A stretch of DNA of 64,000 nucleotides, taken from Bremerella volcania. Lineage in GTDB: Bacteria; Planctomycetota; Planctomycetia; Pirellulales; Pirellulaceae. Shown here piece after piece: positions 1 through 64,000 of the stretch. The first letter of the stretch is position 1, and the number at the start of each line of letters is the position of its first letter. The stretch covers positions 1 to 64,000 of the forward strand of contig NZ_CP036289.1 in NCBI RefSeq assembly GCF_007748115.1. The letters are read 5' to 3'. The notes beneath the pieces were generated by a model. It did no database searches. It saw nothing but the letters and a program-made list of their open reading frames with translations, and had not been told where the DNA came from. A program made the position numbers and the translations under genes.

Positions 1-1083
1 GTGGTTACGGAGATCATCACCATTGCCTTGCCTTGGGTCCGCCAGGAGGACCCCGCCTACATTGGATCCGTAAAACGATCCATTGAGGGTCTGCGCCCCT
101 TTGTGGCAGGGCCGGAAAACCGCATGATTCAATCGGCGGTCGAAGCACTGAAGCACGACGCTTCGCAGTTCTCGCCGATGGTCATCTACGGCCCCAGTGG
201 TTCCGGCAAGTCGCATTTGCTGCAAGGACTCACCGGCGTGCTGGTCGAGAAAGAGCCTGACCTGAAGGTTCTGTCGGTAACCGGAAGCGATTTTGCCCGC
301 GAGTACGGCAACGCGCTGCGTCAAGAAACGGCCAGCACCACGCGCACCGAGTTCTTCGGGACCGACGTCCTGGTGATCGAAGACCTGCACGAGCTGTTGC
401 ACTTTCCGTCGATGCAGCAGGTATTGCTGCACCTTCTCGACGAGCTGGAACGCCGCGGCGCCGCGGTCTTGGTTTCGTGCCGCGAGAATCCAATTGGCAT
501 GGAAGGGTTTTCGACCGAACTTCGCAGCCGTTTGTCGGCCGGTCTTTTGGTTCCGGTGGTTCTGCCAGAGCAGGGGACCCGCGAGGTGCTCATCCAGGGA
601 ATCGCCACGCGGCACAATCGTCAGATCACCAAGATGGCCGCCCAAAAGCTGGCCGCGGCCTTTCCGCACGGGCTGCTTCAGCTCAGCGGAATCGTGAATC
701 GGCTGATCGCCCAATCGCAGCCCAACCAAATCATCGATACGGCAGTCGTCGACTCGCTGTTGGAAAGCGAGCACAACACGGCCAAGGTCAGTCTTCGTAA
801 CATCGCCAGCATGACGGCCAAGTACTTCCGCGTGAAGGTCGCCGACATGAAGGGGAGTTCGCGACGGCAAAGTATCGTTCAGGCCCGCAGCGTCGCCATG
901 CTGCTGGCTCGGCAACTCACCGAAGAAAGCCTTAAAGCGGTCGGCAAACATTTCGGCGGCCGCGATCACACCACCGTCATGCACGCGGTGAGCAGTATGG
1001 AAGCCAAACTTAAAAAGGATGTTGCCTTGAGAGAAGCCGTGCTGGAACTGCGAGAGAGCATCTTGCAGCGCAGTGCGGCGTGA
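1..1083 (+). CDS. dnaA: Chromosomal replication initiator DnaA, short and divergent
   Basis: AAA+ ATPase that binds origin DNA and starts replication. Seen: Walker A GPSGSGKS at residues 64-71, Walker B VLVIED at 123-128, an arginine-finger-type segment LRSRLSAG at 174-181, and the domain IV DNA-binding signature GGRDHTTVMHA at 319-329. The protein is 360 residues against roughly 450 in typical DnaA, because nothing resembling domains I and II precedes the ATPase core. The usual sensor-2 RELEG motif reads LQLSG (226-230), so its arginine is absent. The GTG start is the first base of the window, so an N-terminal extension upstream cannot be excluded. dnaN, a DciA-like gene and gyrB follow, which fits a replication locus. 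Confidence 0.92.
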   Translation: MVTEIITIALPWVRQEDPAYIGSVKRSIEGLRPFVAGPENRMIQSAVEALKHDASQFSPMVIYGPSGSGKSHLLQGLTGVLVEKEPDLKVLSVTGSDFAREYGNALRQETASTTRTEFFGTDVLVIEDLHELLHFPSMQQVLLHLLDELERRGAAVLVSCRENPIGMEGFSTELRSRLSAGLLVPVVLPEQGTREVLIQGIATRHNRQITKMAAQKLAAAFPHGLLQLSGIVNRLIAQSQPNQIIDTAVVDSLLESEHNTAKVSLRNIASMTAKYFRVKVADMKGSSRRQSIVQARSVAMLLARQLTEESLKAVGKHFGGRDHTTVMHAVSSMEAKLKKDVALREAVLELRESILQRSAA

Positions 1084-1120
1084 ATTTCAACGCATGAATT
1101 TCGAAGCGGACCTTTCACTA

Positions 1121-1303
1121 GTCCCCTCGCCCCCGCGTATCGGGGGAGAGGGTTAGGGTGAGGGGGCGTTTCGCCGGAGTCGAGCCGACGCGCGGCCCGC
1201 GTTCCAAGAGAAAGGTGAGGTACTTCACCTGGCGATGTTGGACTGGCATCGCTCAGAAAACCCTCACCCTAGCCCTCTCCCTGCGAGGGAGAAGGGACAA
1301 GAA
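1121..1303. repeat. Composite inverted repeat between dnaA and dnaN
   Basis: Two related G+C-rich copies lie in opposite orientation. The left copy (1121-1168) contains GGGGGAGAGGG and GGGTGAGGG; the right copy (1260-1300) contains CCCTCACCCTAGCCCTCTCCC. Between them is a small hairpin (AGGTGA 1213-1218 with TCACCT 1225-1230). Each copy can itself fold. The same composite layout recurs before gyrB (3268-3428), and a related hairpin sits after the phosphatase gene at 57658. It may act as a terminator for dnaA or be a dispersed palindromic element. Confidence 0.7.
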
Positions 1304-1372
1304 TAGGACCACGTCCGACTAACGGACTCAACAGGAGCAGTAGTGGAAAAGGTGTTGGTTTTGTGTGCGAGG

Positions 1373-1625
1373 ATGTCGACGTCGTGTCGCTTACCAGGGT
1401 CACTTCAAACGACCGACACCGCTAGCGAACTTGTCGACGCTCAAGCGACACGAAAACAACGGCCTGGCGCCAGGTTTTTCACACATGGATCCTCTTCGTT
1501 TGATTCGAAGACGGCCGAGCGAAACAAATTTTTGAGGTGACTTGTCGACAGCTCGCAGCGTCTCCTTACTACTACTACTCTTTCGAAAAACTAATAAGAA
1601 GACATTTGTTGGATTAACGAACTCC
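1373..1625. other. Candidate replication origin (oriC) in the dnaA-dnaN gap
   Basis: Six TGTCG-centred 9-mers cluster here: ATGTCGACG 1373, GTGTCGC 1384, reversed GTGTCGGTC 1411-1419, TTGTCGACG 1431-1439, reversed GTGTCGCTT 1443-1451 and TTGTCGACA 1542-1550. The last is one base from TTGTCCACA. It is followed by a G+C-rich stretch (1551-1565), then TTACTACTACTACT (1566-1579), then an A+T-rich tract (1581-1620). In Bacillus subtilis the basal unwinding system is DnaA boxes, a G+C-rich spacer and then DnaA-trios read as repeated CTA on this strand, so the order matches. Binding and origin activity are inferred. Confidence 0.5.
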
Positions 1626-2741
1626 ATGAAAATCACGTTCGATCGCGAGAAGTTTCAGACGGCATTCCAGACGGCGGCCATGGTGGCACCCAGCCGTAGT
1701 CCCAAACCGATCCTGCAAAACGTTAAACTCGACGCTACCGAAAAGGCCACGATACTGATGGCCACCGACATGGAGATCGGCGTTCGCATCGAGGTGGAAG
1801 GCATCGAAGTCGAGCAGGCCGGCAGCATCGTTTTGCCAGTTGCCCGGTTCGGCTCTATTTTGAAGGAGGTTCGTGATGAGCGACTCAGCGTGCAACGGGA
1901 AGAATCACGAACGGTCGTGCAAGCCCAGCACAGCAAGTTTACCCTGTCGAGCGAAGACCCCGACGAGTTTCCCACCGTGCAAACGTTCGCCGAGGGTAAG
2001 TACCATGAAGTATCGGCTCGGGTTCTCAAAGAACTGATTCGCCGAACTCTCTTCGCCACCGATACTGAAAGCGGCCGTTACGCCCTGGGTGGCGTTCTGT
2101 TGGAAATGGGCGAAAAGAGCATTACCGCGGTCGCTACCGACGGACGCCGGCTGGCCAAGATGGAAGGACCTGCCACGCAGGTCGAAGGGCACGGCAACAC
2201 CGACGCGATGACGATCATCCCGTCGCGTGCGATGCAGCTGATCGAGCGCAGCCTGACCGACCTGGAGGCGACCGTGCAGATTGCTTCCCGCACCAACGAC
2301 GTCCTCGTCAAAGTCGGCCCCGCCACAATTTATGCCCGCCTGGTGGAAGGACGTTTCCCGAAGTGGCGCGACGTGCTTCCCGAAAAGCGTGAAGCGGCTC
2401 ATATCGAGATGTCGGTGGGGCCTGCGTTCGCCGCCCTGCGTCAGGCAGCCATTGTGACGTCCGACGAAAGCCGTGGGATCGACTTCACTTTCGGTCACGG
2501 CTCGATGGTCCTTTCCAGCAATACGGCCGAGGTGGGCGATTCTCGCGTCGAGATTCCGATTCCTTACGACGGCGAGAATGTCGAGATCACGATGGACCAC
2601 CGCTTCGTGGCCGACTTCTACAAGGTGCTGGGAAGCGAAAGCAACTTCACCCTCAACATCCAGAACGCCGAAAGTGCCGCCCTGTTCAGTACCGACGACA
2701 ACTACGACTACGTCGTCATGCCGCTGGCCCGCGATCGGTAA
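1626..2741 (+). CDS. dnaN: DNA polymerase III beta sliding clamp
   Basis: Ring-shaped processivity factor that tethers the replicative polymerase to DNA. The 371-residue length is normal for bacterial beta clamps. The start MKITFDREKF and the C-terminal YDYVVMPLAR are typical of the family, as are internal segments such as GRYALGGVLLE and ATDGRRLA. The frame is open upstream to 1542, but that extension would run through the CTA repeat and A+T-rich origin-like sequence and adds 28 low-complexity residues, so the ATG at 1626 is chosen. No strong Shine-Dalgarno is visible before it. Confidence 0.95.
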   Translation: MKITFDREKFQTAFQTAAMVAPSRSPKPILQNVKLDATEKATILMATDMEIGVRIEVEGIEVEQAGSIVLPVARFGSILKEVRDERLSVQREESRTVVQAQHSKFTLSSEDPDEFPTVQTFAEGKYHEVSARVLKELIRRTLFATDTESGRYALGGVLLEMGEKSITAVATDGRRLAKMEGPATQVEGHGNTDAMTIIPSRAMQLIERSLTDLEATVQIASRTNDVLVKVGPATIYARLVEGRFPKWRDVLPEKREAAHIEMSVGPAFAALRQAAIVTSDESRGIDFTFGHGSMVLSSNTAEVGDSRVEIPIPYDGENVEITMDHRFVADFYKVLGSESNFTLNIQNAESAALFSTDDNYDYVVMPLARDR

Positions 2742-2753
2742 GGCTTACCTCTT

Positions 2754-2888
2754 TAGCCCTGAAAGGGCGCTAGACAATAGCCAGGGGCGCAAGCCCCTGG
2801 TAGAGAACAACAAAACAAGAAAGCCCCAACGGGGCGACAGAACCTTGGCAGATAGAAAGTTTTCTGCCGCCCCTTTGGGGCTCAAGAT
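2754..2888. repeat. Palindromic repeat cluster (AGCCCTGAAAGGGCG type)
   Basis: A run of short hairpin units fills the gap between dnaN and the DciA-like gene: AGCCCTGAAAGGGCG, then AGCCAGGGGCGCAAGCCCCTGG, AGCCCCAACGGGGCG and CTGCCGCCCCTTTGGGGCT. The same units, in a different order and partly inverted, recur at 16016-16138. They look like dispersed extragenic palindromes. No coding potential is visible, and a terminator role for dnaN is possible. Confidence 0.7.
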
Positions 2889-2947
2889 ATGGAAGCCTTA
2901 GGCTGGGTCTAGACCCAGCCACGAAAGACCTACTCGGAAATACAACC

Positions 2948-3262
2948 ATGAGCCAGCGTCAGCCCGGCAAAGTGCAATCGATCAAGGGAACCTTGGCCCA
3001 GTTGATGGTCCAGAAGGGTTACGCCCAGGTTCAGACGGCCGATGCGACGCAAAAGGCCTGGGACTTGGCCGCCGGCGAGCGCCTGGCCGAGCACAGCGTG
3101 GCCGGCAACGTGCAGCGAGGCACCTTGCTGGTGATGGTCGCCAACTCGACGATCAGCCAGATGATCAGTTTCCAGAAGCTGAAGATCTTGAAGTCATTGC
3201 AAGAGCAGCTGCCCGATCATGGGATTACCGATTTGAAAATTAAGGTGGGACGGATTGATTGA
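2948..3262 (+). CDS. DciA-like protein (DUF721 family)
   Basis: Small 104-residue protein with the DUF721 look: an N-terminal segment IKGTLAQLMVQKGY, a central AWDLAAGERLAEHSVAGNVQRGTL region, then VMVANSTISQMISFQKLKIL. In bacteria lacking DnaC/DnaI loaders, DciA works with the replicative helicase DnaB, and it is often encoded near dnaA or gyrB, as here. The family assignment comes from pattern recognition; the helicase role follows from the family and is not shown by this sequence. It is relevant that the neighbouring DnaA seems to lack domain I, the usual helicase contact. Confidence 0.75.
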   Translation: MSQRQPGKVQSIKGTLAQLMVQKGYAQVQTADATQKAWDLAAGERLAEHSVAGNVQRGTLLVMVANSTISQMISFQKLKILKSLQEQLPDHGITDLKIKVGRID

Positions 3263-3267
3263 GATTC

Positions 3268-6036
<2,769 letters not shown>

Positions 6037-6073
6037 CTTATTTGTGGCGACTGAATTGAGATAATGGAAAACA

Positions 6074-7129
6074 ATGATCGACGTTTCTGATCCAGATCCG
6101 ATTCAGACGCTTGCCAACGCGTTAGGCGAAGATTGGCCAGCAATTCAAGATGCGAAATTTGCGGGCTTCATTCAAATTGACAAATTGTCTCGCTTAGTTG
6201 CCAAAACGAAACCTCCTACGAATACGTCCGTCGTGGCGTTTGGCTCAATCGCGAGAAAGGAGTGGACATCCAAGAGTGACGTAGATTGGACGTTTATCGT
6301 TGATGGTCCGTCGGGTGTGGATCATTTTCCAGCAATGGAAGATGTTCGGAAGGTTCTCAAAGATTTTAAGGGTCCTGGTCCAACCGAGACGTTTGGAACT
6401 TTGACTAGCAGCCACCCCCTAGTCCACGAAATAGGTGGGAATAACGATACGAATCAGAACATGACGCGGCGATTGCTGCTATTACTTGAATCTGAGCCAT
6501 TGAGCGGAAAGACAACTCATTCCAGACTCTGTCGCGCTATTCTGGAGCGCTATATTGTGTGTGATTCACCTGTTTCCAATGCGCTAGAGTATAGAATTCC
6601 CAGATTCCTCTTGAACGATGTTGTTCGTTTATGGCGAACGTTTGCTGTTGATTACGCCACGAAAAAGTGGGAACGATCAAACGAGGGTTGGGCGCTCCGA
6701 AATATTAAGCTGCGGATGTCCAGAAAGCTTCTATTTGCGAAAGGAATGTTACTCTGTTTTGCTTGTGAAAAAACATTTGCAGGTTCTCCATCAACGAGCA
6801 GTTTGGATGAGATCAATTTAGAGTTACTCAGTTACTGCTACGAGTTGTCTCGTGTTCCACCGTTGGCCTTTCTTGCTTCAGCGTTGCATAATTTGGCGCC
6901 AAAACCATTGGCAAGTCGAATCCTACGATCGTATGATCAATTTATTGAGTTGTTGAACAATGAGGATCGGAGAAACCATCTGGAAGGACTTTCTTTCGAC
7001 AATTCAGAAGATGACGTATTTCAACATGAAAGAAATAATAGTCGAGAATTTCGAGATGGATTACTCGAATTCTTTTTCGATAGCGATCAAAGACTGGCTC
7101 ATTTGACCCGAAGATATGGAGTATTTTAA
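6074..7129 (+). CDS. Nucleotidyltransferase-fold protein, partner of a TIM-barrel gene
   Basis: The 351-residue protein carries the pol-beta/MNT-type catalytic signature: G57-S58 followed by D69-x-D71 (AFGSIARKEWTSKSDVDW), which binds nucleotide and metal. A downstream segment GGNNDTNQNMTRRLLLLLES and a helical half (PRFLLNDVVRLWRTF) resemble GlnD/DUF294-type transferases, but I cannot name the exact family. It starts 37 bp after gyrB and its stop overlaps the next start (TAATG), so the two are probably translationally coupled. The base composition is visibly A+T-richer than in gyrB, suggesting acquisition by transfer. Substrate unknown; nucleotidylation of a protein, RNA or small molecule are all possible. 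Confidence 0.75.
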   Translation: MIDVSDPDPIQTLANALGEDWPAIQDAKFAGFIQIDKLSRLVAKTKPPTNTSVVAFGSIARKEWTSKSDVDWTFIVDGPSGVDHFPAMEDVRKVLKDFKGPGPTETFGTLTSSHPLVHEIGGNNDTNQNMTRRLLLLLESEPLSGKTTHSRLCRAILERYIVCDSPVSNALEYRIPRFLLNDVVRLWRTFAVDYATKKWERSNEGWALRNIKLRMSRKLLFAKGMLLCFACEKTFAGSPSTSSLDEINLELLSYCYELSRVPPLAFLASALHNLAPKPLASRILRSYDQFIELLNNEDRRNHLEGLSFDNSEDDVFQHERNNSREFRDGLLEFFFDSDQRLAHLTRRYGVF

Positions 7130-7863
7130 TGCGTCGAATAGGATTTTCGACCGGAGCACTTGCTAAAGGTGACTTTCGCGAAGGGATTCGCTTGCAACGT
7201 GACATAGCTGATGCGATCGAATTATCGGCACTTCGAGAAGACGAACTAGATCCTCTTGTTTCAGCAATCGAGGAACTTGATCTAACTTCTTTCCACTACA
7301 TATCCTTCCACGCTCCTAGTCAGTTGCAGAAATGGACGGAACGTGAATTGGTCGAACGACTAGTCAAATTGCCATTTAAGATTTCTTCGGTCATTGTTCA
7401 CCCTAACATCATCAGCGACTTTGAAGTTTGGAATAGATTGGGAAGTCGGCTCGCAATTGAAAACATGGACCAAAGATATTTAGTGGGTCGAACTAGCCGC
7501 GAATTAGAAAATTTCTTTGATAGGCTTTCCGAAGCTAAATTCTGTCTCGATATTGGGCATGCACGACAAGTTGATCCCACAATGAGCGTTGCCGCTCAGT
7601 TATTGATGAAATATGGCGACCGGCTTTCTGAGATCCACATAAGTGAAGTGGATGCCGACAGTCACCACTGTGCAATTAGCACGATCGCATGCCAAGCGTT
7701 TCAACGGATATTGTCTCATATCGATCAAATGGTGCCTGCGATCATTGAATCGGTTGTCGATCCCGGAGCTATCGATGACGAATTTCAAATGGCGAGAAGA
7801 TGTTTCTGTGAATTGAATTACAGGCATGTGACTCCCAATTCCGCGTCTGCGCCAGTGTATTGA
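7129..7863 (+). CDS. Endonuclease IV / xylose-isomerase-like TIM-barrel protein
   Basis: The 244-residue protein preserves, in order, the metal ligands of the AP endonuclease IV/sugar isomerase barrel: H61 in FHAPS, H91 in VHPN, E111 in IENMD, D141 and H144 in CLDIGHA, H170 in IHISEVD, a D/H cluster at 175-180 and E207 in IIESV. A three-metal or two-metal active site is therefore likely. Its ATG overlaps the stop of the nucleotidyltransferase by one base. Base composition matches that gene and differs from the flanks. It could act on abasic or nicked DNA, or on a sugar; sequence alone does not decide, and it is shorter than typical Nfo (about 280). Confidence 0.75.
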   Translation: MRRIGFSTGALAKGDFREGIRLQRDIADAIELSALREDELDPLVSAIEELDLTSFHYISFHAPSQLQKWTERELVERLVKLPFKISSVIVHPNIISDFEVWNRLGSRLAIENMDQRYLVGRTSRELENFFDRLSEAKFCLDIGHARQVDPTMSVAAQLLMKYGDRLSEIHISEVDADSHHCAISTIACQAFQRILSHIDQMVPAIIESVVDPGAIDDEFQMARRCFCELNYRHVTPNSASAPVY

Positions 7864-7910
7864 ACTGGATGATCTTTTCTTCCCTTTTGCCCGTTGGTGA
7901 TCATCGAAAA

Positions 7911-8909
7911 ATGTCGCGAATGTGGTTGTGCGCCGTTTCTTTGGCAATTCTATGTGCCCTGAGTCTTCCAACATTTGGGCAGACATTCAGTCGAATCCTC
8001 TTCGATACCGACATGGAAAGTGATTGCGACGACGCGGCTTGTTTGGCCATGCTGCATGCGCTGGCGGATCGTGGCGAGATCGAACTTTTAGGGACGATGA
8101 TCTCGGCCAAGTTTCCCTGGTCGGGTCCGTGTGCCGATGCCATCAATACGTATTACGGTCGACCAGATCTGCCGATTGGCGTGCCCAAAGGGAAGGCTGG
8201 CATTCAGCAGGGTTCGAAATACGCCGAGCAAGTCGCGAAGCAGTTTCCGCACGACTGTCCCCTGTACGACGATGCCCCGGATGCGACCCGGCTGTATCGC
8301 CAGCTTTTGGCGGCTCAGCCAGATGGAAGTGTGACGATTCTGACCGTGGGAGATTTAACCAACCTGCGTTATCTGATCGAGTCGGAAGCGGACGAGATCA
8401 GTCCGCTCACGGGTCAGCAGTTGGTGAAAAAGAAAGTGGCTCACTGGGTGTGCATGGGAAGCCGTTACCCGGCCGACTTGGATCCCGGCAAGTGGGGCAA
8501 CTTCAAACCGGATGCCGAGTCGACGGTCAAAGCGATCGAAGCCTGGCCGACGAAGATCACCTTCACCGGAGGAGGCAAGTTCGCCGAGTTGATCTCGACC
8601 GGCAAGCGCCTGAAGGAATTGCCCCAAGATAATCCGGTTCGCCGCGTGTACGAACTTTACTTCGGCGGCAACGTGAAAGATCGTCACAGTGCCGATCAAA
8701 TCGCGGTGATGGTGGCGGCACGCGGAACGGGGCACCCGTGGAAGCTCGTCACCCAGGGGCACAATCATATCTTTCCCAACGGAACGCACCAGTGGGAAGT
8801 CGAAACCGATAACCCACGCCATCAATACATCTCAGCACTGGCCGATGGCGTGGATCCGCAGGAAGTGATCGACTCGTTCAACGAGTTGATGTTGCATCAG
8901 CCGAAGTAG
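7911..8909 (+). CDS. Secreted nucleoside hydrolase-like protein
   Basis: After a signal peptide (MWLCAVSLAILCALSLPTFG) the mature protein opens with RILFDTDMESDCDDAA. This is the calcium-binding aspartate cluster of inosine-uridine nucleoside hydrolases, which cleave the N-glycosidic bond of ribonucleosides. The 332-residue length fits that family. The frame opens at a TTG at 7860, but the ATG at 7911 puts the signal peptide at the N-terminus and is preferred. G+C-rich codon use returns here, marking the right edge of the A+T-richer cassette. It converges with the histidine kinase, with one base between the stops. Confidence 0.72.
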   Translation: MSRMWLCAVSLAILCALSLPTFGQTFSRILFDTDMESDCDDAACLAMLHALADRGEIELLGTMISAKFPWSGPCADAINTYYGRPDLPIGVPKGKAGIQQGSKYAEQVAKQFPHDCPLYDDAPDATRLYRQLLAAQPDGSVTILTVGDLTNLRYLIESEADEISPLTGQQLVKKKVAHWVCMGSRYPADLDPGKWGNFKPDAESTVKAIEAWPTKITFTGGGKFAELISTGKRLKELPQDNPVRRVYELYFGGNVKDRHSADQIAVMVAARGTGHPWKLVTQGHNHIFPNGTHQWEVETDNPRHQYISALADGVDPQEVIDSFNELMLHQPK

Positions 8910-8910
8910 A

Positions 8911-11301
8911 TCAAGTTTGCCGACCTTGGTTGATGATCCGCTGCAGTTCGGACGGCTCGGCCGGTTTGACCAGGTGATGATCGAAGCCAGCATCCTTGGT
9001 CCGGTCGCGATCTTCCTGCTGGCCCCACCCGGTCAGCGCGATCAGCAGGACGTCTTTTCCCCAGTCTTGCTGGCGGATATGGCGGGCCGCTTCGTAGCCA
9101 TTCATCTTGGGCATGCCGAGATCCATCAGGATGATTTCTGGCCGGAATCGCTGGGCGACTTCAATCGCCTGTTGTCCATCCTCGGCGGTCTCGACCGTGT
9201 TGCCCAGCATCTTGACCACCTTGCTAAGCATCTCGGCGGCGGCCTTGTTGTCGTCGACCACCAGGACCTTGTGCTTCCCTTTCTTGAGCGAGAAACTTTC
9301 GATCGGTAGATCCTGGTTCTGAGTCGGCTGGTCTTCCTCGCGTACCGGTAAGGTCGCGGTGAACTCGCTTCCTTGGCCTTGCCCCTGGCTGGTGACCGAG
9401 ATCGTTCCTCCGTGCATCTCGACCAGTGATTTGACCAGCGTCAGCCCGATGCCGAGGCCTGCGAAGCTACGTTCCATCGATCGATCGACTTGGGTAAAGA
9501 TCGTGAAAATGCAATCGATCATGTCGGCCGGTATCCCAATGCCGGTGTCCCGGACATGGATGGCGACTTGGTTGGCACTGGGCTGCTCGACCCAAAGCGT
9601 GATCTTTCCGCCGTCCGGCGTATACTTGGCGGCGTTATTCAAAAGGTTGGAGACAACCTGGGCGAGCCGATGCGGATCGGCGTGGATCGTGATGTCGCTG
9701 TCGATGACCACCTCAAGCGTATGCTCCGAGTCTTCGATCAACGGCTGCGCCGTTTCGACCGCACTCTGGATGACGTCGGATATCTTCACGTCCGCCTTGC
9801 GGAGATTGAGCTTGCCGCGCGTCACTCGAGAGACGTCCAGCAGGTCATCGACCAGCGTGATCAACTGCTTGGTTTGCCGCTCCATCGTCTCGCGGGTTTC
9901 GTCCAACAGTTCCGGATCATCGCCGGCCATCTTCATCAGTTCCAAACCCATGCGGATCGGAGCCAATGGGTTGCGTAGTTCGTGAGCCAGGGTCGCCAGA
10001 AACTCGTCCTTCTTCCGGTCGGCATCCGAAAGCTGCGCGGCGACGGTTCGTAGTTCTTCCTGAATCTGTTGCTGCTCGCTGATATCGGTGTTGGTTCCAA
10101 ACCAGCGCACGATCTGGCCATCTTCATTCTTCAAGGGAAGGGCCCGGGTCAGGAAGGGACGTACGACTCCGTCCGCGCCTCGAATTTGGGCGACGATATC
10201 GAGCCGCTGGCCGGTCGCGATACTCTTTTCCCATGCCGCTTGTACCTGGGGAAGGTCTTCAGGTTCGATGCACTCTTTCCAGTTCCAACCGAGACAAGTC
10301 TCTTGGGAAAGACCGGTGTACTCGTACCAACGATGGTTGAACCAATCGACGTAGCCGTCGGCACGGGTCATCCAGGCCATTTGCGGAATCGCATCGGCCA
10401 ATTGGAAGAACTCGGCCTGGCTCTGCTTGAGGGCTTGCTCGGTTTCCTTGAGTCGCGACTGATCGAGCACGAAGCAGATGTATTGCCCGGGACGATCCTC
10501 GACCGGCGTATATCCCAGCGTAATCGGCACGCGGGTTCCATCCTTGGCGATATACTCCTTCTCGTAGGCAGGGCAGGCACCTTCCTTGTCGGCCGTTTCG
10601 ATCCCTTCGACGTCCCTCGGCAAGTATTCCGGCGGGGTCATGTCGTACCAGCGAAGACCTTCCTTTTGCCACTCTTCGTCCGAGCAGCGAAGCATGCGGA
10701 GCAGCTCGCCGTTGACTTCCAACCAACTCCCGTCGGCATCGGCCAGACCGACGCCGATGATGTTGGAACTGACGAATCTTCGCCAACGCGCATCCCGTTC
10801 TTTGATTTCCGCGTTGGCTCTATCAAGCTGTGCGACGCGTTCCTGAACGCGCTGTTCGAGAATATCGTTCGACTCGCGCAGGGCTTGTTCGGCCTGCTTG
10901 CGCGCTTCAATCTCGCGTTCGAGTTCTTCCGGGCTGCGCAGCCGAAGGACCTCGGGAATGTGGTAGATCAGCGCCACGACGGTCCCCCACGAAACGATCG
11001 CCGTGGACAATTTCAAAAGGCCGGACAGACGATATGCAGGCCACCAGAAAATGATGGCATCCATCAGGTGGGTCAGCCCGCACAGCATGATGAACGCCAC
11101 AAACAGGAGAAAAACACGCCGGAACGGGATGTCTTTCCGCTGCGAAAGGAAGTATGCGAGCAGGCCGGGAATCGCAAAGTAGGCGGCCCAGATACCAACG
11201 TCCGAGAGGATATGGAGCCAGCCATGCCCGGCGGACCACTCCCCACAATACCAACGCTGGGGAAAGTCAGACGTGTCGAATAGGTTCAAGAAAAAGTTCA
11301 T
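8911..11301 (-). CDS. Hybrid histidine kinase with ethylene-receptor-type membrane domain
   Basis: 796 residues. The N-terminal three-helix membrane domain (about 28-115) aligns by eye with plant ETR1. It has D34, Y41, C74 and H78 at the same spacing as ETR1 D25, Y32, C65 and H69, with matching text around them (AYFAIP, LCGLTHLMD, HIPEVLRLRSPEEL). In ETR1 Cys65 and His69 coordinate the copper that binds ethylene. A coiled coil (about 118-160), two PAS domains, a HisKA dimerisation helix with phospho-His H440 (LAHELRNPLAP), an HATPase domain (DTGIGIP, GLGIGLTLVKSL) and a C-terminal receiver with D727 (MDLGMPKMNG) follow. No separate response regulator lies beside it. Confidence 0.9.
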   Translation of the reverse strand: MNFFLNLFDTSDFPQRWYCGEWSAGHGWLHILSDVGIWAAYFAIPGLLAYFLSQRKDIPFRRVFLLFVAFIMLCGLTHLMDAIIFWWPAYRLSGLLKLSTAIVSWGTVVALIYHIPEVLRLRSPEELEREIEARKQAEQALRESNDILEQRVQERVAQLDRANAEIKERDARWRRFVSSNIIGVGLADADGSWLEVNGELLRMLRCSDEEWQKEGLRWYDMTPPEYLPRDVEGIETADKEGACPAYEKEYIAKDGTRVPITLGYTPVEDRPGQYICFVLDQSRLKETEQALKQSQAEFFQLADAIPQMAWMTRADGYVDWFNHRWYEYTGLSQETCLGWNWKECIEPEDLPQVQAAWEKSIATGQRLDIVAQIRGADGVVRPFLTRALPLKNEDGQIVRWFGTNTDISEQQQIQEELRTVAAQLSDADRKKDEFLATLAHELRNPLAPIRMGLELMKMAGDDPELLDETRETMERQTKQLITLVDDLLDVSRVTRGKLNLRKADVKISDVIQSAVETAQPLIEDSEHTLEVVIDSDITIHADPHRLAQVVSNLLNNAAKYTPDGGKITLWVEQPSANQVAIHVRDTGIGIPADMIDCIFTIFTQVDRSMERSFAGLGIGLTLVKSLVEMHGGTISVTSQGQGQGSEFTATLPVREEDQPTQNQDLPIESFSLKKGKHKVLVVDDNKAAAEMLSKVVKMLGNTVETAEDGQQAIEVAQRFRPEIILMDLGMPKMNGYEAARHIRQQDWGKDVLLIALTGWGQQEDRDRTKDAGFDHHLVKPAEPSELQRIINQGRQT

Positions 11302-11329
11302 GCCTGGCCATCAAAAGGAGACTACCTGT

Positions 11330-11347
11330 GGGTAGTCACGAGAAAGA
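11330..11347. promoter_or_regulatory. Inverted repeat upstream of the histidine kinase
   Basis: GACTACC (11330-11336) pairs with GGTAGTC (11341-11347) across a 4-nt loop, 29-46 nt upstream of the kinase start. It may be an operator or a leader hairpin; no T-run follows on either strand. Confidence 0.3.
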
Positions 11348-11484
11348 AGCGTGCTTCCTGCTCATGTTTCCCCGAGATAAATGAGGCAGGACAAGAAGCC
11401 TCATTCTATGTACGCCAGGTAAAGTGAAACAGTCGCTACCGACGAAAATGGGTCGTAAAGGATCGAATTTACGGTCACTCCACG

Positions 11485-11512
11485 AAAAAAGGCCCGTTCT
11501 TGCGACGGGCCT
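11485..11512 (-). terminator. Rho-independent terminator of the YTV-type gene
   Basis: The stem GGCCCGT/ACGGGCC (11491-11497 and 11506-11512) is followed on the minus strand by six T residues (A-run 11485-11490). It lies 28 bp beyond the stop of the minus-strand gene ending at 11541. Confidence 0.85.
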
Positions 11513-11540
11513 CTTGAGATAACCAACTTGCACGAAGCGA

Positions 11541-12959
11541 TTACAGCATCGGTTGACCGGTGGGGTCGTCGTCGCTGGGGGACGTGGTCGAGTCGTCCTT
11601 GGTCGCCTTCTGATCCGCGGCCGCTTCCTCTTCCTTGGTAGGAGCCGGTGGTGGCTCGGAAGGGGTCACAATGCTCTTCTGGATGATCGTTGGCGGCTTT
11701 TCAACCACGCTGCCTGGAGCAGCCAAGGTCGGCGACGGCGCGGCCGGCGGCAGGATCACTCGGTTGGCCGACGTTGCCGGAGCGACGTAAACCGGATTGC
11801 CGTAGGAATCCAACGGAACACGCATGGTCACCGTGCGTGGGATGCGACGGGTATAGGTGTACTGAACCTGCTTGGGAACCAGCTTGGTTTCCGTGACGGT
11901 GCTCGTCTCGGCAACCCACTTCTGGACCTTCACTTCGTACGGTTCGACGCGTTGTTCGTAGACCATTTTGGTCGTGCTGACGGGAACCTTACGAACGACT
12001 TCTTCCTGAACCCAATCGCAGTACTTCACGGTCACCATGTTCTCGACCCGTTCAGTGACGGGCTTCTGAACGGTAACCGGAATCTGCTGGACCTGCTGGA
12101 CTTGCTCGTAGCGAGTCACGTTGTAGGGGATGCGGTTGACCTGGATCTCGTCTTCGTAACGAACACGTTGAACCGGAACCTGCTGCGTCACCTGGGTGGG
12201 CACGTACTGGGTAACCGGAACTTGCTGGGCCACCACGTTCGGAACGTAGTTGGTGACGTTGCTCACGGTGCCGGGGCGTTGTTCGGGAATCCAGTGCAAG
12301 CCACCGCGGTCGTATTGGTACTGGCCGGTGACTGGGTCGAAGTAGGTTTGGCCGGTGGTCCAACGCAAACGGTTGCGAGTCGGACCTGGCGTGTAAACCT
12401 GCGTGGTCTGGTAGCCGCCTTGATCGACGTACTGAGTCTTGCAGACCGTTTGCGGTTGGTACATCGTGACTGTTTGGTTCTGCATCACGGTTTCGGTCAC
12501 CGGACGACGCACGACCGTTTGTTGATCGTAGTACTGCGTTTCGGTCACGGGGCGAAGCACCGTGTTGACCTGCTCGCGCACTTCGGTCTCGGTGACGTAG
12601 CGCGTCTGGTTGTAGCTGCGGTCCTCGACGCGTTCCTTCCAAACCGGCTTCATCACGGTGTAGCGTTCTTCGCGCTCGGAAGTTTCCACAACCGGCTTGG
12701 CGACGGTCACGGTTCGCTCTCGGCGTTCGGTTTCCCAAACCGGGCGATAGGTGGTGACCTCTTTGGGAACTTCGACCCGCTGGTACTCCGTCCGATAGGC
12801 GGTGACAGGCTGTTCCTCGTAGACGGTCTGAGTGACGATCTTGTACGATGGCCCACATCCGCCGCATTGGGCGAACGATGGCGTTGGCGCGATGCTCATC
12901 CCCGCAACGCTGAGCAGCGCCGGAGCGATGAATACCTTCTTAAGATGAGCGAGTTTCAT
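11541..12959 (-). CDS. Secreted repetitive protein of planctomycete YTV type
   Basis: 472 residues with an N-terminal signal peptide ending near PTPSFAQ. The body is built of imperfect repeats of about 18-25 residues rich in Val, Thr, Tyr, Arg and Glu, such as VTAYRTEYQRVEVPKEV, YVTETEVREQVNTVLRPV and YDQQTVVRRPVTETVMQ. This pattern is typical of planctomycete YTV-domain proteins. The C-terminal 80 residues are Pro/Ala/Asp-rich. The low-complexity beta-strand repeats suggest a structural cell-surface or periplasmic protein; function is unknown. Strong codon bias also keeps the antisense frame open. A clear terminator follows. Confidence 0.75.
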   Translation of the reverse strand: MKLAHLKKVFIAPALLSVAGMSIAPTPSFAQCGGCGPSYKIVTQTVYEEQPVTAYRTEYQRVEVPKEVTTYRPVWETERRERTVTVAKPVVETSEREERYTVMKPVWKERVEDRSYNQTRYVTETEVREQVNTVLRPVTETQYYDQQTVVRRPVTETVMQNQTVTMYQPQTVCKTQYVDQGGYQTTQVYTPGPTRNRLRWTTGQTYFDPVTGQYQYDRGGLHWIPEQRPGTVSNVTNYVPNVVAQQVPVTQYVPTQVTQQVPVQRVRYEDEIQVNRIPYNVTRYEQVQQVQQIPVTVQKPVTERVENMVTVKYCDWVQEEVVRKVPVSTTKMVYEQRVEPYEVKVQKWVAETSTVTETKLVPKQVQYTYTRRIPRTVTMRVPLDSYGNPVYVAPATSANRVILPPAAPSPTLAAPGSVVEKPPTIIQKSIVTPSEPPPAPTKEEEAAADQKATKDDSTTSPSDDDPTGQPML

Positions 12960-13430
12960 GGTTCAAGTTTCCTGACCAAGTTGGTTATCGAATACGACCA
13001 CCGAGGCCTATCCGCCGACGAAATCCATCTCGCTCCAGATCGGTTCTACTCCCTTAAACGGGGCGCCTCTTCCACGCGTGTGAGTCTTATTAGACTCGCA
13101 AAAATCGTGCTGCCTGGCAAACATAAAAGTTTACCACCATGATCGTTTTCCGCTGGAAAAGCATACCTCATCTAGTCTTACAGCAAACGAAATTCTTTCA
13201 AGATTTCGTTGCGAATTGCCGACGAACTAATCCTCTTTTTTGGCAAAGTGATCCTATTAGGAAAGGTTGCTACCAGCTAGCTTAACCAGAAGGAAAAGTT
13301 GCCCTAATGCAACGTCCCAGCGAGGTGAACGTGGCACGACCACCACGCCCGTTGCGAAATCGAAACGTTCGACCATCATTTCGATGGGATGGGTTCCGTT
13401 TTGCGTTCGAAGCGTCGATTCTTCTGCCAG
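12960..13430. other. 471-bp gap: leader of the YTV-type gene, no gene seen
   Basis: No convincing coding region. Several small inverted repeats are visible: GAGTC-TTATTA-GACTC (about 13083-13098), CGAAAT with ATTTCG (about 13189-13208) and CCTATTAGG (about 13253-13261). The minus-strand promoter and leader of the gene starting at 12959 probably lie here. Confidence 0.5.
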
Positions 13431-14360
13431 CTATGCTTCTTGCTGGACAGCCTGGCGAATCGCCTCTTGGGTGGTCATCGGCTGATGCGAAAAGATTTGG
13501 CGGGCCTTGTCGTCGCGCACGACAGTTGGGTTTCGCAGCCCTTCGATCAAGTGCCGGCCCACCTCGGCGCTGGTCGGCGTGACCAGTCCCAGCCACAGGC
13601 TGGAAAGGTAAGGGGTCAAAAGCGGCACGCTGATCAGTACCCGCTTCAGGTTTCGCTCTTGGGCGTACATCTGAATCAGCCCGCCATAGGTGACCACGTC
13701 TTGGCTGCCGATCTCGAAGACTTCGCTTTTCTCAAGTGGCAACTCGATCGATTCCTGCAGGTAGGCCAGTACGTCCTGGGTGGCGATTGGCTGCGTGGGG
13801 GTCGAAAGCCACTTGGGACAAATCATCATCGGCAGCCGCTGCGTGAGCGAGCGAATGAGTTCGTACGAAAGACTTCCGGGCCCAAGTACCACCGAGGCTC
13901 GCAGTTCGATGGTCGGCACGTCACTGGCCAGAAAAATCTGACCCACCTCGTGCCGGCTTTTCAGATGAGGTGAAAGCTCCGGGTCGGCATCATCCCCCAG
14001 GCCTCCCAGGTAAATAATGCGCGAGACGCCAGCTTGTTGGGCGGCGGCGACGAAATTCTCGGCCGCGATTCGATCTTTCTTCTGAAAGTCGGCCCCGTAC
14101 CCCATGCCATGAATGAGATAGAACGCGACGTCGACTCCCTGCATGCATTTATGCAAGCTGTGGGAATGCATCACGTCCCCTTGAAAGACTTCAACTTGAT
14201 CACGGATCGAGTCATCGAGGCGCGCCGGATCGCGGACCAGGCAGCGTACCTGGTAATGAGGTAAGATTTGGGGGACCAGACGACTCCCCACATACCCGGT
14301 CGCACCGGTTACGAGAACCGTTTTCTGTCGGTTGCATCTGGGGTGATCGTCAGAAGTCAT
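13431..14360 (-). CDS. NAD(P)-binding NmrA/epimerase-like protein
   Basis: A Rossmann-fold protein of 309 residues with the dinucleotide-binding motif TGATGYVGSRLV near the N-terminus (about 18-29) and the NDUFA9/YbjT-type pattern FYLIHGMG followed by RIIYLGGLGDD. Family members bind NAD(P)(H) and act as epimerases, reductases or structural subunits. It lacks the classical YxxxK pair of catalytic epimerases at the usual place, so it may be non-catalytic or use another chemistry. It is divergent from the DUF1990 gene with 106 bp between starts. DUF1990 proteins and such NAD(P)-binding proteins might be co-regulated here, but this is inference. Confidence 0.7.
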   Translation of the reverse strand: MTSDDHPRCNRQKTVLVTGATGYVGSRLVPQILPHYQVRCLVRDPARLDDSIRDQVEVFQGDVMHSHSLHKCMQGVDVAFYLIHGMGYGADFQKKDRIAAENFVAAAQQAGVSRIIYLGGLGDDADPELSPHLKSRHEVGQIFLASDVPTIELRASVVLGPGSLSYELIRSLTQRLPMMICPKWLSTPTQPIATQDVLAYLQESIELPLEKSEVFEIGSQDVVTYGGLIQMYAQERNLKRVLISVPLLTPYLSSLWLGLVTPTSAEVGRHLIEGLRNPTVVRDDKARQIFSHQPMTTQEAIRQAVQQEA

Positions 14361-14466
14361 ATGTTACTGGGGTAAAAATCGGGCCGATCGATGTTGTATG
14401 GGTTTCGATTTTACGGTTCTCGCTTTTTCATCGGAAGTATTTTCTCAGAGACCACTTAGAACCGCA

Positions 14467-15057
14467 ATGTTCCGTTTTCATTCACCTGATGCCAAGTCCG
14501 TCGAGCGTTTTCTGAAAAGCCAGCGCGAGCGGAAGTATTCATACTGCCATCAGGGGAAAACGGCCAGCACGCCTCCGAAGGGATTTCAAGTCGACCATAC
14601 CCGCGTGAAGCTGGGGCACGGAATCGATACGTTTGAAAAGGCGAAAGAGGCGCTGGGCAAGTGGCAACAATTTGAATTGGGCTGGGTCTCGGCCAGACCG
14701 ACCACCACCACAATCCGCGAAGGAGAAACGGTGTGCGTGATTGGCAAAGCGGCAGGCCTGCATTGGCTGAACGCGGCACGGATTGTGTACGTGATTGACG
14801 ACCCTCTGAACACGCCCAAGTTTGGTTTTGCGTATGGTACGCTTCCGGCTCATATGGAAATGGGCGAAGAACGCTTTCTCGTCGAGATGGATCAGTACGG
14901 GGACGTGTGGTACGACATTCTGGCTTTCTCAAAGCCCAAGCGATGGATTGTCTGGTTGGTCCATCCTTATATGCGAAATCTTCAAAAAAAGTTTGCTCGC
15001 GACTCCGCAGCCCGCATGAAACGGCTTGTGAGCGAAAAAGTCCAGCAAGCGGCCTGA
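14467..15057 (+). CDS. DUF1990 family protein
   Basis: 196 residues starting MFRFHSPDAKSVERFL. Typical DUF1990 features are a central VDHTRVKLGHGIDTFEKAKEAL, then FELGWVSARPTTTTIREGETVCVI, and AYGTLPAHMEMGEERFLVEMD near the end. The biochemical role of the family is unknown; the compact alpha/beta barrel-like domain has been compared with lipid- or polyketide-handling folds, which I cannot confirm here. The frame opens at 14398, but the homologous N-terminus begins at 14467. The next gene starts 199 bp downstream, so it is likely monocistronic. Confidence 0.75.
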   Translation: MFRFHSPDAKSVERFLKSQRERKYSYCHQGKTASTPPKGFQVDHTRVKLGHGIDTFEKAKEALGKWQQFELGWVSARPTTTTIREGETVCVIGKAAGLHWLNAARIVYVIDDPLNTPKFGFAYGTLPAHMEMGEERFLVEMDQYGDVWYDILAFSKPKRWIVWLVHPYMRNLQKKFARDSAARMKRLVSEKVQQAA

Positions 15058-15256
15058 TGTTTCAATTGCCCAAGTGTCGTGCATGCTCTTTTGGCGTCGG
15101 CTGGCGCGGTGCGACAAAGTTTTCACCTTTGGTGGAATGGGGTCATGCAATACGTAACAATAGGCGCAAGAGCTCTCTCACGAGTGATGACGTCGGTAGA
15201 ACGGTTCTGCCCGACGGATGCTATACACCAATCGCCCCGCAGGAGAAGACAGCAAC

Positions 15257-15838
15257 ATGAAATCGACCATTCTGACTCTAGGCATTCTGCTTTTGGCAAT
15301 TCCGGGCCTGGTCTTGGCTCAAGAAGAAGGTGCCAAGGAAGAAGCTCATGAAAAAGAACTCGCTCACGAGCATTCCGCTGAAATGGTAAATTTGCCCACG
15401 GCGGCCGTCGCCGTTCTGGCTTCGACCAGCGGTAGTGACGTGAAGGGCGTCATTATGCTGAAGCAGGAAGACGGTTACGTTCACCTGACCGGGGAGGTGA
15501 TTAACTTGGAACCCGGCGAACACGGCTTCCACATTCATGAATTCGGCGATCTGACCAAGGCCGACGGCACCGCTGCCGGTGGTCACTTCAATCCCGATGG
15601 CCACGAACATGGTGCCCCAGGCGCTAAAAGTCACGCCGGCGACCTGGGCAACATCACCGCCGACGACAGCGGCGTTGCCAAGATCGACACCAAGGCTGAA
15701 GGCTTGAAGCTGCACATCGTGCTGGGTCGCTCGATCGTCGTGCACGCCAAAGCAGACGACCTGAAGAGCCAGCCATCGGGCGACGCCGGTCCGCGCGTTG
15801 GCGTGGGCGTGATCGGCATTGCCAAGCCCAGCGAGTAG
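15257..15838 (+). CDS. sodC: Exported Cu/Zn superoxide dismutase, cysteine-free
   Basis: Converts superoxide to hydrogen peroxide and oxygen outside the cytoplasm. The signal peptide ends at LVLAQ (residue 22), and a His/Glu-rich linker (AHEKELAHEHS) may bind metal. Metal ligands H92, H94, H110, H118, H126, D129 and H163 and the guiding arginine R180 are all present (HGFHIHEFGD, GGHFNPDGHEHG, SHAGDLGN, VVHAKADD, GPRVGVG). Both cysteines of the usual structural disulfide are missing and the whole protein has no Cys. A strong ribosome site AGGAG lies at 15241-15245, which decides the 15257 start over the open frame from 15218. Confidence 0.93.
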   Translation: MKSTILTLGILLLAIPGLVLAQEEGAKEEAHEKELAHEHSAEMVNLPTAAVAVLASTSGSDVKGVIMLKQEDGYVHLTGEVINLEPGEHGFHIHEFGDLTKADGTAAGGHFNPDGHEHGAPGAKSHAGDLGNITADDSGVAKIDTKAEGLKLHIVLGRSIVVHAKADDLKSQPSGDAGPRVGVGVIGIAKPSE

Positions 15839-15891
15839 GCGAATATAGTAAATAAGACCGAACGATCGGTGATGGTTCGGAATGATTCGAG

Positions 15892-15924
15892 CGAGGCCTT
15901 TGCAAATGCGAGGGCCTCGTTTTT
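15892..15924 (+). terminator. Terminator of the superoxide dismutase gene
   Basis: Stem CGAGGCC (15892-15898) with GGCCTCG (15913-15919), followed by TTTTT (15920-15924), 54 bp after the sodC stop. Confidence 0.85.
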
Positions 15925-15977
15925 ATGGACCCACCGAGTGCACCGTGTTCAACGAAGTGCGGACGAGAAGAGTTTTG

Positions 15978-16225
15978 ACCACAGATTACACGGATGAACA
16001 CGGATAAGAGAGAAGGCTCTTGGCCCCGAAGAGGCGGCAGATAATAGCCAGGGGCGTCAGCCCCTGGTAGCAGTGCAACATCATGTTGAGCCCTGAAAGG
16101 GCGACAGAAAAGAAACCGGGGCAAACGTTCTGGGGCTGAGAGTTACCTAACGATTGTTTTGCATAACGGACTAGGGACACACGAACTCTACTCTTTTATC
16201 CGTGCCCATCTGTGTAATCCGTGGT
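15978..16225. repeat. 248-bp element with long imperfect terminal inverted repeats
   Basis: The left end (15978-16010) begins ACCACAGATTACACGG and the right end (16191-16225) is its inverted counterpart, reading ACCACGGATTACACAG on the minus strand. About 28 of 33 positions match. A second repeat family (16016-16138) sits inside. There is no coding potential. The right end is 14 bp from the aroE stop, so read-through transcripts would form a long hairpin. MITE-like in shape, but no target-site duplication was established. Confidence 0.6.
16016..16138. repeat. Palindromic repeat cluster, second copy
   Basis: Contains AGCCAGGGGCGTCAGCCCCTGG, GAGCCCTGAAAGGGCGACAG and CCGGGGCAAACGTTCTGGGG hairpin units. 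These are the same units as at 2754-2888, with different spacing. It is nested inside the longer inverted repeat 15978-16225. Confidence 0.65.
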
Positions 16226-16239
16226 TCCTCTTTGTTCTT

Positions 16240-17088
16240 CTAGATCCCCAAATACTCTTCCAGGGCTTCGCGCATGACCGCTTGATCCGGTTCGATGCCG
16301 GTCCAGATTTTGAAACCGATCGCGCCTTGATTGACCAGCATTCCCAGGCCGTCGATCGTTTGGCATCCGGCTTCCTGGGCTGCCCCTAGGAAGGCCGTTT
16401 GGGGTGGGTTGAAGATTACGTCCGCCACCAGCATCGACTCGCGGAACGTATCGACGTCGACCGGCACCATCGCGCTGCCATCATTCAAGCCAATGCTCGT
16501 TCCGTTAATGACCAGGTCCGCGTCTTCCGGCAGCTCGTGCGCTGCGTTCCAGGGGATCCATTTCGATTCAATCCCCACGCGCTGCGAGAGAAGGTTGGCC
16601 AGATCGCGGCCGCGGCCTGCGTCGCGATTGACGACGTCGATACTGGCCACCTTGTTCAAGCCCAGCTCCACCGCAATTGCCCTGGCAGCTCCGCCGGCGC
16701 CCAACAGGACGACCTTCTTCCCTTCCGGCTGCATGACTTCTTTCAGCGCGGAAACGAAGCCTTTGCCATCGGTGTTCTCGCCGACGAAACCACCCTCTTC
16801 GGCGAAGACGCAATTGACCGCTCCCATCAGTTCGGCCGCTTCGGTCAGACGGGCCAGCAGCGGAATGACCGCCACCTTGTGGGGAATGGTGAAGTTGCCA
16901 CCGTGGAAACCCATCGCCTTCATTCCGGCCACGGCCGCTGGCAGATCTTCCGGGGGCACTTCCAACGTGAGGTAACGCCAATCTAACCCAGCCGCGGCAA
17001 AGGCCCGTTCCATCATGAATTGTGAGGGGTTACCGGCGACCGGCTGGCCCATGCAACAGACGATTTCCTGAAGTGATTCGTGAGTCAT
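16240..17088 (-). CDS. aroE: Shikimate dehydrogenase
   Basis: Reduces 3-dehydroshikimate with NADPH in aromatic amino acid synthesis. The 282-residue length fits. Seen: the substrate-site lysine in NFTIPHKVAVIPLL, the NTDGKGF segment, the dinucleotide motif LLGAGGAARAIAVEL, NRDAGRGRDLA, and the late motifs INGTSIGL and GLGMLVNQGAIGFKIWTG. The N-terminus is slightly unusual: the usual SxSPxxHN shikimate motif reads VAGNPSQFMM, so the SxS serines are replaced. This may be a divergent AroE or a related AroE-like dehydrogenase. The frame opens at 17190, but the start at 17088 matches the domain. Confidence 0.85.
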   Translation of the reverse strand: MTHESLQEIVCCMGQPVAGNPSQFMMERAFAAAGLDWRYLTLEVPPEDLPAAVAGMKAMGFHGGNFTIPHKVAVIPLLARLTEAAELMGAVNCVFAEEGGFVGENTDGKGFVSALKEVMQPEGKKVVLLGAGGAARAIAVELGLNKVASIDVVNRDAGRGRDLANLLSQRVGIESKWIPWNAAHELPEDADLVINGTSIGLNDGSAMVPVDVDTFRESMLVADVIFNPPQTAFLGAAQEAGCQTIDGLGMLVNQGAIGFKIWTGIEPDQAVMREALEEYLGI

Positions 17089-17219
17089 TACGTGCGCGCG
17101 TAGGGGTTTGCTGAGGTGGGGAATTGTCAGGTTCAATTTTGCCGGGCAGGCCGAAGTTTTGCAACGTGATCCTGCGGCAACTACGTGCACCGAGGTCGAT
17201 AAAATGCGATGCTGGGAAC

Positions 17220-17993
17220 ATGAACGACATCCAACATCGCCGGGCCATACTTATCTTAGTGCTGTTTACCTTCTGCTTAGACGTCGTGCTGGCAGTGGTA
17301 GAAATCACGTTTGGACAGGGTCAACAGACCATATATCTGACCACTTGCATTCTGGGGTTCTCCCTTGGGCAGATGACGCTGAGCCTGGTCTTTCTCATGC
17401 GAGATGTTTCCAGGTGGCTACCGGTCCTTGGGGCCCTGATCTTTTCACTCTTCTTTGGCCTCACGATTACCATGCATGAAAAAGGTGCCCATTTTGATCG
17501 AGTGTTGGTCATTCTGTTGACGACGCAGTTGTTCGGAATCGTTCCCGTCGCGATCTACCGAGTGGTGTTCGTCGGTATGAAAGTGCAGTTCTCCTTATCG
17601 ATTCTGTTCGGACTGATGACACTGGTGACCGTGGTTTGTGCCGTGTTCATTCAGATGGATCTTGATTGGGGGTGGTTCCTGTCGTACTTCTTTTTCTTCC
17701 TGAGTTCCGCTATCCCGATCCCACTGGCTGCGTTCATGCTGGTGGGTCCCCGTACGGCCTCGACGCGATGGTTCGTCATGATCATGTTGCCGCTGATTCT
17801 GGCTTGTGCGCTCATTATTAGTGTTTACCAAGATTCCCTCAGGGACATTGGCTTGGTCGTCCAGATTTGCGGATTCATGTCTCTCTATCTTCTTGTCGGT
17901 GGAGCCGTACTGCTATGGGAAGCCAAAGAGCGAACTCCGCTTCCGCAGGCGGAATCATTACCATCCGTGGAAGACCCATTCGCGGCCGATTAA
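17220..17993 (+). CDS. Multi-pass membrane protein, tandem paralogue 1 of 5
   Basis: 257 residues with about seven hydrophobic segments and a short charged C-terminal tail. It shares two landmarks with the next four genes: a GxxxGQ segment after the second helix (LGFSLGQMTLSL) and a later QFSLSILFGLMTLVTVVCA helix. The latter QFSL-type helix is common in planctomycete membrane proteins. The ATG at 17220 is chosen because upstream residues are not hydrophobic and do not match the paralogues. Function unknown. It is the most divergent of the five (Thr-Leu replaces Gly-Leu after GQ). Confidence 0.75.
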   Translation: MNDIQHRRAILILVLFTFCLDVVLAVVEITFGQGQQTIYLTTCILGFSLGQMTLSLVFLMRDVSRWLPVLGALIFSLFFGLTITMHEKGAHFDRVLVILLTTQLFGIVPVAIYRVVFVGMKVQFSLSILFGLMTLVTVVCAVFIQMDLDWGWFLSYFFFFLSSAIPIPLAAFMLVGPRTASTRWFVMIMLPLILACALIISVYQDSLRDIGLVVQICGFMSLYLLVGGAVLLWEAKERTPLPQAESLPSVEDPFAAD

Positions 17994-18093
17994 CAGTTTT
18001 AATCGATACAAGCGTCATCGTGGATTTTGATTTCGTTGGTATGTGGGATCAGTCCGGCATGCAATTGCCGCGACTTCCAATCACCATGAAGGG

Positions 18094-18825
18094 ATGATTA
18101 CTCCCGGACGATTTCTGTTATCCCTTCTCGCCGCGGCCAGCATCTGCGTCGACGTTGCGATTGCCGCCAACCTTCACGGCAGCGAGCCGTCGGAGGGGCT
18201 CTTTGGTTGCATGCTCGGTCTGATGTTGGGGCAGATTGGCTTGATCGCGGCCGGATGGATCCGTCGTCCTGAAGCGTGGCCAGTCTGGTCGATTGCCATG
18301 CTGGGGAGCATTGCCCTGGGCAGTACGCTGCTGGCAACGATCGAGAAGATTCCGCTGTTGCACTGGGCAATCGTGCTGGGCGTGTTCGCCGTGCTGAGCG
18401 TGGCCCTGCCGCTGATCTACCGCATCGGTCGCCGCGAAGCGACGTCGCAGTTCTCGTTGGCCGCCATCTTCGCGTTAACGACCGGGGCAACGCTGGTTTG
18501 CTTGGCCGTACTGCAAAGTGATTTCCCCTGGCAGGAACTTCCGGTGGCACTCCCAGGCCTGATGGTATGGAGCTGCCCGACGATGGTCGTCGCGCTGACC
18601 CTCTGCGAAACGAAAGAGGACCGCCAGCGCCAGCTGGTCATCGGCCTGGGCGCGATCCTGGCGATCTCGCTCACGGCGGCCTGGATGCTGCCGGCCCTAT
18701 GGAACCGGATGCCGCTGGTGATTGCCTGGGAAAGCTTTTACCTGTTGATCGCTGGCATCGTGGCGCTTCAGGCGATTAGGAATGATGAAGTCTTGGCGGC
18801 CGATACGGTTGCTTCCGATTCCTGA
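18094..18825 (+). CDS. Multi-pass membrane protein, tandem paralogue 2 of 5
   Basis: 243 residues, about seven membrane segments. Shared landmarks are GLMLGQIGLIAAGWIRR and QFSLAAIFALTTGATLVCL, at the positions seen in its neighbours. The frame is open upstream to a GTG at 18043, but the first hydrophobic segment (FLLSLLAAASICVDVAIA) sits directly after the ATG at 18094. It is separated by 100 bp from paralogue 1 and 44 bp from paralogue 3, so the array may be one transcript. Function unknown. Confidence 0.75.
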   Translation: MITPGRFLLSLLAAASICVDVAIAANLHGSEPSEGLFGCMLGLMLGQIGLIAAGWIRRPEAWPVWSIAMLGSIALGSTLLATIEKIPLLHWAIVLGVFAVLSVALPLIYRIGRREATSQFSLAAIFALTTGATLVCLAVLQSDFPWQELPVALPGLMVWSCPTMVVALTLCETKEDRQRQLVIGLGAILAISLTAAWMLPALWNRMPLVIAWESFYLLIAGIVALQAIRNDEVLAADTVASDS

Positions 18826-18869
18826 TCAAAACGTGAGCATTATTCTCGGTTCTCGCTACGATCGAATCT

Positions 18870-19595
18870 ATGGTAGCGAGAAATACCATGGCGTTGTTGG
18901 TCAGTTGGATCGTCGTCAGCGTGACGGCTGATCTCGCCGTTGGTATTCCGACACTTTACCGCTATCGTGAAAACGGTCCCCTGGAGTTCGTCTTGTGGGG
19001 ATTGTTGTCGGGGCAGTTGGGTTTATGTTGTGCCCTCTGGCTGCGCAAGCGGAACATGCGCAGCCATGTCCTCGGCGCGATGGTTGCCCTCTTGATGATC
19101 GCCACTTGTTGGAGTTCAGCGAACGAAGACCGCGGAAGTTCGGCAACCTACCTGGTAACTCACGCGGTTGTGACCATGGTTTTCAGTATTGCCCCTGCAT
19201 CTGCCTATGGTTGGTTTCAGCGAGGGGGCGGATTACGGTGGAATCTCAAGCTGATGTTCTTCGCAACGGCGATATTCGCTTTGGTTTGCCTGGCCATCAT
19301 GCATCAACTTTATTGGCTCGCGTTACCCATCATCTACGTGGGCTACGAGATTCCCGTGATGGTTGCCTGCTTTCTGTTAGGTACCACGGACGATCGAAAC
19401 CGGTATGTCAAACCGATGCTGGGAATCTTCCTGTTTCCGCTGCTACTCTTGTCCCTTTTTTCGCAGTGGGAGGTCGCTCTGTTCACCATTGTCCAGACGA
19501 CCTATTTACTTACCGGTGGCCTGATCGTGATGGAATTGCCGCGAGACCAGGAAGATCGAAAGCTATCGAAAACAACAGGAATTTCGCAGCCATAA
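18870..19595 (+). CDS. Multi-pass membrane protein, tandem paralogue 3 of 5
   Basis: 241 residues. Landmarks are GLLSGQLGLCCALWLRKRN and NLKLMFFATAIFALVCLAI. The GLCCxxxLR text is shared almost exactly with paralogue 4, so these two are probably the most recent duplicates. A second ATG at 18888 is possible; no clear Shine-Dalgarno separates the two choices. Function unknown. Confidence 0.75.
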   Translation: MVARNTMALLVSWIVVSVTADLAVGIPTLYRYRENGPLEFVLWGLLSGQLGLCCALWLRKRNMRSHVLGAMVALLMIATCWSSANEDRGSSATYLVTHAVVTMVFSIAPASAYGWFQRGGGLRWNLKLMFFATAIFALVCLAIMHQLYWLALPIIYVGYEIPVMVACFLLGTTDDRNRYVKPMLGIFLFPLLLLSLFSQWEVALFTIVQTTYLLTGGLIVMELPRDQEDRKLSKTTGISQP

Positions 19596-19621
19596 ATGGT
19601 CGCATCGGCTATGCTGACGGC

Positions 19622-20359
19622 ATGGACCGCTCATCGATTCTCGTTCCTTTGCTTGTCTTCATCGGGATCAACGCAGGCGTGGATGCCGTGGTGGGGATCG
19701 CCGTGCTTGCCAGCGAAACACATTCGCCGGAGACCGTGTGGAACTTCCTTTTTGTGGGCCTACTTTGGGGGCAGTTTGGACTGTGCTGCGGCTCGCGGCT
19801 TCGGTTTGCAGCGACGCGGCACTATGCCTACCTCGGTATGTTTCTGATTCCTGTCGCGGCGATTGTCATCTTGTTGCCTACGATTTTCATCCAATCGAAC
19901 CAAGAGTTTATCGCCCTGGTGATGTTGACCGTAGGTTTCACGGTACTTTTTTGCGTGGGTCCGCACTCGCTGGTGCAGTGGCTCTCATCGCAGGGTCTGG
20001 AAAACCGATTCACGCTTCAGCAGATGTTCATCGGTACAATCCTCATTGCGTTTGCGTGTGTGATTGTGATGAACGTACAGGTTGCCGTCGGAATGGCGCT
20101 CGGCGTATTCGTTCTGGCGTTACCATCGATCATTGCGAGTAATCTTCTGGCGAAAGCCGTTGAAATTACCGGCTACAGTTGGATGATGGCTTCCGGCATG
20201 TTCATCTGCATCTTGTTTACCATGATCCAGCCGATGGCCGCACCCCTGTTAGGCATGTTCATGGCTCAAATCATGGTGCTTTGGATGGGCGGGATCTTGT
20301 TGATTTCGATCGGGCAGGGGAGTGCCCAAAGAGAAGTCGCGGGACTGCCGGAAGAGTAA
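19622..20359 (+). CDS. Multi-pass membrane protein, tandem paralogue 4 of 5
   Basis: 245 residues, about seven membrane segments. Landmarks are GLLWGQFGLCCGSRLRF and FTLQQMFIGTILIAFACVI. The same frame stays open upstream across most of paralogue 3, but the paralogues align only from MDRSSILVPLLVF, so 19622 is the start. It follows paralogue 3 by 26 bp and precedes paralogue 5 by 16 bp, arguing for co-transcription. Function unknown. Confidence 0.75.
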   Translation: MDRSSILVPLLVFIGINAGVDAVVGIAVLASETHSPETVWNFLFVGLLWGQFGLCCGSRLRFAATRHYAYLGMFLIPVAAIVILLPTIFIQSNQEFIALVMLTVGFTVLFCVGPHSLVQWLSSQGLENRFTLQQMFIGTILIAFACVIVMNVQVAVGMALGVFVLALPSIIASNLLAKAVEITGYSWMMASGMFICILFTMIQPMAAPLLGMFMAQIMVLWMGGILLISIGQGSAQREVAGLPEE

Positions 20360-20375
20360 TACGGAGAGTGGAAAG

Positions 20376-21146
20376 ATGGAAAGCGATCCGGCAACGCGTT
20401 CGATTGGGCAATTGGCTGGCTTGTTTCTGTTTGTCGACTTGATGCTCACTCTATGGATCGTATTGCATCAGCCAGGCAAAGAAAACGCCGCAGCCGTCCT
20501 CATCGGAGTGCTCGTCGGGCAGTTTGGCCTGGGGTGCGCGGCGATTCTGAGAAACGAAAGCCTTCGCGAAGGAGCGATCGGTTGGCTTGTACTACTCGTT
20601 AGTTCGTCCGGCATCGTGCCGGTTGTCTTTGACCAGGTCGAGGAAGCGGGTTACATCCTGTTGTTCGCGCTGATCGTGGCAGGCGTTTGCTTAGCACTGA
20701 ATTTGTTGCCTACGGTGATTTTACGATCGTTGACGTCTCGCGGAGGATTTCAGTTCTCGATTCTGCATATCATGCTGCTGATGACTCTGGTCGGCGTCAG
20801 CATTGTGGTGGCGTCCATGACCTATCTCTTCCTGCTGGCGGCCATGGGCTTCATGCTCTTGCTTCTCGCTCCCGCAGCGATTGGTTGCCTGTTGGTGGGC
20901 GTACTCTCGCAGATGAGAGCCTATCTAGCGAGCATGGCGTTGATCCTCCTTTTGATCGGTGCGGGGTGGATGATGGCACCCGATGGAGGTCAGATTTGGG
21001 TTTACCTGGTGGCGCAGACGCTGACCGTCATGCTGGGAGGTTATGGTTTGATGCAGGTAGAACTCGATAGGGCCACTCTTAGCTCGGCAGCCACAGCGAG
21101 CCCGCTTCGGCCTGAGCCTCTTCCTGACCCACTCGACGAGCCTTGA
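20376..21146 (+). CDS. Multi-pass membrane protein, tandem paralogue 5 of 5
   Basis: 256 residues. Landmarks are GVLVGQFGLGCAAILRNE and QFSILHIMLLMTLVGVSIV. A purine-rich site ACGGAGAG lies just before the ATG at 20376 and decides the start. The soluble C-terminal tail (about 25 residues, Pro- and Leu-rich) is encoded by 68 bp that overlap the 3' end of the convergent methyltransferase gene. Function unknown. Confidence 0.75.
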   Translation: MESDPATRSIGQLAGLFLFVDLMLTLWIVLHQPGKENAAAVLIGVLVGQFGLGCAAILRNESLREGAIGWLVLLVSSSGIVPVVFDQVEEAGYILLFALIVAGVCLALNLLPTVILRSLTSRGGFQFSILHIMLLMTLVGVSIVVASMTYLFLLAAMGFMLLLLAPAAIGCLLVGVLSQMRAYLASMALILLLIGAGWMMAPDGGQIWVYLVAQTLTVMLGGYGLMQVELDRATLSSAATASPLRPEPLPDPLDEP

Positions 21147-21906
21147 TCCGCACGTACGGGGCGATGTATTTGCTGCGGTCCTCGAACGTATTAGGCTCGG
21201 CGTCTTCCTTGGCATGCAGCGGCTCGATCAGGTCTTCGATCACCAGGCCGGCGCGGCACATGCCGCCCAGTAGTTGCTCCCAGCGGTGTAGGTATTCGAG
21301 CGTCCCTTCTTCGCGGTGGCGGCTGCCGCGGACTTCCGGCAGGGGGCCTGTGCGATAGTAAGGCTCGGTCAACGGGTAACCGTGCTCGCTGCGGCGGACT
21401 TCGGCTTGCAGGCTCGTCGGCGTCTTGTGCTGACTGATGTAGATTCCCCCGCCGCAGAGCACCTTGGCGACTTCGCGAAAGACCGGGGCGACGTCCGGCA
21501 CATAGCACGTCGCGACCGGATGAATGACGATATCGAAGTCGGCCGGGGCGAACATCGACAGGTCGTCCATCGAGGCTTCCACCGTGCGAAGCTGCAGCCC
21601 GCGTTCTTTCGCCACGCGTCGATCGATCTCCAACTGGGCCCCGCTGATATCGACCACCGTCACGACGGCACCGGCCGCGGCGTACAGCGGACCTTGGCGA
21701 CCACCTCCAGCGGCCAGGCACAACACGCGCTGCCCGTAGATGCTTGGCCCCAGCCACCCCCAACGATCGAGCGTCTTGAGCGGGTTCTTGAACTCCTCAT
21801 CCTTCGCCGGCTGAGCGAACCGATGCCCTCCCCGAGCCATCCGATCCCAGGCGCCCTGGTTATGCTTCTTGGCGGGGGCGTTTTCGTGGGGGGAAGGTTG
21901 GCTCAT
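21079..21906 (-). CDS. SAM-dependent class I methyltransferase
   Basis: 275 residues. The SAM-binding motif I reads VLCLAAGGGRQGP (about residues 61-73), followed by the acidic motif II VTVVDISGAQLEIDRR and motif FDIVIHPVATCYVPDV. The N-terminal NQGAWDRMARGGHRFAQP and the later ISQHKTPTSLQ are typical of a planctomycete/cyanobacterial methyltransferase type whose substrate I cannot name. It lies 78 bp downstream of the NPFxSP membrane gene 21985-22416 in the same direction, so probably in that operon. Its last 68 bp are antisense to the tail of paralogue 5. Confidence 0.8.
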   Translation of the reverse strand: MSQPSPHENAPAKKHNQGAWDRMARGGHRFAQPAKDEEFKNPLKTLDRWGWLGPSIYGQRVLCLAAGGGRQGPLYAAAGAVVTVVDISGAQLEIDRRVAKERGLQLRTVEASMDDLSMFAPADFDIVIHPVATCYVPDVAPVFREVAKVLCGGGIYISQHKTPTSLQAEVRRSEHGYPLTEPYYRTGPLPEVRGSRHREEGTLEYLHRWEQLLGGMCRAGLVIEDLIEPLHAKEDAEPNTFEDRSKYIAPYVRIKARRVGQEEAQAEAGSLWLPS

Positions 21907-21984
21907 CGATCGTGTTCCGGTACTTCTCGATAAAAGGATCGGGATGGGGGAATACTGTTTGTCTGGGGAGACTCAAACGGGTTG

Positions 21985-22416
21985 TCACGCAGGTCCATGA
22001 TAGTAGAACCTCCGCGACTGGGGATGCATCAGCAGCAGAAGAATGAGGGTGGTGACTAGCAGGACCAACGCTCCTCGCGTTGCCCGCCACCATTCTTGTT
22101 CGAGCATTGCCAAGGCGGTGCCGGCTATCAAGATTAGAAAGAGGACCGCGAAGTAGTTCGCCGACACGCGGTAGGCCCACAGTTGTCGGTAGAACAAAAG
22201 GAATCCGGCGGAAATGGCCAATAGCCCGGTGATCGGACCGAAGGGACCTTCCACGAGCGCCACCAGGCCGACGGCCAGCATCAGGCTGAACAGCCACGCG
22301 AGCGCGACCTGCCCCGGCACGCGAAAGGCGCGGGGGTCGCCAGGTTCTTCGACCACTTCCGGCTCCATCGGCGGCTCGTCGATCGTATCGGGGGATTCAA
22401 ATGGATTCTCATCCAT
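21985..22416 (-). CDS. Small membrane protein with N-terminal NPFxSP motif (1 of 4)
   Basis: 143 residues. A cytoplasm-side N-terminus with ENPFESPD and an acidic linker is followed by four hydrophobic segments (ALAWLFSLMLAVGLVALV, ITGLLAISAGFLLFY, YFAVLFLILIAGTALAML, ALVLLVTTLILLLLM). The NPFxSP tag recurs in the three upstream genes. The gene overlaps its upstream neighbour by 8 bp, so they are co-translated. Function unknown. Confidence 0.75.
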   Translation of the reverse strand: MDENPFESPDTIDEPPMEPEVVEEPGDPRAFRVPGQVALAWLFSLMLAVGLVALVEGPFGPITGLLAISAGFLLFYRQLWAYRVSANYFAVLFLILIAGTALAMLEQEWWRATRGALVLLVTTLILLLLMHPQSRRFYYHGPA

Positions 22417-22834
22417 GCGTCTTCAACCTTTCCTGGTATCCAATATAACCTAGGAGAACGGCGATGATCGCGTAGGCCAGCACAAAGCCGAGTAGGAAAG
22501 CCGTTTGGTAACCCTTCTCGAAAATCACGGCCTGCGTCGCGCAGCTGATGCTGACGGCGAAAGCGTAAAGGGTAGCCAGGGCCATCGTGCCGCGGGTAGG
22601 GATGATCAGGATGAACCCGACCACGGCGGTGATGCAGAACAGGATGCCGTTGATCACGTCCTGCAGCACCCAGCAGACGCCGAAGTGAGCCATGGCGATC
22701 AGCATGAACAGACACCAACTCACAAAGACCAGCACCGATATCGGATGGGCAGGCTCGTCGTCGACCAACGTGGTATTGGGGATCTCTTCGACAATGCCAG
22801 GGGACTGAAACGGATTGTCAGAAGACGAATTCAC
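22409..22834 (-). CDS. Small membrane protein with N-terminal NPFxSP motif (2 of 4)
   Basis: 141 residues beginning MNSSSDNPFQSPGIVEE, then four membrane segments and a short basic tail. It overlaps the upstream gene by 4 bp (ATGA type) and the downstream gene by 8 bp. It is similar in length, tag and topology to its neighbours, so probably a paralogue. Function unknown. Confidence 0.75.
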   Translation of the reverse strand: MNSSSDNPFQSPGIVEEIPNTTLVDDEPAHPISVLVFVSWCLFMLIAMAHFGVCWVLQDVINGILFCITAVVGFILIIPTRGTMALATLYAFAVSISCATQAVIFEKGYQTAFLLGFVLAYAIIAVLLGYIGYQERLKTHG

Positions 22835-23253
22835 TTCTTCGACCTTGCTCGCCAGTAGTACTTACTGGAGGTCTGTATCAGTAGCACCATGATGGTGACG
22901 TACAGCAGAAGCGGGGCCAGTCCCACGATCATGAGCGGACGGTCTTCGACGATCCCGCTCGTGAGAACGCCGACCGAAAGCACCGCCATCAGCGTGGCGT
23001 AGGCCAGACCGATCAGCCAGGTGAAGATCGACGGCAGCAACACGCTAAAGCCGACTGCCAGGCTCAGGAAGCCGACCATCAGTTGAACGCGATTGCCGGC
23101 CAGTAGCCCCGCGATGACGTGCAGCCCGGCGGCTGTGAGAAACAATCCCCACGTCAGCGAAACGAGATTGCGGACGTTGCGATAGGGGGTCGACGTGCGG
23201 TCGGTGGGCGCCGTCGGGGATTGAAACGGGTTGTCGTGCGAGGAGTTGGGCAT
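22831..23253 (-). CDS. Small membrane protein with N-terminal NPFxSP motif (3 of 4)
   Basis: 140 residues beginning MPNSSHDNPFQSPTAP, four membrane segments and a basic C-terminus YYWRARSKK. The frame opens at 23301, but the ATG at 23253 puts the NPFQSP tag at the same distance from the start as in the neighbours. It lies 5 bp after the stop of the upstream gene. Function unknown. Confidence 0.75.
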   Translation of the reverse strand: MPNSSHDNPFQSPTAPTDRTSTPYRNVRNLVSLTWGLFLTAAGLHVIAGLLAGNRVQLMVGFLSLAVGFSVLLPSIFTWLIGLAYATLMAVLSVGVLTSGIVEDRPLMIVGLAPLLLYVTIMVLLIQTSSKYYWRARSKK

Positions 23254-23258
23254 TTTCT

Positions 23259-23780
23259 TTACCAGCGAAAGCCGCACCTGGTGCAGCGTCGCTGGAAGCA
23301 TAACAGGTCATCCCCGCCGGAGTTCACATGATCGCAGTGGGGGCATTGAAGGCGATGAAACTTGCGGACCGACTCTCTTCCCAGGGACGAGAAGATCGCC
23401 AGACAAAGTCCAGCTTGCACCAGTCCCGAGACGATTGCCAGCGGGGGCTTCAAAAAGACGAACGCCATCACGCAAAAGCCGATGGCCATCATCCCATGAA
23501 ACAGAAAGTAAAACCGGGCCACCGCCCACGTCGGACTGCTGCGGGCAATGAGCCCCAGCGAGATCAAACACGAGAATGCAGCCCCCATCAGCAGACTGAA
23601 CTGCTGCGACGTGTCGGTGTAGCCAATGACGAAGAACTCGCCAATCTGCCACGCGGTGAGCAAAAGCCCCAAGAGAACCGCCACCGCCAACGGAGCAGGA
23701 ATCGACGACAACTCCGGCGACGACGGCTGATCGTCGCCATGCGGAGAAGTGAACGGGTTCGATTCGGGAGGTTCAGGCAT
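23259..23780 (-). CDS. Membrane protein with NPFxSP motif and C-terminal zinc ribbon (4 of 4)
   Basis: 173 residues. The N-terminus PESNPFTSPHGDD matches its operon partners; four membrane segments follow. The last 30 residues hold two CxxC knuckles, CPHCDHVN and CTRCGFRW, a likely rubredoxin-like zinc ribbon not present in the other three. It is the first gene of the operon. Directly upstream of its ATG begins the 11-bp phased array (23797-23885), which must lie in its promoter or leader. Function unknown. Confidence 0.75.
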   Translation of the reverse strand: MPEPPESNPFTSPHGDDQPSSPELSSIPAPLAVAVLLGLLLTAWQIGEFFVIGYTDTSQQFSLLMGAAFSCLISLGLIARSSPTWAVARFYFLFHGMMAIGFCVMAFVFLKPPLAIVSGLVQAGLCLAIFSSLGRESVRKFHRLQCPHCDHVNSGGDDLLCFQRRCTRCGFRW

Positions 23781-23796
23781 GCGAGCTAGTCAGGTT

Positions 23797-23885
23797 GGTT
23801 ATCGACAGGTATCCACATTGTATCAAACATCTATCGACGACTTACCAACAGGTTAACGACAGCATACCGACAGGTTTTCCACAGG
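23797..23885. promoter_or_regulatory. Eight-unit, 11-bp-periodic array of DnaA-box-like 9-mers
   Basis: Units start at 23799, 23809, 23820, 23831, 23842, 23853, 23864 and 23875: TTATCGACA, GTATCCACA, GTATCAAAC, CTATCGACG, TTACCAACA, TTAACGACA, ATACCGACA and TTTTCCACA, several followed by GG. Steps are 10 bp once and then 11 bp six times, close to one DNA turn. The 9-mers resemble the DnaA box TTATCCACA, and two share the TCGACA end of TTGTCGACA in the dnaA-dnaN gap. The array ends 17 bp from the start of the NPFxSP operon. Binding protein is inferred. Confidence 0.65.
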
Positions 23886-23893
23886 CGTGATTT

Positions 23894-24005
23894 TGAAGTT
23901 TTCAGTGTTCAGTTTTCAGTAGGACAAGCGCGCCATACTGGGTAGCATATGGCTGCCTGGTCCGACTCATCTCTTGTTGAAAACAGAACACTTCAAACTG
24001 TGAAC
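23894..24005. repeat. Imperfect inverted repeat with TTTTCAGTGTTCAG text
   Basis: TGAAGTTTTCAGTGTTCAGTTTTCAGT (23894-23920, given here in two parts by position) is partly complemented by GTTGAAAACAGAACACTTC and following bases at 23976-24005. It fills the space between the sigma factor terminator and the phased array. Confidence 0.35.
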
Positions 24006-24040
24006 AAAAAAAAAGCCGGACCCATGTGAGTCCGGCTTTT
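24006..24040 (-). terminator. Terminator of the sigma factor gene
   Basis: AAAAGCCGGAC (24011-24021) pairs with GTCCGGCTTTT (24030-24040). On the minus strand the stem is followed by a run of nine T residues (24006-24014 on the complement). It lies 30 bp past the stop. Confidence 0.9.
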
Positions 24041-24069
24041 GAATTTCGAAGGTAGACGCGAGGTTCGAC

Positions 24070-25623
24070 TTAGTCGAGGAAACCGACCAGGTCTTGGCTG
24101 CGGCTGGGCTGTTGCAGTTTGCGGACGGCCTTGGCTTCGATCTGGCGGATACGTTCGCGGGTCACTTTGAAGATGTGACCGACTTCCTCCAGGGTGTAGC
24201 TGTAGCCATCGCCCAAACCGTAACGCAGCTTGATGATCTCGCGTTCGCGGTAGCTGAGGGTCTTCAGCACGCGGCCAATCCGGCCACGCAGCATTTCCTG
24301 AGCAGCACCGTTAGCCGGGCTTTCGGCTTCGCCATCGGGAAGCAGGTCGCCGAACTGGCTGTCTTCGCTGTTGCCGACAGGGCGGTCAAGCGAGATCGGG
24401 TAGCGGCTCATGGCCAGCACGCGGCGGGCTTCTTCGACGGTCGTGCCAGCACGACGGGCCGTTTCTTCGATGGTGGGTTCGCGTCCTTTTTCCTGCAGCA
24501 GCTGACGAGCCACGTTACGAACGCGGGACATGGTTTCGACCATGTGAACCGGGATACGAATGGTTCGGCTTTGGTCGGCAACGGCACGGGTAATGGCCTG
24601 ACGAATCCACCAGGTAGCGTACGTGCAGAACTTGAAACCACGGCGGTATTCAAACTTGTCGACCGCACGCATCAGGCCGGCGTTGCCTTCCTGGATGAGA
24701 TCGAGGAAGCTCAAACCGCGGTTACGATACTTCTTGGCGATCGAGACCACCAGACGCAAGTTCCCTTCGGACAGCTCGCGCTTGGCTTGCTGGTATTCCG
24801 AGTAGATCGCTTTGACGGCCTGACAGCGACGGTTGAGACTCTTGGGAGTCTCTTGCGTGGCCATCAGCAGGTTGCGGTATTCGGCCAAAAGTGGTTGGCG
24901 ATCTTCCATCGGCGTGTTGGCCGCCTTGTGATCGTCCAAGCGAGCTTTCAGTTCGTTGATGCGGCGGCAGAATTCTTCCAGCACGCCGATCTTCGACTCG
25001 ATGCGTTGGGTACGCAGACCCAACTCTTCGATCAGTTTGACCACGCGATGACGGCGGTGGCTCAAACGGCGCCAGGCCGCGGTGCGCTTTTCGGCCGAGA
25101 CCGACTTGCTGAGCGCGGTGATGTAGTCACGACGGTTTCGCTTCAGCAGACGATCGATGGTGACCAGATTCATTGGCATGCGGCCCATGATCTGTTCTTT
25201 TTCTAAACGATCGGTCACCGAAACCTGAACCGTACGATCGAACGGGAGTTCGCCATCCTGCACGCGCTGCAAAACCTTGAAGGAATCTTGGGCGACGTAG
25301 TCGCACTCCAAGAGCAAGCGTCGGAACTTGGCTCGCGTTTGTTCGATCTTGCGAGCGAGATAGATTTCCTGTTGGCGGGTCAACAGGGGAATCTCGCCCA
25401 TTTGCGTCAGGTACATCCGAACCGGGTCGTCGGACCAGGTTTCGCTATCCTCGCTGAACTCATCGGATGAATCATCTGCCGAATCATTCGACATATCATC
25501 CGCACTCATCATGCGATCGTCATCAGAGTCATCGATCACATCGACGGCAGCATCGTCGAAGCTACGCGGACGTACTCGTGCATCATCATCTTCGAAATCG
25601 TCAATCAACGAATCGTACAACAT
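24070..25623 (-). CDS. rpoD: Housekeeping RNA polymerase sigma factor (RpoD/SigA)
   Basis: 517 residues. An acidic N-terminus rich in Asp and Ser (residues 8-66) is followed by region 1.2 ([17 protein letters not shown], 66-82), a long helical spacer, region 2 ([20 protein letters not shown] to [14 protein letters not shown], 283-353), region 3 (360-437) and region 4 with a helix-turn-helix [20 protein letters not shown] (478-497). It directs core polymerase to most promoters. An AAGGAG Shine-Dalgarno precedes the ATG by a few bases (complement of CTCCTT at 25628-25633). The acidic tract is longer than usual and may replace region 1.1. Confidence 0.95.
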
Positions 25624-26279
25624 ATCACTCCTTCACTCGCCAAAGTGAGGCTCGTATTCTTCTGTTTAACCCATGGGTGACGGGAAAAGTTCTGCGGTCG
25701 TCCCGCCCTATCCGCGTGTTCTTCGACAGCACTGCTTGCAATGAAAAACTTCGCAAGTCTACCACCAAACGCGCGGATGACTGCCTTCCGTGGATATTTG
25801 GAAAGAGATTACATTTGACGCGTGCTTGCGGCCTGCGTAGCTTGCCCAATCCCGAAAGTTCTGTGCTGAGCCAAGCGGAGTTTCGCCAATCTTGCGAATC
25901 TCTCGCGGCATCGAAGCAGCAAACGGACATGGCCGGCAGCGTGCAACGTGTCTGTTGGTAATCCGTGCCCCTTTCCTCCAGCAACAAGTCCTGTCTTGCG
26001 ACTGGGCGACCCAGCTTCTTGCTGTGCCGAAGAATCACTCTAACCCTTGTTTACGACCAGACTTTCAACTCCCTAAAAATCGGTCTCATCACCTAGTGTA
26101 ATCAACCGGAATGCCACAATTCCATGAACTTTGCCGCTTATCGGCGAGGTTGCTGGTCTGGAAAAAGGTCCGGATGCATGCTATCAATTACCTAAACTTC
26201 GTAGCCTATCCAAAGTGATGATCGCTGTGCCTTGTCTGGCTTTCGAGCGGATCGTGTTCTTTGAAGTAGGAGGTGGTCT

Positions 26280-26348
26280 ATGTCACTCGGGTTCCCTTAT
26301 GGATCGAAATGTCGCCATTTTGCGATTCAGGCAAACACTCCGCAGTAA
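26280..26348 (+). CDS. Possible 22-residue leader peptide
   Basis: ATG preceded by a near-perfect Shine-Dalgarno, TAGGAGGTGG, with 6-7 nt spacing. This is stronger than at most genes here. The product is MSLGFPYGSKCRHFAIQA plus four residues. The stop is 3 bp before the ATG of the next small frame. There is no homology I recognise; it could be a leader peptide or chance. Confidence 0.25.
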   Translation: MSLGFPYGSKCRHFAIQANTPQ

Positions 26349-26351
26349 CAT

Positions 26352-26525
26352 ATGTCAACCAAACCTCAACTCGTTTCACGACAAATAGAATTCCGTCTTC
26401 GGACCACGGAAAATTTAGACCGTGGGGGCAAGATGTTCGTGCAAGAGATGGAGGGTTTGGAGGATACGAAATTTGGGCCGGCGCCGTCGGGCATCCGCTG
26501 GTCGATCGAATTCATCCAATTCTAA
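26352..26525 (+). CDS. Possible 57-residue small protein
   Basis: Begins MSTKPQLVSRQIEFRLRT and ends IRWSIEFIQF. It is mixed and charged with no repeats and no membrane segment. It follows the 22-codon frame by 3 bp, which suggests coupling, and is followed by hairpins. No family recognised; the coding status is uncertain. Confidence 0.3.
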   Translation: MSTKPQLVSRQIEFRLRTTENLDRGGKMFVQEMEGLEDTKFGPAPSGIRWSIEFIQF

Positions 26526-26953
26526 CTGGACACTAACCAGGGTCCAGACTTTCATACGGGAAAATAGGAGTTTCCGCTCCTTTTCGATCTACGGACAACC
26601 ACAGTCTATCTCAGCATTTTTCAGGTGCTGGTAATTCTTTTCCCTTAGCCACCTTCCTGGGGGAAGATTACCCCAGTGCGATGCGTCCTGGCATCAGCGC
26701 TGTTTTTTTTCGGTTCGCCGTTTCCCCTTTCCACCACCGGACACTCCGTAATTGGCGAGAAAACACCTCATTTCGGGGCAGAAACTCAACTGTCGTGAGA
26801 ATGTTCGATTGAATTCAAGTCAATTCCCTATCGCGCTCGCTGCGGGATCGATCGGTGAATTGCGGCCCATGGGTTGGACCGTTAGCATTACCCGACAGGC
26901 AGACCCTTCTTCTGCGAACGTTCCCACCTTGATCAGCCCGGAAAAACAAAATC

Positions 26954-27748
26954 ATGACGCAGCGAGATTTCGAAGGACAAGTGGTCCTGGTGACTGGTTC
27001 CAGCCAAGGTATCGGTAAAGCGGCCGCGATCGAGTTTGCCCGGCAAGGCGCCAAGGTCATCGTCAATTATCACAGCAGTCCCGCGAAGGCCGAAGAGGTC
27101 GTCGCCGAGATCGAAGCGCTGGGCAGCGAAGCGATCGCCGTGAAATGTGACGTCTCGAGCTACGAGGCAGTCGAAGCGATGGTCGCCCAAGCAGTCGAGC
27201 GATTTGGCAAACTGGACGCGGCGGTCTCCAACGCCGTTTACAGCGACCGCGAATTCTTCTACGAAGCCGATATGGACGGATTTCGCCGCACGATCGAAGT
27301 CACGATGTGGGGTGCGTTTCATCTGCTGAGGGCCGCCTCGCGGCAAATCATGTCCCAAAAAACGCCGGGTGCCATCACGATCGTCAGTTCGCCGCATGCA
27401 TTCATTCCAGCCCCCAAGGCGATGGCCTACAACATGTCGAAAGCGGCCATCGAGCATATGGCCAAGACCGCGGCCATCGAACTTTCCGATTTCAAGATCC
27501 GCGTGAACATCGTGCAGCCTGGCTGGACCGATACACCGGGGGAAAGGAAGTTCGCCACCGACGAGGTCCTGGAAGAAGGAGGTTCCAAAATTCCGGCCGG
27601 TCGACTCGGTACGCCTGAGGAAATGGCCGAAGCGATCTGCTACATGAGCAGTCCCAGAAACAGCTACACGACCGGGGCCACGCTGTTGGTCGATGGTGGC
27701 ATCTCACTCCCATGGTGGGGCAAGACAGGCCGGGCCGCTCCGAGCTAG
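26954..27748 (+). CDS. Short-chain dehydrogenase/reductase
   Basis: 264 residues with the classical SDR pattern: cofactor motif TGSSQGIGKAAAIEF (about 14-28), the NAYS-like SNAVYSD segment, catalytic serine in VSSPHAFIP and YNMSKAA with the Tyr-x-x-x-Lys pair. NAD(P)-dependent oxidoreductase of the FabG/glucose-1-dehydrogenase type; the substrate cannot be read. The C-terminal DGGISLPWWGKTG is typical of this subgroup. It ends 151 bp before the next gene, so likely a separate unit. Confidence 0.88.
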   Translation: MTQRDFEGQVVLVTGSSQGIGKAAAIEFARQGAKVIVNYHSSPAKAEEVVAEIEALGSEAIAVKCDVSSYEAVEAMVAQAVERFGKLDAAVSNAVYSDREFFYEADMDGFRRTIEVTMWGAFHLLRAASRQIMSQKTPGAITIVSSPHAFIPAPKAMAYNMSKAAIEHMAKTAAIELSDFKIRVNIVQPGWTDTPGERKFATDEVLEEGGSKIPAGRLGTPEEMAEAICYMSSPRNSYTTGATLLVDGGISLPWWGKTGRAAPS

Positions 27749-27899
27749 CGCACCAGGCGTGTCAGAACGGTAAAGATTTTCAAAAATCGGCTCCATTCGT
27801 GCCTGTCGTTTTCCCACCGAGCGATCGGGGGAGTAGACTAAATGGTTTCGACAAGCTCGTTTCTCGAATAGATACGTCTCTCGCGACCGCATAGAAGCT

Positions 27900-28439
27900 A
27901 TGGCTCAAACTTATCTGCTGACGACCCCCGATGGCGAAGAGGTTCACGTCGAGTCCTCGCAAGCCGGCGAAACGATTACCACGGCCAGTGGCAAAACGGT
28001 TGAAGTTCCCACGCTTCGCGAACTGAAGAAACTGCCGTTGGTTGAGAAAGAGGAAGCCCCGGTCCGGCGGGACTGGTCGGTCGGTCAATCGATTCTCTTT
28101 GTGGTTGGTCTGCTTTTGCTAATAGGCTGTTCGGTCAGTTCGGTTTTCCTGTACCGGATCACCCCGCTCGAGTCGCTCGACAAAGCACGTGAAGTCCCTA
28201 TCGAACTGATCGAAGGGGACGTCGAACAGTGGACCATGAAAGATACGCTCAGCTTCTGGGCGTTTGCTTCCAGTGGCCACGCGCTGAGTGACATGCGCGG
28301 GAATGCCTCAGGCGATCGTTACGTGCTGGGGGTCTACGAGTCGCGGCAAACGTTCTTGACTCTTTCGGTCGCTGGCGTGGTGCTCGGGCTGATCCTGATG
28401 GGCAGCGCGTTTGCCTTGCCTGGCACACGTCGCAGCTAG
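27900..28439 (+). CDS. Hypothetical membrane protein with two helices
   Basis: 179 residues. A soluble N-terminal 60 residues (TTPDGEEVHVESSQAGE and a Lys/Glu-rich linker) are followed by a membrane helix (ILFVVGLLLLIGCSVSSVFL), an extracytoplasmic loop of about 65 residues and a second helix (LSVAGVVLGLILMGSAFAL). No family recognised. The lipoate ligase-like gene starts 18 bp downstream, so the two are probably co-transcribed. Confidence 0.65.
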   Translation: MAQTYLLTTPDGEEVHVESSQAGETITTASGKTVEVPTLRELKKLPLVEKEEAPVRRDWSVGQSILFVVGLLLLIGCSVSSVFLYRITPLESLDKAREVPIELIEGDVEQWTMKDTLSFWAFASSGHALSDMRGNASGDRYVLGVYESRQTFLTLSVAGVVLGLILMGSAFALPGTRRS

Positions 28440-28457
28440 GCTGAAGCAAACCGGTCC

Positions 28458-29177
28458 ATGCAACTTCTCGATCTCACCCTGCCGTCGCCCGAAGAGAATC
28501 TGGCGCTGGACGAGGCTCTGCTGACTGCCGCCGAGTCAGGCGAATGCCCTTCGGAGGTCTTGCGGATCTGGGAACCGTTCGAGCCGCTAGTCGTCATCGG
28601 CCGTGCTTCCAAGCTGCACGAAGAAGTCAACGTCGAGACCTGCCAATCGCGCGGGATTCAAGTTCTGCGCCGGGCCAGTGGCGGGGCTTCGGTGGTCACA
28701 GGCCGCGGCTGTTTGATGTATGCCGTTGTCTTGAGCTACGAACTTCATCCCCAACTGGCGGCACTCGACGTCTGTCATCAGTTCGTGATGGGGCGGTTGC
28801 AATCGTCGCTGGCGCGGGAAGTGCCGGAGGTCAATTTCCAAGGGACATGCGATCTGACGCTCGACGGGCGAAAGTTCTCCGGCAACAGTCTTCGCTGCAA
28901 GCGCACGCATCTCATCTATCACGGCACGCTGCTGTACGACTTCGATTTGACGCTCATTCCCGAACTTCTTCGCACGCCGCCGCGGATGCCTGATTATCGC
29001 GCGCGTCGTCCTCACCAGTCGTTCGTCACCAACGTGCCCATTACCCGAGAAATCATCCGCCAGCGGCTGCTTGAGGCCTGGCCGACTCATGGCGAAATGG
29101 TCGATTGGCCCCGCGAATTGACCGCTCAACTAGTTGCGGAAAAATATACAAATCCGGAATGGACCTCAATGCGATAG
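28458..29177 (+). CDS. Lipoate-protein ligase A family protein
   Basis: 239 residues with the LplA/LipM fold pattern: an N-terminal NLALDEALL, the lipoyl-binding RRASGGASVV (equivalent of RRxSGGGAVFH) and the catalytic lysine in GRKFSGNSLR. Such enzymes attach lipoate or octanoate to E2 and GcvH proteins, or are paralogues with altered substrate. The third glycine of the loop is Ala and the following His is absent (VVTGRG), a deviation from E. coli LplA, and no C-terminal accessory domain is seen. It follows 27900-28439 closely. Confidence 0.82.
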   Translation: MQLLDLTLPSPEENLALDEALLTAAESGECPSEVLRIWEPFEPLVVIGRASKLHEEVNVETCQSRGIQVLRRASGGASVVTGRGCLMYAVVLSYELHPQLAALDVCHQFVMGRLQSSLAREVPEVNFQGTCDLTLDGRKFSGNSLRCKRTHLIYHGTLLYDFDLTLIPELLRTPPRMPDYRARRPHQSFVTNVPITREIIRQRLLEAWPTHGEMVDWPRELTAQLVAEKYTNPEWTSMR

Positions 29178-29253
29178 AGATTTCCGTGGGCTACGATGGG
29201 GGACGACATTTTTCTCCTACCCATTTTCCTTTCGCAACCGAAGAGGCCACTCG

Positions 29254-29931
29254 ATGCGACTGCTTCACCTCGTCCTGACGGGACTGTTATTAACGCCTGC
29301 CGCGGTCTTCGCCACTGACGAACCTCAAGAGCCGGCGCTGCCGGAGGTGAAGGTCATCGTCGATACGAGTGAAGTCCCGGAACTGAAAGCGTGGGGCGAA
29401 AAATCGGCCAAGTTGATTCAACAGTGGCATCCCAAGATCGCCGAGATGCTCAAGCAGGAAGGCTTCACGCCGCCGCGCGAAGTTCATGTCGTGTTCAAGA
29501 AGGACATGGACGGAGTTGCTCATACCATCCGCAATCAGATCGTGATTGCCGGCAATTGGGTCAAGCAGCATCCCGACGATACCGGCATGGTCGTGCATGA
29601 GCTGGCCCACGTGATTCAGGCCTATCCCCGCGGCGGCCCTTTCTGGTTGGTCGAAGGGATCGCCGACTACATCCGTTTCTATCAGTACGAGCCCAACACG
29701 CGTCTTCGCGGAATCAATCCCGAGCGGCAAAGTTACCGCGACGGCTATCGCACCAGTGCCCAGTTCGTCGCCTGGATGGAAAAGACCCACCCAGGCATCG
29801 TGCAGAAGATCAACGAAGCGATCCGCAAACGCGAATATCAGAACGCCATGATTCGAGAGACGACCGGAAAGAGCGTCGAACAGTTGTGGGACGAGTTCGT
29901 GCAGTCGGAAGACGTTAAAGGCCGGCGATAA
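29254..29931 (+). CDS. Secreted basic-secretory-protein-type metallopeptidase
   Basis: 225 residues. The signal peptide is LVLTGLLLTPAAVFA. The zinc site VVHELAHVIQAYP (HExxH) is followed by WLVEGIADYIRFYQYEP, and the C-terminal NEAIRKREY and GKSVEQLWDEF match the plant BSP family (also found in bacteria). A probable extracytoplasmic peptidase; target unknown. The frame opens at 29134 inside the previous gene, but AAGAGG before the ATG at 29254 and the signal peptide decide the start. It converges with mutY, with one base between the stops. Confidence 0.82.
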   Translation: MRLLHLVLTGLLLTPAAVFATDEPQEPALPEVKVIVDTSEVPELKAWGEKSAKLIQQWHPKIAEMLKQEGFTPPREVHVVFKKDMDGVAHTIRNQIVIAGNWVKQHPDDTGMVVHELAHVIQAYPRGGPFWLVEGIADYIRFYQYEPNTRLRGINPERQSYRDGYRTSAQFVAWMEKTHPGIVQKINEAIRKREYQNAMIRETTGKSVEQLWDEFVQSEDVKGRR

Positions 29932-29932
29932 C

Positions 29933-31057
29933 TTATACCAGCTTGGCCAACTTGCGACCGGTCGTCGATAACGGCAGATCGGTCAGGTGCGAAGCATCGC
30001 GCCACTGCCACACGCGAGACTGACCATCGGGGCCAGCCTCGGGGCGGAGGCGACCTTTCTGGTAGGTCATCTCGTGACACAGAAGCGTGATCCGATACTT
30101 GGTCACGCCGTGCTTGATGGTCGTCATGTGCGATCCCAACGAGGCCCAAATGCCGGAGGCCTCCTTCAGTTGGGTTTCTACCGGGCCAAGGTCCGCTTCA
30201 TCGGCAACGGCGAACCGCGGAAAATCCCATAGCCCCGCCCAGCGTTCGTCTTGTCCGCATTGCCGCACGAGGACTTCATTCCTGCGGCGCACGACCAGCG
30301 CGATCTCGGTGATCGGGATGAACTCGATCTTCTTCTTCGGCTGCGGGATTTCGTCTTGCCGACCTTGCTGGTAGGCCTGGCAGTGGGCGGCTAATGGACA
30401 TTGCGAGCAACTAGGATTCTTCGGCGTACAAACCAGGCTGCCAATCTCCATCAGGGCCTGATTGAAGATGCCGACCTCTTGATCGGGAAGAATCTCTTCG
30501 GCAAACCGCCACAGCCGCTTCTGACTGGCCGATGTGGTCAGAGCCTGGTCCCAACCAATCAACCGAGCGAACAGCCGCTGCGTGTTGGCTTCGAGAATCG
30601 GTGCTTTGTGTCCATAGGCAATCGACGCGATCGCCCCGGCCGTGTACCGACCGATGCCAGGCAGGCTTTGGATCTCGTCGACCGTTTGCGGGAACTTCCC
30701 GTCAAATCGCTCGACGATCTCCTTGGCGGCGGCATGCAGCTGGCGAGCCCGGCGATAGTAGCCGAGCCCTTCCCACAATCGCAGCACCTGCTGCTGCTGG
30801 GCCGCGGCCAGGTCGCTTACCTGGGGGAACTCAGCCGTAAAACGCCGAAAGTACTGCTTCACCGTCGCGACTTGCGTCTGCTGCAGCATGATTTCGCTGA
30901 TCCAGATGCGATAGGGATCTTGCGATTTTCGCCACGGCAAATCCCGTTTGTGGGCCGCGAACCAGGCAAAGACGTGCGATTGAAACGCCGCCAACGAACC
31001 GCGCACCGGCGAAGAATCCTCTGGTTTCGGGCGAGATTTCGGCTTCGTGCGTGGCAT
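29933..31057 (-). CDS. mutY: A/G-specific adenine DNA glycosylase
   Basis: Removes adenine mispaired with 8-oxoguanine. 374 residues: catalytic glutamate E55 in ISEIMLQQTQ, helix-hairpin-helix LPGIGRYTAG (132-141), a four-cysteine iron-sulfur loop CTPKNPSCSQCPLAAHC, and a C-terminal NUDIX-like domain (from about 240) that recognises 8-oxoG. The aspartate usually following the HhH (E. coli D138 in PILDGNV) is E156 here (PILEANT). The frame opens at 31189, but MPRTKPKSRPK at 31057 is the more likely start, with a basic N-terminal extension. Confidence 0.93.
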   Translation of the reverse strand: MPRTKPKSRPKPEDSSPVRGSLAAFQSHVFAWFAAHKRDLPWRKSQDPYRIWISEIMLQQTQVATVKQYFRRFTAEFPQVSDLAAAQQQQVLRLWEGLGYYRRARQLHAAAKEIVERFDGKFPQTVDEIQSLPGIGRYTAGAIASIAYGHKAPILEANTQRLFARLIGWDQALTTSASQKRLWRFAEEILPDQEVGIFNQALMEIGSLVCTPKNPSCSQCPLAAHCQAYQQGRQDEIPQPKKKIEFIPITEIALVVRRRNEVLVRQCGQDERWAGLWDFPRFAVADEADLGPVETQLKEASGIWASLGSHMTTIKHGVTKYRITLLCHEMTYQKGRLRPEAGPDGQSRVWQWRDASHLTDLPLSTTGRKLAKLV

Positions 31058-31209
31058 GGGGCGAACTTGAGATTGGCGAAAACCCCAAGGGTAGCCGTTT
31101 CGTTCAAGCTGACAACCAGACGCCTGGAAGCAGGCAGCCGCTGTTTCACTCTTCATCTCCCCCGAGTTACAATAGGGCAGTTCCCCCAATTGGTTTGTCA
31201 GGTTGCCTC

Positions 31210-32190
31210 ATGTCGTACCGTCCGTTTGTACTGCTCGTTGGATTCTCGGTCGTCGTTTGTCTGGGCTTGGGTTGTTCGAAGGACCAGCCGGTCACCGAAA
31301 CGCTTGTGGAAAGCGAATTCGCCGATCAGTTGCTCGCTCCCATGAATTACCTGGGCAACATTGCCAAGCAGGCCCCCGACGCAGTGTACAACCCGCAAGG
31401 AAGTGGCGTACGTAAGGCGGTGGTGCAGACAAAGCTTCCCAGCGGCGAATCGATGACGCTGTGGATCTACCAGCCTGATCCGCTTCCGCAGTCGAAAGTA
31501 CCGTGCGTCTTTATTGCTCCGGCTGGAACGATGATGATCCACGGCCTGGGTCTTGCCGATGGGGATGCACCCGAACATTTGCCCTGGGTCAAAGCTGGTT
31601 TTGCCGTCGTCGCTTACGAGCTGAGCGGCGCCGCGGACGCCCAGAATTCTACCGATATCCAGTTGAAACTGGCCGCCGCGAAATTTCGCCAGGCGAAGTC
31701 AGGACTTCTCAACGCGCAAGTCGCGATGGCCTATGCACGCGAGAAAGTTTCGTTTGTCGATCCTCGGCAGTTCTATACCGCCGGGCACAGTTCCGCGGGG
31801 ACGATGGCCTTGTATGTCGCCGAGATGGAGCCTCAAGTGAAAGGGGCTATCGCGTTCATGCCCGCGGTAGATATCCGCGCGTCTTTGGGTATCGATGGCA
31901 TCACGTACGTGCAGAATGCCGAGATCGTGCCGGAGGCAGGCATCTACGTCAACGAGATCTCTCCGATCACGCACATCCATCGTTTGAGCCAACCGACGTT
32001 TCTATTCATCGCCGGTGACGATCGGCCCGACATCACCGGACCGGCTGATTCGTTCGGCAAAAAGCTCCGCGAACTGGGCAGCGACGTCACGATTGTCCGC
32101 GTCCCCAGCGGCGGGCATTTCGACCCGATGCTCGATCCCGGCATTCCGATGGCCATCGAGTGGCTGAAGATGATCACGCGGACTAATTAG
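31210..32190 (+). CDS. Lipoprotein alpha/beta hydrolase
   Basis: 326 residues with a lipobox LGLGC at about 18-22, so anchored in a membrane. The body has the alpha/beta hydrolase nucleophile elbow AGHSSAGTM with the catalytic serine, and late acidic and His residues (AGDDRPD, GGHFDPM) in the expected places for the triad. It resembles prolyl oligopeptidase/dienelactone hydrolase types. Substrate unknown. Its start lies 152 bp from mutY on the other strand; it converges with the DUF1559-like gene, 3 bp apart. Confidence 0.8.
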   Translation: MSYRPFVLLVGFSVVVCLGLGCSKDQPVTETLVESEFADQLLAPMNYLGNIAKQAPDAVYNPQGSGVRKAVVQTKLPSGESMTLWIYQPDPLPQSKVPCVFIAPAGTMMIHGLGLADGDAPEHLPWVKAGFAVVAYELSGAADAQNSTDIQLKLAAAKFRQAKSGLLNAQVAMAYAREKVSFVDPRQFYTAGHSSAGTMALYVAEMEPQVKGAIAFMPAVDIRASLGIDGITYVQNAEIVPEAGIYVNEISPITHIHRLSQPTFLFIAGDDRPDITGPADSFGKKLRELGSDVTIVRVPSGGHFDPMLDPGIPMAIEWLKMITRTN

Positions 32191-32193
32191 AGC

Positions 32194-33180
32194 CTAAGGA
32201 CCGCTCTTTTGGCCATCGTTGCGAATCATCATCTGCTGCAGGACGCCGATCTGGCCGGCGGTGGGTTCTGGCTGCCACTGGGTGTCGGTATCGGTCGCCA
32301 AGAACTCCACCGAGCCATCCACCAGCAGCACGTTCGCTCCGCCGGGGTGCAAGCTCGAAAAGCCTTCGCCGCAGAGCGTATCGCCATCCCAGGGTGGTGC
32401 GTTGATCTTCGGCTTGGCTCCAGCAACGACGTTCCAGATCGACGGTCCCCCGTCGTGCTTCAGCGGATCAGGCACGCCAGGCCAACTGCCGGCCCGGCAA
32501 TTGGTCAAGTCACGTTCGCCGACCATGATCGTGTGGCTGATGCCGTCGGTTATGTCGGCCAGGGTAACCGCTGAATTGCCGTAGAAGATGCCCGTGTTCG
32601 CCTGGCTGCCCACCGCATCGTGTCGATGTCCCGCGTTGCCAACGTACATGCTCAGCCCGAAGGGAACGGGTTTCTCATTATGAACCCAGCGCCGGTCCGG
32701 GTGGTTTTCGCCATCGTACGCAAGCCCATCGTCCGATGGGCACAGGTACTGTTGAAAGTACGTTTGCACGAACTCCATACGTTCGTCATCGGCCAGTAGC
32801 ACTTCCGCCAGTGGCTGCTGTAAATCTTCCGGGGTGGGATAGGTCACGCCCGTCATGCTGATCAGCTTGGAAGGCCAACCCCACGTTGGCAGCGCCGGCG
32901 CTTCGTCCATCGGTACTTCCCACCCAGGCGGAAAAGCATTGTGGACTTCGTAGTAGTCTTCGATCTGCACGCCGATCTCGCGGAGATGATTCATACAGGC
33001 CGTGCGCCGCGCGTTCTCGCGTACCTGAAGCAGGGCCGAAGCTATCGGACCGAGAATGACACAGCCTACGAGTAAGACCAAAAAGAGAACAACTCCGACG
33101 ATCAGAGGTGTTCGAGATCGATCACGCTGGTCGTTGGCGTCGCCGAGCGAAGGACCGGAATCAGCATCGGAATGGGGCAT
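32194..33180 (-). CDS. DUF1559-like protein without a prepilin leader
   Basis: 328 residues. The body has DUF1559 hallmarks: RENARRTACMNHLREIGVQIEDYY, DITDGISHTIMVGER, and SSLHPGGANVLLVDGSVEFL. But the N-terminus is a hydrophilic 28 residues and then an ordinary helix LIVGVVLFLVLLVGCVIL, with no [10 protein letters not shown] prepilin cleavage motif. It should therefore be membrane-anchored and not processed by a prepilin peptidase. The ATG at 33180 is preferred over an upstream TTG at 33195. A 54-residue protein with the same anchor type lies upstream in the same direction. Confidence 0.78.
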   Translation of the reverse strand: MPHSDADSGPSLGDANDQRDRSRTPLIVGVVLFLVLLVGCVILGPIASALLQVRENARRTACMNHLREIGVQIEDYYEVHNAFPPGWEVPMDEAPALPTWGWPSKLISMTGVTYPTPEDLQQPLAEVLLADDERMEFVQTYFQQYLCPSDDGLAYDGENHPDRRWVHNEKPVPFGLSMYVGNAGHRHDAVGSQANTGIFYGNSAVTLADITDGISHTIMVGERDLTNCRAGSWPGVPDPLKHDGGPSIWNVVAGAKPKINAPPWDGDTLCGEGFSSLHPGGANVLLVDGSVEFLATDTDTQWQPEPTAGQIGVLQQMMIRNDGQKSGP

Positions 33181-33233
33181 AGGGCGTCGCGGCAAATCAG
33201 GGGGCGAAAACTTAGACGGCGATGCCCATTAAA

Positions 33234-33398
33234 TCAGTTTGCCTGCAAGAGTGCCAACGCAGGCCCAAGAATCATGAGTCCAGCGATCAATCCTAAGCCA
33301 ACCAACACAACCGCCAGCCAGGAAACAACTGCCGGGGGTGACTTAGAGTTAGGATCGGATTGGGGATAACCTTGGTCAAGTTGTTGCTGTTTCGTCAT
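33234..33398 (-). CDS. 54-residue membrane protein resembling a DUF1559 anchor
   Basis: MTKQQQLDQGYPQSDPN is followed by one membrane helix WLAVVLVGLGLIAGLMILG and the end PALALLQAN. A good GGAG Shine-Dalgarno (complement of CTCC at 33406-33409) precedes the ATG. The helix and the ILGPxxALLQ text match the anchor of the next gene (VILGPIASALLQVREN), after which this frame stops. It may be a truncated paralogue or a small stand-alone partner. Confidence 0.6.
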   Translation of the reverse strand: MTKQQQLDQGYPQSDPNSKSPPAVVSWLAVVLVGLGLIAGLMILGPALALLQAN

Positions 33399-33916
33399 GG
33401 GTTTTCTCCTCGAAGTGTTTAACGGGAGAACCGTAAGTAAGTCGTGTTGCTCACAGATTCTGTGCAAGAGTATGAAGCAAAGCACGCGCCGACGAGAAAA
33501 GCAGTCAGAAAAGGGGGGAGGCGAAACGGTCTTGGCCTCGGGGCAATGAGGCTTCGAACCCATTTCACCCCCCAACCCAAGCTTCCGACAGAGGCTGCCC
33601 CGACTGTCGGATAACTCGCGAAATTATGTGGCAGGTTTTCAAGGACCGGATTCTAGATGACGAGTTAACCGCCATTCGGTGAGAAATCTCTCATTTCGCT
33701 GATAAAAGGTCCTCGAGCTCACAAACCCCTGTTATCACATGCCTTGCGCCCCTTCGCAGGGCATAGGCGTCCTGTCAAACACTTGGGGGGCCAGGGGTGG
33801 GGGTAAATTGGCCAAATGCTATCACCACCAAGATTGTGATGCCGCGGGCGGATCGAATTTCTAGAATATGGATAGCAGGCATTTCGCACCTACCGTTTGA
33901 TTGGGAGTCGACCAGG
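33399..33916. other. 518-bp gap with two inverted repeats, no gene seen
   Basis: TCCGACAG (33584-33591) pairs with CTGTCGGA (33604-33611) across 12 bases. ATGCC/GGGCAT text near 33739-33762 also pairs. No T-run follows either stem, so these are operator or leader candidates and not terminators. The promoter of the decarboxylase gene and that of the 54-residue gene probably lie here. Confidence 0.45.
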
Positions 33917-35602
33917 ATGAATCGTTCCGCCCCTTCCCCGAGTGCGCCCTTCTCGCAAACCGTGAGCGGGGTTTCTATCGGCCAGTACCTGATTCGGCGA
34001 CTGCAAGAGCATGGCCTGGAAGACATCTTTGGCATTCCCGGTGATTACATTCTTTCCTTTTACGGGATGCTCGAGAAAAGCCCAATCAACGTGGTCGGCT
34101 GCACGCGGGAAGATTGCGCCGGATTCGCGGCCGATGCCTACGCTCGCGTGAAAGGACTTGGCGCAGTTTGCGTTACCTACTGCGTCGGCGGTCTCAGCAT
34201 CTGCAATAGCATTGCCGGGGCATACGCCGAGAAGTCTCCGGTCGTCATCTTGACCGGCTCGCCAGGGCTGCGAGAACGGACCAACAACCCGCTGCTGCAT
34301 CACATGGTGCGTGACTTCAGCACCCAGAAAGACGTCTTCGAAAAGCTGTGCATTGCCGGCGCGGAACTCTCGGACCCGGTCAGCGCCTTCCGCGAGATCG
34401 ATCGCGTGCTGGACGCCGTCGTGCGTTTCAAGCGACCGGGCTATATCGAACTGCCGCGCGACATGGTCAACGTCATTCCACATATCAGTCACGTCTTCCC
34501 TTCGCCTGAGAACACAAGCGATCCGCAAGTATTGAGCGAGGCCGTTGGCGAAGCGGCCGCGCTGATTCAAAACGCCGAGAAGCCGGTGATCCTGGCCGGT
34601 GTCGAACTGCAGCGCTTTCATTTGCAGGACGAACTGGTCGCCCTGGCCGAGCACACCCAGATCCCGGTCGCGGCCACCGTGCTGGGCAAAAGCGTCATCC
34701 GGGAAACGCATCCGTTATACGTCGGTTTGTATGAAGGGGCGATCGGCCGGGAAGAGGTTACCAAGTTCGTCGAAGAGAGCGACCTGGTGCTGCTCCTGGG
34801 GACCTTCATGACTGACATCAACATGGGCGTTTTCACGGCGAACCTCGATCCGTCGAGGTGCATTTACGCCACCAGCGAACAGCTTCGCCTGAAGCATCAT
34901 CATTACCATGGCATCACGCTGCCTGACTTCGTGCGACAACTGTCCGAGCGAAACATTCCGTGTGCCAAGCGAGCCCTGCCCGCTGGGATCCGCATGCAGA
35001 TGAACCCTGTCGGCGACATTACGGACAAGCCCATCACGACGCAACGAATGATGCAGATGATCAATCCTCTGCTGGATGACGAAACGGTCGTGATCGCGGA
35101 CATCGGCGATTCCCTCTTCGCCGCGACGGAGCTGGTCACCCAGGGACGCAGCGAATTCTTGAGCCCCGCGTACTACACTTCGATGGGTTTCGCCGTTCCG
35201 GCAACGCTTGGCGCGCAAACAGCCAATCGTAACGCCCGCATCGTGGCGGTGATCGGTGACGGGGCATTCCAGATGACCGGCATGGAACTGTCAACCATCG
35301 TCCGCAGCGGCTACGACCCCGTGATCATCATACTGGATAACCATGGGTACGGCACCGAACGCTGGCTACACCCCGGCGACTGGAAGTACAACGAGATCCA
35401 CTCCTGGTCGTACAGCAAGCTGCCGGAAGTCCTGCGCGGCGGTACCGGCTACGAAGTCAGCACCGAGAAAGAGTTCCACGCGGCGCTTCACAAAGCCTGG
35501 GACGACCGCGAAGGAATGAGCATCATCCACGTTCACTTGCCCGAAGACGACGCCAGCCCAACGCTGCATCGACTAAGCCACCGGCTGGGGGAGAATGTTT
35601 AG
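33917..35602 (+). CDS. Thiamine diphosphate-dependent 2-oxo acid decarboxylase
   Basis: 561 residues of the pyruvate/indolepyruvate decarboxylase type. Seen: catalytic glutamate E65 in TREDCAGFAADAYAR, the paired histidines H128-H129 in PLLHHMV diagnostic of decarboxylases, and the ThDP/metal site GDGAFQMTG (447-455) ending LDNHGYGTER. The substrate (pyruvate, phenylpyruvate or indolepyruvate) cannot be read. The frame opens at 33797, but the ATG at 33917, preceded by GGGAG, gives the normal N-terminus. It converges with the DUF1552 gene. Confidence 0.85.
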   Translation: MNRSAPSPSAPFSQTVSGVSIGQYLIRRLQEHGLEDIFGIPGDYILSFYGMLEKSPINVVGCTREDCAGFAADAYARVKGLGAVCVTYCVGGLSICNSIAGAYAEKSPVVILTGSPGLRERTNNPLLHHMVRDFSTQKDVFEKLCIAGAELSDPVSAFREIDRVLDAVVRFKRPGYIELPRDMVNVIPHISHVFPSPENTSDPQVLSEAVGEAAALIQNAEKPVILAGVELQRFHLQDELVALAEHTQIPVAATVLGKSVIRETHPLYVGLYEGAIGREEVTKFVEESDLVLLLGTFMTDINMGVFTANLDPSRCIYATSEQLRLKHHHYHGITLPDFVRQLSERNIPCAKRALPAGIRMQMNPVGDITDKPITTQRMMQMINPLLDDETVVIADIGDSLFAATELVTQGRSEFLSPAYYTSMGFAVPATLGAQTANRNARIVAVIGDGAFQMTGMELSTIVRSGYDPVIIILDNHGYGTERWLHPGDWKYNEIHSWSYSKLPEVLRGGTGYEVSTEKEFHAALHKAWDDREGMSIIHVHLPEDDASPTLHRLSHRLGENV

Positions 35603-35607
35603 CAATG

Positions 35608-37053
35608 CTAGACCAAGTCAGGCAAACGTCCACCAAACGCGGCCCCTGGCGAGGTCATGCTGTCGCCGAACTCGCCCACTTTCACTCCCACGCGGTCGAG
35701 CATTTCGACGAACAGGTTCGCCATCGGCGTCCCTTGCGGATAGGCGATGTGGCGACCGGTGCTTAAGGTGCCTTGAGCGTTGCCGACCAGCATCACCGGG
35801 TAGTCTTCGCGGTGGTGGCCGCCGTCGGCCATGTAGCTGGTAAACAGCAGCAGCGTGTTATCGAGCAAACTGGTTCCCCCTTCGTCGACGGCCGCCATCT
35901 TGTCGACCACCCGGGCAAAGTGCTGCACGAACCAGTGACTCACCTGGCGGCACGCCTCGCGGGCGATCGGATCGCTACGGCGAGGATCGGGGTTGCCCCC
36001 TTGGTGCTCGAGCGTATGGAAGTGTCGCTCGAAACCGACCGTCACCACGCCGGGCATCATCGAGCCGTCGCTGCCGACCGCCATCGTCGCCACGCGGGTC
36101 GAGTCCGTTTGCAAAGCCAGAACGAACAGGTCTCCCATCAGGTCGATGACCTGGGACTGCACTTCCGGGTCTTGCGAAGAAACCTGGTGAATCGGATCCC
36201 ACTCCTTGGCATTGGCAGGCAGTCCCTTGGGAATTTCGGCCGGCACGCCCATGCCGTCGGCCATCATCTCGGCGGCCTGAGCTTCGACGAGCGCGATCCG
36301 CCGCTCGACCGATTCGACGCTCGCCAAGTACTGCTGGAGCTTTTGCTTGTCGAACGTGCCGACCTTCTTCTGCAGCCGCCGCGCGTCTTCCATGACCATG
36401 TCCAGGATATGACGATCGATCGACTTCTCGGTTGGAACACTCGCCTGCTTGGCTTGGTTCTCGGCGCGGCGTTTGGCCCGGGCCGACCAGTCGGGTGCCA
36501 TCGGTTCGCGGCCGCGGAACATCCGGTCGAACACAACTCGCGGATTCATTTCGTACGGGACCGGCTCTCCCTTGTCGCGATACGAATACTTCCACTCGTC
36601 CGGCGTCGTCGTCATTTCCAGGCTGGGCAAATAAGTTTGCGAACCGAGATGCCTGGCGGCCATCTGATCGACCGAGATGCTCGTCACCGGCACGCCGTTC
36701 TCTTTGCCCACTTCCGCCGCCGCGGTCAGGTGCATCGAAGCGCAATGTTCGTGGGCGTTCACGTTCTTCGAACGGCCATGGTTGGCCAGGCCCGATAAGA
36801 CGAGCAGCTTGTCCTTGTGGGCCTGCATGGGACGCAGGATGGATGGAAGCTCGCCGAGGGCACCCGCCTTGTCAGGCTTCCACGATTCGATCACCGTGCC
36901 GCCGACCGTCGAGTAAATGCCCATCCGCATCGGAGCCACGCTGGCGGAAGCAGCCAGGGCTTTGCTGGTCACCATCGATTCCAACCACGGCAAGGCCAAC
37001 GCGGCGCCAGTGCCTTTCAGCAGCGTTCGACGGGAGATAGGTTTCATGCTCAT
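35608..37053 (-). CDS. DUF1552 protein, Tat-exported
   Basis: 481 residues. The N-terminal SRRTLLKGTGAALALPWLE is a twin-arginine signal. DUF1552 features include MGIYSTVGGTVIESWKP, VLSGLANHG, HEHCASMHLTA, GFERHFHTLEHQGG and LLFTSYMADGGHHREDYPVMLVG (shown in overlapping family text). In planctomycetes this family is almost always encoded beside a DUF1592-type cytochrome protein, as here, 27 bp upstream on the same strand. Biochemical role unknown; a secreted oxidoreductase or hydrolase complex is often guessed. Confidence 0.88.
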   Translation of the reverse strand: MSMKPISRRTLLKGTGAALALPWLESMVTSKALAASASVAPMRMGIYSTVGGTVIESWKPDKAGALGELPSILRPMQAHKDKLLVLSGLANHGRSKNVNAHEHCASMHLTAAAEVGKENGVPVTSISVDQMAARHLGSQTYLPSLEMTTTPDEWKYSYRDKGEPVPYEMNPRVVFDRMFRGREPMAPDWSARAKRRAENQAKQASVPTEKSIDRHILDMVMEDARRLQKKVGTFDKQKLQQYLASVESVERRIALVEAQAAEMMADGMGVPAEIPKGLPANAKEWDPIHQVSSQDPEVQSQVIDLMGDLFVLALQTDSTRVATMAVGSDGSMMPGVVTVGFERHFHTLEHQGGNPDPRRSDPIAREACRQVSHWFVQHFARVVDKMAAVDEGGTSLLDNTLLLFTSYMADGGHHREDYPVMLVGNAQGTLSTGRHIAYPQGTPMANLFVEMLDRVGVKVGEFGDSMTSPGAAFGGRLPDLV

Positions 37054-37080
37054 GGCGTTTGCTCAGTGAAGGAATGCTCG

Positions 37081-39561
37081 TTAGGGATTCAAGGTCACGC
37101 GCTGGTCGGCGCCGCGCTGGTACTGGAAGGGGTAACTCTCGACGATGCCGAAAATCAACTCTTGCATCTTATAGTCGTTCTTTTCGAGTCGCGCGACGAT
37201 GGCGGCCACGGCAGGGCGGTCCTCGTAGGTCAACTCGCGCCCCAGGGCATACGTCATCATTTGCTCTGTTAAGTTTCGCACGAAATGGGACTTCTGCTCC
37301 AGCAAAATTTCTTTGAGCTGGGCCACGCCGTTCAACTCACGCCCGCCTGGCAGCACGCCGGTCGCGTTGACTTTCTCTCCTTGTCGCTCGCGCTCGAAGC
37401 GGCCGATCGGGTTGAACTCGTCCAGTGCGAAGCCCAACGGATCCATCTTCCGGTGACAGCCGGCACAGGTCGAAGACTCATCCGCATGCAGCGATAGCAG
37501 TTCGCGAAAACTCTTCGCTTGGTTCTTGTCCGATCCTTCATCAATCTGTTCGACGTCGGGGGGCGGCGGGGCGGGTGGATCGCCGATCAGCACATCCAGC
37601 ACCCATTTACCGCGCCGCGTGGGGCTGTTTCGTGAGACGTGCGAGGTCATCGCCAGGATGCCCCCCATGCCGAGCAGACCGCCCCGTTCGGGATTGCGCC
37701 GCTTGTTGATCTCGGCCTTTTGGAATTCTTGTTGATAACCGCCATAGCGGTAGATGGGGGTCAGATCGCGATTGGTGAATGAGTAATCGGAATCCAACAA
37801 CTCGATCACGCTGCGATTCTCTTGCACCAGGTGATCCATGAACATCAACACTTCGGTCCGCATCGCATGCCGCGTGCGGGCTGTGAACTCGGGAAAGAAC
37901 TCTTCGCTGGGCAGCGCGTGATCCAGTTCATCCAGGTGCAGCCACTGCCCGGCAAAGTCATGCACAAAGACTTGCGAACGCTCATCGGCCAACAGCCGCG
38001 CGACTTGCTGCTTCAAGACTTCCGGTTGATGCAGACGATTGGCTTCCGCCAGGCGAAACAGTTCATCATCGGGCATCGTATTGGTCAGAAAGTAGCTCAG
38101 CCGCGATGCCAGTTCATAATCGGTCACCGGCTGCGGATCGCTGCCGACGGGAGTTTGTTCCATACGAAAGAGAAACTGCGGCGAGACGAGCACGGCCTTC
38201 AAGCTGTAGCGAACGCTTTCTTCAAAGGTCGAACCCTCGGCCTGGGCCATGTCGAAGATCGTCAGCAGGCGATCAATCTCGTCTGGCTGGGCCGGGCGGC
38301 GGAAGGCCCTCGTGGCGAATGCATCGAGGATCTTCCGAGCCGCATCTTGCGGCGCGAGTCTTGGGCTGGGCTCTGCGATGAAGATCTTCTCGTGCGCTTC
38401 CTGGCTGGGCACAATTCCCTGCGGAGAAACGGGGCCTGCGATCTCGAAAGACTTCCAACCCAAGTGGCGGAAGCGGTGATCGTTCTCGGCCCAGCTTGGG
38501 CCAATCTCGGCGTTGACGAACTCGACCGACAGATCGACCTCGCCGGCCGGCAGCCGCAGGGTGAGCACTTCCTCGCCGGGATTCTCGCGCACGCTCAGCA
38601 CCGAGATCGACTTGCGCACCTGACCATTCACGCTGATTGCCAGGTCAGGCTGCCACTTGACCCACTGTGGTCCCTTGTGCCCCCAGGTGGCAAACGTCAA
38701 CCGATACGTGCCGGCCTTGTCGATCGTCAGCGGAAAGTGATGCGTGCTGCTTAAGCGGAACAGGCGATAGCCGTTCACCACTTCGGTGGCCGGGGGAATG
38801 GGGCCATCTTTGCCACGCCCCTCGGGCATCTCCCCTTCCAGGTCGAAGTCGACCTTCGTCATATCAAACGAGAACGACTTCGGCTTGGTGTCGACTGCCC
38901 GCGAAAGCATCTCGTCGGCCGCGGCCAGGTACTTTTCCAACTGCAGCGGGGGAATCTCCAGCGCGGTCCCAATGTTGTTGAATCCAAAGGCCACCGGATC
39001 TTCCGGTAAGCCGACCGCCGTGGCCACATCGTAGTCGACCCCCAACAGGTCACGCATCGTGTTGTTGTACTGCAAGCGATTCAAACGGCGGAAAACGACC
39101 TGGCCGGGATCAGTCGACGGCTTTTCGTCCAGATGCTTGCCGAGGGACTCGGCCCAAGTGACCAGTGTTTTCCGCTCGGACTCCGAAGGTTGGTCTTCGT
39201 CTTTCGGGGGCATGAACTGGTCATTTTGCGTCTGAGCCATCTTTAGCCAGGTTCGCACGTGGGCAAACATTTGCCGCGGCGAATCGAACCGATCCAACGC
39301 GACATTGCCAGAAGGAGCGTCGCTCGTATGGCAGTGCAGGCAATATTGATCGAGAATAGGAAGAACGTCCGCGTGGAACTGCTCGGCGCTTTCCTGCAAC
39401 GGCCCAGTGGCGAACTCCTCCGCTTGCGCACGGTAACCCACCGTTGCCCAAGTGCATCCGAGCCCTAGGATGCAAACAAAGATTGGCCGACAGAATCGCA
39501 ACGTATCGATCACGCGAGAAGAATTTAGGGAAGGATGGGTAAAGGATGGGTGATAATTCAT
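37081..39561 (-). CDS. Cytochrome-like DUF1587/1595/1592/1588/1585 protein
   Basis: 826 residues. After a signal-like N-terminus (FCRPIFVCILGLGCTWATVG) comes a heme motif CLHCH near residue 70 in the planctomycete cytochrome C domain (YCLHCHTSDAPSGNVALD). Then follow DUF1587 (LNRLQYNNTMRDLLGVD), the DUF1595 and DUF1592 helical parts, DUF1588 (RRGKWVLDVLIGDPPAPPPP) and DUF1585 at the end (LGRELTYEDRPAVAAIV). A second CxxC (CAGCHRKMDPLGFALDEF) gives another CxxCH. Probably a periplasmic redox partner of the DUF1552 protein downstream. The start is moved from 39618 to the ATG at 39561. Confidence 0.88.
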   Translation of the reverse strand: MNYHPSFTHPSLNSSRVIDTLRFCRPIFVCILGLGCTWATVGYRAQAEEFATGPLQESAEQFHADVLPILDQYCLHCHTSDAPSGNVALDRFDSPRQMFAHVRTWLKMAQTQNDQFMPPKDEDQPSESERKTLVTWAESLGKHLDEKPSTDPGQVVFRRLNRLQYNNTMRDLLGVDYDVATAVGLPEDPVAFGFNNIGTALEIPPLQLEKYLAAADEMLSRAVDTKPKSFSFDMTKVDFDLEGEMPEGRGKDGPIPPATEVVNGYRLFRLSSTHHFPLTIDKAGTYRLTFATWGHKGPQWVKWQPDLAISVNGQVRKSISVLSVRENPGEEVLTLRLPAGEVDLSVEFVNAEIGPSWAENDHRFRHLGWKSFEIAGPVSPQGIVPSQEAHEKIFIAEPSPRLAPQDAARKILDAFATRAFRRPAQPDEIDRLLTIFDMAQAEGSTFEESVRYSLKAVLVSPQFLFRMEQTPVGSDPQPVTDYELASRLSYFLTNTMPDDELFRLAEANRLHQPEVLKQQVARLLADERSQVFVHDFAGQWLHLDELDHALPSEEFFPEFTARTRHAMRTEVLMFMDHLVQENRSVIELLDSDYSFTNRDLTPIYRYGGYQQEFQKAEINKRRNPERGGLLGMGGILAMTSHVSRNSPTRRGKWVLDVLIGDPPAPPPPDVEQIDEGSDKNQAKSFRELLSLHADESSTCAGCHRKMDPLGFALDEFNPIGRFERERQGEKVNATGVLPGGRELNGVAQLKEILLEQKSHFVRNLTEQMMTYALGRELTYEDRPAVAAIVARLEKNDYKMQELIFGIVESYPFQYQRGADQRVTLNP

Positions 39562-39645
39562 TCTACTCGTATGACCCGATCGGGCCAAAGGTTTCAAGCA
39601 GTAGCTTGCCCCCACCAACGACGAAATTCGGGAAAGGACAACCGC

Positions 39646-40641
39646 ATGCCTGGATTAATGATTAAAGAGCTTAAGTCCCCCTTAGAGCTATCTGACTACG
39701 ACTTAGGGGAGTTGAAGCCAGGTTACGCCAAGGTCGAGATGAAAGCCGCGGCACTGAATCACCGCGACTACTGGATCACGCAAGGCATGTACCCGGGAAT
39801 CGAATTGCCCAAGATCCTCGGTTCAGACGGGGCAGGCATCGTTACCCAGGTTGGTAGTGATGCCGATAATAGCTGGCTCAACCAGGAGGTGATCATCAAT
39901 CCCGGCTGGGACTGGGGAACCAACGAAGCGGCTCAATCGGCCGAGTTCACCATTTTGGGAATGCCCCACAACGGGACGTTCACCAGTCACATGCACGTGC
40001 CGATCGAGACCCTGCGAGCCAAACCGAAACACCTCAGCTGGGAAGAAGCAGCCGCGCTTCCCCTGGCCGGCGTCACCGCGTTCCGGGCTACGATGTCCCA
40101 GGGACAGTTGCGACCCGGTGAAAAGGTCTTGGTCAGTGGTATCGGCGGCGGGGTGGCAACGCTCGCCTTGCAGTTCGCCGTCGCGATCGGGGCGGAAGTT
40201 GCCGTCACGTCGTCGAAGCCTGAGAAACTGGCCAAGGCCAAAGAACTCGGCGCGGTCGCAGGCTTCAACTACCGCGAGGATGATTGGCACAAGAAAGCGG
40301 CCGGCGAGTTTGGTCGACCCAGTTTGATTATCGATAGCGCCGCTGGCAAAGGGTATGCCAATCTGATCGCCTTGGCCGCACCAGGCGGACGGATTGTGAA
40401 CTATGGTGCCACGACCGGGCCTCCGGAAACGATCGACATGTTCAAAGTCTTCTGGAATCAATTGAAGTTGATCGGGACGACGATGGGTTCCCCCGCCGAT
40501 TTCCGCGGCATGTTAAATCTTGTCGAGAAACATGAGATTCGCCCCGTGATCGATCAAGTCTTCAGTCTCGCCCAAGGCAACGAAGCTTTGTCCCGGATGG
40601 AACAAGGCGAACAATTCGGTAAGATCGTTTTGCGAATGTAA
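39646..40641 (+). CDS. MDR-family zinc-independent dehydrogenase/quinone reductase
   Basis: 331 residues. The N-terminal GroES-like domain has NHRDYWITQGMYPG and LGSDGAGIV; the Rossmann motif is VSGIGGGVATLALQFA (about 160-175). The cysteine ligands of zinc alcohol dehydrogenases are absent, so it is of the quinone oxidoreductase or acryloyl-CoA reductase type. Substrate unknown. A GGGAAAGGA purine run lies 10-17 bp before the ATG at 39646. The aldo/keto reductase gene follows 62 bp downstream and may be co-transcribed. Confidence 0.85.
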   Translation: MPGLMIKELKSPLELSDYDLGELKPGYAKVEMKAAALNHRDYWITQGMYPGIELPKILGSDGAGIVTQVGSDADNSWLNQEVIINPGWDWGTNEAAQSAEFTILGMPHNGTFTSHMHVPIETLRAKPKHLSWEEAAALPLAGVTAFRATMSQGQLRPGEKVLVSGIGGGVATLALQFAVAIGAEVAVTSSKPEKLAKAKELGAVAGFNYREDDWHKKAAGEFGRPSLIIDSAAGKGYANLIALAAPGGRIVNYGATTGPPETIDMFKVFWNQLKLIGTTMGSPADFRGMLNLVEKHEIRPVIDQVFSLAQGNEALSRMEQGEQFGKIVLRM

Positions 40642-40703
40642 TCATTCAACGCACTGCCTCTTGTGACCCAGCCCGCTGAAACCCCCACGACAGAAAGAGC
40701 ATC

Positions 40704-41732
40704 ATGAAGACACGCCCTCTCGGAAAATCAGGCATCGAAGCATCCGTCGTCGCTTTCGGGGCCTGGGCAATCGGTGGATGGACTTGGGGTGGAGCCGACG
40801 AGAAGGAATCGATCGCGGCGATTCACGCCTACCTCGATGCCGGCGGTAACCTGATCGATACGGCACCTGTGTATGGCTTCGGCCACAGCGAAGAAGTCGT
40901 CGGCAAGGCGATCGCCGATCGTCGCGACCAGGTCATCGTCGCCACGAAGTGCAGCATGCGGTGGGACCTGACCGATGCCCAGAAGAAGCGGGCTACCAAG
41001 CGTTTCAGCACCACCAAGCAAAACGTCGACTGGAGCGGTGAAAAGACCGACGAGAGCTTCGACGTCTACATCTACAGCGGCAAGGACGGCATCCGGGAAG
41101 AGGTCGAACGCAGCTTGAAATTGCTGCAAACCGACGTGATCGACCTGTACCAGACCCATTGGCAAATGGATAACACGCCGATCCAGGAGCGTATGGAGAC
41201 GCTGATGGAACTGAAGAAGGAAGGCAAGATCCGCGCCATCGGGGTCTGCAACGCCACCCAGGAAGAGATGAACGCGTATCGCCAGTTCGGCCAGTTGGAT
41301 ACCGATCAGGAAAAGTATTCGATGTTGGACCGCGATATGGAAAAGACCAATCTCGATTACTGCGCGAAGCAGGACCTCGCGTTTCTGGCGTACAGTCCTT
41401 TGAGTCAGGGTCTGCTGACCGGCAAGATCACTCCGGATCGCAAGTACGACGAAGGAGACCAGCGCAACTTCAAGCCGCGTTTCAACCCCGAGAACGTCCG
41501 CCAGGTGCAAGCGATGCTTGAACCGATGCGGGCCATCGCCGACAAGCACGACGCCACCCTCGCGCAGCTCACCATGGCCTGGACGCTGGCCCAGCGAGGC
41601 TGCTCGCACGTGCTGTGCGGTGCCCGAACCCCGCAGCAAGCGGTCGACAATGCGAAGGCCGGCAGTATCGATCTGAGTGACGGCGAGATCGCCGAAATCA
41701 CCAAGGCGGTCGAAAGCTACGACGGCGTGTAG
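40704..41732 (+). CDS. Aldo/keto reductase
   Basis: 342 residues. The catalytic tetrad can be read: Asp and Tyr in LIDTAPVYGFGHSEEVVG, Lys in VATKCSMRW and His in QTHWQM. The C-terminal cofactor-binding part contains CGARTPQQAVDNAKA. NADPH-dependent reduction of aldehydes or ketones; substrate unknown. There is an insertion of about 30 residues (KKRATKRFSTTKQNVDWSGE) between the third and fourth strands compared with short AKRs. It follows the MDR reductase in the same direction. Confidence 0.9.
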   Translation: MKTRPLGKSGIEASVVAFGAWAIGGWTWGGADEKESIAAIHAYLDAGGNLIDTAPVYGFGHSEEVVGKAIADRRDQVIVATKCSMRWDLTDAQKKRATKRFSTTKQNVDWSGEKTDESFDVYIYSGKDGIREEVERSLKLLQTDVIDLYQTHWQMDNTPIQERMETLMELKKEGKIRAIGVCNATQEEMNAYRQFGQLDTDQEKYSMLDRDMEKTNLDYCAKQDLAFLAYSPLSQGLLTGKITPDRKYDEGDQRNFKPRFNPENVRQVQAMLEPMRAIADKHDATLAQLTMAWTLAQRGCSHVLCGARTPQQAVDNAKAGSIDLSDGEIAEITKAVESYDGV

Positions 41733-41816
41733 GCAATTTGCTTCGCGTGAGGCATGCCTTCAGGATTGATTTCGAGTAATCTAAGGGCATATCACGAAAT
41801 CCTCGGAGAGCGTCTT

Positions 41817-42812
41817 ATGCGTGCCCGACGTTTGTTTCTCGTAGTTCTGTCTGCGCTGATTGTTTCTGGCGCCGCGTTGGCCGACGAGCCGAAGCTGCGC
41901 GATCGCTTGACGATTCCGCAGCAAGGGCATCTCGAACTGCAGCGGGCCATCATTGCCGATCTCGACGGGGTTCAGTTGAAGACTTTGGCTGACGTCGTCA
42001 AGCTGCGCGACCAGTTGGAAGCCATCCCCTACGATCGCGAGGAGATTCTGAAGTGGAAGTTCCTCGATCAACTCGGCTTCAGCGTCGTCAAGCTCGAGAT
42101 CCCCCCTTCGCCACCGGGCGTGAAGATTGAATTGATCCAGGGGCCGGCGTGGACCACCACCATCTACGACTACACCCAGGAGGCCTACGTCGATCGCACC
42201 TCGTATGACACGACCGAGCATACCTATGCCCGCTCGCCGGTCTCCGAGGTATCGCTGCACCAGAATGGAGAGACGCAGTCGGTCGTCCATGGCGTTCCCC
42301 GCGAACCGCACGCCGACCGCTTCGTACCAGGCGACGTCCTAGCGCGGAGTACGCAGCTCTTGAGCGCTCCTTACTTGCTGAAGCAAACCGCCGGCAAGAC
42401 CTTTCATGTGGCCGAGTTTTCGCAGTACGAGAAGTGGCTGCTGGTCGACCCCGATCAAGACGCGATCCTGGCAACGGCCGCGGTCGATAAGAAGAACAAC
42501 CAGGTCTTTAATTGCTCGTTGTATCTGTATCTGCAGCCGTCGAGCGAGAAGTGCCGCTTTCAGATGCCCCGGCTGATTCTCAACTTCAATCTGCTGCCGG
42601 ATGACGTCTGCCACGTGACGATGGTTCACTTCGATCAGGCCGACTTCGAGACGCCGATCAAACCGCAGCAGCTACAAGTGCCGGTCAAACAGGGAGCCCT
42701 CTACACGTCCAAGTCGGATGGTCGTGCGTTCCAACGGCGCTTGCCCAACGACGTCGAAGACATCTTGAACCTCTTTCCCGAGACGGTTCAGAAGATGATC
42801 CGCAAGCAGTAG
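41817..42812 (+). CDS. Secreted hypothetical protein
   Basis: 331 residues with a signal peptide (LFLVVLSALIVSGAALA). The mature part begins KLRDRLTIPQQGHLELQ and has no transmembrane segment. A purine-rich CGGAGAG precedes the ATG at 41817. No domain recognised. Text such as PSGSPYEKWLLVDPDQ is not matched, but CRFQMPRLILNFNLLPDDVCHV and the late RRLPNDVEDILNLFP look like a structured beta-rich protein. It may be planctomycete-specific. Confidence 0.65.
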   Translation: MRARRLFLVVLSALIVSGAALADEPKLRDRLTIPQQGHLELQRAIIADLDGVQLKTLADVVKLRDQLEAIPYDREEILKWKFLDQLGFSVVKLEIPPSPPGVKIELIQGPAWTTTIYDYTQEAYVDRTSYDTTEHTYARSPVSEVSLHQNGETQSVVHGVPREPHADRFVPGDVLARSTQLLSAPYLLKQTAGKTFHVAEFSQYEKWLLVDPDQDAILATAAVDKKNNQVFNCSLYLYLQPSSEKCRFQMPRLILNFNLLPDDVCHVTMVHFDQADFETPIKPQQLQVPVKQGALYTSKSDGRAFQRRLPNDVEDILNLFPETVQKMIRKQ

Positions 42813-42839
42813 AGCCCACGCCAGCCGAACCCGCGGTGC

Positions 42840-43178
42840 TCAATCTTCGTCCTTGTTGCCGAACGTGCCGAAGCCATCACTGTAGCCTCCAAACGGATCG
42901 GCCAGATCGTCCAGGCTCTCCTCGATGTCGAACACCGCGTCGACCGTCGCCAGGATGGTCTTGGTGCAGTAGCAGGTCCACTCGCCGGACTCTTCATCCT
43001 GCTCGACGCTCGTCTCAAACCCGATCTTGCGAGCCTCGTCGGCAACCTGATCGCCAGCTTCCTGGCTCGGCACGGCGACGAAGAAGTCCATCTCGATCGG
43101 CTTGGACAAGTCGGAGCCATCCGCTTCGATCTGCTTCAGGGCCTGGGCGGTGACGGCTTTTGCTTCGGGGTCGAACAT
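42840..43178 (-). CDS. RraB-like protein (regulator of ribonuclease activity B family)
   Basis: 112 residues. PIEMDFFVAVPSQEAGDQVADEARKIGF, then TSVEQDEESGEWTCYCTKTI, resemble the RraB ferredoxin-like fold. E. coli RraB binds RNase E and inhibits it; whether that applies in a planctomycete is unknown. An acidic Gly/Asp-rich tail (PFGGYSDGFGTFGNKDED) is present. It converges with 41817-42812 with 27 bp between. Confidence 0.72.
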   Translation of the reverse strand: MFDPEAKAVTAQALKQIEADGSDLSKPIEMDFFVAVPSQEAGDQVADEARKIGFETSVEQDEESGEWTCYCTKTILATVDAVFDIEESLDDLADPFGGYSDGFGTFGNKDED

Positions 43179-43221
43179 GATTGCGGGTCCTTGTACGGTG
43201 GCAATTGAGCAGCGCTATATT

Positions 43222-43524
43222 CTACTCTTCCTCGAAATGACAACTGAATCCAGCCTGAGCGACCCACTGCGAAATAAACTCGAGGAATCGCGGGTATTCG
43301 TGACTATTCCATCCATAGAAGCAAACGTATATCTCCCGCTCTTTCAAGGCAACATAAATCGCTTCCCAAGTATCGTCAGCAAACTCTGGAAGCTGAAGAC
43401 GCAACTCAGACGCAGTCTGGGAAAGCGGGATCATCCCGAAGTGCTTTAAAAGCAGGTCGAACAGCACGGCACTATCGCATTCTTCCAATGGTCGATCCAG
43501 CTTGGCAAAGTATTCCATTCCCAT
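43222..43524 (-). CDS. Hypothetical 100-residue cytoplasmic protein
   Basis: Begins MGMEYFAKLDRPLEECD and includes LRLQLPEFADDTWEAIYVALKEREIYVCFYGWN. It is acidic with no membrane segment. A GGAG about 10 nt upstream favours the ATG at 43524 over the longer frame to 43560. No family recognised; the style is that of immunity/SMI1-like or contact-type small proteins, but I cannot support that. It is divergent from the sulfatase gene 99 bp away. Confidence 0.55.
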   Translation of the reverse strand: MGMEYFAKLDRPLEECDSAVLFDLLLKHFGMIPLSQTASELRLQLPEFADDTWEAIYVALKEREIYVCFYGWNSHEYPRFLEFISQWVAQAGFSCHFEEE

Positions 43525-43623
43525 ATAAGGGCTCCGAAAAGGGAAAATTTGACCGACCAATTCCAGTCGAGGATACTAAAAGGCCACCGAATTCCTTCCG
43601 TTTCCCTCCAGGTTCCACGTTCC

Positions 43624-44967
43624 ATGAATCGCGTTTTATCGCTGTTTGCGGTCGGTCTGCTGCTGACGACTTGTTCTTCCCTGTTCGCAGCCGACAAGCC
43701 GAATGTGATCTTCATTCTGGCGGACGACCAAGGCTCGGTCGATGCCGGGTGCTATGGATCGAAGGACTTGCATACGCCGCACATGGACTCGCTGGCCGTG
43801 CATGGGGTTCGCTTGACGCAGTTTTACTCTGCCGCGCCGGTTTGCTCGCCATCCCGGGCCGGAGCGCTGACGGGGCGTTGGCCGGTGCGTGCTGGGGTGC
43901 CGAATAACTGCTCGTCGAAGAAGGGGGGCGGCGGTGCTTTGCCCAGTGAAGAAATCACCCTGGCCGAGATGTTCAAAGCCGCCGGTTACACGACCGCCCA
44001 CATCGGCAAGTGGCATATCGGCTACACGCCGGAGACGATGCCGCTGGCTCAGGGGTTCGACTACTCGATCGGTCACATGGGAGGCTGCATCGATAACTAC
44101 TCCCACTTTTTCTACTGGAATGGGCCCAACCGTCACGACCTGTGGCGCAACGGCGAAGAAGTCCACGAGGACGGAACCTACTTCCCGCAACTGATGGCGG
44201 ACGAAGCGTGTGCGTTCATCGAAAAGAACCAGGACAAGCCGTTCTTCATTTACTACGCGATGAACACGCCCCACTATCCCTATCAAGGGGAAGCGAAGTG
44301 GCTCGAACATTTCAAAGAGGTACCGTACCCGCGAAATCTTTACGCCGCGTTCATCGCCTCGCAAGACGAACGGGTTGGCCAGGTGTTGGCCAAGCTCGAT
44401 AAGCTCGACCTGCGGAAGAACACCATCATCATCTACCAGTCCGACAACGGTTACTCGACCGAAGAAAGGGCTCACTTCGGCGGCGGCAACAGCGGACCTT
44501 ACCGCGGTGCCAAGTTCAGCATGTTTGAAGGAGGCATTCGCCTGCCCGGCATCATCAGTTGGCCAGGCAAGCTACCTGAAGGGGAAGTCCGCGATCAAAT
44601 GGCCCATGCGTGCGACTGGATGCCCACCCTGGCCGAACTGACCGGCGTGAAGCTGCCGGAGACCCACCTCGATGGCCGCTCGATGGTCAACATGCTGAAA
44701 GATGCCACGGCGCAGTCGCCCCACTTCAATCATCCGCTGCACTGGCAGGTGGGCAACGGTCCGAATGCTGCCTGGGCCGTCCGGGCAGGCGACTGGAAAC
44801 TGATCGCCAATACCCGCGATACGCATGAAGACGCTCAAAACGCCTCGTTCAAAATCTTCCTGGCCAACATCATGGAAGACCCTGGCGAAAAGAACAACCT
44901 CGCGGATCAACATCCGGACGTGGTCAAGCGACTGACGAAACTGCATGAGGAAGAGTTCGCGAAGTAA
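43624..44967 (+). CDS. Secreted sulfatase (1 of 3)
   Basis: 447 residues with a signal peptide ending at SLFAADK. The sulfatase signature CSPSRAGALTGRWPVR starts at C74, the cysteine converted to formylglycine. Metal ligands appear in ILADDQGSVDAGCYG and YQSDNGYST, and HIGKWHIGY supplies the usual Lys/His. It hydrolyses a sulfate ester, probably of an algal polysaccharide given the lineage. No formylglycine-generating enzyme is in the window. The start is moved to 43624 from the open frame at 43549. A second sulfatase follows 43 bp downstream. Confidence 0.92.
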   Translation: MNRVLSLFAVGLLLTTCSSLFAADKPNVIFILADDQGSVDAGCYGSKDLHTPHMDSLAVHGVRLTQFYSAAPVCSPSRAGALTGRWPVRAGVPNNCSSKKGGGGALPSEEITLAEMFKAAGYTTAHIGKWHIGYTPETMPLAQGFDYSIGHMGGCIDNYSHFFYWNGPNRHDLWRNGEEVHEDGTYFPQLMADEACAFIEKNQDKPFFIYYAMNTPHYPYQGEAKWLEHFKEVPYPRNLYAAFIASQDERVGQVLAKLDKLDLRKNTIIIYQSDNGYSTEERAHFGGGNSGPYRGAKFSMFEGGIRLPGIISWPGKLPEGEVRDQMAHACDWMPTLAELTGVKLPETHLDGRSMVNMLKDATAQSPHFNHPLHWQVGNGPNAAWAVRAGDWKLIANTRDTHEDAQNASFKIFLANIMEDPGEKNNLADQHPDVVKRLTKLHEEEFAK

Positions 44968-45010
44968 GGACTGCCACCCAGATAACCCTTTTCCCTAACG
45001 AGCCCCACCC

Positions 45011-46348
45011 ATGAAATCCCTTCTCTCACTTCTCACCTTATTGACGCTCGCAGCATCTGTCTTCGCCGCCGAACCCAAGCGGCCGAACTTCGTGATCATC
45101 TACACCGATGACCTCGGCTACGGCGACGTTTCGACTTATCACGACTCGGACGTGGCCACGCCCAACATCGACAAGCTGGCCGCCGAGGGGATGACCTTCA
45201 CGCAGATGCGGGCCAACTGCACGGTCTGTTCCCCTTCGCGCGCGGCGCTGCTGACCGGTCGATACCCTGACCTGGTCGGTGTGCCTGGGGTGATCCGCAC
45301 CAATCGGGATAACTCGTGGGGCTTTCTCAAACAAGGTGTACCCACCTTGGCCGACGAGCTGAAGAAGCAAGGGTACACCACCGCGTGCATTGGCAAGTGG
45401 CATCTGGGGCTGGAATCTCCCAACACCCCCAATGAGCGCGGCTTCGATCACTTCCACGGGTTCCTCGGCGACATGATGGACAGCTACATCACCCATCGCC
45501 GCGAGGGGAACAACTACATGCGGTACAACGATCGCGAGATCGATCCCGAGGGGCATGCGACCGACCTGTTCGCTCAGTGGGCGCATCAGTACATCTGTAC
45601 TCGCGGTGCCCACAAGCAGCAGCCGTTCTTTCTGTACCTGGCCTTCAACGCGCCTCATTTCCCGATCGAACCGCCGAAGGAATACCTCGACGCGGTGAAG
45701 AAGGCGAAGCCTGAGCTGGATGAGAAGCGGGCCAAGAACGTCGCGTTCGTGCAGCACCTGGATGACGCGGTGGCGAAGGTGCTTAAGGCGCTCGATACGT
45801 TCGGCCTGGCCGAGAACACGATCGTTTACTTCGGCAGCGACAACGGCGGCAGCCTGCCGCATGCTCAGAACAACGATCCGTGGCGCGACGGCAAGCAGAG
45901 CCACTACGACGGCGGGCTGAAGGTCCCATTCTTCGTGCGTTGGCCTGGCCACATTCAGCCAGGCAGCACGAGCGACTACCAGGGGATGAATTTTGATGTC
46001 TTCCCGACGTTCGTCGAGCTCGCTGGTGGCACTCCGGCCGAAGACCTGAACGCGGTGAGCCTGGTGCCGCTGCTGGAGGGGAAACCGATGCCCAAGAAGC
46101 CGCGTGATTTGTACTTCGTTCGCCGCGAAGGAGGCCAGCGCTACGGCGGCAAAGCGTACCAGGCCATCATCCGCGACGGCTGGAAGCTGATGCAGAACGA
46201 CCCTTACATGCCGTTGGAACTTTACAACCTGAACGAAGACCCGCAGGAACAACACGACCTGGCCAAGACCAACCGTCAGAAGTTCCGCGAACTGCAGCAA
46301 GCCCTGCAGAAGCAGATTCAAGCGGCTGGCAGCGTGCCGTGGCAGTAG
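45011..46348 (+). CDS. Secreted sulfatase (2 of 3)
   Basis: 445 residues, signal peptide ending VFAAEPK. The signature CSPSRAALLTGRYP begins at C73; metal-binding text YTDDLGYGDV and FGSDNGGS and the CIGKWHLGLES lysine/histidine are all present, as in arylsulfatase A types. It is 43 bp after the previous sulfatase and 31 bp before an LRR protein gene, suggesting one transcript of three. The substrate differs from the first, judging by the divergent middle region. Confidence 0.92.
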   Translation: MKSLLSLLTLLTLAASVFAAEPKRPNFVIIYTDDLGYGDVSTYHDSDVATPNIDKLAAEGMTFTQMRANCTVCSPSRAALLTGRYPDLVGVPGVIRTNRDNSWGFLKQGVPTLADELKKQGYTTACIGKWHLGLESPNTPNERGFDHFHGFLGDMMDSYITHRREGNNYMRYNDREIDPEGHATDLFAQWAHQYICTRGAHKQQPFFLYLAFNAPHFPIEPPKEYLDAVKKAKPELDEKRAKNVAFVQHLDDAVAKVLKALDTFGLAENTIVYFGSDNGGSLPHAQNNDPWRDGKQSHYDGGLKVPFFVRWPGHIQPGSTSDYQGMNFDVFPTFVELAGGTPAEDLNAVSLVPLLEGKPMPKKPRDLYFVRREGGQRYGGKAYQAIIRDGWKLMQNDPYMPLELYNLNEDPQEQHDLAKTNRQKFRELQQALQKQIQAAGSVPWQ

Positions 46349-46379
46349 GATGAATGAGGCATTCATTTTTTAGGAACAG

Positions 46380-47417
46380 ATGATGCGATTTCGATTTTCA
46401 CTACTGACGATCGTATGGGTATGCTTTGCCGCAACGTCCGGGCTTTCTCAGGACTTGGGCAAAGCGAAGAATGCTGAAGAAGCCGCCGCGGCGCTCGAAA
46501 AGATGGGCGCGTTCGTCGAACGAGGTATTGTGTCGGGCCGCGTCGAGTACGTCTCGTTTCGAGAGAAGCGTTTCGCGCCCCATGATCTTGCCGGGCTCAA
46601 ACACTTCCCCGGGCTAGACTGGGTTTCGTTCGAAAAGGTGACGCTATCCGGAAGAGATCTGAGCGCCCTATCCGAGGCAAAAACCATTAAGGAGATTAGT
46701 TTCACCGAGGTACCGATTACCGACAAAGATCTCTTGCCTCTTGCCTCGTTGAAAGACCTGAAGAAGCTGTATTTTTACGATTGTCCGATCAAAGGGAGAA
46801 CGCTAGGCAAGTTCCCGAATCTGGAGTTCTTGCACGTCTTTGAGTGTCCTTTGGACGACGCGGCCATGAAACAAGTTGGCACCCTGGAGAAGGTCTGGAG
46901 TCTCACGCTTTCGGAAACGAAGTTGACCAATCGAGGCGTGAAAGCTCTTGCGTCCCTCAAGGAACTCAAATTGGTGACCTTGGGCTACAACAATATCGGC
47001 GATCCAGCGATAGAGGCGCTCCAAGGGCTGGAAAAGTTGACGTTTATCGATGTGGACCATACAAACGTCGGAGACGAAGGGCTGCAGATGCTCAAAGGGG
47101 TGAAGACACTCGAGTTAATTTCGGCTGAAAGCACGAAAATTACCGACAAAGGACTCGAAGCGCTGTTGGAACTTCCGGAACTCAATGCGCTCTATCTTGA
47201 CGGCAACAACATCACCGACGAAGGCCTCCGGACGCTCTCGAAGATCAAAACGCTGGATAACCTTCAGCTCGACGATACGAAAGTTACCGATGCCGGCCTG
47301 CCGGCGGTCTTGGACTTGACCAACCTCACCATCCTGATGGTTCAAAGAACCGGCGTTACCAAAGCCGGGGCGGACGAGCTTTGGTCGAAGAAGATGAATC
47401 TGCGGATTACTTACTGA
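46380..47417 (+). CDS. Secreted leucine-rich repeat protein
   Basis: 345 residues. A signal peptide (SLLTIVWVCFAATSGLS) is followed by about nine LRR units of 23-24 residues of the bacterial ITDKGL type (ITDKDLLPLASLKDLKKL, LTNRGVKALASLKELKL, VGDEGLQMLKGVKTLEL, ITDEGLRTLSKIKTLDNL). Probably a protein-binding secreted scaffold. Two adjacent ATGs (46380 and 46383) are equally plausible. It is next to the sulfatases in the same direction. Function unknown. Confidence 0.85.
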   Translation: MMRFRFSLLTIVWVCFAATSGLSQDLGKAKNAEEAAAALEKMGAFVERGIVSGRVEYVSFREKRFAPHDLAGLKHFPGLDWVSFEKVTLSGRDLSALSEAKTIKEISFTEVPITDKDLLPLASLKDLKKLYFYDCPIKGRTLGKFPNLEFLHVFECPLDDAAMKQVGTLEKVWSLTLSETKLTNRGVKALASLKELKLVTLGYNNIGDPAIEALQGLEKLTFIDVDHTNVGDEGLQMLKGVKTLELISAESTKITDKGLEALLELPELNALYLDGNNITDEGLRTLSKIKTLDNLQLDDTKVTDAGLPAVLDLTNLTILMVQRTGVTKAGADELWSKKMNLRITY

Positions 47418-47507
47418 ACCATCCGCGATGGCAGTATTCACCAAGCAATCTGGCAATTTGCCACAGAGAGAGGTGATCCATGATTGCCGCATTCAAAGTC
47501 ATTCTGA

Positions 47508-47762
47508 TTGGCATCGGTATGGCCCGGCATCTTGTGGCGGCTCAACCGTGGGTCCCGCCTCGATAAGTTGGGAGACGTTGCCTTCGTTCTGGGTACCCTC
47601 CTGTTTTTACAATTGGCGCGCCTGGCAATCAGTTACCCCTGGTCCCTTACCGATGTGGCTACTTGGGCAATGGTCGCCGCTTGTGTGATGGTGGGGCTTG
47701 CCGCCAAGGTGACATTGGAAAACGTCTTGGGGACGCTCTTGTCTTATCGGCGTGTGGAATAG
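47508..47762 (+). CDS. Small membrane protein, probably frameshifted at its start
   Basis: 84 codons with two membrane helices (LGDVAFVLGTLLFLQLARLAI and ATWAMVAACVMVGLAA). The frame has only a TTG start. A good site GAGAGGTGATCC-ATG lies at 47480 but opens another frame (MIAAFKVILIGIGMAR) that stops after 28 codons. Joining both by a one-base shift near 47512-47560 gives a normal N-terminus, so the gene may carry an indel. The alternative is a true TTG start. No family recognised. Confidence 0.45.
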   Translation: MASVWPGILWRLNRGSRLDKLGDVAFVLGTLLFLQLARLAISYPWSLTDVATWAMVAACVMVGLAAKVTLENVLGTLLSYRRVE

Positions 47763-48288
47763 GAATCGTGCGGTGAAGTTGCTTCGCGAAGTTGCCGTTT
47801 CGCTTCTTATCGTGGGCGTATGCTATTTCTTCTTCGCACATATCGTCTTTCGAGGAGTGGATCCTTCCACGCTCGGAAGTGATCCCCCCGTGAGCCCGCC
47901 AGAAGAAGTCCATCGTGTGGTTAGCCCCGCAGGCTTCTCCATTGTGGCGCCCAAGAACTGGGGATCTGCGTTTCCCGACAGCCCAGAGATTCAGCTTCGC
48001 CCTCGTACGGCGTTCCCAGGTCGGTGCGGTTTTTTCTCGGTGATGAAAGTGGGCCCGTGGGATCCAAAATCGGAGGGCTACCTGCCGATTACCTTCCAGG
48101 GCCAAAAGGCTTGGCAGCGTATTGAATCACGGCCGACAACATTCGACGATCCGGCCGTGACGTACTATGAACTGACCTTCGAGCGCGACGGCCAGTGGTA
48201 TTACATCAAGTATGGTGTTCAAGAAGAATGGGATGAGCCCTCTGAGATCGTTCGGCAGTACCTTGATACGTTTCGCATTGAGCCGTAA
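47752..48288 (+). CDS. Hypothetical membrane-anchored protein
   Basis: 178 residues from the GTG at 47752; a second GTG at 47773 is also possible and avoids the 11-bp overlap with the previous frame. One N-terminal helix (VAVSLLIVGVCYFFFAHIVF) anchors a periplasmic domain beginning VHRVVSPAGFSIVAPKNWG, which resembles PsbP/lipoprotein-like domains of the type VSxxGFSIxxPxxW. Function unknown. The last 83 bp are antisense to the DUF2071 gene. Confidence 0.6.
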   Translation: MWNRNRAVKLLREVAVSLLIVGVCYFFFAHIVFRGVDPSTLGSDPPVSPPEEVHRVVSPAGFSIVAPKNWGSAFPDSPEIQLRPRTAFPGRCGFFSVMKVGPWDPKSEGYLPITFQGQKAWQRIESRPTTFDDPAVTYYELTFERDGQWYYIKYGVQEEWDEPSEIVRQYLDTFRIEP

Positions 48289-49030
48289 TCGATGGAACGT
48301 TATCTCGCTTAGCCTGCATGCTAGTTCGCTCATGCCACTCATGATCGATACTGCGCATCAGCAGCGCGTTATCGAACACCGCGGTACCTGGGGGAAATAA
48401 GTTGGCGTTGTCGAAGAAGGACGACTCAACGTGTTCGATATCGAGCGGCGTGACTTGCCAATTGAATGAACGTAACTCCAACCCATCGAACTGGTCAGGT
48501 TTGTTCGCCGGCGAGTATCCGATCGATCCACACTCGAAGAAGTGCGAGACTTCTTCGACGCTGTGGAAGATGGAGGTCTTCGACAAATCGTCCGCCACAC
48601 GACCTGCGACCAGGAATTGAGCTTGGCGGTCGTGACTGGTGACTCGTATTCGATAGTGATCTGCTTGTTCCGATACCTCGAATTTCGCTCGATGATGCAC
48701 GCCAGGAAAGATGCGACCACCGGCCAGTGCATTTAAGAAGGAAGAAGTATCCCGACGGGGAATGTAGACGCCTGTCCGCATCTGGTCACCGTCATCCCAC
48801 TCGACGGCGATTCGATGGGCTGCGTTTTCAGATGAAATGCCCATCCACAAGGGCAAGGTTTTTGGGCGAATGCTCACCAGACGGATCAAACAAATTCCGG
48901 CGATACCAAATCCATTCACCACTTGAGGGCGAAAGGGTTTCGGTAATTGCTTGGCAAGCACGTCGGGATCGATGCGATAGTTTGCCAGAATTCTGCGATC
49001 GATGATGCCGCGTATGACGGGAAGTCGCAT
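48206..49030 (-). CDS. DUF2071-type (acetoacetate decarboxylase-fold) protein
   Basis: 274 residues beginning MRLPVIRGIIDRRILANYRID. The text KPFRPQVVNGFGIAGICLIRL and the later ISSENAAHRIAVEWDDGD fit DUF2071, whose fold relates to acetoacetate decarboxylase. The catalytic lysine of the decarboxylase is not recognisable, so catalysis is doubtful. The C-terminus (about 28 codons) is encoded in the overlap with the convergent hypothetical gene. No operon partner. Confidence 0.7.
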   Translation of the reverse strand: MRLPVIRGIIDRRILANYRIDPDVLAKQLPKPFRPQVVNGFGIAGICLIRLVSIRPKTLPLWMGISSENAAHRIAVEWDDGDQMRTGVYIPRRDTSSFLNALAGGRIFPGVHHRAKFEVSEQADHYRIRVTSHDRQAQFLVAGRVADDLSKTSIFHSVEEVSHFFECGSIGYSPANKPDQFDGLELRSFNWQVTPLDIEHVESSFFDNANLFPPGTAVFDNALLMRSIDHEWHERTSMQAKRDNVPSITAQCETYQGTAERSQRAHPILLEHHT

Positions 49031-49125
49031 GACGTGTTTCCGGGGATTGGGGATTGTTAACTAAGATTTGAACCGGCGGAAACTGGAAGAGAAAACCCAC
49101 AATTCAGAACCGAAGCTATGCAGTC

Positions 49126-49506
49126 CTAAGGATCAAGATCAAGATCCAACAGTGCCCCAAAACACATGCAAATCGACATTAAGAGCCCAAAAACAGCGAC
49201 CAGGTAAAATAGCATCGCTAGCGGTATCTGACGATCCTTCACCGGCTCATATCCCTTAAAGCTTTGACAGAGAGCAATCGCTATGAGACCTAAGGTGCTG
49301 GGAACGATCGCTGGGAGAAATAAGGCGACCGAGGTTACTAGAATCGGAATGCTTCCCAGCACGGCAATTGCGTTCGTCCCGACCGCAAACCAACCGAGCG
49401 TTTTGGCGGTTGGAAGATGACGAAGTAGCGCATAGCAGATCGACATAAGGCCTGTGATAAAGCTCAGCAGAAACGAAAGGAAGATTGCGATGCCAAAGAA
49501 TGCCAT
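49126..49506 (-). CDS. Small multi-pass membrane protein
   Basis: 126 residues with four hydrophobic segments (AIFLSFLLSFITGLMSICYALL, WFAVGTNAIAVLGSIPILV, LPAIVPSTLGLIAIALC, PLAMLFYLVAVFGLLMSICM) and an acidic C-terminus. No family recognised. It is divergent from the third sulfatase (105 bp). Composition resembles the small membrane proteins of 21985-23780, but no NPFxSP tag is present. Confidence 0.6.
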   Translation of the reverse strand: MAFFGIAIFLSFLLSFITGLMSICYALLRHLPTAKTLGWFAVGTNAIAVLGSIPILVTSVALFLPAIVPSTLGLIAIALCQSFKGYEPVKDRQIPLAMLFYLVAVFGLLMSICMCFGALLDLDLDP

Positions 49507-49611
49507 GTCACGTCGATGTGGATGAGGATTTGACCCTTCCTATGTCATCAAGGATACTGTTCCTAAAGCCCCTGACCCACCTCACACCTCCACCCAAGCG
49601 CGGAAAGCCTC

Positions 49612-51111
49612 ATGCCTCGCATCTCCTTCTACCTATCGGCCTTGCTACTCCTGGCGATCGCCCTGCCTGCCGTTGCCGACGATCGACCTAACTTCATCAT
49701 TTTCATTGCCGATGACGTCAGCTGGAATGACTTCGGTTGTTATGGCAGCGAAACGGCTCGTACGCCGAATATTGATGCCTTGGCGGCCAGCGGGATGAAG
49801 TTCACCAATGCGTATCTCACCGCCAGCAGCTGCAGCCCGAGCCGGTGCAGCATCATCACCGGTCGCTATCCGCACAACAACGGGGCGGCCAGCGAACTGC
49901 ATCGTCCGCTGCCGGCGCATCTGGTCAAGTTTCCGAAGCTGCTCAAAGCGGCCGGCTACTACACGGCCTTGGCCGGTAAAGATCACATGCCGCAAGACAA
50001 CGCCGACGAGAAGGCCGTTTGGGACGACAAGCGCGGCACCAATGTGCCTGGCAATTCCGGCGGGGAAGGGCACTGGGTCGATGTCGTGCAGAAGCGTCCC
50101 AAGGATAAGCCGTTCTTCTTCTGGTTCGCTTCCACCGACGCCCACCGCGGCTGGGATGCCGACAAGCAGTGGCAGGCCGACAACTACGGACCGAAGCACA
50201 ATCCCGATGACGTGAAGGTCTCGCCGTACATGCGGAACGAGCCGGCCACGCGCGACGACCTGGCTTCCTACCACAACGAGATCACCCGCTTCGACTACTA
50301 CATTGGCCAGGTCTGCGAAGAACTGAAAGCTCAAGATGCGTTCGATAATACGCTGATCATCGTCATGGCGGACAACGGCCGTCCGTTCCCACGCGGCAAA
50401 ACGCGTGTGCACGATAGCGGCATGAAGACTCCCTTCGTCGTCAGCTGGCCTAAAGGAATCAAGGACGCCGGCGAGACCAACAACAAGCTGGTCAGCGTGA
50501 TCGACATCTGCCCGACCTTCCTGGGCCTGGCTGGCGTGAAGGTTCCGGAGCAAGCCCAAGGCGTCAGCTTTGCTCAACTGCTGGAAGATCCTCAGAATCT
50601 GTCCAAACGCAACTACGCGTTCAGCGAACACAACTGGCACGACTACGAGGCCCACGGCCGTGCGGTCCGCAAACAGCAGGGGATTCTTTACATCCGCAAT
50701 GCGCGGCCTGAGAAAGCCTGGCTGGGCCCGGCCGACTCGGTCAGCTCTCCTTCGCACAAAGACATCGTCGAGGCGAAAGACGACCTGACCCCCGCCCAGG
50801 CCGACGTCCTGCTGGCACCACGTCCGGCTGAAGAGTTGTACGACACCAGCCAAGACCCGCTGCAAACCAACAACCTGGTCGGTAGCCCACAGTACGCCAA
50901 ACACCTGGCCGAAATGCGCCAGGTGATGGACCGGTGGCAAAAGGAAACCGGCGACAGCGCTCCGGCAAACTATACCACCGACTTCTACGACCGTGAGACC
51001 GGCTATGTCGACAGCAAGACCGGCGAGCGCATCAAAGGAGATCGCCCCTACGGTGACTGGGCTGGCCAGGAGCACGGTGCCGACAAAATCAACGCCAGCG
51101 GGCCGAAGTAG
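49612..51111 (+). CDS. Secreted sulfatase (3 of 3)
   Basis: 499 residues with a signal peptide ending ALPAVADDR. The signature CSPSRCSIITGRYP begins at C74 (formylglycine site). FIADDVSWNDFGCYG, ALAGKDHMP and VMADNGRPFPRGKTRVHDSGMK carry the metal and substrate residues; the usual GKWH reads GKDH, as in heparan N-sulfatase (sulfamidase)-like sulfatases, and the general text matches that group. A likely target is an N- or O-sulfated polysaccharide. A questionable frame starts 5 bp after the stop. Confidence 0.9.
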   Translation: MPRISFYLSALLLLAIALPAVADDRPNFIIFIADDVSWNDFGCYGSETARTPNIDALAASGMKFTNAYLTASSCSPSRCSIITGRYPHNNGAASELHRPLPAHLVKFPKLLKAAGYYTALAGKDHMPQDNADEKAVWDDKRGTNVPGNSGGEGHWVDVVQKRPKDKPFFFWFASTDAHRGWDADKQWQADNYGPKHNPDDVKVSPYMRNEPATRDDLASYHNEITRFDYYIGQVCEELKAQDAFDNTLIIVMADNGRPFPRGKTRVHDSGMKTPFVVSWPKGIKDAGETNNKLVSVIDICPTFLGLAGVKVPEQAQGVSFAQLLEDPQNLSKRNYAFSEHNWHDYEAHGRAVRKQQGILYIRNARPEKAWLGPADSVSSPSHKDIVEAKDDLTPAQADVLLAPRPAEELYDTSQDPLQTNNLVGSPQYAKHLAEMRQVMDRWQKETGDSAPANYTTDFYDRETGYVDSKTGERIKGDRPYGDWAGQEHGADKINASGPK

Positions 51112-51116
51112 GCATA

Positions 51117-51638
51117 ATGCAAACTCCGCGAATCATTGTGCAGCGACTTCACACCGTATGGACGAAGGCCTCCCGGGGCGGGCAAGGCGCTGTGAGACGA
51201 AATGCCTTGCCGCACGCTTGTGCTCTTCCGTTAGATGCATTTGCGGCAGAGATCAGCTTGCATCGAGTCTCGTTTCTGGAAGAGAGCGACTTCCAACCGC
51301 AAGAACGGATTGAACCCATCTCGTCTCTGGAAGAACGGAGCCTGCCAGGTCTGTCCGTTTCCGCGGATGTTGAGCGTCTTATCGTTCGTCATCCGAAGGA
51401 TCCGCGTAGTCTGGCTAACGGCACTTCGGCCTATCCGCACGAAGGCGTCGGCTTCACCATTTCTCTCGATGAATGGGGCCAGGTGGAATTCAATGCCCGC
51501 TACTCTGATTGGGACACCGGCACCTGGTGGTACGAACGATCCATCTACAACGTGGGATGGTTTTCACGCGAGGAAACTGATCGATTCACCACCTCACGTC
51601 CTACTCAAAGAACCGTCGAGCGGGCCATGCTTCGCTAG
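51117..51638 (+). CDS. Uncertain hypothetical protein
   Basis: 173 codons beginning 5 bp after the third sulfatase. The N-terminal half is basic and low in structure, but the C-terminal third (EGVGFTISLDEWGQVEFNARYS, then TGTWWYERSIYNVGWFS) reads like a real domain rich in Trp and Tyr. It may be a fragment of a larger gene or a small independent protein. No family recognised and no clear ribosome site. Confidence 0.4.
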   Translation: MQTPRIIVQRLHTVWTKASRGGQGAVRRNALPHACALPLDAFAAEISLHRVSFLEESDFQPQERIEPISSLEERSLPGLSVSADVERLIVRHPKDPRSLANGTSAYPHEGVGFTISLDEWGQVEFNARYSDWDTGTWWYERSIYNVGWFSREETDRFTTSRPTQRTVERAMLR

Positions 51639-51647
51639 CCAGAAACG

Positions 51648-51685
51648 AAAAAGGACCCTCGCGGCGAAGCAACCGCGAGAGCCCT
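51648..51685 (-). terminator. Terminator following the DUF1559 relic
   Basis: CTCGCGG (51658-51664) pairs with CCGCGAG (51673-51679); on the minus strand the stem is followed by T residues (A-run 51648-51652). It begins 2 bp after the relic's stop. Confidence 0.75.
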
Positions 51686-51686
51686 T

Positions 51687-51776
51687 TCAGGTACCACCTT
51701 CAATGATGGCAATCACCACCAACAGTTCGACCAAGGTAAACGCCGGGCGAACGGAATGTTGTTGTTTCGTTGTCAT
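51687..51776 (-). pseudogene. Collapsed DUF1559 gene: prepilin leader only
   Basis: The 29-codon frame [19 protein letters not shown] continues VVIAII, the conserved prepilin-like N-terminus of DUF1559 proteins. It ends EGGT-stop exactly where family members continue [21 protein letters not shown] terminator lies immediately after. About 300 codons have therefore been lost by an internal deletion between the leader helix and the terminator. An upstream palindrome shared with the intact gene at 54383-55405 remains (51858-51873). The fragment could still be secreted as a helix, but is most simply a relic. Confidence 0.8.
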
Positions 51777-51857
51777 ATTCAAAGCGCTCTCTGTTCCAGG
51801 TAGGAAAAATGTCGGAAGTATCGCGACGTCAGACCGGGCTCCATGATCCAACAGCCG

Positions 51858-51873
51858 GATATACCGAGATATC
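51858..51873. promoter_or_regulatory. 16-bp palindrome-like motif upstream of the relic
   Basis: GATATACCGAGATATC matches GATATATCGGGATATC at 55483-55498 in 14 of 16 positions. Both lie about 80 bp upstream of a minus-strand DUF1559 start. Candidate operator or promoter element. Confidence 0.4.
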
Positions 51874-52136
51874 ATCAAGGCTTATACCGAATTTCAGATC
51901 GCACTAGGGAGAATCAGGTGGAAAAATGGCAGATTGGACGATGAATGCATCTACTGGTAGATGATCCGTCGATAGATCGCCTAATGTGTGTTTAGCGAAG
52001 ATTGCGTCTTTCCGAGCCGAACACCAAATATTGGCTAGCCCAGACCGGTATCGATCGAGAAGCTGTCGGCGAAGTGGGCGAAACCATGCAATGAATCGAG
52101 GCAGATCGTTTTACAAAGACCACCACCTCGGAAAGT

Positions 52137-52176
52137 AAAAAAGGGCCCCCTGCAGATAGGATCGCAAGGGGGTCCC
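52137..52176 (-). terminator. Terminator of DUF1559-lipoprotein unit B
   Basis: GGGCCCCC (52143-52150) pairs with GGGGGTCCC text (52168-52176); the minus strand continues into a run of T residues (A-run 52137-52142). The sequence next to it, CTCTGTTCC (52181-52189), recurs beside the terminator at 53799-53835. Confidence 0.8.
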
Positions 52177-52271
52177 AACTCTCTGTTCCATTGAATTGTG
52201 CACCACGAACAAGACCAGGTTGGTCGCGTTCGATAATCATATGGTTTACTTCACTGACCAACGGGCGGGGC

Positions 52272-52697
52272 TTATAACTCGAAGGTAAATTCATTCACGG
52301 GCTGTGAATGGACTTCTGCCGTCAAGTCGCTTGTATCTGGCGATGCATACTTTTGAGGCAAATCCTTAGGCAGTTTGGGAATGACTGGCATTCCGTCTGC
52401 CCCAGGTTCATGCGACGTATTGGGCGGAATGATCGCGACTTGGTAAGTCGCTTCCGGGATCTTCGTCGTGCTCGCAAACGTACCGTCGGGGCTTAATTCG
52501 CAAGTAATGCCGACCCCCAGATCAGGATTGTGAAACTTGACGTTGGCACCCGTTAACGGTTTGCCATTAAGAGTCACCTTGCCGGAAACGGTTCCGCCAG
52601 CGTTGGACTCGCCGCAGCCGATCATCGCAGCGACTCCCACAAATAGGAGCGAGCATACAATGGTCGATCGCGAGATGATCGTTGCTTTTTGGATCAT
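52272..52697 (-). CDS. Small lipoprotein partner of a DUF1559 protein (B)
   Basis: 141 residues. Lipobox AAMIGC with the lipidated Cys near residue 28. The mature part is a carboxypeptidase-regulatory/transthyretin-like beta domain: VSGKVTLNGKPLTGANVKFHNP, then LSPDGTFASTTKIPEATYQVAI. Such small lipoproteins regularly follow DUF1559 genes in planctomycetes. It starts 25 bp after the DUF1559 stop (52723), so the two are co-transcribed. Role unknown; possibly a surface or periplasmic partner. Confidence 0.85.
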   Translation of the reverse strand: MIQKATIISRSTIVCSLLFVGVAAMIGCGESNAGGTVSGKVTLNGKPLTGANVKFHNPDLGVGITCELSPDGTFASTTKIPEATYQVAIIPPNTSHEPGADGMPVIPKLPKDLPQKYASPDTSDLTAEVHSQPVNEFTFEL

Positions 52698-52722
52698 AAA
52701 GGTTTTTCTCTGTTCTCTAGCC

Positions 52723-53676
52723 TTAGTCGAATTTCACAACTTCACCATCGCTCTTGAGTGCCAACAATTTGAAGTTATTGAGGTCGATCGTTTCTGAAAT
52801 GAATCGAACCGATCCGTCCGCCAACAAGATGTTGATGCCACCAGGATGGGCGGACGCAAGAATGGTTGAATTGATGTAACAGTAGCCGCAATCCCAAGGA
52901 TCAGGACAGGTAGCATTGGGACCATACTGGATAGGTACGATGCCCGACATGATGCCGTATTGCGTACCCGTTTGGCTCAGGTTCCCAGGGCCTTCCCAGC
53001 CACCGTGATAACCACCTGGTGCCATCGTCTTTCCTTCGGCAAATGGCCACGAACCAACCCCGGAACCAGTATATTTTACACGTTCGGATTGCTCGCCTAC
53101 GATCATTGTGTTGGACGTACCATCGGTGAGCTCAGCCAGCTTAACCTTCTTATTGACTGAGAATGGTCCGTTATCGCAATTCCAACCATAGTGTTTTTGG
53201 CAAGTTCCCACGCTCGTTCCGACCGCGCCGCTGACGCCCATGTAGTGATGGTACTGATACTTTAATCCGTTCCATCCTGGGTTCATGTTCGGATCCAGCG
53301 GGCTCGACGGGCAGACGAACGTATCGACTGTCGTGCCGCCCAGCGCGGGGGTGTTAGCATTGTTTTGATCACCGCGAAAGGTTTCCGAGAAATTGAGTTG
53401 CTCGTACAGGTTGTTCTGTTCCAGATACGGAAGAACGCCAACCCGCCAGTTGTGCTGTTGCAGCACTCCCATCGGCAACGCCAAAAACGTATCGTTATAA
53501 GTATGTAAGGCAATACCGAGCTGTTTGAGGTTGTTCGTGCATTGCATTCGTCGCGCAGCTTCACGTGCTTGTTGGACGGCTGGCAACAGTAGGGCGATTA
53601 GAACACCAATGATGGCAATCACCACCAGTAGCTCAACTAGCGTAAAGCCAGAGCATTTGCGAAGCGGACGCTTCAT
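52723..53676 (-). CDS. DUF1559 protein with prepilin-like leader (B)
   Basis: 317 residues. The leader peptide is followed by [18 protein letters not shown] and [19 protein letters not shown], the class III prepilin-type signal plus pilin helix. The body contains the family motifs LKQLGIALHTYND, ELTDGTSNTMIVGE and AHPGGINILLADGSVRFI near the end. A likely substrate of a prepilin peptidase and assembled or displayed at the surface; exact role unknown. The ATG at 53676 is preferred over one at 53691. Partner lipoprotein downstream. Confidence 0.92.
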   Translation of the reverse strand: MKRPLRKCSGFTLVELLVVIAIIGVLIALLLPAVQQAREAARRMQCTNNLKQLGIALHTYNDTFLALPMGVLQQHNWRVGVLPYLEQNNLYEQLNFSETFRGDQNNANTPALGGTTVDTFVCPSSPLDPNMNPGWNGLKYQYHHYMGVSGAVGTSVGTCQKHYGWNCDNGPFSVNKKVKLAELTDGTSNTMIVGEQSERVKYTGSGVGSWPFAEGKTMAPGGYHGGWEGPGNLSQTGTQYGIMSGIVPIQYGPNATCPDPWDCGYCYINSTILASAHPGGINILLADGSVRFISETIDLNNFKLLALKSDGEVVKFD

Positions 53677-53798
53677 CAGGAGGGCCTCCAATTAAGTAGG
53701 AAGTAAAGATAACGTGCGTCGAAGTGACGCTTAGGGGATGTCTCTGATCTTGTTTGGGTGGTCATCCCTTCCTCACGTTCAACCCCTATGCCGAACGT

Positions 53799-53835
53799 AA
53801 AAAAGGGCCCCCGCGACAAGTGTCGCGAGGGTACC
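53799..53835 (-). terminator. Terminator of DUF1559-lipoprotein unit A
   Basis: CGCGACA (53812-53818) pairs with TGTCGCG (53821-53827), extended by GGGCC/GGTACCC text; an A-run (53799-53804) gives T residues on the minus strand. CTCTGTTCC (53841-53849) lies just upstream in transcript sense, as in unit B. Confidence 0.8.
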
Positions 53836-53879
53836 CAGCACTCTGTTCCGATTGATAGTCGATCTCAAGCAAGACCTGG

Positions 53880-54347
53880 CTAGTCTAGTTCGATGATCAC
53901 GTGGTTTTTCTCGCCCTCTTTCACGACGGCCGGAATTCCTTCAATCGATTTCGGACCTCCGTCATTGCGTCCGCGGCGGCCGGCCGCATCCGGGTTGGAG
54001 ACCGGGGCCAGTTTCGTTTCCCCTTCGATTGGATCTTCCACAGGCTCCTCTTCAACTTCCGCACCATTGGTACTTCCGCCGATCACGGTCACCTTGTGGT
54101 TACCGATCACCGCCCCCGGCTTACCGGTCGAGTAGCGAAGTCTGAAGTTGCCTTGCTCGTCCGACTTGCCGTAAGAAGCGGCCCCGGGACCTTCAGGGTA
54201 GAACTCGAGTTGGGCACCGACAAAGGGAACGCCGTTCTTGGTGATCGTTCCAGTAACGCCTTCCAGCGCAGGGCCTGAATCGCTGCATCCTATCAGTATG
54301 ACCATGGCAAACAGCGTAGTCGCCGCCAAGGCTCTTTGAATCGTCAT
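53880..54347 (-). CDS. Small lipoprotein partner of a DUF1559 protein (A)
   Basis: 155 residues. Lipobox VILIGC with Cys near residue 21. The domain begins VTGTITKNGVPFVGAQLEFYPEG and continues SDEQGNFRLRYSTGKPGAVIGNH, a carboxypeptidase-regulatory-like fold. Then comes an acidic linker (GAEVEEEPVEDPIEGETK) longer than in unit B. It lies 35 bp downstream of the DUF1559 gene ending at 54383. A terminator follows. Function unknown. Confidence 0.85.
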   Translation of the reverse strand: MTIQRALAATTLFAMVILIGCSDSGPALEGVTGTITKNGVPFVGAQLEFYPEGPGAASYGKSDEQGNFRLRYSTGKPGAVIGNHKVTVIGGSTNGAEVEEEPVEDPIEGETKLAPVSNPDAAGRRGRNDGGPKSIEGIPAVVKEGEKNHVIIELD

Positions 54348-54382
54348 CAGTCAAGTCCTTTGGGATTGGTAGGGTGATTCGA

Positions 54383-55405
54383 TTAGTACTCGCCAACGAC
54401 ACGACCATCGGCGCGATTGCCCAGGCTACGGAGCGTATCGAAGTTCATATGTTCGCTGACGAATCGCGTCGAACCGTCGGCCAGTGTGAACAATGCTCCG
54501 CCTGGGTGCGGCGAGCAGAATGGCGAGTGATGTCCCCGGCGGCCATACCAGTAGTCGCCAATCCCATGGGGGCTGTGATTGCCGGAGGCCACGAAGTTGA
54601 TACCCACGCGGAAGGAAGAATGACCGTTCCAGTAACCTTCGTCCGTTTCACCGCCGCCGCCGCCGCTCCAGGCACCCCCGTGCCAGCTGAAGTCGCGGTA
54701 GTCCTTCTTGACGACGTTGCCACTTCCATCATCGATACGGACGAAGTCGGACTGTTCGCCGATAGCCAGCGTGTTGCTGGTTCCGTCGGTGATGTCTTTG
54801 AACGCGGTAACCTGCGAGTTCTTCGAGTCGGTCGTGATGAACACGCCGGAGTAGTCGTTGCGGCCATGATAGCCGTACCAATGGGACTTGCCGTCGCCAT
54901 ACGTTCCACCGACGCCGCAATAGTCGGCGATCTGGTACTGGATCGTTGATGGTGCACCGTCATTGGTCGTGTCACTATTGGCGGTTTGCGAGTGGAAGCG
55001 TTCCATCGGGCTGGAAGGGCAGTTCAGGCCTTCCACGAAGATATTGGTCGTCACTCGCCAGTTGCGGTCGAAACCACGTCCTGACCAGTCGCTTCCGCTG
55101 AACGTGCATTGATCGTACGCGGCCGATTGCTCGATGAATGGCCAGATCCGCACAAGCCAGCTCGCGGGTCGATCGGTCGGCGCGGTGATGAAGTGGGCAA
55201 TCGGGAATTCCAAGTGCGTGTCATGATAGTTGTGCAGCGCCAAGCCAAGCTGTTTGAGGTTGTTGCTACATTGCATTCGCCGTGCGGCTTCACGCGCTTG
55301 TTGGACGGCTGGCAACAGCAGGGCGATTAGAACACCAATGATGGCGATGACCACTAAAAGTTCGACAAGGGTGAAGCCGCGACGCTTCAAGGTCGGACGA
55401 ATCAT
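54383..55405 (-). CDS. DUF1559 protein with prepilin-like leader (A)
   Basis: 340 residues. The leader [18 protein letters not shown] is followed by [19 protein letters not shown]. The body has LKQLGLALHNYHDTHLEFP, DITDGTSNTLAIGEQ and CSPHPGGALFTLADGSTRFV. A Gly/Ser-rich stretch (WHGGAWSGGGGGETDEG) is unusual. It shares long near-identical N-terminal DNA with the B paralogue (around 53530-53680 and 55255-55400), consistent with recent duplication or gene conversion. A GATATATCGGGATATC motif lies 78 bp upstream. Confidence 0.92.
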   Translation of the reverse strand: MIRPTLKRRGFTLVELLVVIAIIGVLIALLLPAVQQAREAARRMQCSNNLKQLGLALHNYHDTHLEFPIAHFITAPTDRPASWLVRIWPFIEQSAAYDQCTFSGSDWSGRGFDRNWRVTTNIFVEGLNCPSSPMERFHSQTANSDTTNDGAPSTIQYQIADYCGVGGTYGDGKSHWYGYHGRNDYSGVFITTDSKNSQVTAFKDITDGTSNTLAIGEQSDFVRIDDGSGNVVKKDYRDFSWHGGAWSGGGGGETDEGYWNGHSSFRVGINFVASGNHSPHGIGDYWYGRRGHHSPFCSPHPGGALFTLADGSTRFVSEHMNFDTLRSLGNRADGRVVGEY

Positions 55406-56014
55406 CAGGAGGGCCTCCGGTTAAGGAATGGAAAAAATAAAACCAAATATGCCTCAATTTCGCTATTCCGCGATATCACCAAGATATATCGGGATATCGT
55501 TTGAGGTTCAATATGGCAAAGACCGTGCCACTCGGGAAAAGTCCGGCGACGGAACGCTTAGTGAAAAATCAAATTCCCTTAGTTTTCAGCTTGTATTCTT
55601 AGGTTCTGCGGTTTTACGTATATTTTTACGCGGAAATTGAAACCCGCCGGAGGGGTGATAAAAAAATATCCACCACTAATTTTCTTGCACAATCTGTCGG
55701 CAGACTTGCTTAGATTGCCAACAGGCAATTCCTTAACCACCTACACCATCGGTGGTACGGTGCGACATTGAGAATCCTTCCAGTGCTGGGCACGGCATCA
55801 CCTAGAGGTTGTGCGCGTCAGCGTAGCTTCTCTCACCGAGCACTTGTCCGGCACGGTTTCCACACTTGAAGCAATCACACGATTCCGACCGTCGTGCGCA
55901 AAAAGTTGGGTGTCCTGCGCGATGAGGGGTTTATTGCCAGGCGCTGGGCAGGTTCAATGAAGGGTTCAAGACAAGTCGTCATTCCTCCCCCCATTCCCGC
56001 GCAGAGACCTACCC
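55406..56014. other. 609-bp gap, no gene seen
   Basis: Holds the leader of the DUF1559 gene A on the minus strand, the motif GATATATCGGGATATC (55483-55498), an A+T-rich stretch (55600-55700) and the leader of the alkaline phosphatase gene. A small IR, ACCATCGGTGGT, lies near 55746-55757. No frame with family similarity was found. Confidence 0.45.
55483..55498. promoter_or_regulatory. 16-bp palindrome-like motif upstream of DUF1559 gene A
   Basis: GATATATCGGGATATC, 78 bp upstream of the start at 55405; 14 of 16 positions match 51858-51873 upstream of the collapsed DUF1559 gene. A further GATATC is at about 55472-55477. Candidate shared operator. Confidence 0.4.
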
Positions 56015-57643
56015 GTGTTGAAGATCTTCCCTGCGATTTGTTTGGTTACCCTGGGTTTGCTCCTGGCAAGCATGGGACTTGCCGAGTCGCTCGAGCGCGT
56101 GCCGGTCTCGTCCCTTCAACAGAAGAATGCGGAGACGAATCGTCCCCAGTCGATTCACTGGGGGCCCAATGAAAAGAAGTATTCCAGCTGGACCAATCAC
56201 TCCAACCGCCTGATCCCGATCTACACGTTCGGCATCGATCTGGACGCGGTCGATGGCGTAAGTAGTGTTTATCGAAGTGAAGAGAAGCTTGAGAAGTTGT
56301 TTGGTTACCTTCCTGCGCAAACCGTCAACTCAAAGGCCGAGTACTTCGATCAGACCGATGTCTATCGTCTGCAGAAGCAGGCCGCCGAAAGTGGCAAGAA
56401 GCGGATCATTCTGTTTATCTACGATGGCATGGACTGGCAAACGACCTGGGCGGCCGCCATTTACAAGTCAGGCCGCGTTCCGTATCGCGAGGGGCGCGGG
56501 GCCGGACTGCACTTTCAAGACTATCGGGGTGCGAAGACCGACTTTGGGTACTTCGTGACGACTCCACACAACAACGGCACCGACGTGAACGTCGATCGTC
56601 AAATCGTGACGTCCCCCGGTGGCAGCACCAAGGGAGGTTACGACGTCGGCGAGGCTGGCGAGTTCCCTTGGAGCGTTCCGGCCGACGCGTATTATCCGAT
56701 CGCCAAGGGAAAGAACATCATTCACGCGTTCACCGATTCGGCCTCGTCCGCCACGTCGATGACCTCAGGCATTAAGACCTACAACAACGCGATCAACGTC
56801 GACTACATGGGGCGTGAAGTTTTGCCGATCTCGCGTCAGTTGCAAGCCGATGGTTGGAAGATTGGCGTCGTGACAAGCGTGCCTGTTTGCCACGCCACGC
56901 CTGGGGCGGCCTATGCCAACAACGTACATCGGTACGACTATCAAGACATCACACGCGACCTGATCGGACGTCCTTCGGTCTATCACCCTGGCTCGCTTCC
57001 AGGCGTCGACGTCTTGATCGGCGGAGGTTGGGGAGACGAAAAGACGAAGGATGGAAAGCAGGGCCAGAACTTCGTGCCAGGCAATCCTTACATCACCCAA
57101 GAGGATCTACAGGCAATCGATGTCGCCAACGGAGGCAAGTACGTCATTGCCCAGCGAACGCCTGGCCAGGCAGGTAAAAAGGTATTGGATGATGGCGCGG
57201 CCGGGGCGATTAAACAGGGGCATCGACTCTTTGGATTCTTCGGTATCGGCGGTGGGCACTTGCCATTTCAAACGGCCGATGGCAAGTACGATCCAGTGGT
57301 CAGCGCGAAGAGTTCCGGACCGGTCGCGGCTGAGAAATACAGCGCAGCCGACCTTCGCGAGAACGTCACGCTCGCCGACATGAGCATCGCGGCCCTCGAC
57401 GTGTTGGAAGCCAAGGGCCAGCCGTGGTGGCTGATGATCGAAGCAGGCGACGTCGACTGGGCCAACCATTCGAACAACATCGACGACTCGATCGGAGCCG
57501 TGCTCAGTGGTGACGAGGCATTCCACCAGGTAACCCAGTGGATCGAAACGCACGGCGGCTGGGACGATACGTGCCTGATTCTAACGGCCGATCACGGTCA
57601 CTACCTGGTGATCGAAGACCCTGAGGCACTGACCGGCGAGTAA
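56015..57643 (+). CDS. Secreted alkaline phosphatase (PhoA superfamily)
   Basis: 542 residues starting at GTG with a signal peptide (PAICLVTLGLLLASMGLAE). Metal and catalytic motifs: LFIYDGMDWQTTWAA (first metal Asp), TDSASSATSMTSG with nucleophile S242, CHATPGAAYANN, IEAGDVDWANHSNN and LTADHGHYL with the late metal ligands. It hydrolyses phosphate monoesters outside the cytoplasm. Followed by two hairpins (57658 and 57777) and then the DUF1559 unit C on the same strand. Regulation by phosphate limitation is likely from the family but no Pho box was recognised. Confidence 0.9.
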   Translation: MLKIFPAICLVTLGLLLASMGLAESLERVPVSSLQQKNAETNRPQSIHWGPNEKKYSSWTNHSNRLIPIYTFGIDLDAVDGVSSVYRSEEKLEKLFGYLPAQTVNSKAEYFDQTDVYRLQKQAAESGKKRIILFIYDGMDWQTTWAAAIYKSGRVPYREGRGAGLHFQDYRGAKTDFGYFVTTPHNNGTDVNVDRQIVTSPGGSTKGGYDVGEAGEFPWSVPADAYYPIAKGKNIIHAFTDSASSATSMTSGIKTYNNAINVDYMGREVLPISRQLQADGWKIGVVTSVPVCHATPGAAYANNVHRYDYQDITRDLIGRPSVYHPGSLPGVDVLIGGGWGDEKTKDGKQGQNFVPGNPYITQEDLQAIDVANGGKYVIAQRTPGQAGKKVLDDGAAGAIKQGHRLFGFFGIGGGHLPFQTADGKYDPVVSAKSSGPVAAEKYSAADLRENVTLADMSIAALDVLEAKGQPWWLMIEAGDVDWANHSNNIDDSIGAVLSGDEAFHQVTQWIETHGGWDDTCLILTADHGHYLVIEDPEALTGE

Positions 57644-57657
57644 CTTCCTCATGGCCC

Positions 57658-57684
57658 CTCTCCCTCGCAGGGAGAGAGTCTTTT
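57658..57684 (+). terminator. Terminator after the alkaline phosphatase
   Basis: CTCTCCCT (57658-57665) pairs with AGGGAGAG (57669-57676) over a 3-nt loop, followed by TTTTT at 57680-57684, 15 bp after the stop. The arms resemble the repeat of 1121-1303, so this may be a dispersed palindrome used as a terminator. Confidence 0.7.
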
Positions 57685-57776
57685 TGAGCGAAGTCGACAT
57701 GGCGTCGGCAGTCAACGTACCGCAGGGGACCACGAGTCGAGTACTCGACTCACTCTACCGGAATGTCACAAATTCT

Positions 57777-57844
57777 AAAGCCCTGTAGGGGGCGACCAAA
57801 GCGAGCCATCAAGCTCCTGGTCGCCCCCTACAGGGCTTTTTCTT
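57777..57844. repeat. Perfect 22-bp inverted repeat with T-run
   Basis: The arms AAAGCCCTGTAGGGGGCGAC plus CA (57777-57798) and their exact complement (57818-57839) enclose a 19-nt loop. TTTTTCTTTT follows (57837-57846). The stem is unusually long and perfect for a terminator and lies 134 bp past the phosphatase stop and before the DUF1559 leader. It may be a terminator or a mobile-type palindrome. Confidence 0.75.
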
Positions 57845-58004
57845 TTCGGCATTGTTCACTCCTCTGTCCACCAGAATCGCCCCTTCCGTAAATCTTTCAA
57901 GAATGTACTTGCAACTAAATTGCAAAACAAATAAAGTCGCATGTGATATTCAGTCGTGCGTTGTTGGGCACGGCTTTCGTTATCCGCGAAGGGGAAGAAG
58001 TTCC

Positions 58005-58970
58005 ATGCGTTCACGACACGCGTTCACGCTCGTCGAGCTGCTGGTGGTCATCGCGATCATCGGTATTTTGATTGCTCTACTATTGCCGGCGGTGCAACAG
58101 GCTCGTGAGGCGGCCCGCCGAATTCAATGCCAGAACAACCTCAAGCAGTTGGGGCTGGCCATGCACAACTATCACGATAACCATAACAAGTTCCCGCCTA
58201 TTTCTTCCAGCAGCACCGGCTTCTCGGCCCAGGCACTGATCTTGCCATTCATCGAGCAAGGCAACCTGCACGACTTGATCGACTTCAGCGAGCCGCTGAT
58301 GCTCGGCAGTGGTCCCTCGGTGACGCTCAACCCGGTGCATGCCGGCATTCCAGATCGCATTTTGGAGATGCTCTTGTGCCCGTCCGACAGTGGCGACCCG
58401 TTTTACAACGACGGGACCGATACGTGGGCCGGAACCAACTACATGATCAACGTCGGAAGTGGCAATGGGCTGTACTACTGCGAAGGCTGCGATCCGAACG
58501 GGCTCTTCTGGCGAGGCAGCAACACGGCGTTTCGCGACATTACCGACGGCACCAGTCACACGATTCTGATGGCCGAAACGTTGTTTGGTGGTCGCGATCA
58601 GGTTTCAACCACCGTCCTGACCGATCCGCAGCGGCAGATCAAACGGGTTAGCGGCGGCGCGCCGGGATCGAAGACGGCCGAAGACATCGATACCGCTTCG
58701 GCCTCCGGCTACACCGGTGCCCGGGCCGGCTCTTGGATTCGAACCACCGGCTATCACATCACGATCAACGGCTTCTATCCGCCCAACAGTCGTAGTCCCG
58801 ATGCTTCGCATCACGGCTACATCGTTTCCAGCAGCCGCAGCAATCACCCCGGCGGAACGCAAATCGTGCTTGCCGATGGCAGTGTCAGCTTTGTGCCGGA
58901 GACGATCGATCTCTCCACTTGGCGGGCCCTGTTTAGTCGCGGCGGCGGTGAAGTCCCTCAGCCCTATTAA
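58005..58970 (+). CDS. DUF1559 protein with prepilin-like leader (C)
   Basis: 321 residues from the ATG at 58005, preceded by GGGGAAG (57991-57997). The leader is [19 protein letters not shown], then [33 protein letters not shown] and [18 protein letters not shown] complete the family signature. Two TTGCAA hexamers 11 bp apart lie about 80-95 bp upstream (57909 and 57920). It heads a unit of three: lipoprotein C and the histidine-rich protein follow. Confidence 0.92.
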
Positions 58971-58983
58971 GCAAGCAGCAACC

Positions 58984-59382
58984 ATGCATCGCCTAATTCC
59001 AACCACGTTAACGCTGCTTGCTGGTGTGCTGATCGGTTGCGGAGCACCTCCCGCAATTCCCGGAGGCACGCCTGGAAAGCTGCACGCTGAAGGTCAGCCG
59101 CTGGGTGAGGTTCGCGTGACCGTCTTCGACCACGACGGCCACCCTCAGGCGTTCGCCGTGAGCGATCGCCAGGGGAACTTCCAGCTGCGCAAGGAAGCGA
59201 CGCTGGAAGGGGTTCACCTGCCGCCAGGCAGCTATCGCCTGACGATCGAATCGGCCGGCGAGTTTCCCATGATCTGGCCGAAAGCATACCGCTCGCCCGA
59301 GAAGTCTCCGTTGGAAATCGATTGGACCGCGGAACAAACCGAGATCGATCTCAACGTGCCTGCTCCGAAGATGTCGCTGTAA
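58984..59382 (+). CDS. Small lipoprotein partner of a DUF1559 protein (C)
   Basis: 132 residues. Lipobox GVLIGC with Cys near residue 19. The mature domain LHAEGQPLGEVRVTVFDHDG then FAVSDRQGNFQLRKEATLEG is carboxypeptidase-regulatory-like. It starts 13 bp after DUF1559 C. The end (TEIDLNVPAPKMSL) is short compared with lipoproteins A and B. The next gene starts 39 bp downstream, so a three-gene unit is likely. Confidence 0.85.
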   Translation: MHRLIPTTLTLLAGVLIGCGAPPAIPGGTPGKLHAEGQPLGEVRVTVFDHDGHPQAFAVSDRQGNFQLRKEATLEGVHLPPGSYRLTIESAGEFPMIWPKAYRSPEKSPLEIDWTAEQTEIDLNVPAPKMSL

Positions 59383-59421
59383 CTTGAATCAAACACTCAA
59401 CCTCTGCCAAAGAATGAAACC

Positions 59422-60792
59422 ATGACTCGAAAACTACTGCTCTCGAACTTACTTGTGATCCTATTCCTGCTGACTGGCAGCGTATCCATCCAGGCCGCAG
59501 AAACGCCCCTCATGCGCATCGTCTGGCAAGACCGTGAGGCGAAGACGCTGCGCTGGGGCCAGTTTTCCCTGGCCGATTCGCAGATCCATTTTACGAAGCA
59601 TGACGCGATTGAAGGTTTCCCCCAGCTCGACGCACAGCGCAACGAGCTTGTCCAGATGGAGCGTATCGGCCGCGTGGTCGTCGTCGGCATCCGTGACGAT
59701 GACGATGGCAAATATCAAAGCGGGTGGGCGGCCATCGACATGGGTGTCCGTAGTCATTCGCATGGAGATCACGACGACCACGTTTACAAGGAGCCCCCCC
59801 ACCTGCTTGCCAGCGTCGTCGATCAAGCGCAGGGGAACCCGGCCCATCTGTACCGATACGATGGCGTCTTCTACCTGGCCAACGACAAGCGGAACGGTTT
59901 CACGCAGCTCGACCCGCTGCATCTCCTGCGGCAGGACGATCAACAGCACGGGCACTTCTATCGTGGTGGCGGCGGACACATCACGCTGGCGGCGATCGAA
60001 GGCAAGATCGCTTACTCGACATGGGCTGCCCGCGATGAAGAGAACAACGGTCGTATCGACGTGACCGATCTCACCCGGTCGGGCGACGACGCGATTGCCT
60101 ACTCGTTTCAGCTTCCCGTCGGAGGGCTCCACGGCGCGACGGCCAGCCACGGGCGCGTCTTCTTCGCCCCTTCCGATGGAATCTACTACGTCGATGCGGA
60201 TGTGAACTTGAAGCAATCCCCCGAAAGCGTCGAGATGCATCATCTATCCCTGGGCAAAGACGACGATTCTGATCGGCCCAACCGTACCGGTGCTTTCGTC
60301 ACGCATCGCAATTGGGTGCTATGCACGACCGGTAAGCATGGCGCGGCGGCGCTCTGCCTGGTCAATGCCTCCGCCGCCGAGCCTTCGGTCGTCAAGCTGC
60401 CGATCGATACGCCAGACGGCCTCTCGCTCACGACGCCGACCACCGTAGTCACCTCGGCCGGCAAGAACTATGCGTTTCTGTTTCAGGACCGAAAGGAAGG
60501 AGACGCCGCCGAGCAATTGGTGGTGGTCGATCTCGATCCCAACGCCGACCGCGACCTGAGTGATGCCAAGGTGGTCAAGCAACTGCCAATCGGGCCGAGC
60601 CAGGTAATGGGTCACTATGGCCATCATGAAATAGATTTCGACGCCGACGGCCGCTGGGCGGTGGTCACTAACCCGGGTAGCGGCAAGCTGCAGCTTCTAT
60701 CGCTTTCCGACCTCGAGTTTCACGGTGAGTACGAAGTCGGCGGCATACCAACCAAAGTGCTGTGCGTCGGTGGCAAACAGACGCATCATTAA
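59422..60792 (+). CDS. Secreted histidine-rich propeller-like protein
   Basis: 456 residues with a signal peptide (LLVILFLLTGSVSIQAAE). The body has repeated beta-strand blades with text such as DRYDGVFYLANDK-type segments, and a His/Asp cluster RSHSHGDHDDHVY (about residues 111-123) likely to bind metal ions. A late GHYGHHEIDFDADGRW adds further His. It is probably a beta-propeller; no catalytic motif is seen. Third in the unit with DUF1559 C and lipoprotein C, so its job may be linked to them. Function unknown. Confidence 0.65.
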   Translation: MTRKLLLSNLLVILFLLTGSVSIQAAETPLMRIVWQDREAKTLRWGQFSLADSQIHFTKHDAIEGFPQLDAQRNELVQMERIGRVVVVGIRDDDDGKYQSGWAAIDMGVRSHSHGDHDDHVYKEPPHLLASVVDQAQGNPAHLYRYDGVFYLANDKRNGFTQLDPLHLLRQDDQQHGHFYRGGGGHITLAAIEGKIAYSTWAARDEENNGRIDVTDLTRSGDDAIAYSFQLPVGGLHGATASHGRVFFAPSDGIYYVDADVNLKQSPESVEMHHLSLGKDDDSDRPNRTGAFVTHRNWVLCTTGKHGAAALCLVNASAAEPSVVKLPIDTPDGLSLTTPTTVVTSAGKNYAFLFQDRKEGDAAEQLVVVDLDPNADRDLSDAKVVKQLPIGPSQVMGHYGHHEIDFDADGRWAVVTNPGSGKLQLLSLSDLEFHGEYEVGGIPTKVLCVGGKQTHH

Positions 60793-60875
60793 GAAAGCAA
60801 TGTGGCGAGAGTGCGGAAACGAGCGGTTCCCAAGCGGGGACTTGGTGCCACTCGTTTCTGATTGCCCCACACTCA

Positions 60876-61322
60876 TTACGATCCGCTTAGGTCGATGTCG
60901 AACGTTTGCGACCCGCCGGATTCGATCTTGAACGTCAAGCCGCTCGTTCGGCGGTTGGCATACCTGTCCGGGATCTTAGTCGTCTTCGGCTGTGACGTCG
61001 GGGCATCGGTAGCGTACTCGACTTCGACTACCGGTTTTCGTACGGCCACTTCGTACAGCTCGCCGATGTCGACTTCCGGAAAAGGTATGCGATACGTTCC
61101 GCCAGGTTCGACGTTGGCATACGCCGATTCACCGGTGCGCGGCGACGTGAAGTGGACGCTGGCTTGCTCTAGCGGTTTGCCGTCCAGGCGAACCACTCCC
61201 TGAATATCCGCCGAAGGACGAGCGCTACGGCCTTGGCAGCCTACCAGTGCCAGACCGAAGATCGCGATGATCCATCCGGCTCGCACATGGCGGGCCAAGT
61301 GTTTTTCCCACCGAACGTGCAT
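60876..61322 (-). CDS. Small lipoprotein partner of a DUF1559 protein (D)
   Basis: 148 residues from an ATG at 61322 with GGAGG 7 nt upstream; another ATG at 61358 is possible. Lipobox GLALVGC with Cys near residue 28. The domain reads IQGVVRLDGKPLEQASVHFTS, then YANVEPGGTYRIPFP, a carboxypeptidase-regulatory-like fold, and ends TFDIDLSGS. It follows DUF1559 D by 45 bp on the minus strand. Divergent/convergent with the histidine-rich gene by 83 bp. Confidence 0.82.
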   Translation of the reverse strand: MHVRWEKHLARHVRAGWIIAIFGLALVGCQGRSARPSADIQGVVRLDGKPLEQASVHFTSPRTGESAYANVEPGGTYRIPFPEVDIGELYEVAVRKPVVEVEYATDAPTSQPKTTKIPDRYANRRTSGLTFKIESGGSQTFDIDLSGS

Positions 61323-61367
61323 CGATTGCCCTCCGCATTCTCTGTTTCGTGTCATCATCTCACCCCC

Positions 61368-62393
61368 TTAGAACCCTTGAATCACGGTGCCATCGTCGCG
61401 GACGCACAGTTGTTGCAGGGTCGTCAGTGGAATGGTTTCTGGAAGGAAACGCGCCGACCCATCGGCCAGCAGAACCTGCACGCCGCCGGGATGGAATGAG
61501 GTCAACGGCGTATTGAAGTCCCATTCTTTGTCCGCTTCGATTCCCGTCGAGCGTGGGTTGGGGGAATGAAACACGGCGGTCAAACCGTTGCCGTACTTAT
61601 GCAGATTCGCGGCCCCGGCCCGCCAGTCCGAGACGGTGCCGGTCGTTGAGATGCCTCCCCAGCCGGTGTGATAGTTGGCCAGCTGGCGATTCTTCAGGTT
61701 CGGATCGGGGTTGCCTGACTGCTCCGAGACGATGATCGTTTGCGACGTTCCATCGGTAATGTCGCGAATCGCTTTCGTTTCGCCGATCGTCAGGATGCCG
61801 TTGTCCGCGGCATAGCTACCGTATTGGACCGCGTAGTACGTATCGCTTCGTCCGGCCGGATCGGGATACGCTCCCATGATGCCCACGTAGTGATGGGCCT
61901 GGGTTACGGCGCCGATCGAAATAAGGGACGCACTATTGTTCGCGGCGAACAGCGTATCGATCGAACTCGACGGGCAAACGTAACCGTCGACAACGATACT
62001 GAACAACGCCCGCGTTTCTGCCCGATAGGCATTGATGTCGGTATTGCTTCCGCCCCCCGCATACGTGTTGAGTTGATGACCTGAAGCACGGTCGAGGTCG
62101 TAGATCGCTTTCTGTTCGAGGTAAGGAAGCAGCGCGAATCGCCAGCTCGTTCCCGCGTAGGTAATGTAATGACGCCCGCCGAAGGGAAACGAGTTGTGCG
62201 TATCGTGATAGTTGTGCAGTGCGAGCCCTTGCTGGCGGAGGTTATTCGAGCAGCTCATCCTGCGGGCAGCTTCCCGGGCTTGCTGCACTGCCGGAAGAAG
62301 CAACGCAATCAGAACGCCGATAATCGCGATGACCACCAGCAACTCGACCAGGGTAAAGCCACTCCGCTCATTCAATTTATTCGCGGACTTCAT
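61368..62393 (-). CDS. DUF1559 protein with prepilin-like leader (D)
   Basis: 341 residues from the ATG at 62393. The leader [20 protein letters not shown] and [19 protein letters not shown] are present, then LRQQGLALHNYHDTHNSFP, DITDGTSQTIIVSEQ and FHPGGVQVLLADGSARFL. It is the fourth intact member within about 10 kb. A palindrome TCTTGCAAGA lies about 160 bp upstream (62551-62560). Partner lipoprotein D downstream. Confidence 0.92.
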   Translation of the reverse strand: MKSANKLNERSGFTLVELLVVIAIIGVLIALLLPAVQQAREAARRMSCSNNLRQQGLALHNYHDTHNSFPFGGRHYITYAGTSWRFALLPYLEQKAIYDLDRASGHQLNTYAGGGSNTDINAYRAETRALFSIVVDGYVCPSSSIDTLFAANNSASLISIGAVTQAHHYVGIMGAYPDPAGRSDTYYAVQYGSYAADNGILTIGETKAIRDITDGTSQTIIVSEQSGNPDPNLKNRQLANYHTGWGGISTTGTVSDWRAGAANLHKYGNGLTAVFHSPNPRSTGIEADKEWDFNTPLTSFHPGGVQVLLADGSARFLPETIPLTTLQQLCVRDDGTVIQGF

Positions 62394-62816
62394 GGTATCG
62401 GTCTCCGAGTTAAAGGAAAGAAAAGAAACACGAGAAAATCGAAGCTTGCCATGATGGTGTCTGCCAGGTCCGACGGGCGAAAACCCCGCCAAGCAGCACT
62501 TGGCAGACAGAGCGCACTATAGAAAACGGCTATGATGATGTCACGTGTAATCTTGCAAGAATATCGATAAATTCTTCGCCGTCAATCTGGATCGCTTTGC
62601 GTGGAATCGACCGCCGCTTCAAGGGCGATTTGCTATGGGAAATCCTTTTCCATTAACCATCCTCAAAGCGTGTGTGACCGGCACTGACGTTCATGGTGAG
62701 CGCGCCGTACCCATTATTCGCGATTTCGTACTTCGTCCTGCACGCCGTTTTCAGCTATCCTAAAAGGATTGCCTTCCTGCCTAATTATTCTGTTTCACTT
62801 CTCTGGGGCGCTTGTC
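62394..62816. other. 423-bp divergent promoter region, no gene seen
   Basis: Lies between DUF1559 D (minus) and the Tat-exported protein (plus). A 10-bp palindrome TCTTGCAAGA is at 62551-62560 within an A+T-rich stretch. No other structure was recognised. Confidence 0.45.
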
Positions 62817-63782
62817 ATGAAGAAGTCATTGGATCGCCGTCGCTTTGCCCAAATGGTTCTCGCTGGAGGAACCCTATCTGGCAGTCTCTGGTCGGACTGG
62901 CTGAAAGCCGCCGAGCAGTCGCCGCTGGAGGACCGGCACCTGGTTCGCCTGGGGATGAACGCATTGGCCAGGGCACACTCGATGAACTACTTCAACGACG
63001 GGCATCGCGGCGCGGCGATGATCTCTGCCCACTTGATGTGCGTCGAGAATGGTTTCGATCAACCGACGATGACGCGGATCTCGCAGTTGTTCGACTTGAA
63101 CTGGGCCAAGACGAAGCTGTGCCAGCCCTTTCCCGAAGAAGACCCCGATCCCGGTGCCGTGCAAAAAGTTCGCCTGGCACTGCTCGATGGTAGCGAGACG
63201 CTTCGCGAAGTGGGGCACAACGTCATCTTCGCCAGCCTGGCAATCAAGTCGTTCACCCTGATGCCCGAACTGGCCACCCCGCAGCGCGTCGATGGCGTGT
63301 GCCAGATGATCCGCAAGTTCAAGCCGTGGCGTGATGAGGCTCCCGATGAAAGCGTGCAGCCTCCTTCGTTTTCCGATACGGCCGCCGCTTCGCGATTCGT
63401 TCTGCAGGAAGCCAGCGATGCGATCGATCGGTTCGTCGGTCATGGGCAAGGGTTCGCCGGGCACATGCTTACCTTCGGCCAGGCGATGGTCGAACTGGCC
63501 GCCGACGGCGACGAAGAACTTGCCGAAGGCTGCCGCACCGCGTTCCGCAAATACGTGACCGTCACCCGGCAAGGCCCCGGCCCCGACGCGCGCGAAATCA
63601 AAGACCGCGCCCCAAGCAAACTACGACCCAATCAAGCCGAATATTGGCAGCGTCGCGGAGACAAGTCCGTCGGCATCGGGCACGTCTTCAAGTATCCCTA
63701 CGGCTACTATTACTTGCTCGACAAGGCGAACGATGCCGACCTGGCAAAGACCTTGGATGCCAAGGCATACCAGTTGTTTTAG
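62817..63782 (+). CDS. Tat-exported hypothetical protein
   Basis: 321 residues from the ATG at 62817. The N-terminus SLDRRRFAQMVLAGGTLSG is a twin-arginine signal. The mature part is helical and includes MNALARAHSMNYFNDGHRGAAMISAHLM and a late HVFKYPYGYYYLLDKAND. No family recognised. It may carry a bound cofactor, as Tat substrates often fold before export, but no binding motif is clear. The frame opens at 62769. Confidence 0.7.
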   Translation: MKKSLDRRRFAQMVLAGGTLSGSLWSDWLKAAEQSPLEDRHLVRLGMNALARAHSMNYFNDGHRGAAMISAHLMCVENGFDQPTMTRISQLFDLNWAKTKLCQPFPEEDPDPGAVQKVRLALLDGSETLREVGHNVIFASLAIKSFTLMPELATPQRVDGVCQMIRKFKPWRDEAPDESVQPPSFSDTAAASRFVLQEASDAIDRFVGHGQGFAGHMLTFGQAMVELAADGDEELAEGCRTAFRKYVTVTRQGPGPDAREIKDRAPSKLRPNQAEYWQRRGDKSVGIGHVFKYPYGYYYLLDKANDADLAKTLDAKAYQLF

Positions 63783-63853
63783 TGAATCGTTCACGTTGAA
63801 TTGGTAACTCCAACTTGCCGCCGTCGTGATTGGAAGTGCAGAGGGAAACCTAC

Positions 63854-64000
63854 ATGAACTCACGGCTCACTGCTGCTTCTCAGGCGTTCTCCTCATGTTG
63901 GAAAACGCTTGTCGCGACCGATCTGCTCTACAAGATTCTCGCGTTCATCGTGCTCACGCCGCTGTTGGGTAGTCTGTTTCGCTTTCTACTGGCGACGTTT
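63854..64000 (+). CDS. 5' end of a membrane protein resembling glycerophosphodiester phosphodiesterases
   Basis: 49 codons before the window ends: SRLTAASQAFSSCWKTLVA, then DLLYKILAFIVLTPLLGSL and FRFLLATF. The pattern of a short amphipathic start and a helix ending LLxPLLGSLFR resembles the N-terminal membrane domain of GDPD proteins. The phosphodiesterase domain itself would lie outside the window, so the call is tentative. Confidence 0.5.
   Translation, partial: MNSRLTAASQAFSSCWKTLVATDLLYKILAFIVLTPLLGSLFRFLLATF

Follow-up and report, generated by a model that had tools for sequence, protein, structure and literature searches.

The window analyzed here spans bases 1-64000 of a 6.5-Mb genome that consists of one contig and begins at dnaA. 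At 23799..23883 (plus strand), it carries an array of eight DnaA-box-like 9-mers in a single orientation, spaced by one step of 10 bp and six steps of 11 bp. The array is situated between two genes on the minus strand. On one side, it is adjoined by an NPF membrane-protein gene (23259..23780) without a Pfam family at E<=0.01, such that 18 bp (23781-23798) separate the start codon of this gene (ATG, minus strand, 23778-23780) from the first box. On the other side, a sigma-70 family gene ends (24070..25623), followed by a terminator-like site (24011..24040, minus strand). A methyltransferase gene (21079..21906, minus strand) is found downstream of the NPF genes. Four small membrane proteins with an NPF motif are encoded at 21985-23780, none of which matches a Pfam family, and relatives have gained or lost NPF paralogues in the interval between the NPF and sigma genes. 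Furthermore, a dispersed intergenic repeat (AGTTTTCAGTGTTCAGTTTTCAG and variants) occupies positions 23892-23920 between the array and the sigma terminator; 23 further places of the genome match this repeat at E<=0.001.

The eight units start at positions 23799, 23809, 23820, 23831, 23842, 23853, 23864 and 23875 and show 1, 1, 4, 3, 2, 2, 3 and 1 mismatches to TTATCCACA, respectively. That is, the 9-mers are close to TTATCCACA, repeated and oriented alike. Unit 1 (TTATCGACA, 23799..23807, plus strand) is identical to the oriC box sequence of six of the nine genomes of the window's genus, whereas the oriC box of the own genome reads TTGTCGACA. Unit 2 (GTATCCACA, 23809..23817, plus strand) follows 10 bp after unit 1. 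Units 3-7 (23820..23872, plus strand) are weaker boxes in 11-bp steps, among which unit 3 (GTATCAAAC, 4 mismatches) makes a poor DnaA box on its own, while unit 8 (TTTTCCACA, 23875..23883, plus strand) forms a distal strong box. Among 102 units collected from the genus, A7 is present in 96%, T2 in 87%, C8 in 86%, C5 in 82% and A3 in 81%.

For a scoring matrix, we used 94 units from the eight other genus genomes and left the array of the window out of the training. With this relatives-only matrix, the array scores 85.8 bits, while the best sites outside of it in 456 kb reach 19.3 bits on the plus strand and 17.0 bits on the minus strand. For comparison, the maxima of six first-order random sequences of 456 kb, each scored on one strand, range from 14.4 to 19.6 bits. 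In a chain test (at most 4 mismatches to TTATCCACA, steps of 10-12), eight units are found at the array and no more than six elsewhere in the 456 kb. Furthermore, nowhere else in the 456 kb around dnaA do three boxes of at most one mismatch to TTATCCACA fall inside 600 bp. The eight-box array is therefore confirmed as real and highly significant. Positions and score bear out the eight 9-mers and the spacing of the original prediction, and its distance of about 24 kb to dnaA holds as well, since dnaA starts at base 1 of the window.

Conservation within the genus

In a protein search over 40 genomes, the NPF protein was present in all nine genomes of the genus and, weakly, in one other. In 9/9 genus genomes searched, arrays occupy the interval that separates the NPF gene from the sigma-70 gene. 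A DNA search matched the array at this locus in seven genomes; those of G003 and G006 were found by reading the NPF-sigma interval. The main arrays comprise 8-12 boxes, and in all nine genomes they open with a 10-bp step and continue in steps of 11 bp. Two arrays, of 8 and 5 boxes, are present in G003, whereas G006 has four, of 9, 4, 9 and 6 boxes, where one 16-unit chain was split into arrays of 9 and 4 boxes. One 9-box array of G006 (L182:8729-8825) is flanked by ORFs that end at 8688 (plus strand) and 8864 (minus strand). Because both predicted genes, if real, converge on this array, it is upstream of neither. Throughout the genus, the arrays are located 16.4-25.9 kb from dnaA1 and on the dnaA1 strand. 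This conservation is partly shared ancestry.

The dnaA1-dnaN region and its relation to the array

The dnaA1 gene (1..1083, plus strand) lies beside dnaN/gyrB and encodes 360 aa with an AAA+ domain (33-184) and a box-binding domain (267-331), such that only about 30 residues precede the AAA+ domain. DnaA1 matches solved DnaA chains, with 1j1v and 3pvp covering the box-binding end, and its box-binding motif, the GGRDHTTV stretch, is intact. A second protein, DnaA2 (469 aa, G000:C1:2267635-2269044, L131), reads FQRRSHSTV at this place and still matches the Pfam box-binding family despite the altered motif. At least two DnaA1 matches are found in 38 of 40 genomes, some of them being pieces of one gene. 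In about 1 kb read upstream of the own dnaA2, we observed no array. Upstream of dnaA1, an exact TTTTCCACA box (minus strand) is found at a distance of about 160 bp in the own genome (G000) and within 400 bp in six of the nine genus genomes, followed by TATAAT in five of these six; an autoregulation via this box is possible.

Between dnaA1 and dnaN, the window shows a weaker five-unit 11-bp array (1431..1483, plus strand), which would be part of the likely oriC, as well as a DnaA box (TTGTCGACA, 1542..1550, plus strand) and a DnaA-trio run (CTTACTACTACTACTC, 1565..1580, plus strand) that is invariant in 9/9 genus genomes. All nine genomes have TTRTCGACA, a spacer and then the invariant CCTTACTACTACTACTCTTTCGAAA in this region. 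TTRTCGACA is the oriC box form of the genus, and the array consensus equals it. The basal unwinding system is described as a DnaA box, a spacer of at most 16 nt and at least three trios with consensus 3'-GAT-5' (PMC8287927). Positions 1542-1580 fit this rule with a 15-nt spacer if TTA is counted as the first trio. Judging from this sequence pattern, the dnaA1-dnaN region with its unit at 1542-1580 is likely oriC, at a distance of about 22 kb from the array. The GC skew, as sampled along the chromosome, takes mostly positive values between about 80 kb and 3.2 Mb and mostly negative ones over the remainder from 3.3 Mb on, and these sign changes place an origin near dnaA. When followed over about 200 kb to each side of dnaA, the cumulative skew is lowest 12 kb upstream of this gene in G000 and G001, and 52 kb upstream of it in G008; a second low is seen near +80 kb in G000. 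Skew positions the origin to within tens of kb only.

A sequence-only model, R1, was built from 22 five-unit stretches of the genus arrays; its E-values are to be taken as rough. In the own genome, R1 yields six matches at E<=10, of which two are the array and two are weaker; the other two are the stretch between dnaA1 and dnaN (1432-1483), which at E 0.14 is weak by itself, and a short element at 4,385,712. The latter (G000:C1:4385712-4385738; L158, L129) precedes a tRNA-Cys gene by about 220 bp, consists of two or three DnaA-like boxes with 11-bp spacing and is closely similar in G002, G003 and G008. Over 246 genomes of the order, 46 are matched at E<=0.01, with about 2.5 false matches expected; eight of the 46 belong to the window's genus and 38 do not. 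In G002, G004, G005 and G007, R1 matches the dnaA1-dnaN region (E 1.2e-4 to 2.9e-3). The non-genus loci that we inspected cover 22 of the 38 matched genomes. Twelve of these 22 loci are flanked by dnaN, and ten of the twelve have dnaA1 as a neighbor as well; another four represent satellite arrays in a second genus (g33), and six are unassigned. That is, the array motif also occurs at the dnaA-dnaN regions of relatives, and R1 reaches such regions in distant families. Leave-one-out matrices, applied to 35-57 kb per genome, place the dnaA1-dnaN region second or third among the best three places in seven of the nine genus genomes. When the own genome was scanned over 456 kb, its dnaA1-dnaN array came only fifth among the plus-strand sites, with 15.7 bits, which is at noise level.

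Since R1 was trained on arrays alone and finds dnaA-dnaN regions, the array boxes are, by their sequence, very likely DnaA boxes. The DnaA-box likeness assumed for the units in the original prediction is supported by this result, and so is the idea of a same-side spacing for an oligomer, as the register suits a DnaA oligomer.

In 40 genomes, a 16-bp pattern taken from the last two units was matched 32 times, compared to three times for the reversed control. Because few of the 32 adjoin a dnaA gene, the pattern marks box pairs and not arrays. Box pairs of the CGACAGGTTTTCCACA type are seen in other genera upstream of a recA-like gene (named by translation) and about 700 bp upstream of dnaA2 (L053 in G019, L058 in G009, L056 in G010); perhaps they mark a DnaA-controlled gene set. 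The R1 locus L255 (G239:C1:6325807) is an 11-bp tandem repeat of CTACTGACG units with no dnaA or dnaN within 1.5 kb and may be an unrelated tandem repeat.

Position and neighbors in a second genus

Among the 34 genomes of the family that were listed for R1, 14 are matched (eight of the window's genus, four of g33, and G132 and G239 as two others) and 20 are not; the 246-genome survey holds 180 further non-matching genomes beyond those listed. In the four g33 genomes with R1 matches (G040, G099, G113 and G117), to which all g33 figures refer, the arrays are located 10.9-15.2 kb downstream of dnaA1 and on the dnaA1 strand. The array of G099 and G117 lies between argB-like and rluA-like genes, while additional genes intervene between these two in G040 and G113 (names by translation reading). 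At the inspected g33 array loci, there is no NPF or sigma protein match (E<=1e-8) within 3 kb. G132 has its R1 match on a different contig from its dnaA1.

G113 very likely represents Blastopirellula marina DSM 3645, because locus L273 maps to G256 and the best match of G256 shares place and E-value with that of G113. B. marina retains the sigma gene, an NPF homologue (28% identity, E 3e-16) and the methyltransferase (70%) in the same order, and this locus, read on another assembly than G113 (contigs of 376 kb and 4.27 Mb, respectively), is without the array. A loss of the array beside intact flanking genes, which had been named beforehand as a potential refutation, is seen here one genus away from the window; it counts against a role tied to the operon and not against DnaA, as arrays are present there at other places close to dnaA. 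Concerning the NPF protein itself, a search of the named-genome collection gave no relative. In 80 named sigma-gene loci, some of them cut by contig ends, the best chain scored 21.4 with three units, which we did not take as an array.

The polarity of dnaA1 is shared by 13/13 arrays in the window's genus and 7/7 in g33. Because the neighbors differ between the loci of the two genera, what the arrays share is their position and orientation with respect to oriC. The sequence comparison suggests that these are what is conserved and not the operon, given two genera only. For these two genera, the array represents a DnaA-box cluster outside oriC at a conserved position, and it is not tied to a single operon.

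Possible roles and known systems

We consider the array to be an oriC-proximal scaffold for an oligomer of DnaA, probably DnaA1, that acts by datA-like titration, with a probability of roughly 0.55. Among the four options raised originally (a DnaA-controlled promoter, a titration site, a second origin element and an operator of some other regulator), the titration-type site fits best. The array, its conservation, its likeness to the dnaA-dnaN arrays and the distance range and polarity shared by two genera are results of the computation; from these, we infer binding by DnaA1, oligomer formation and a negative effect on initiation. DnaA would nucleate at the strong end boxes (TTATCGACA and TTTTCCACA) and spread from there across the weaker same-facing boxes, where the 11-bp register (9-bp box plus 2-bp gap) would set the subunits on about one face of the helix. 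Being 22 kb from the likely oriC, the array would be duplicated early after initiation, and the doubled sites could then hold DnaA off oriC and make a second firing less likely. Such a damping of re-initiation is modeled, by analogy, on the DnaA-box clusters that B. subtilis and S. coelicolor have near their origins. We count against this titration reading that several arrays touch or overlap the start of a gene in an operator-like manner.

Alternatively, a DnaA oligomer on the array could switch the NPF operon with the cell cycle. Under this assumption, DnaA would probably repress the operon, because unit 1 is no more than the mentioned 18 bp away from the start codon. Consistent with such a promoter role, the array fills most of the short gap between NPF start and sigma gene in seven of the nine genus genomes, and on the minus strand a TTGATA (in unit 3) and a GATAAC (in unit 1) are spaced by 17 bp, agreeing by eye with 9 of 12 consensus letters, a spacing that results from the odd first step of 10 bp. 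Yet, a promoter scan of 23600-24200 found no sigma-70 promoter, the GATAAC is without the final T, and the pair, as read by eye, is poorer in G003 and in some of the G006 arrays. Also the array-free B. marina order, the g33 arrays away from NPF and sigma matches, and the G006 array between convergent predicted genes disagree with it. The promoter option is weakened accordingly, and we regard it as rather unlikely; as the only role of the array, it was dropped on the convergent G006 array and the B. marina order. A side effect of the array on NPF transcription is possible. The same DnaA-box logic and the conserved position would also suit a site of positive effect, i.e., a DnaA-reactivating (DARS-like) or other positive site or a helper site that loads DnaA and feeds oriC, as the sequence does not tell a positive from a negative effect. 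We think this improbable, since DARS1 is described with three boxes (PMC4585315), unlike the long array of same-facing boxes seen here.

A second origin, or part of a bipartite oriC, is the least probable of the readings considered. It was considered in view of the three-box cluster being unique around dnaA, and the coarse resolution of the skew leaves room for it. Nevertheless, reading the NPF-sigma interval of the genus genomes by eye revealed neither a conserved trio run nor an AT-rich element next to the array, and the sigma terminator begins about 15 bp past the last box in G001, G002, G004 and G007 (read by eye). Moreover, the array is near a local maximum, and not a minimum, of the cumulative GC skew in G000, G001 and G008. 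The box-plus-trio unit is found at dnaA1-dnaN in 9/9 genomes, and a second origin at 23.8 kb was dropped once this trio run had been found. That is, with the likely oriC at dnaA-dnaN, the second-origin option is not supported, and from the sequence features the 23.8-kb array is probably not an origin or unwinding site. An operator array of an unrelated oligomerizing regulator, with a likeness to DnaA boxes by chance, is very unlikely: R1 finds dnaA-dnaN regions across families, on which ground this candidate was dropped, and the array consensus has the oriC box form of the genus.

Returning to the oriC-proximal titration site, the array could tentatively be generalized to a new type of near-origin control element, i.e., a long double-stranded DnaA-filament scaffold of up to 12 same-facing boxes in strict 11-bp register, with shifting locus and copy number at a fixed oriC distance range and polarity, which might serve as an initiation timer for a DnaA with almost no N-terminal domain. 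If true, the array would provide a compact natural substrate for DnaA oligomers as well as a case of oriC distance and polarity being kept despite changed neighboring genes. Near-origin arrays may then help to time the start of replication rather than to switch on one neighboring gene. In addition, the box-plus-trio unit at dnaA-dnaN is a concrete candidate oriC for the window's genus. The timing of chromosome replication in planctomycetes seems little described; among titles and abstract openings, within an incomplete coverage of the literature, we found no report on a planctomycete oriC or DnaA-box cluster.

Like datA of E. coli, the array is a cluster of DnaA boxes in non-coding DNA that lies outside oriC and keeps its position (PMC5010248, PMC4585315), and the positions of datA and DARS are described to matter in E. 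coli (PMC5010248). In contrast to the 8-12 same-facing boxes in 11-bp register observed here, datA is described to need a site for IHF as well as particular boxes at certain spacings (PMC4585315). According to PMC4585315, untimely initiation can be repressed in B. subtilis and S. coelicolor by clusters of DnaA boxes close to oriC; the array differs from them by its strict one-direction 11-bp arrangement and its phylum. The low-affinity arrays of the E. coli oriC resemble it in that strong boxes (R1, R4), at which DnaA nucleates, stand beside weak ones (PMC4285127). However, they sit inside the origin near the unwinding element, whereas the array is 22 kb away, with no such element seen beside it. 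For T. maritima, DnaA is reported to form most dimer on same-facing boxes 2 bp apart, an arrangement which the DnaA-oligomerizing region of its oriC has in common with the array (PMC10316083). Unlike the array, that region is part of oriC beside the DUE and uses another box sequence. While a near-origin DnaA-box cluster is known from these systems, the long, strictly phased array in one direction is the novel part.
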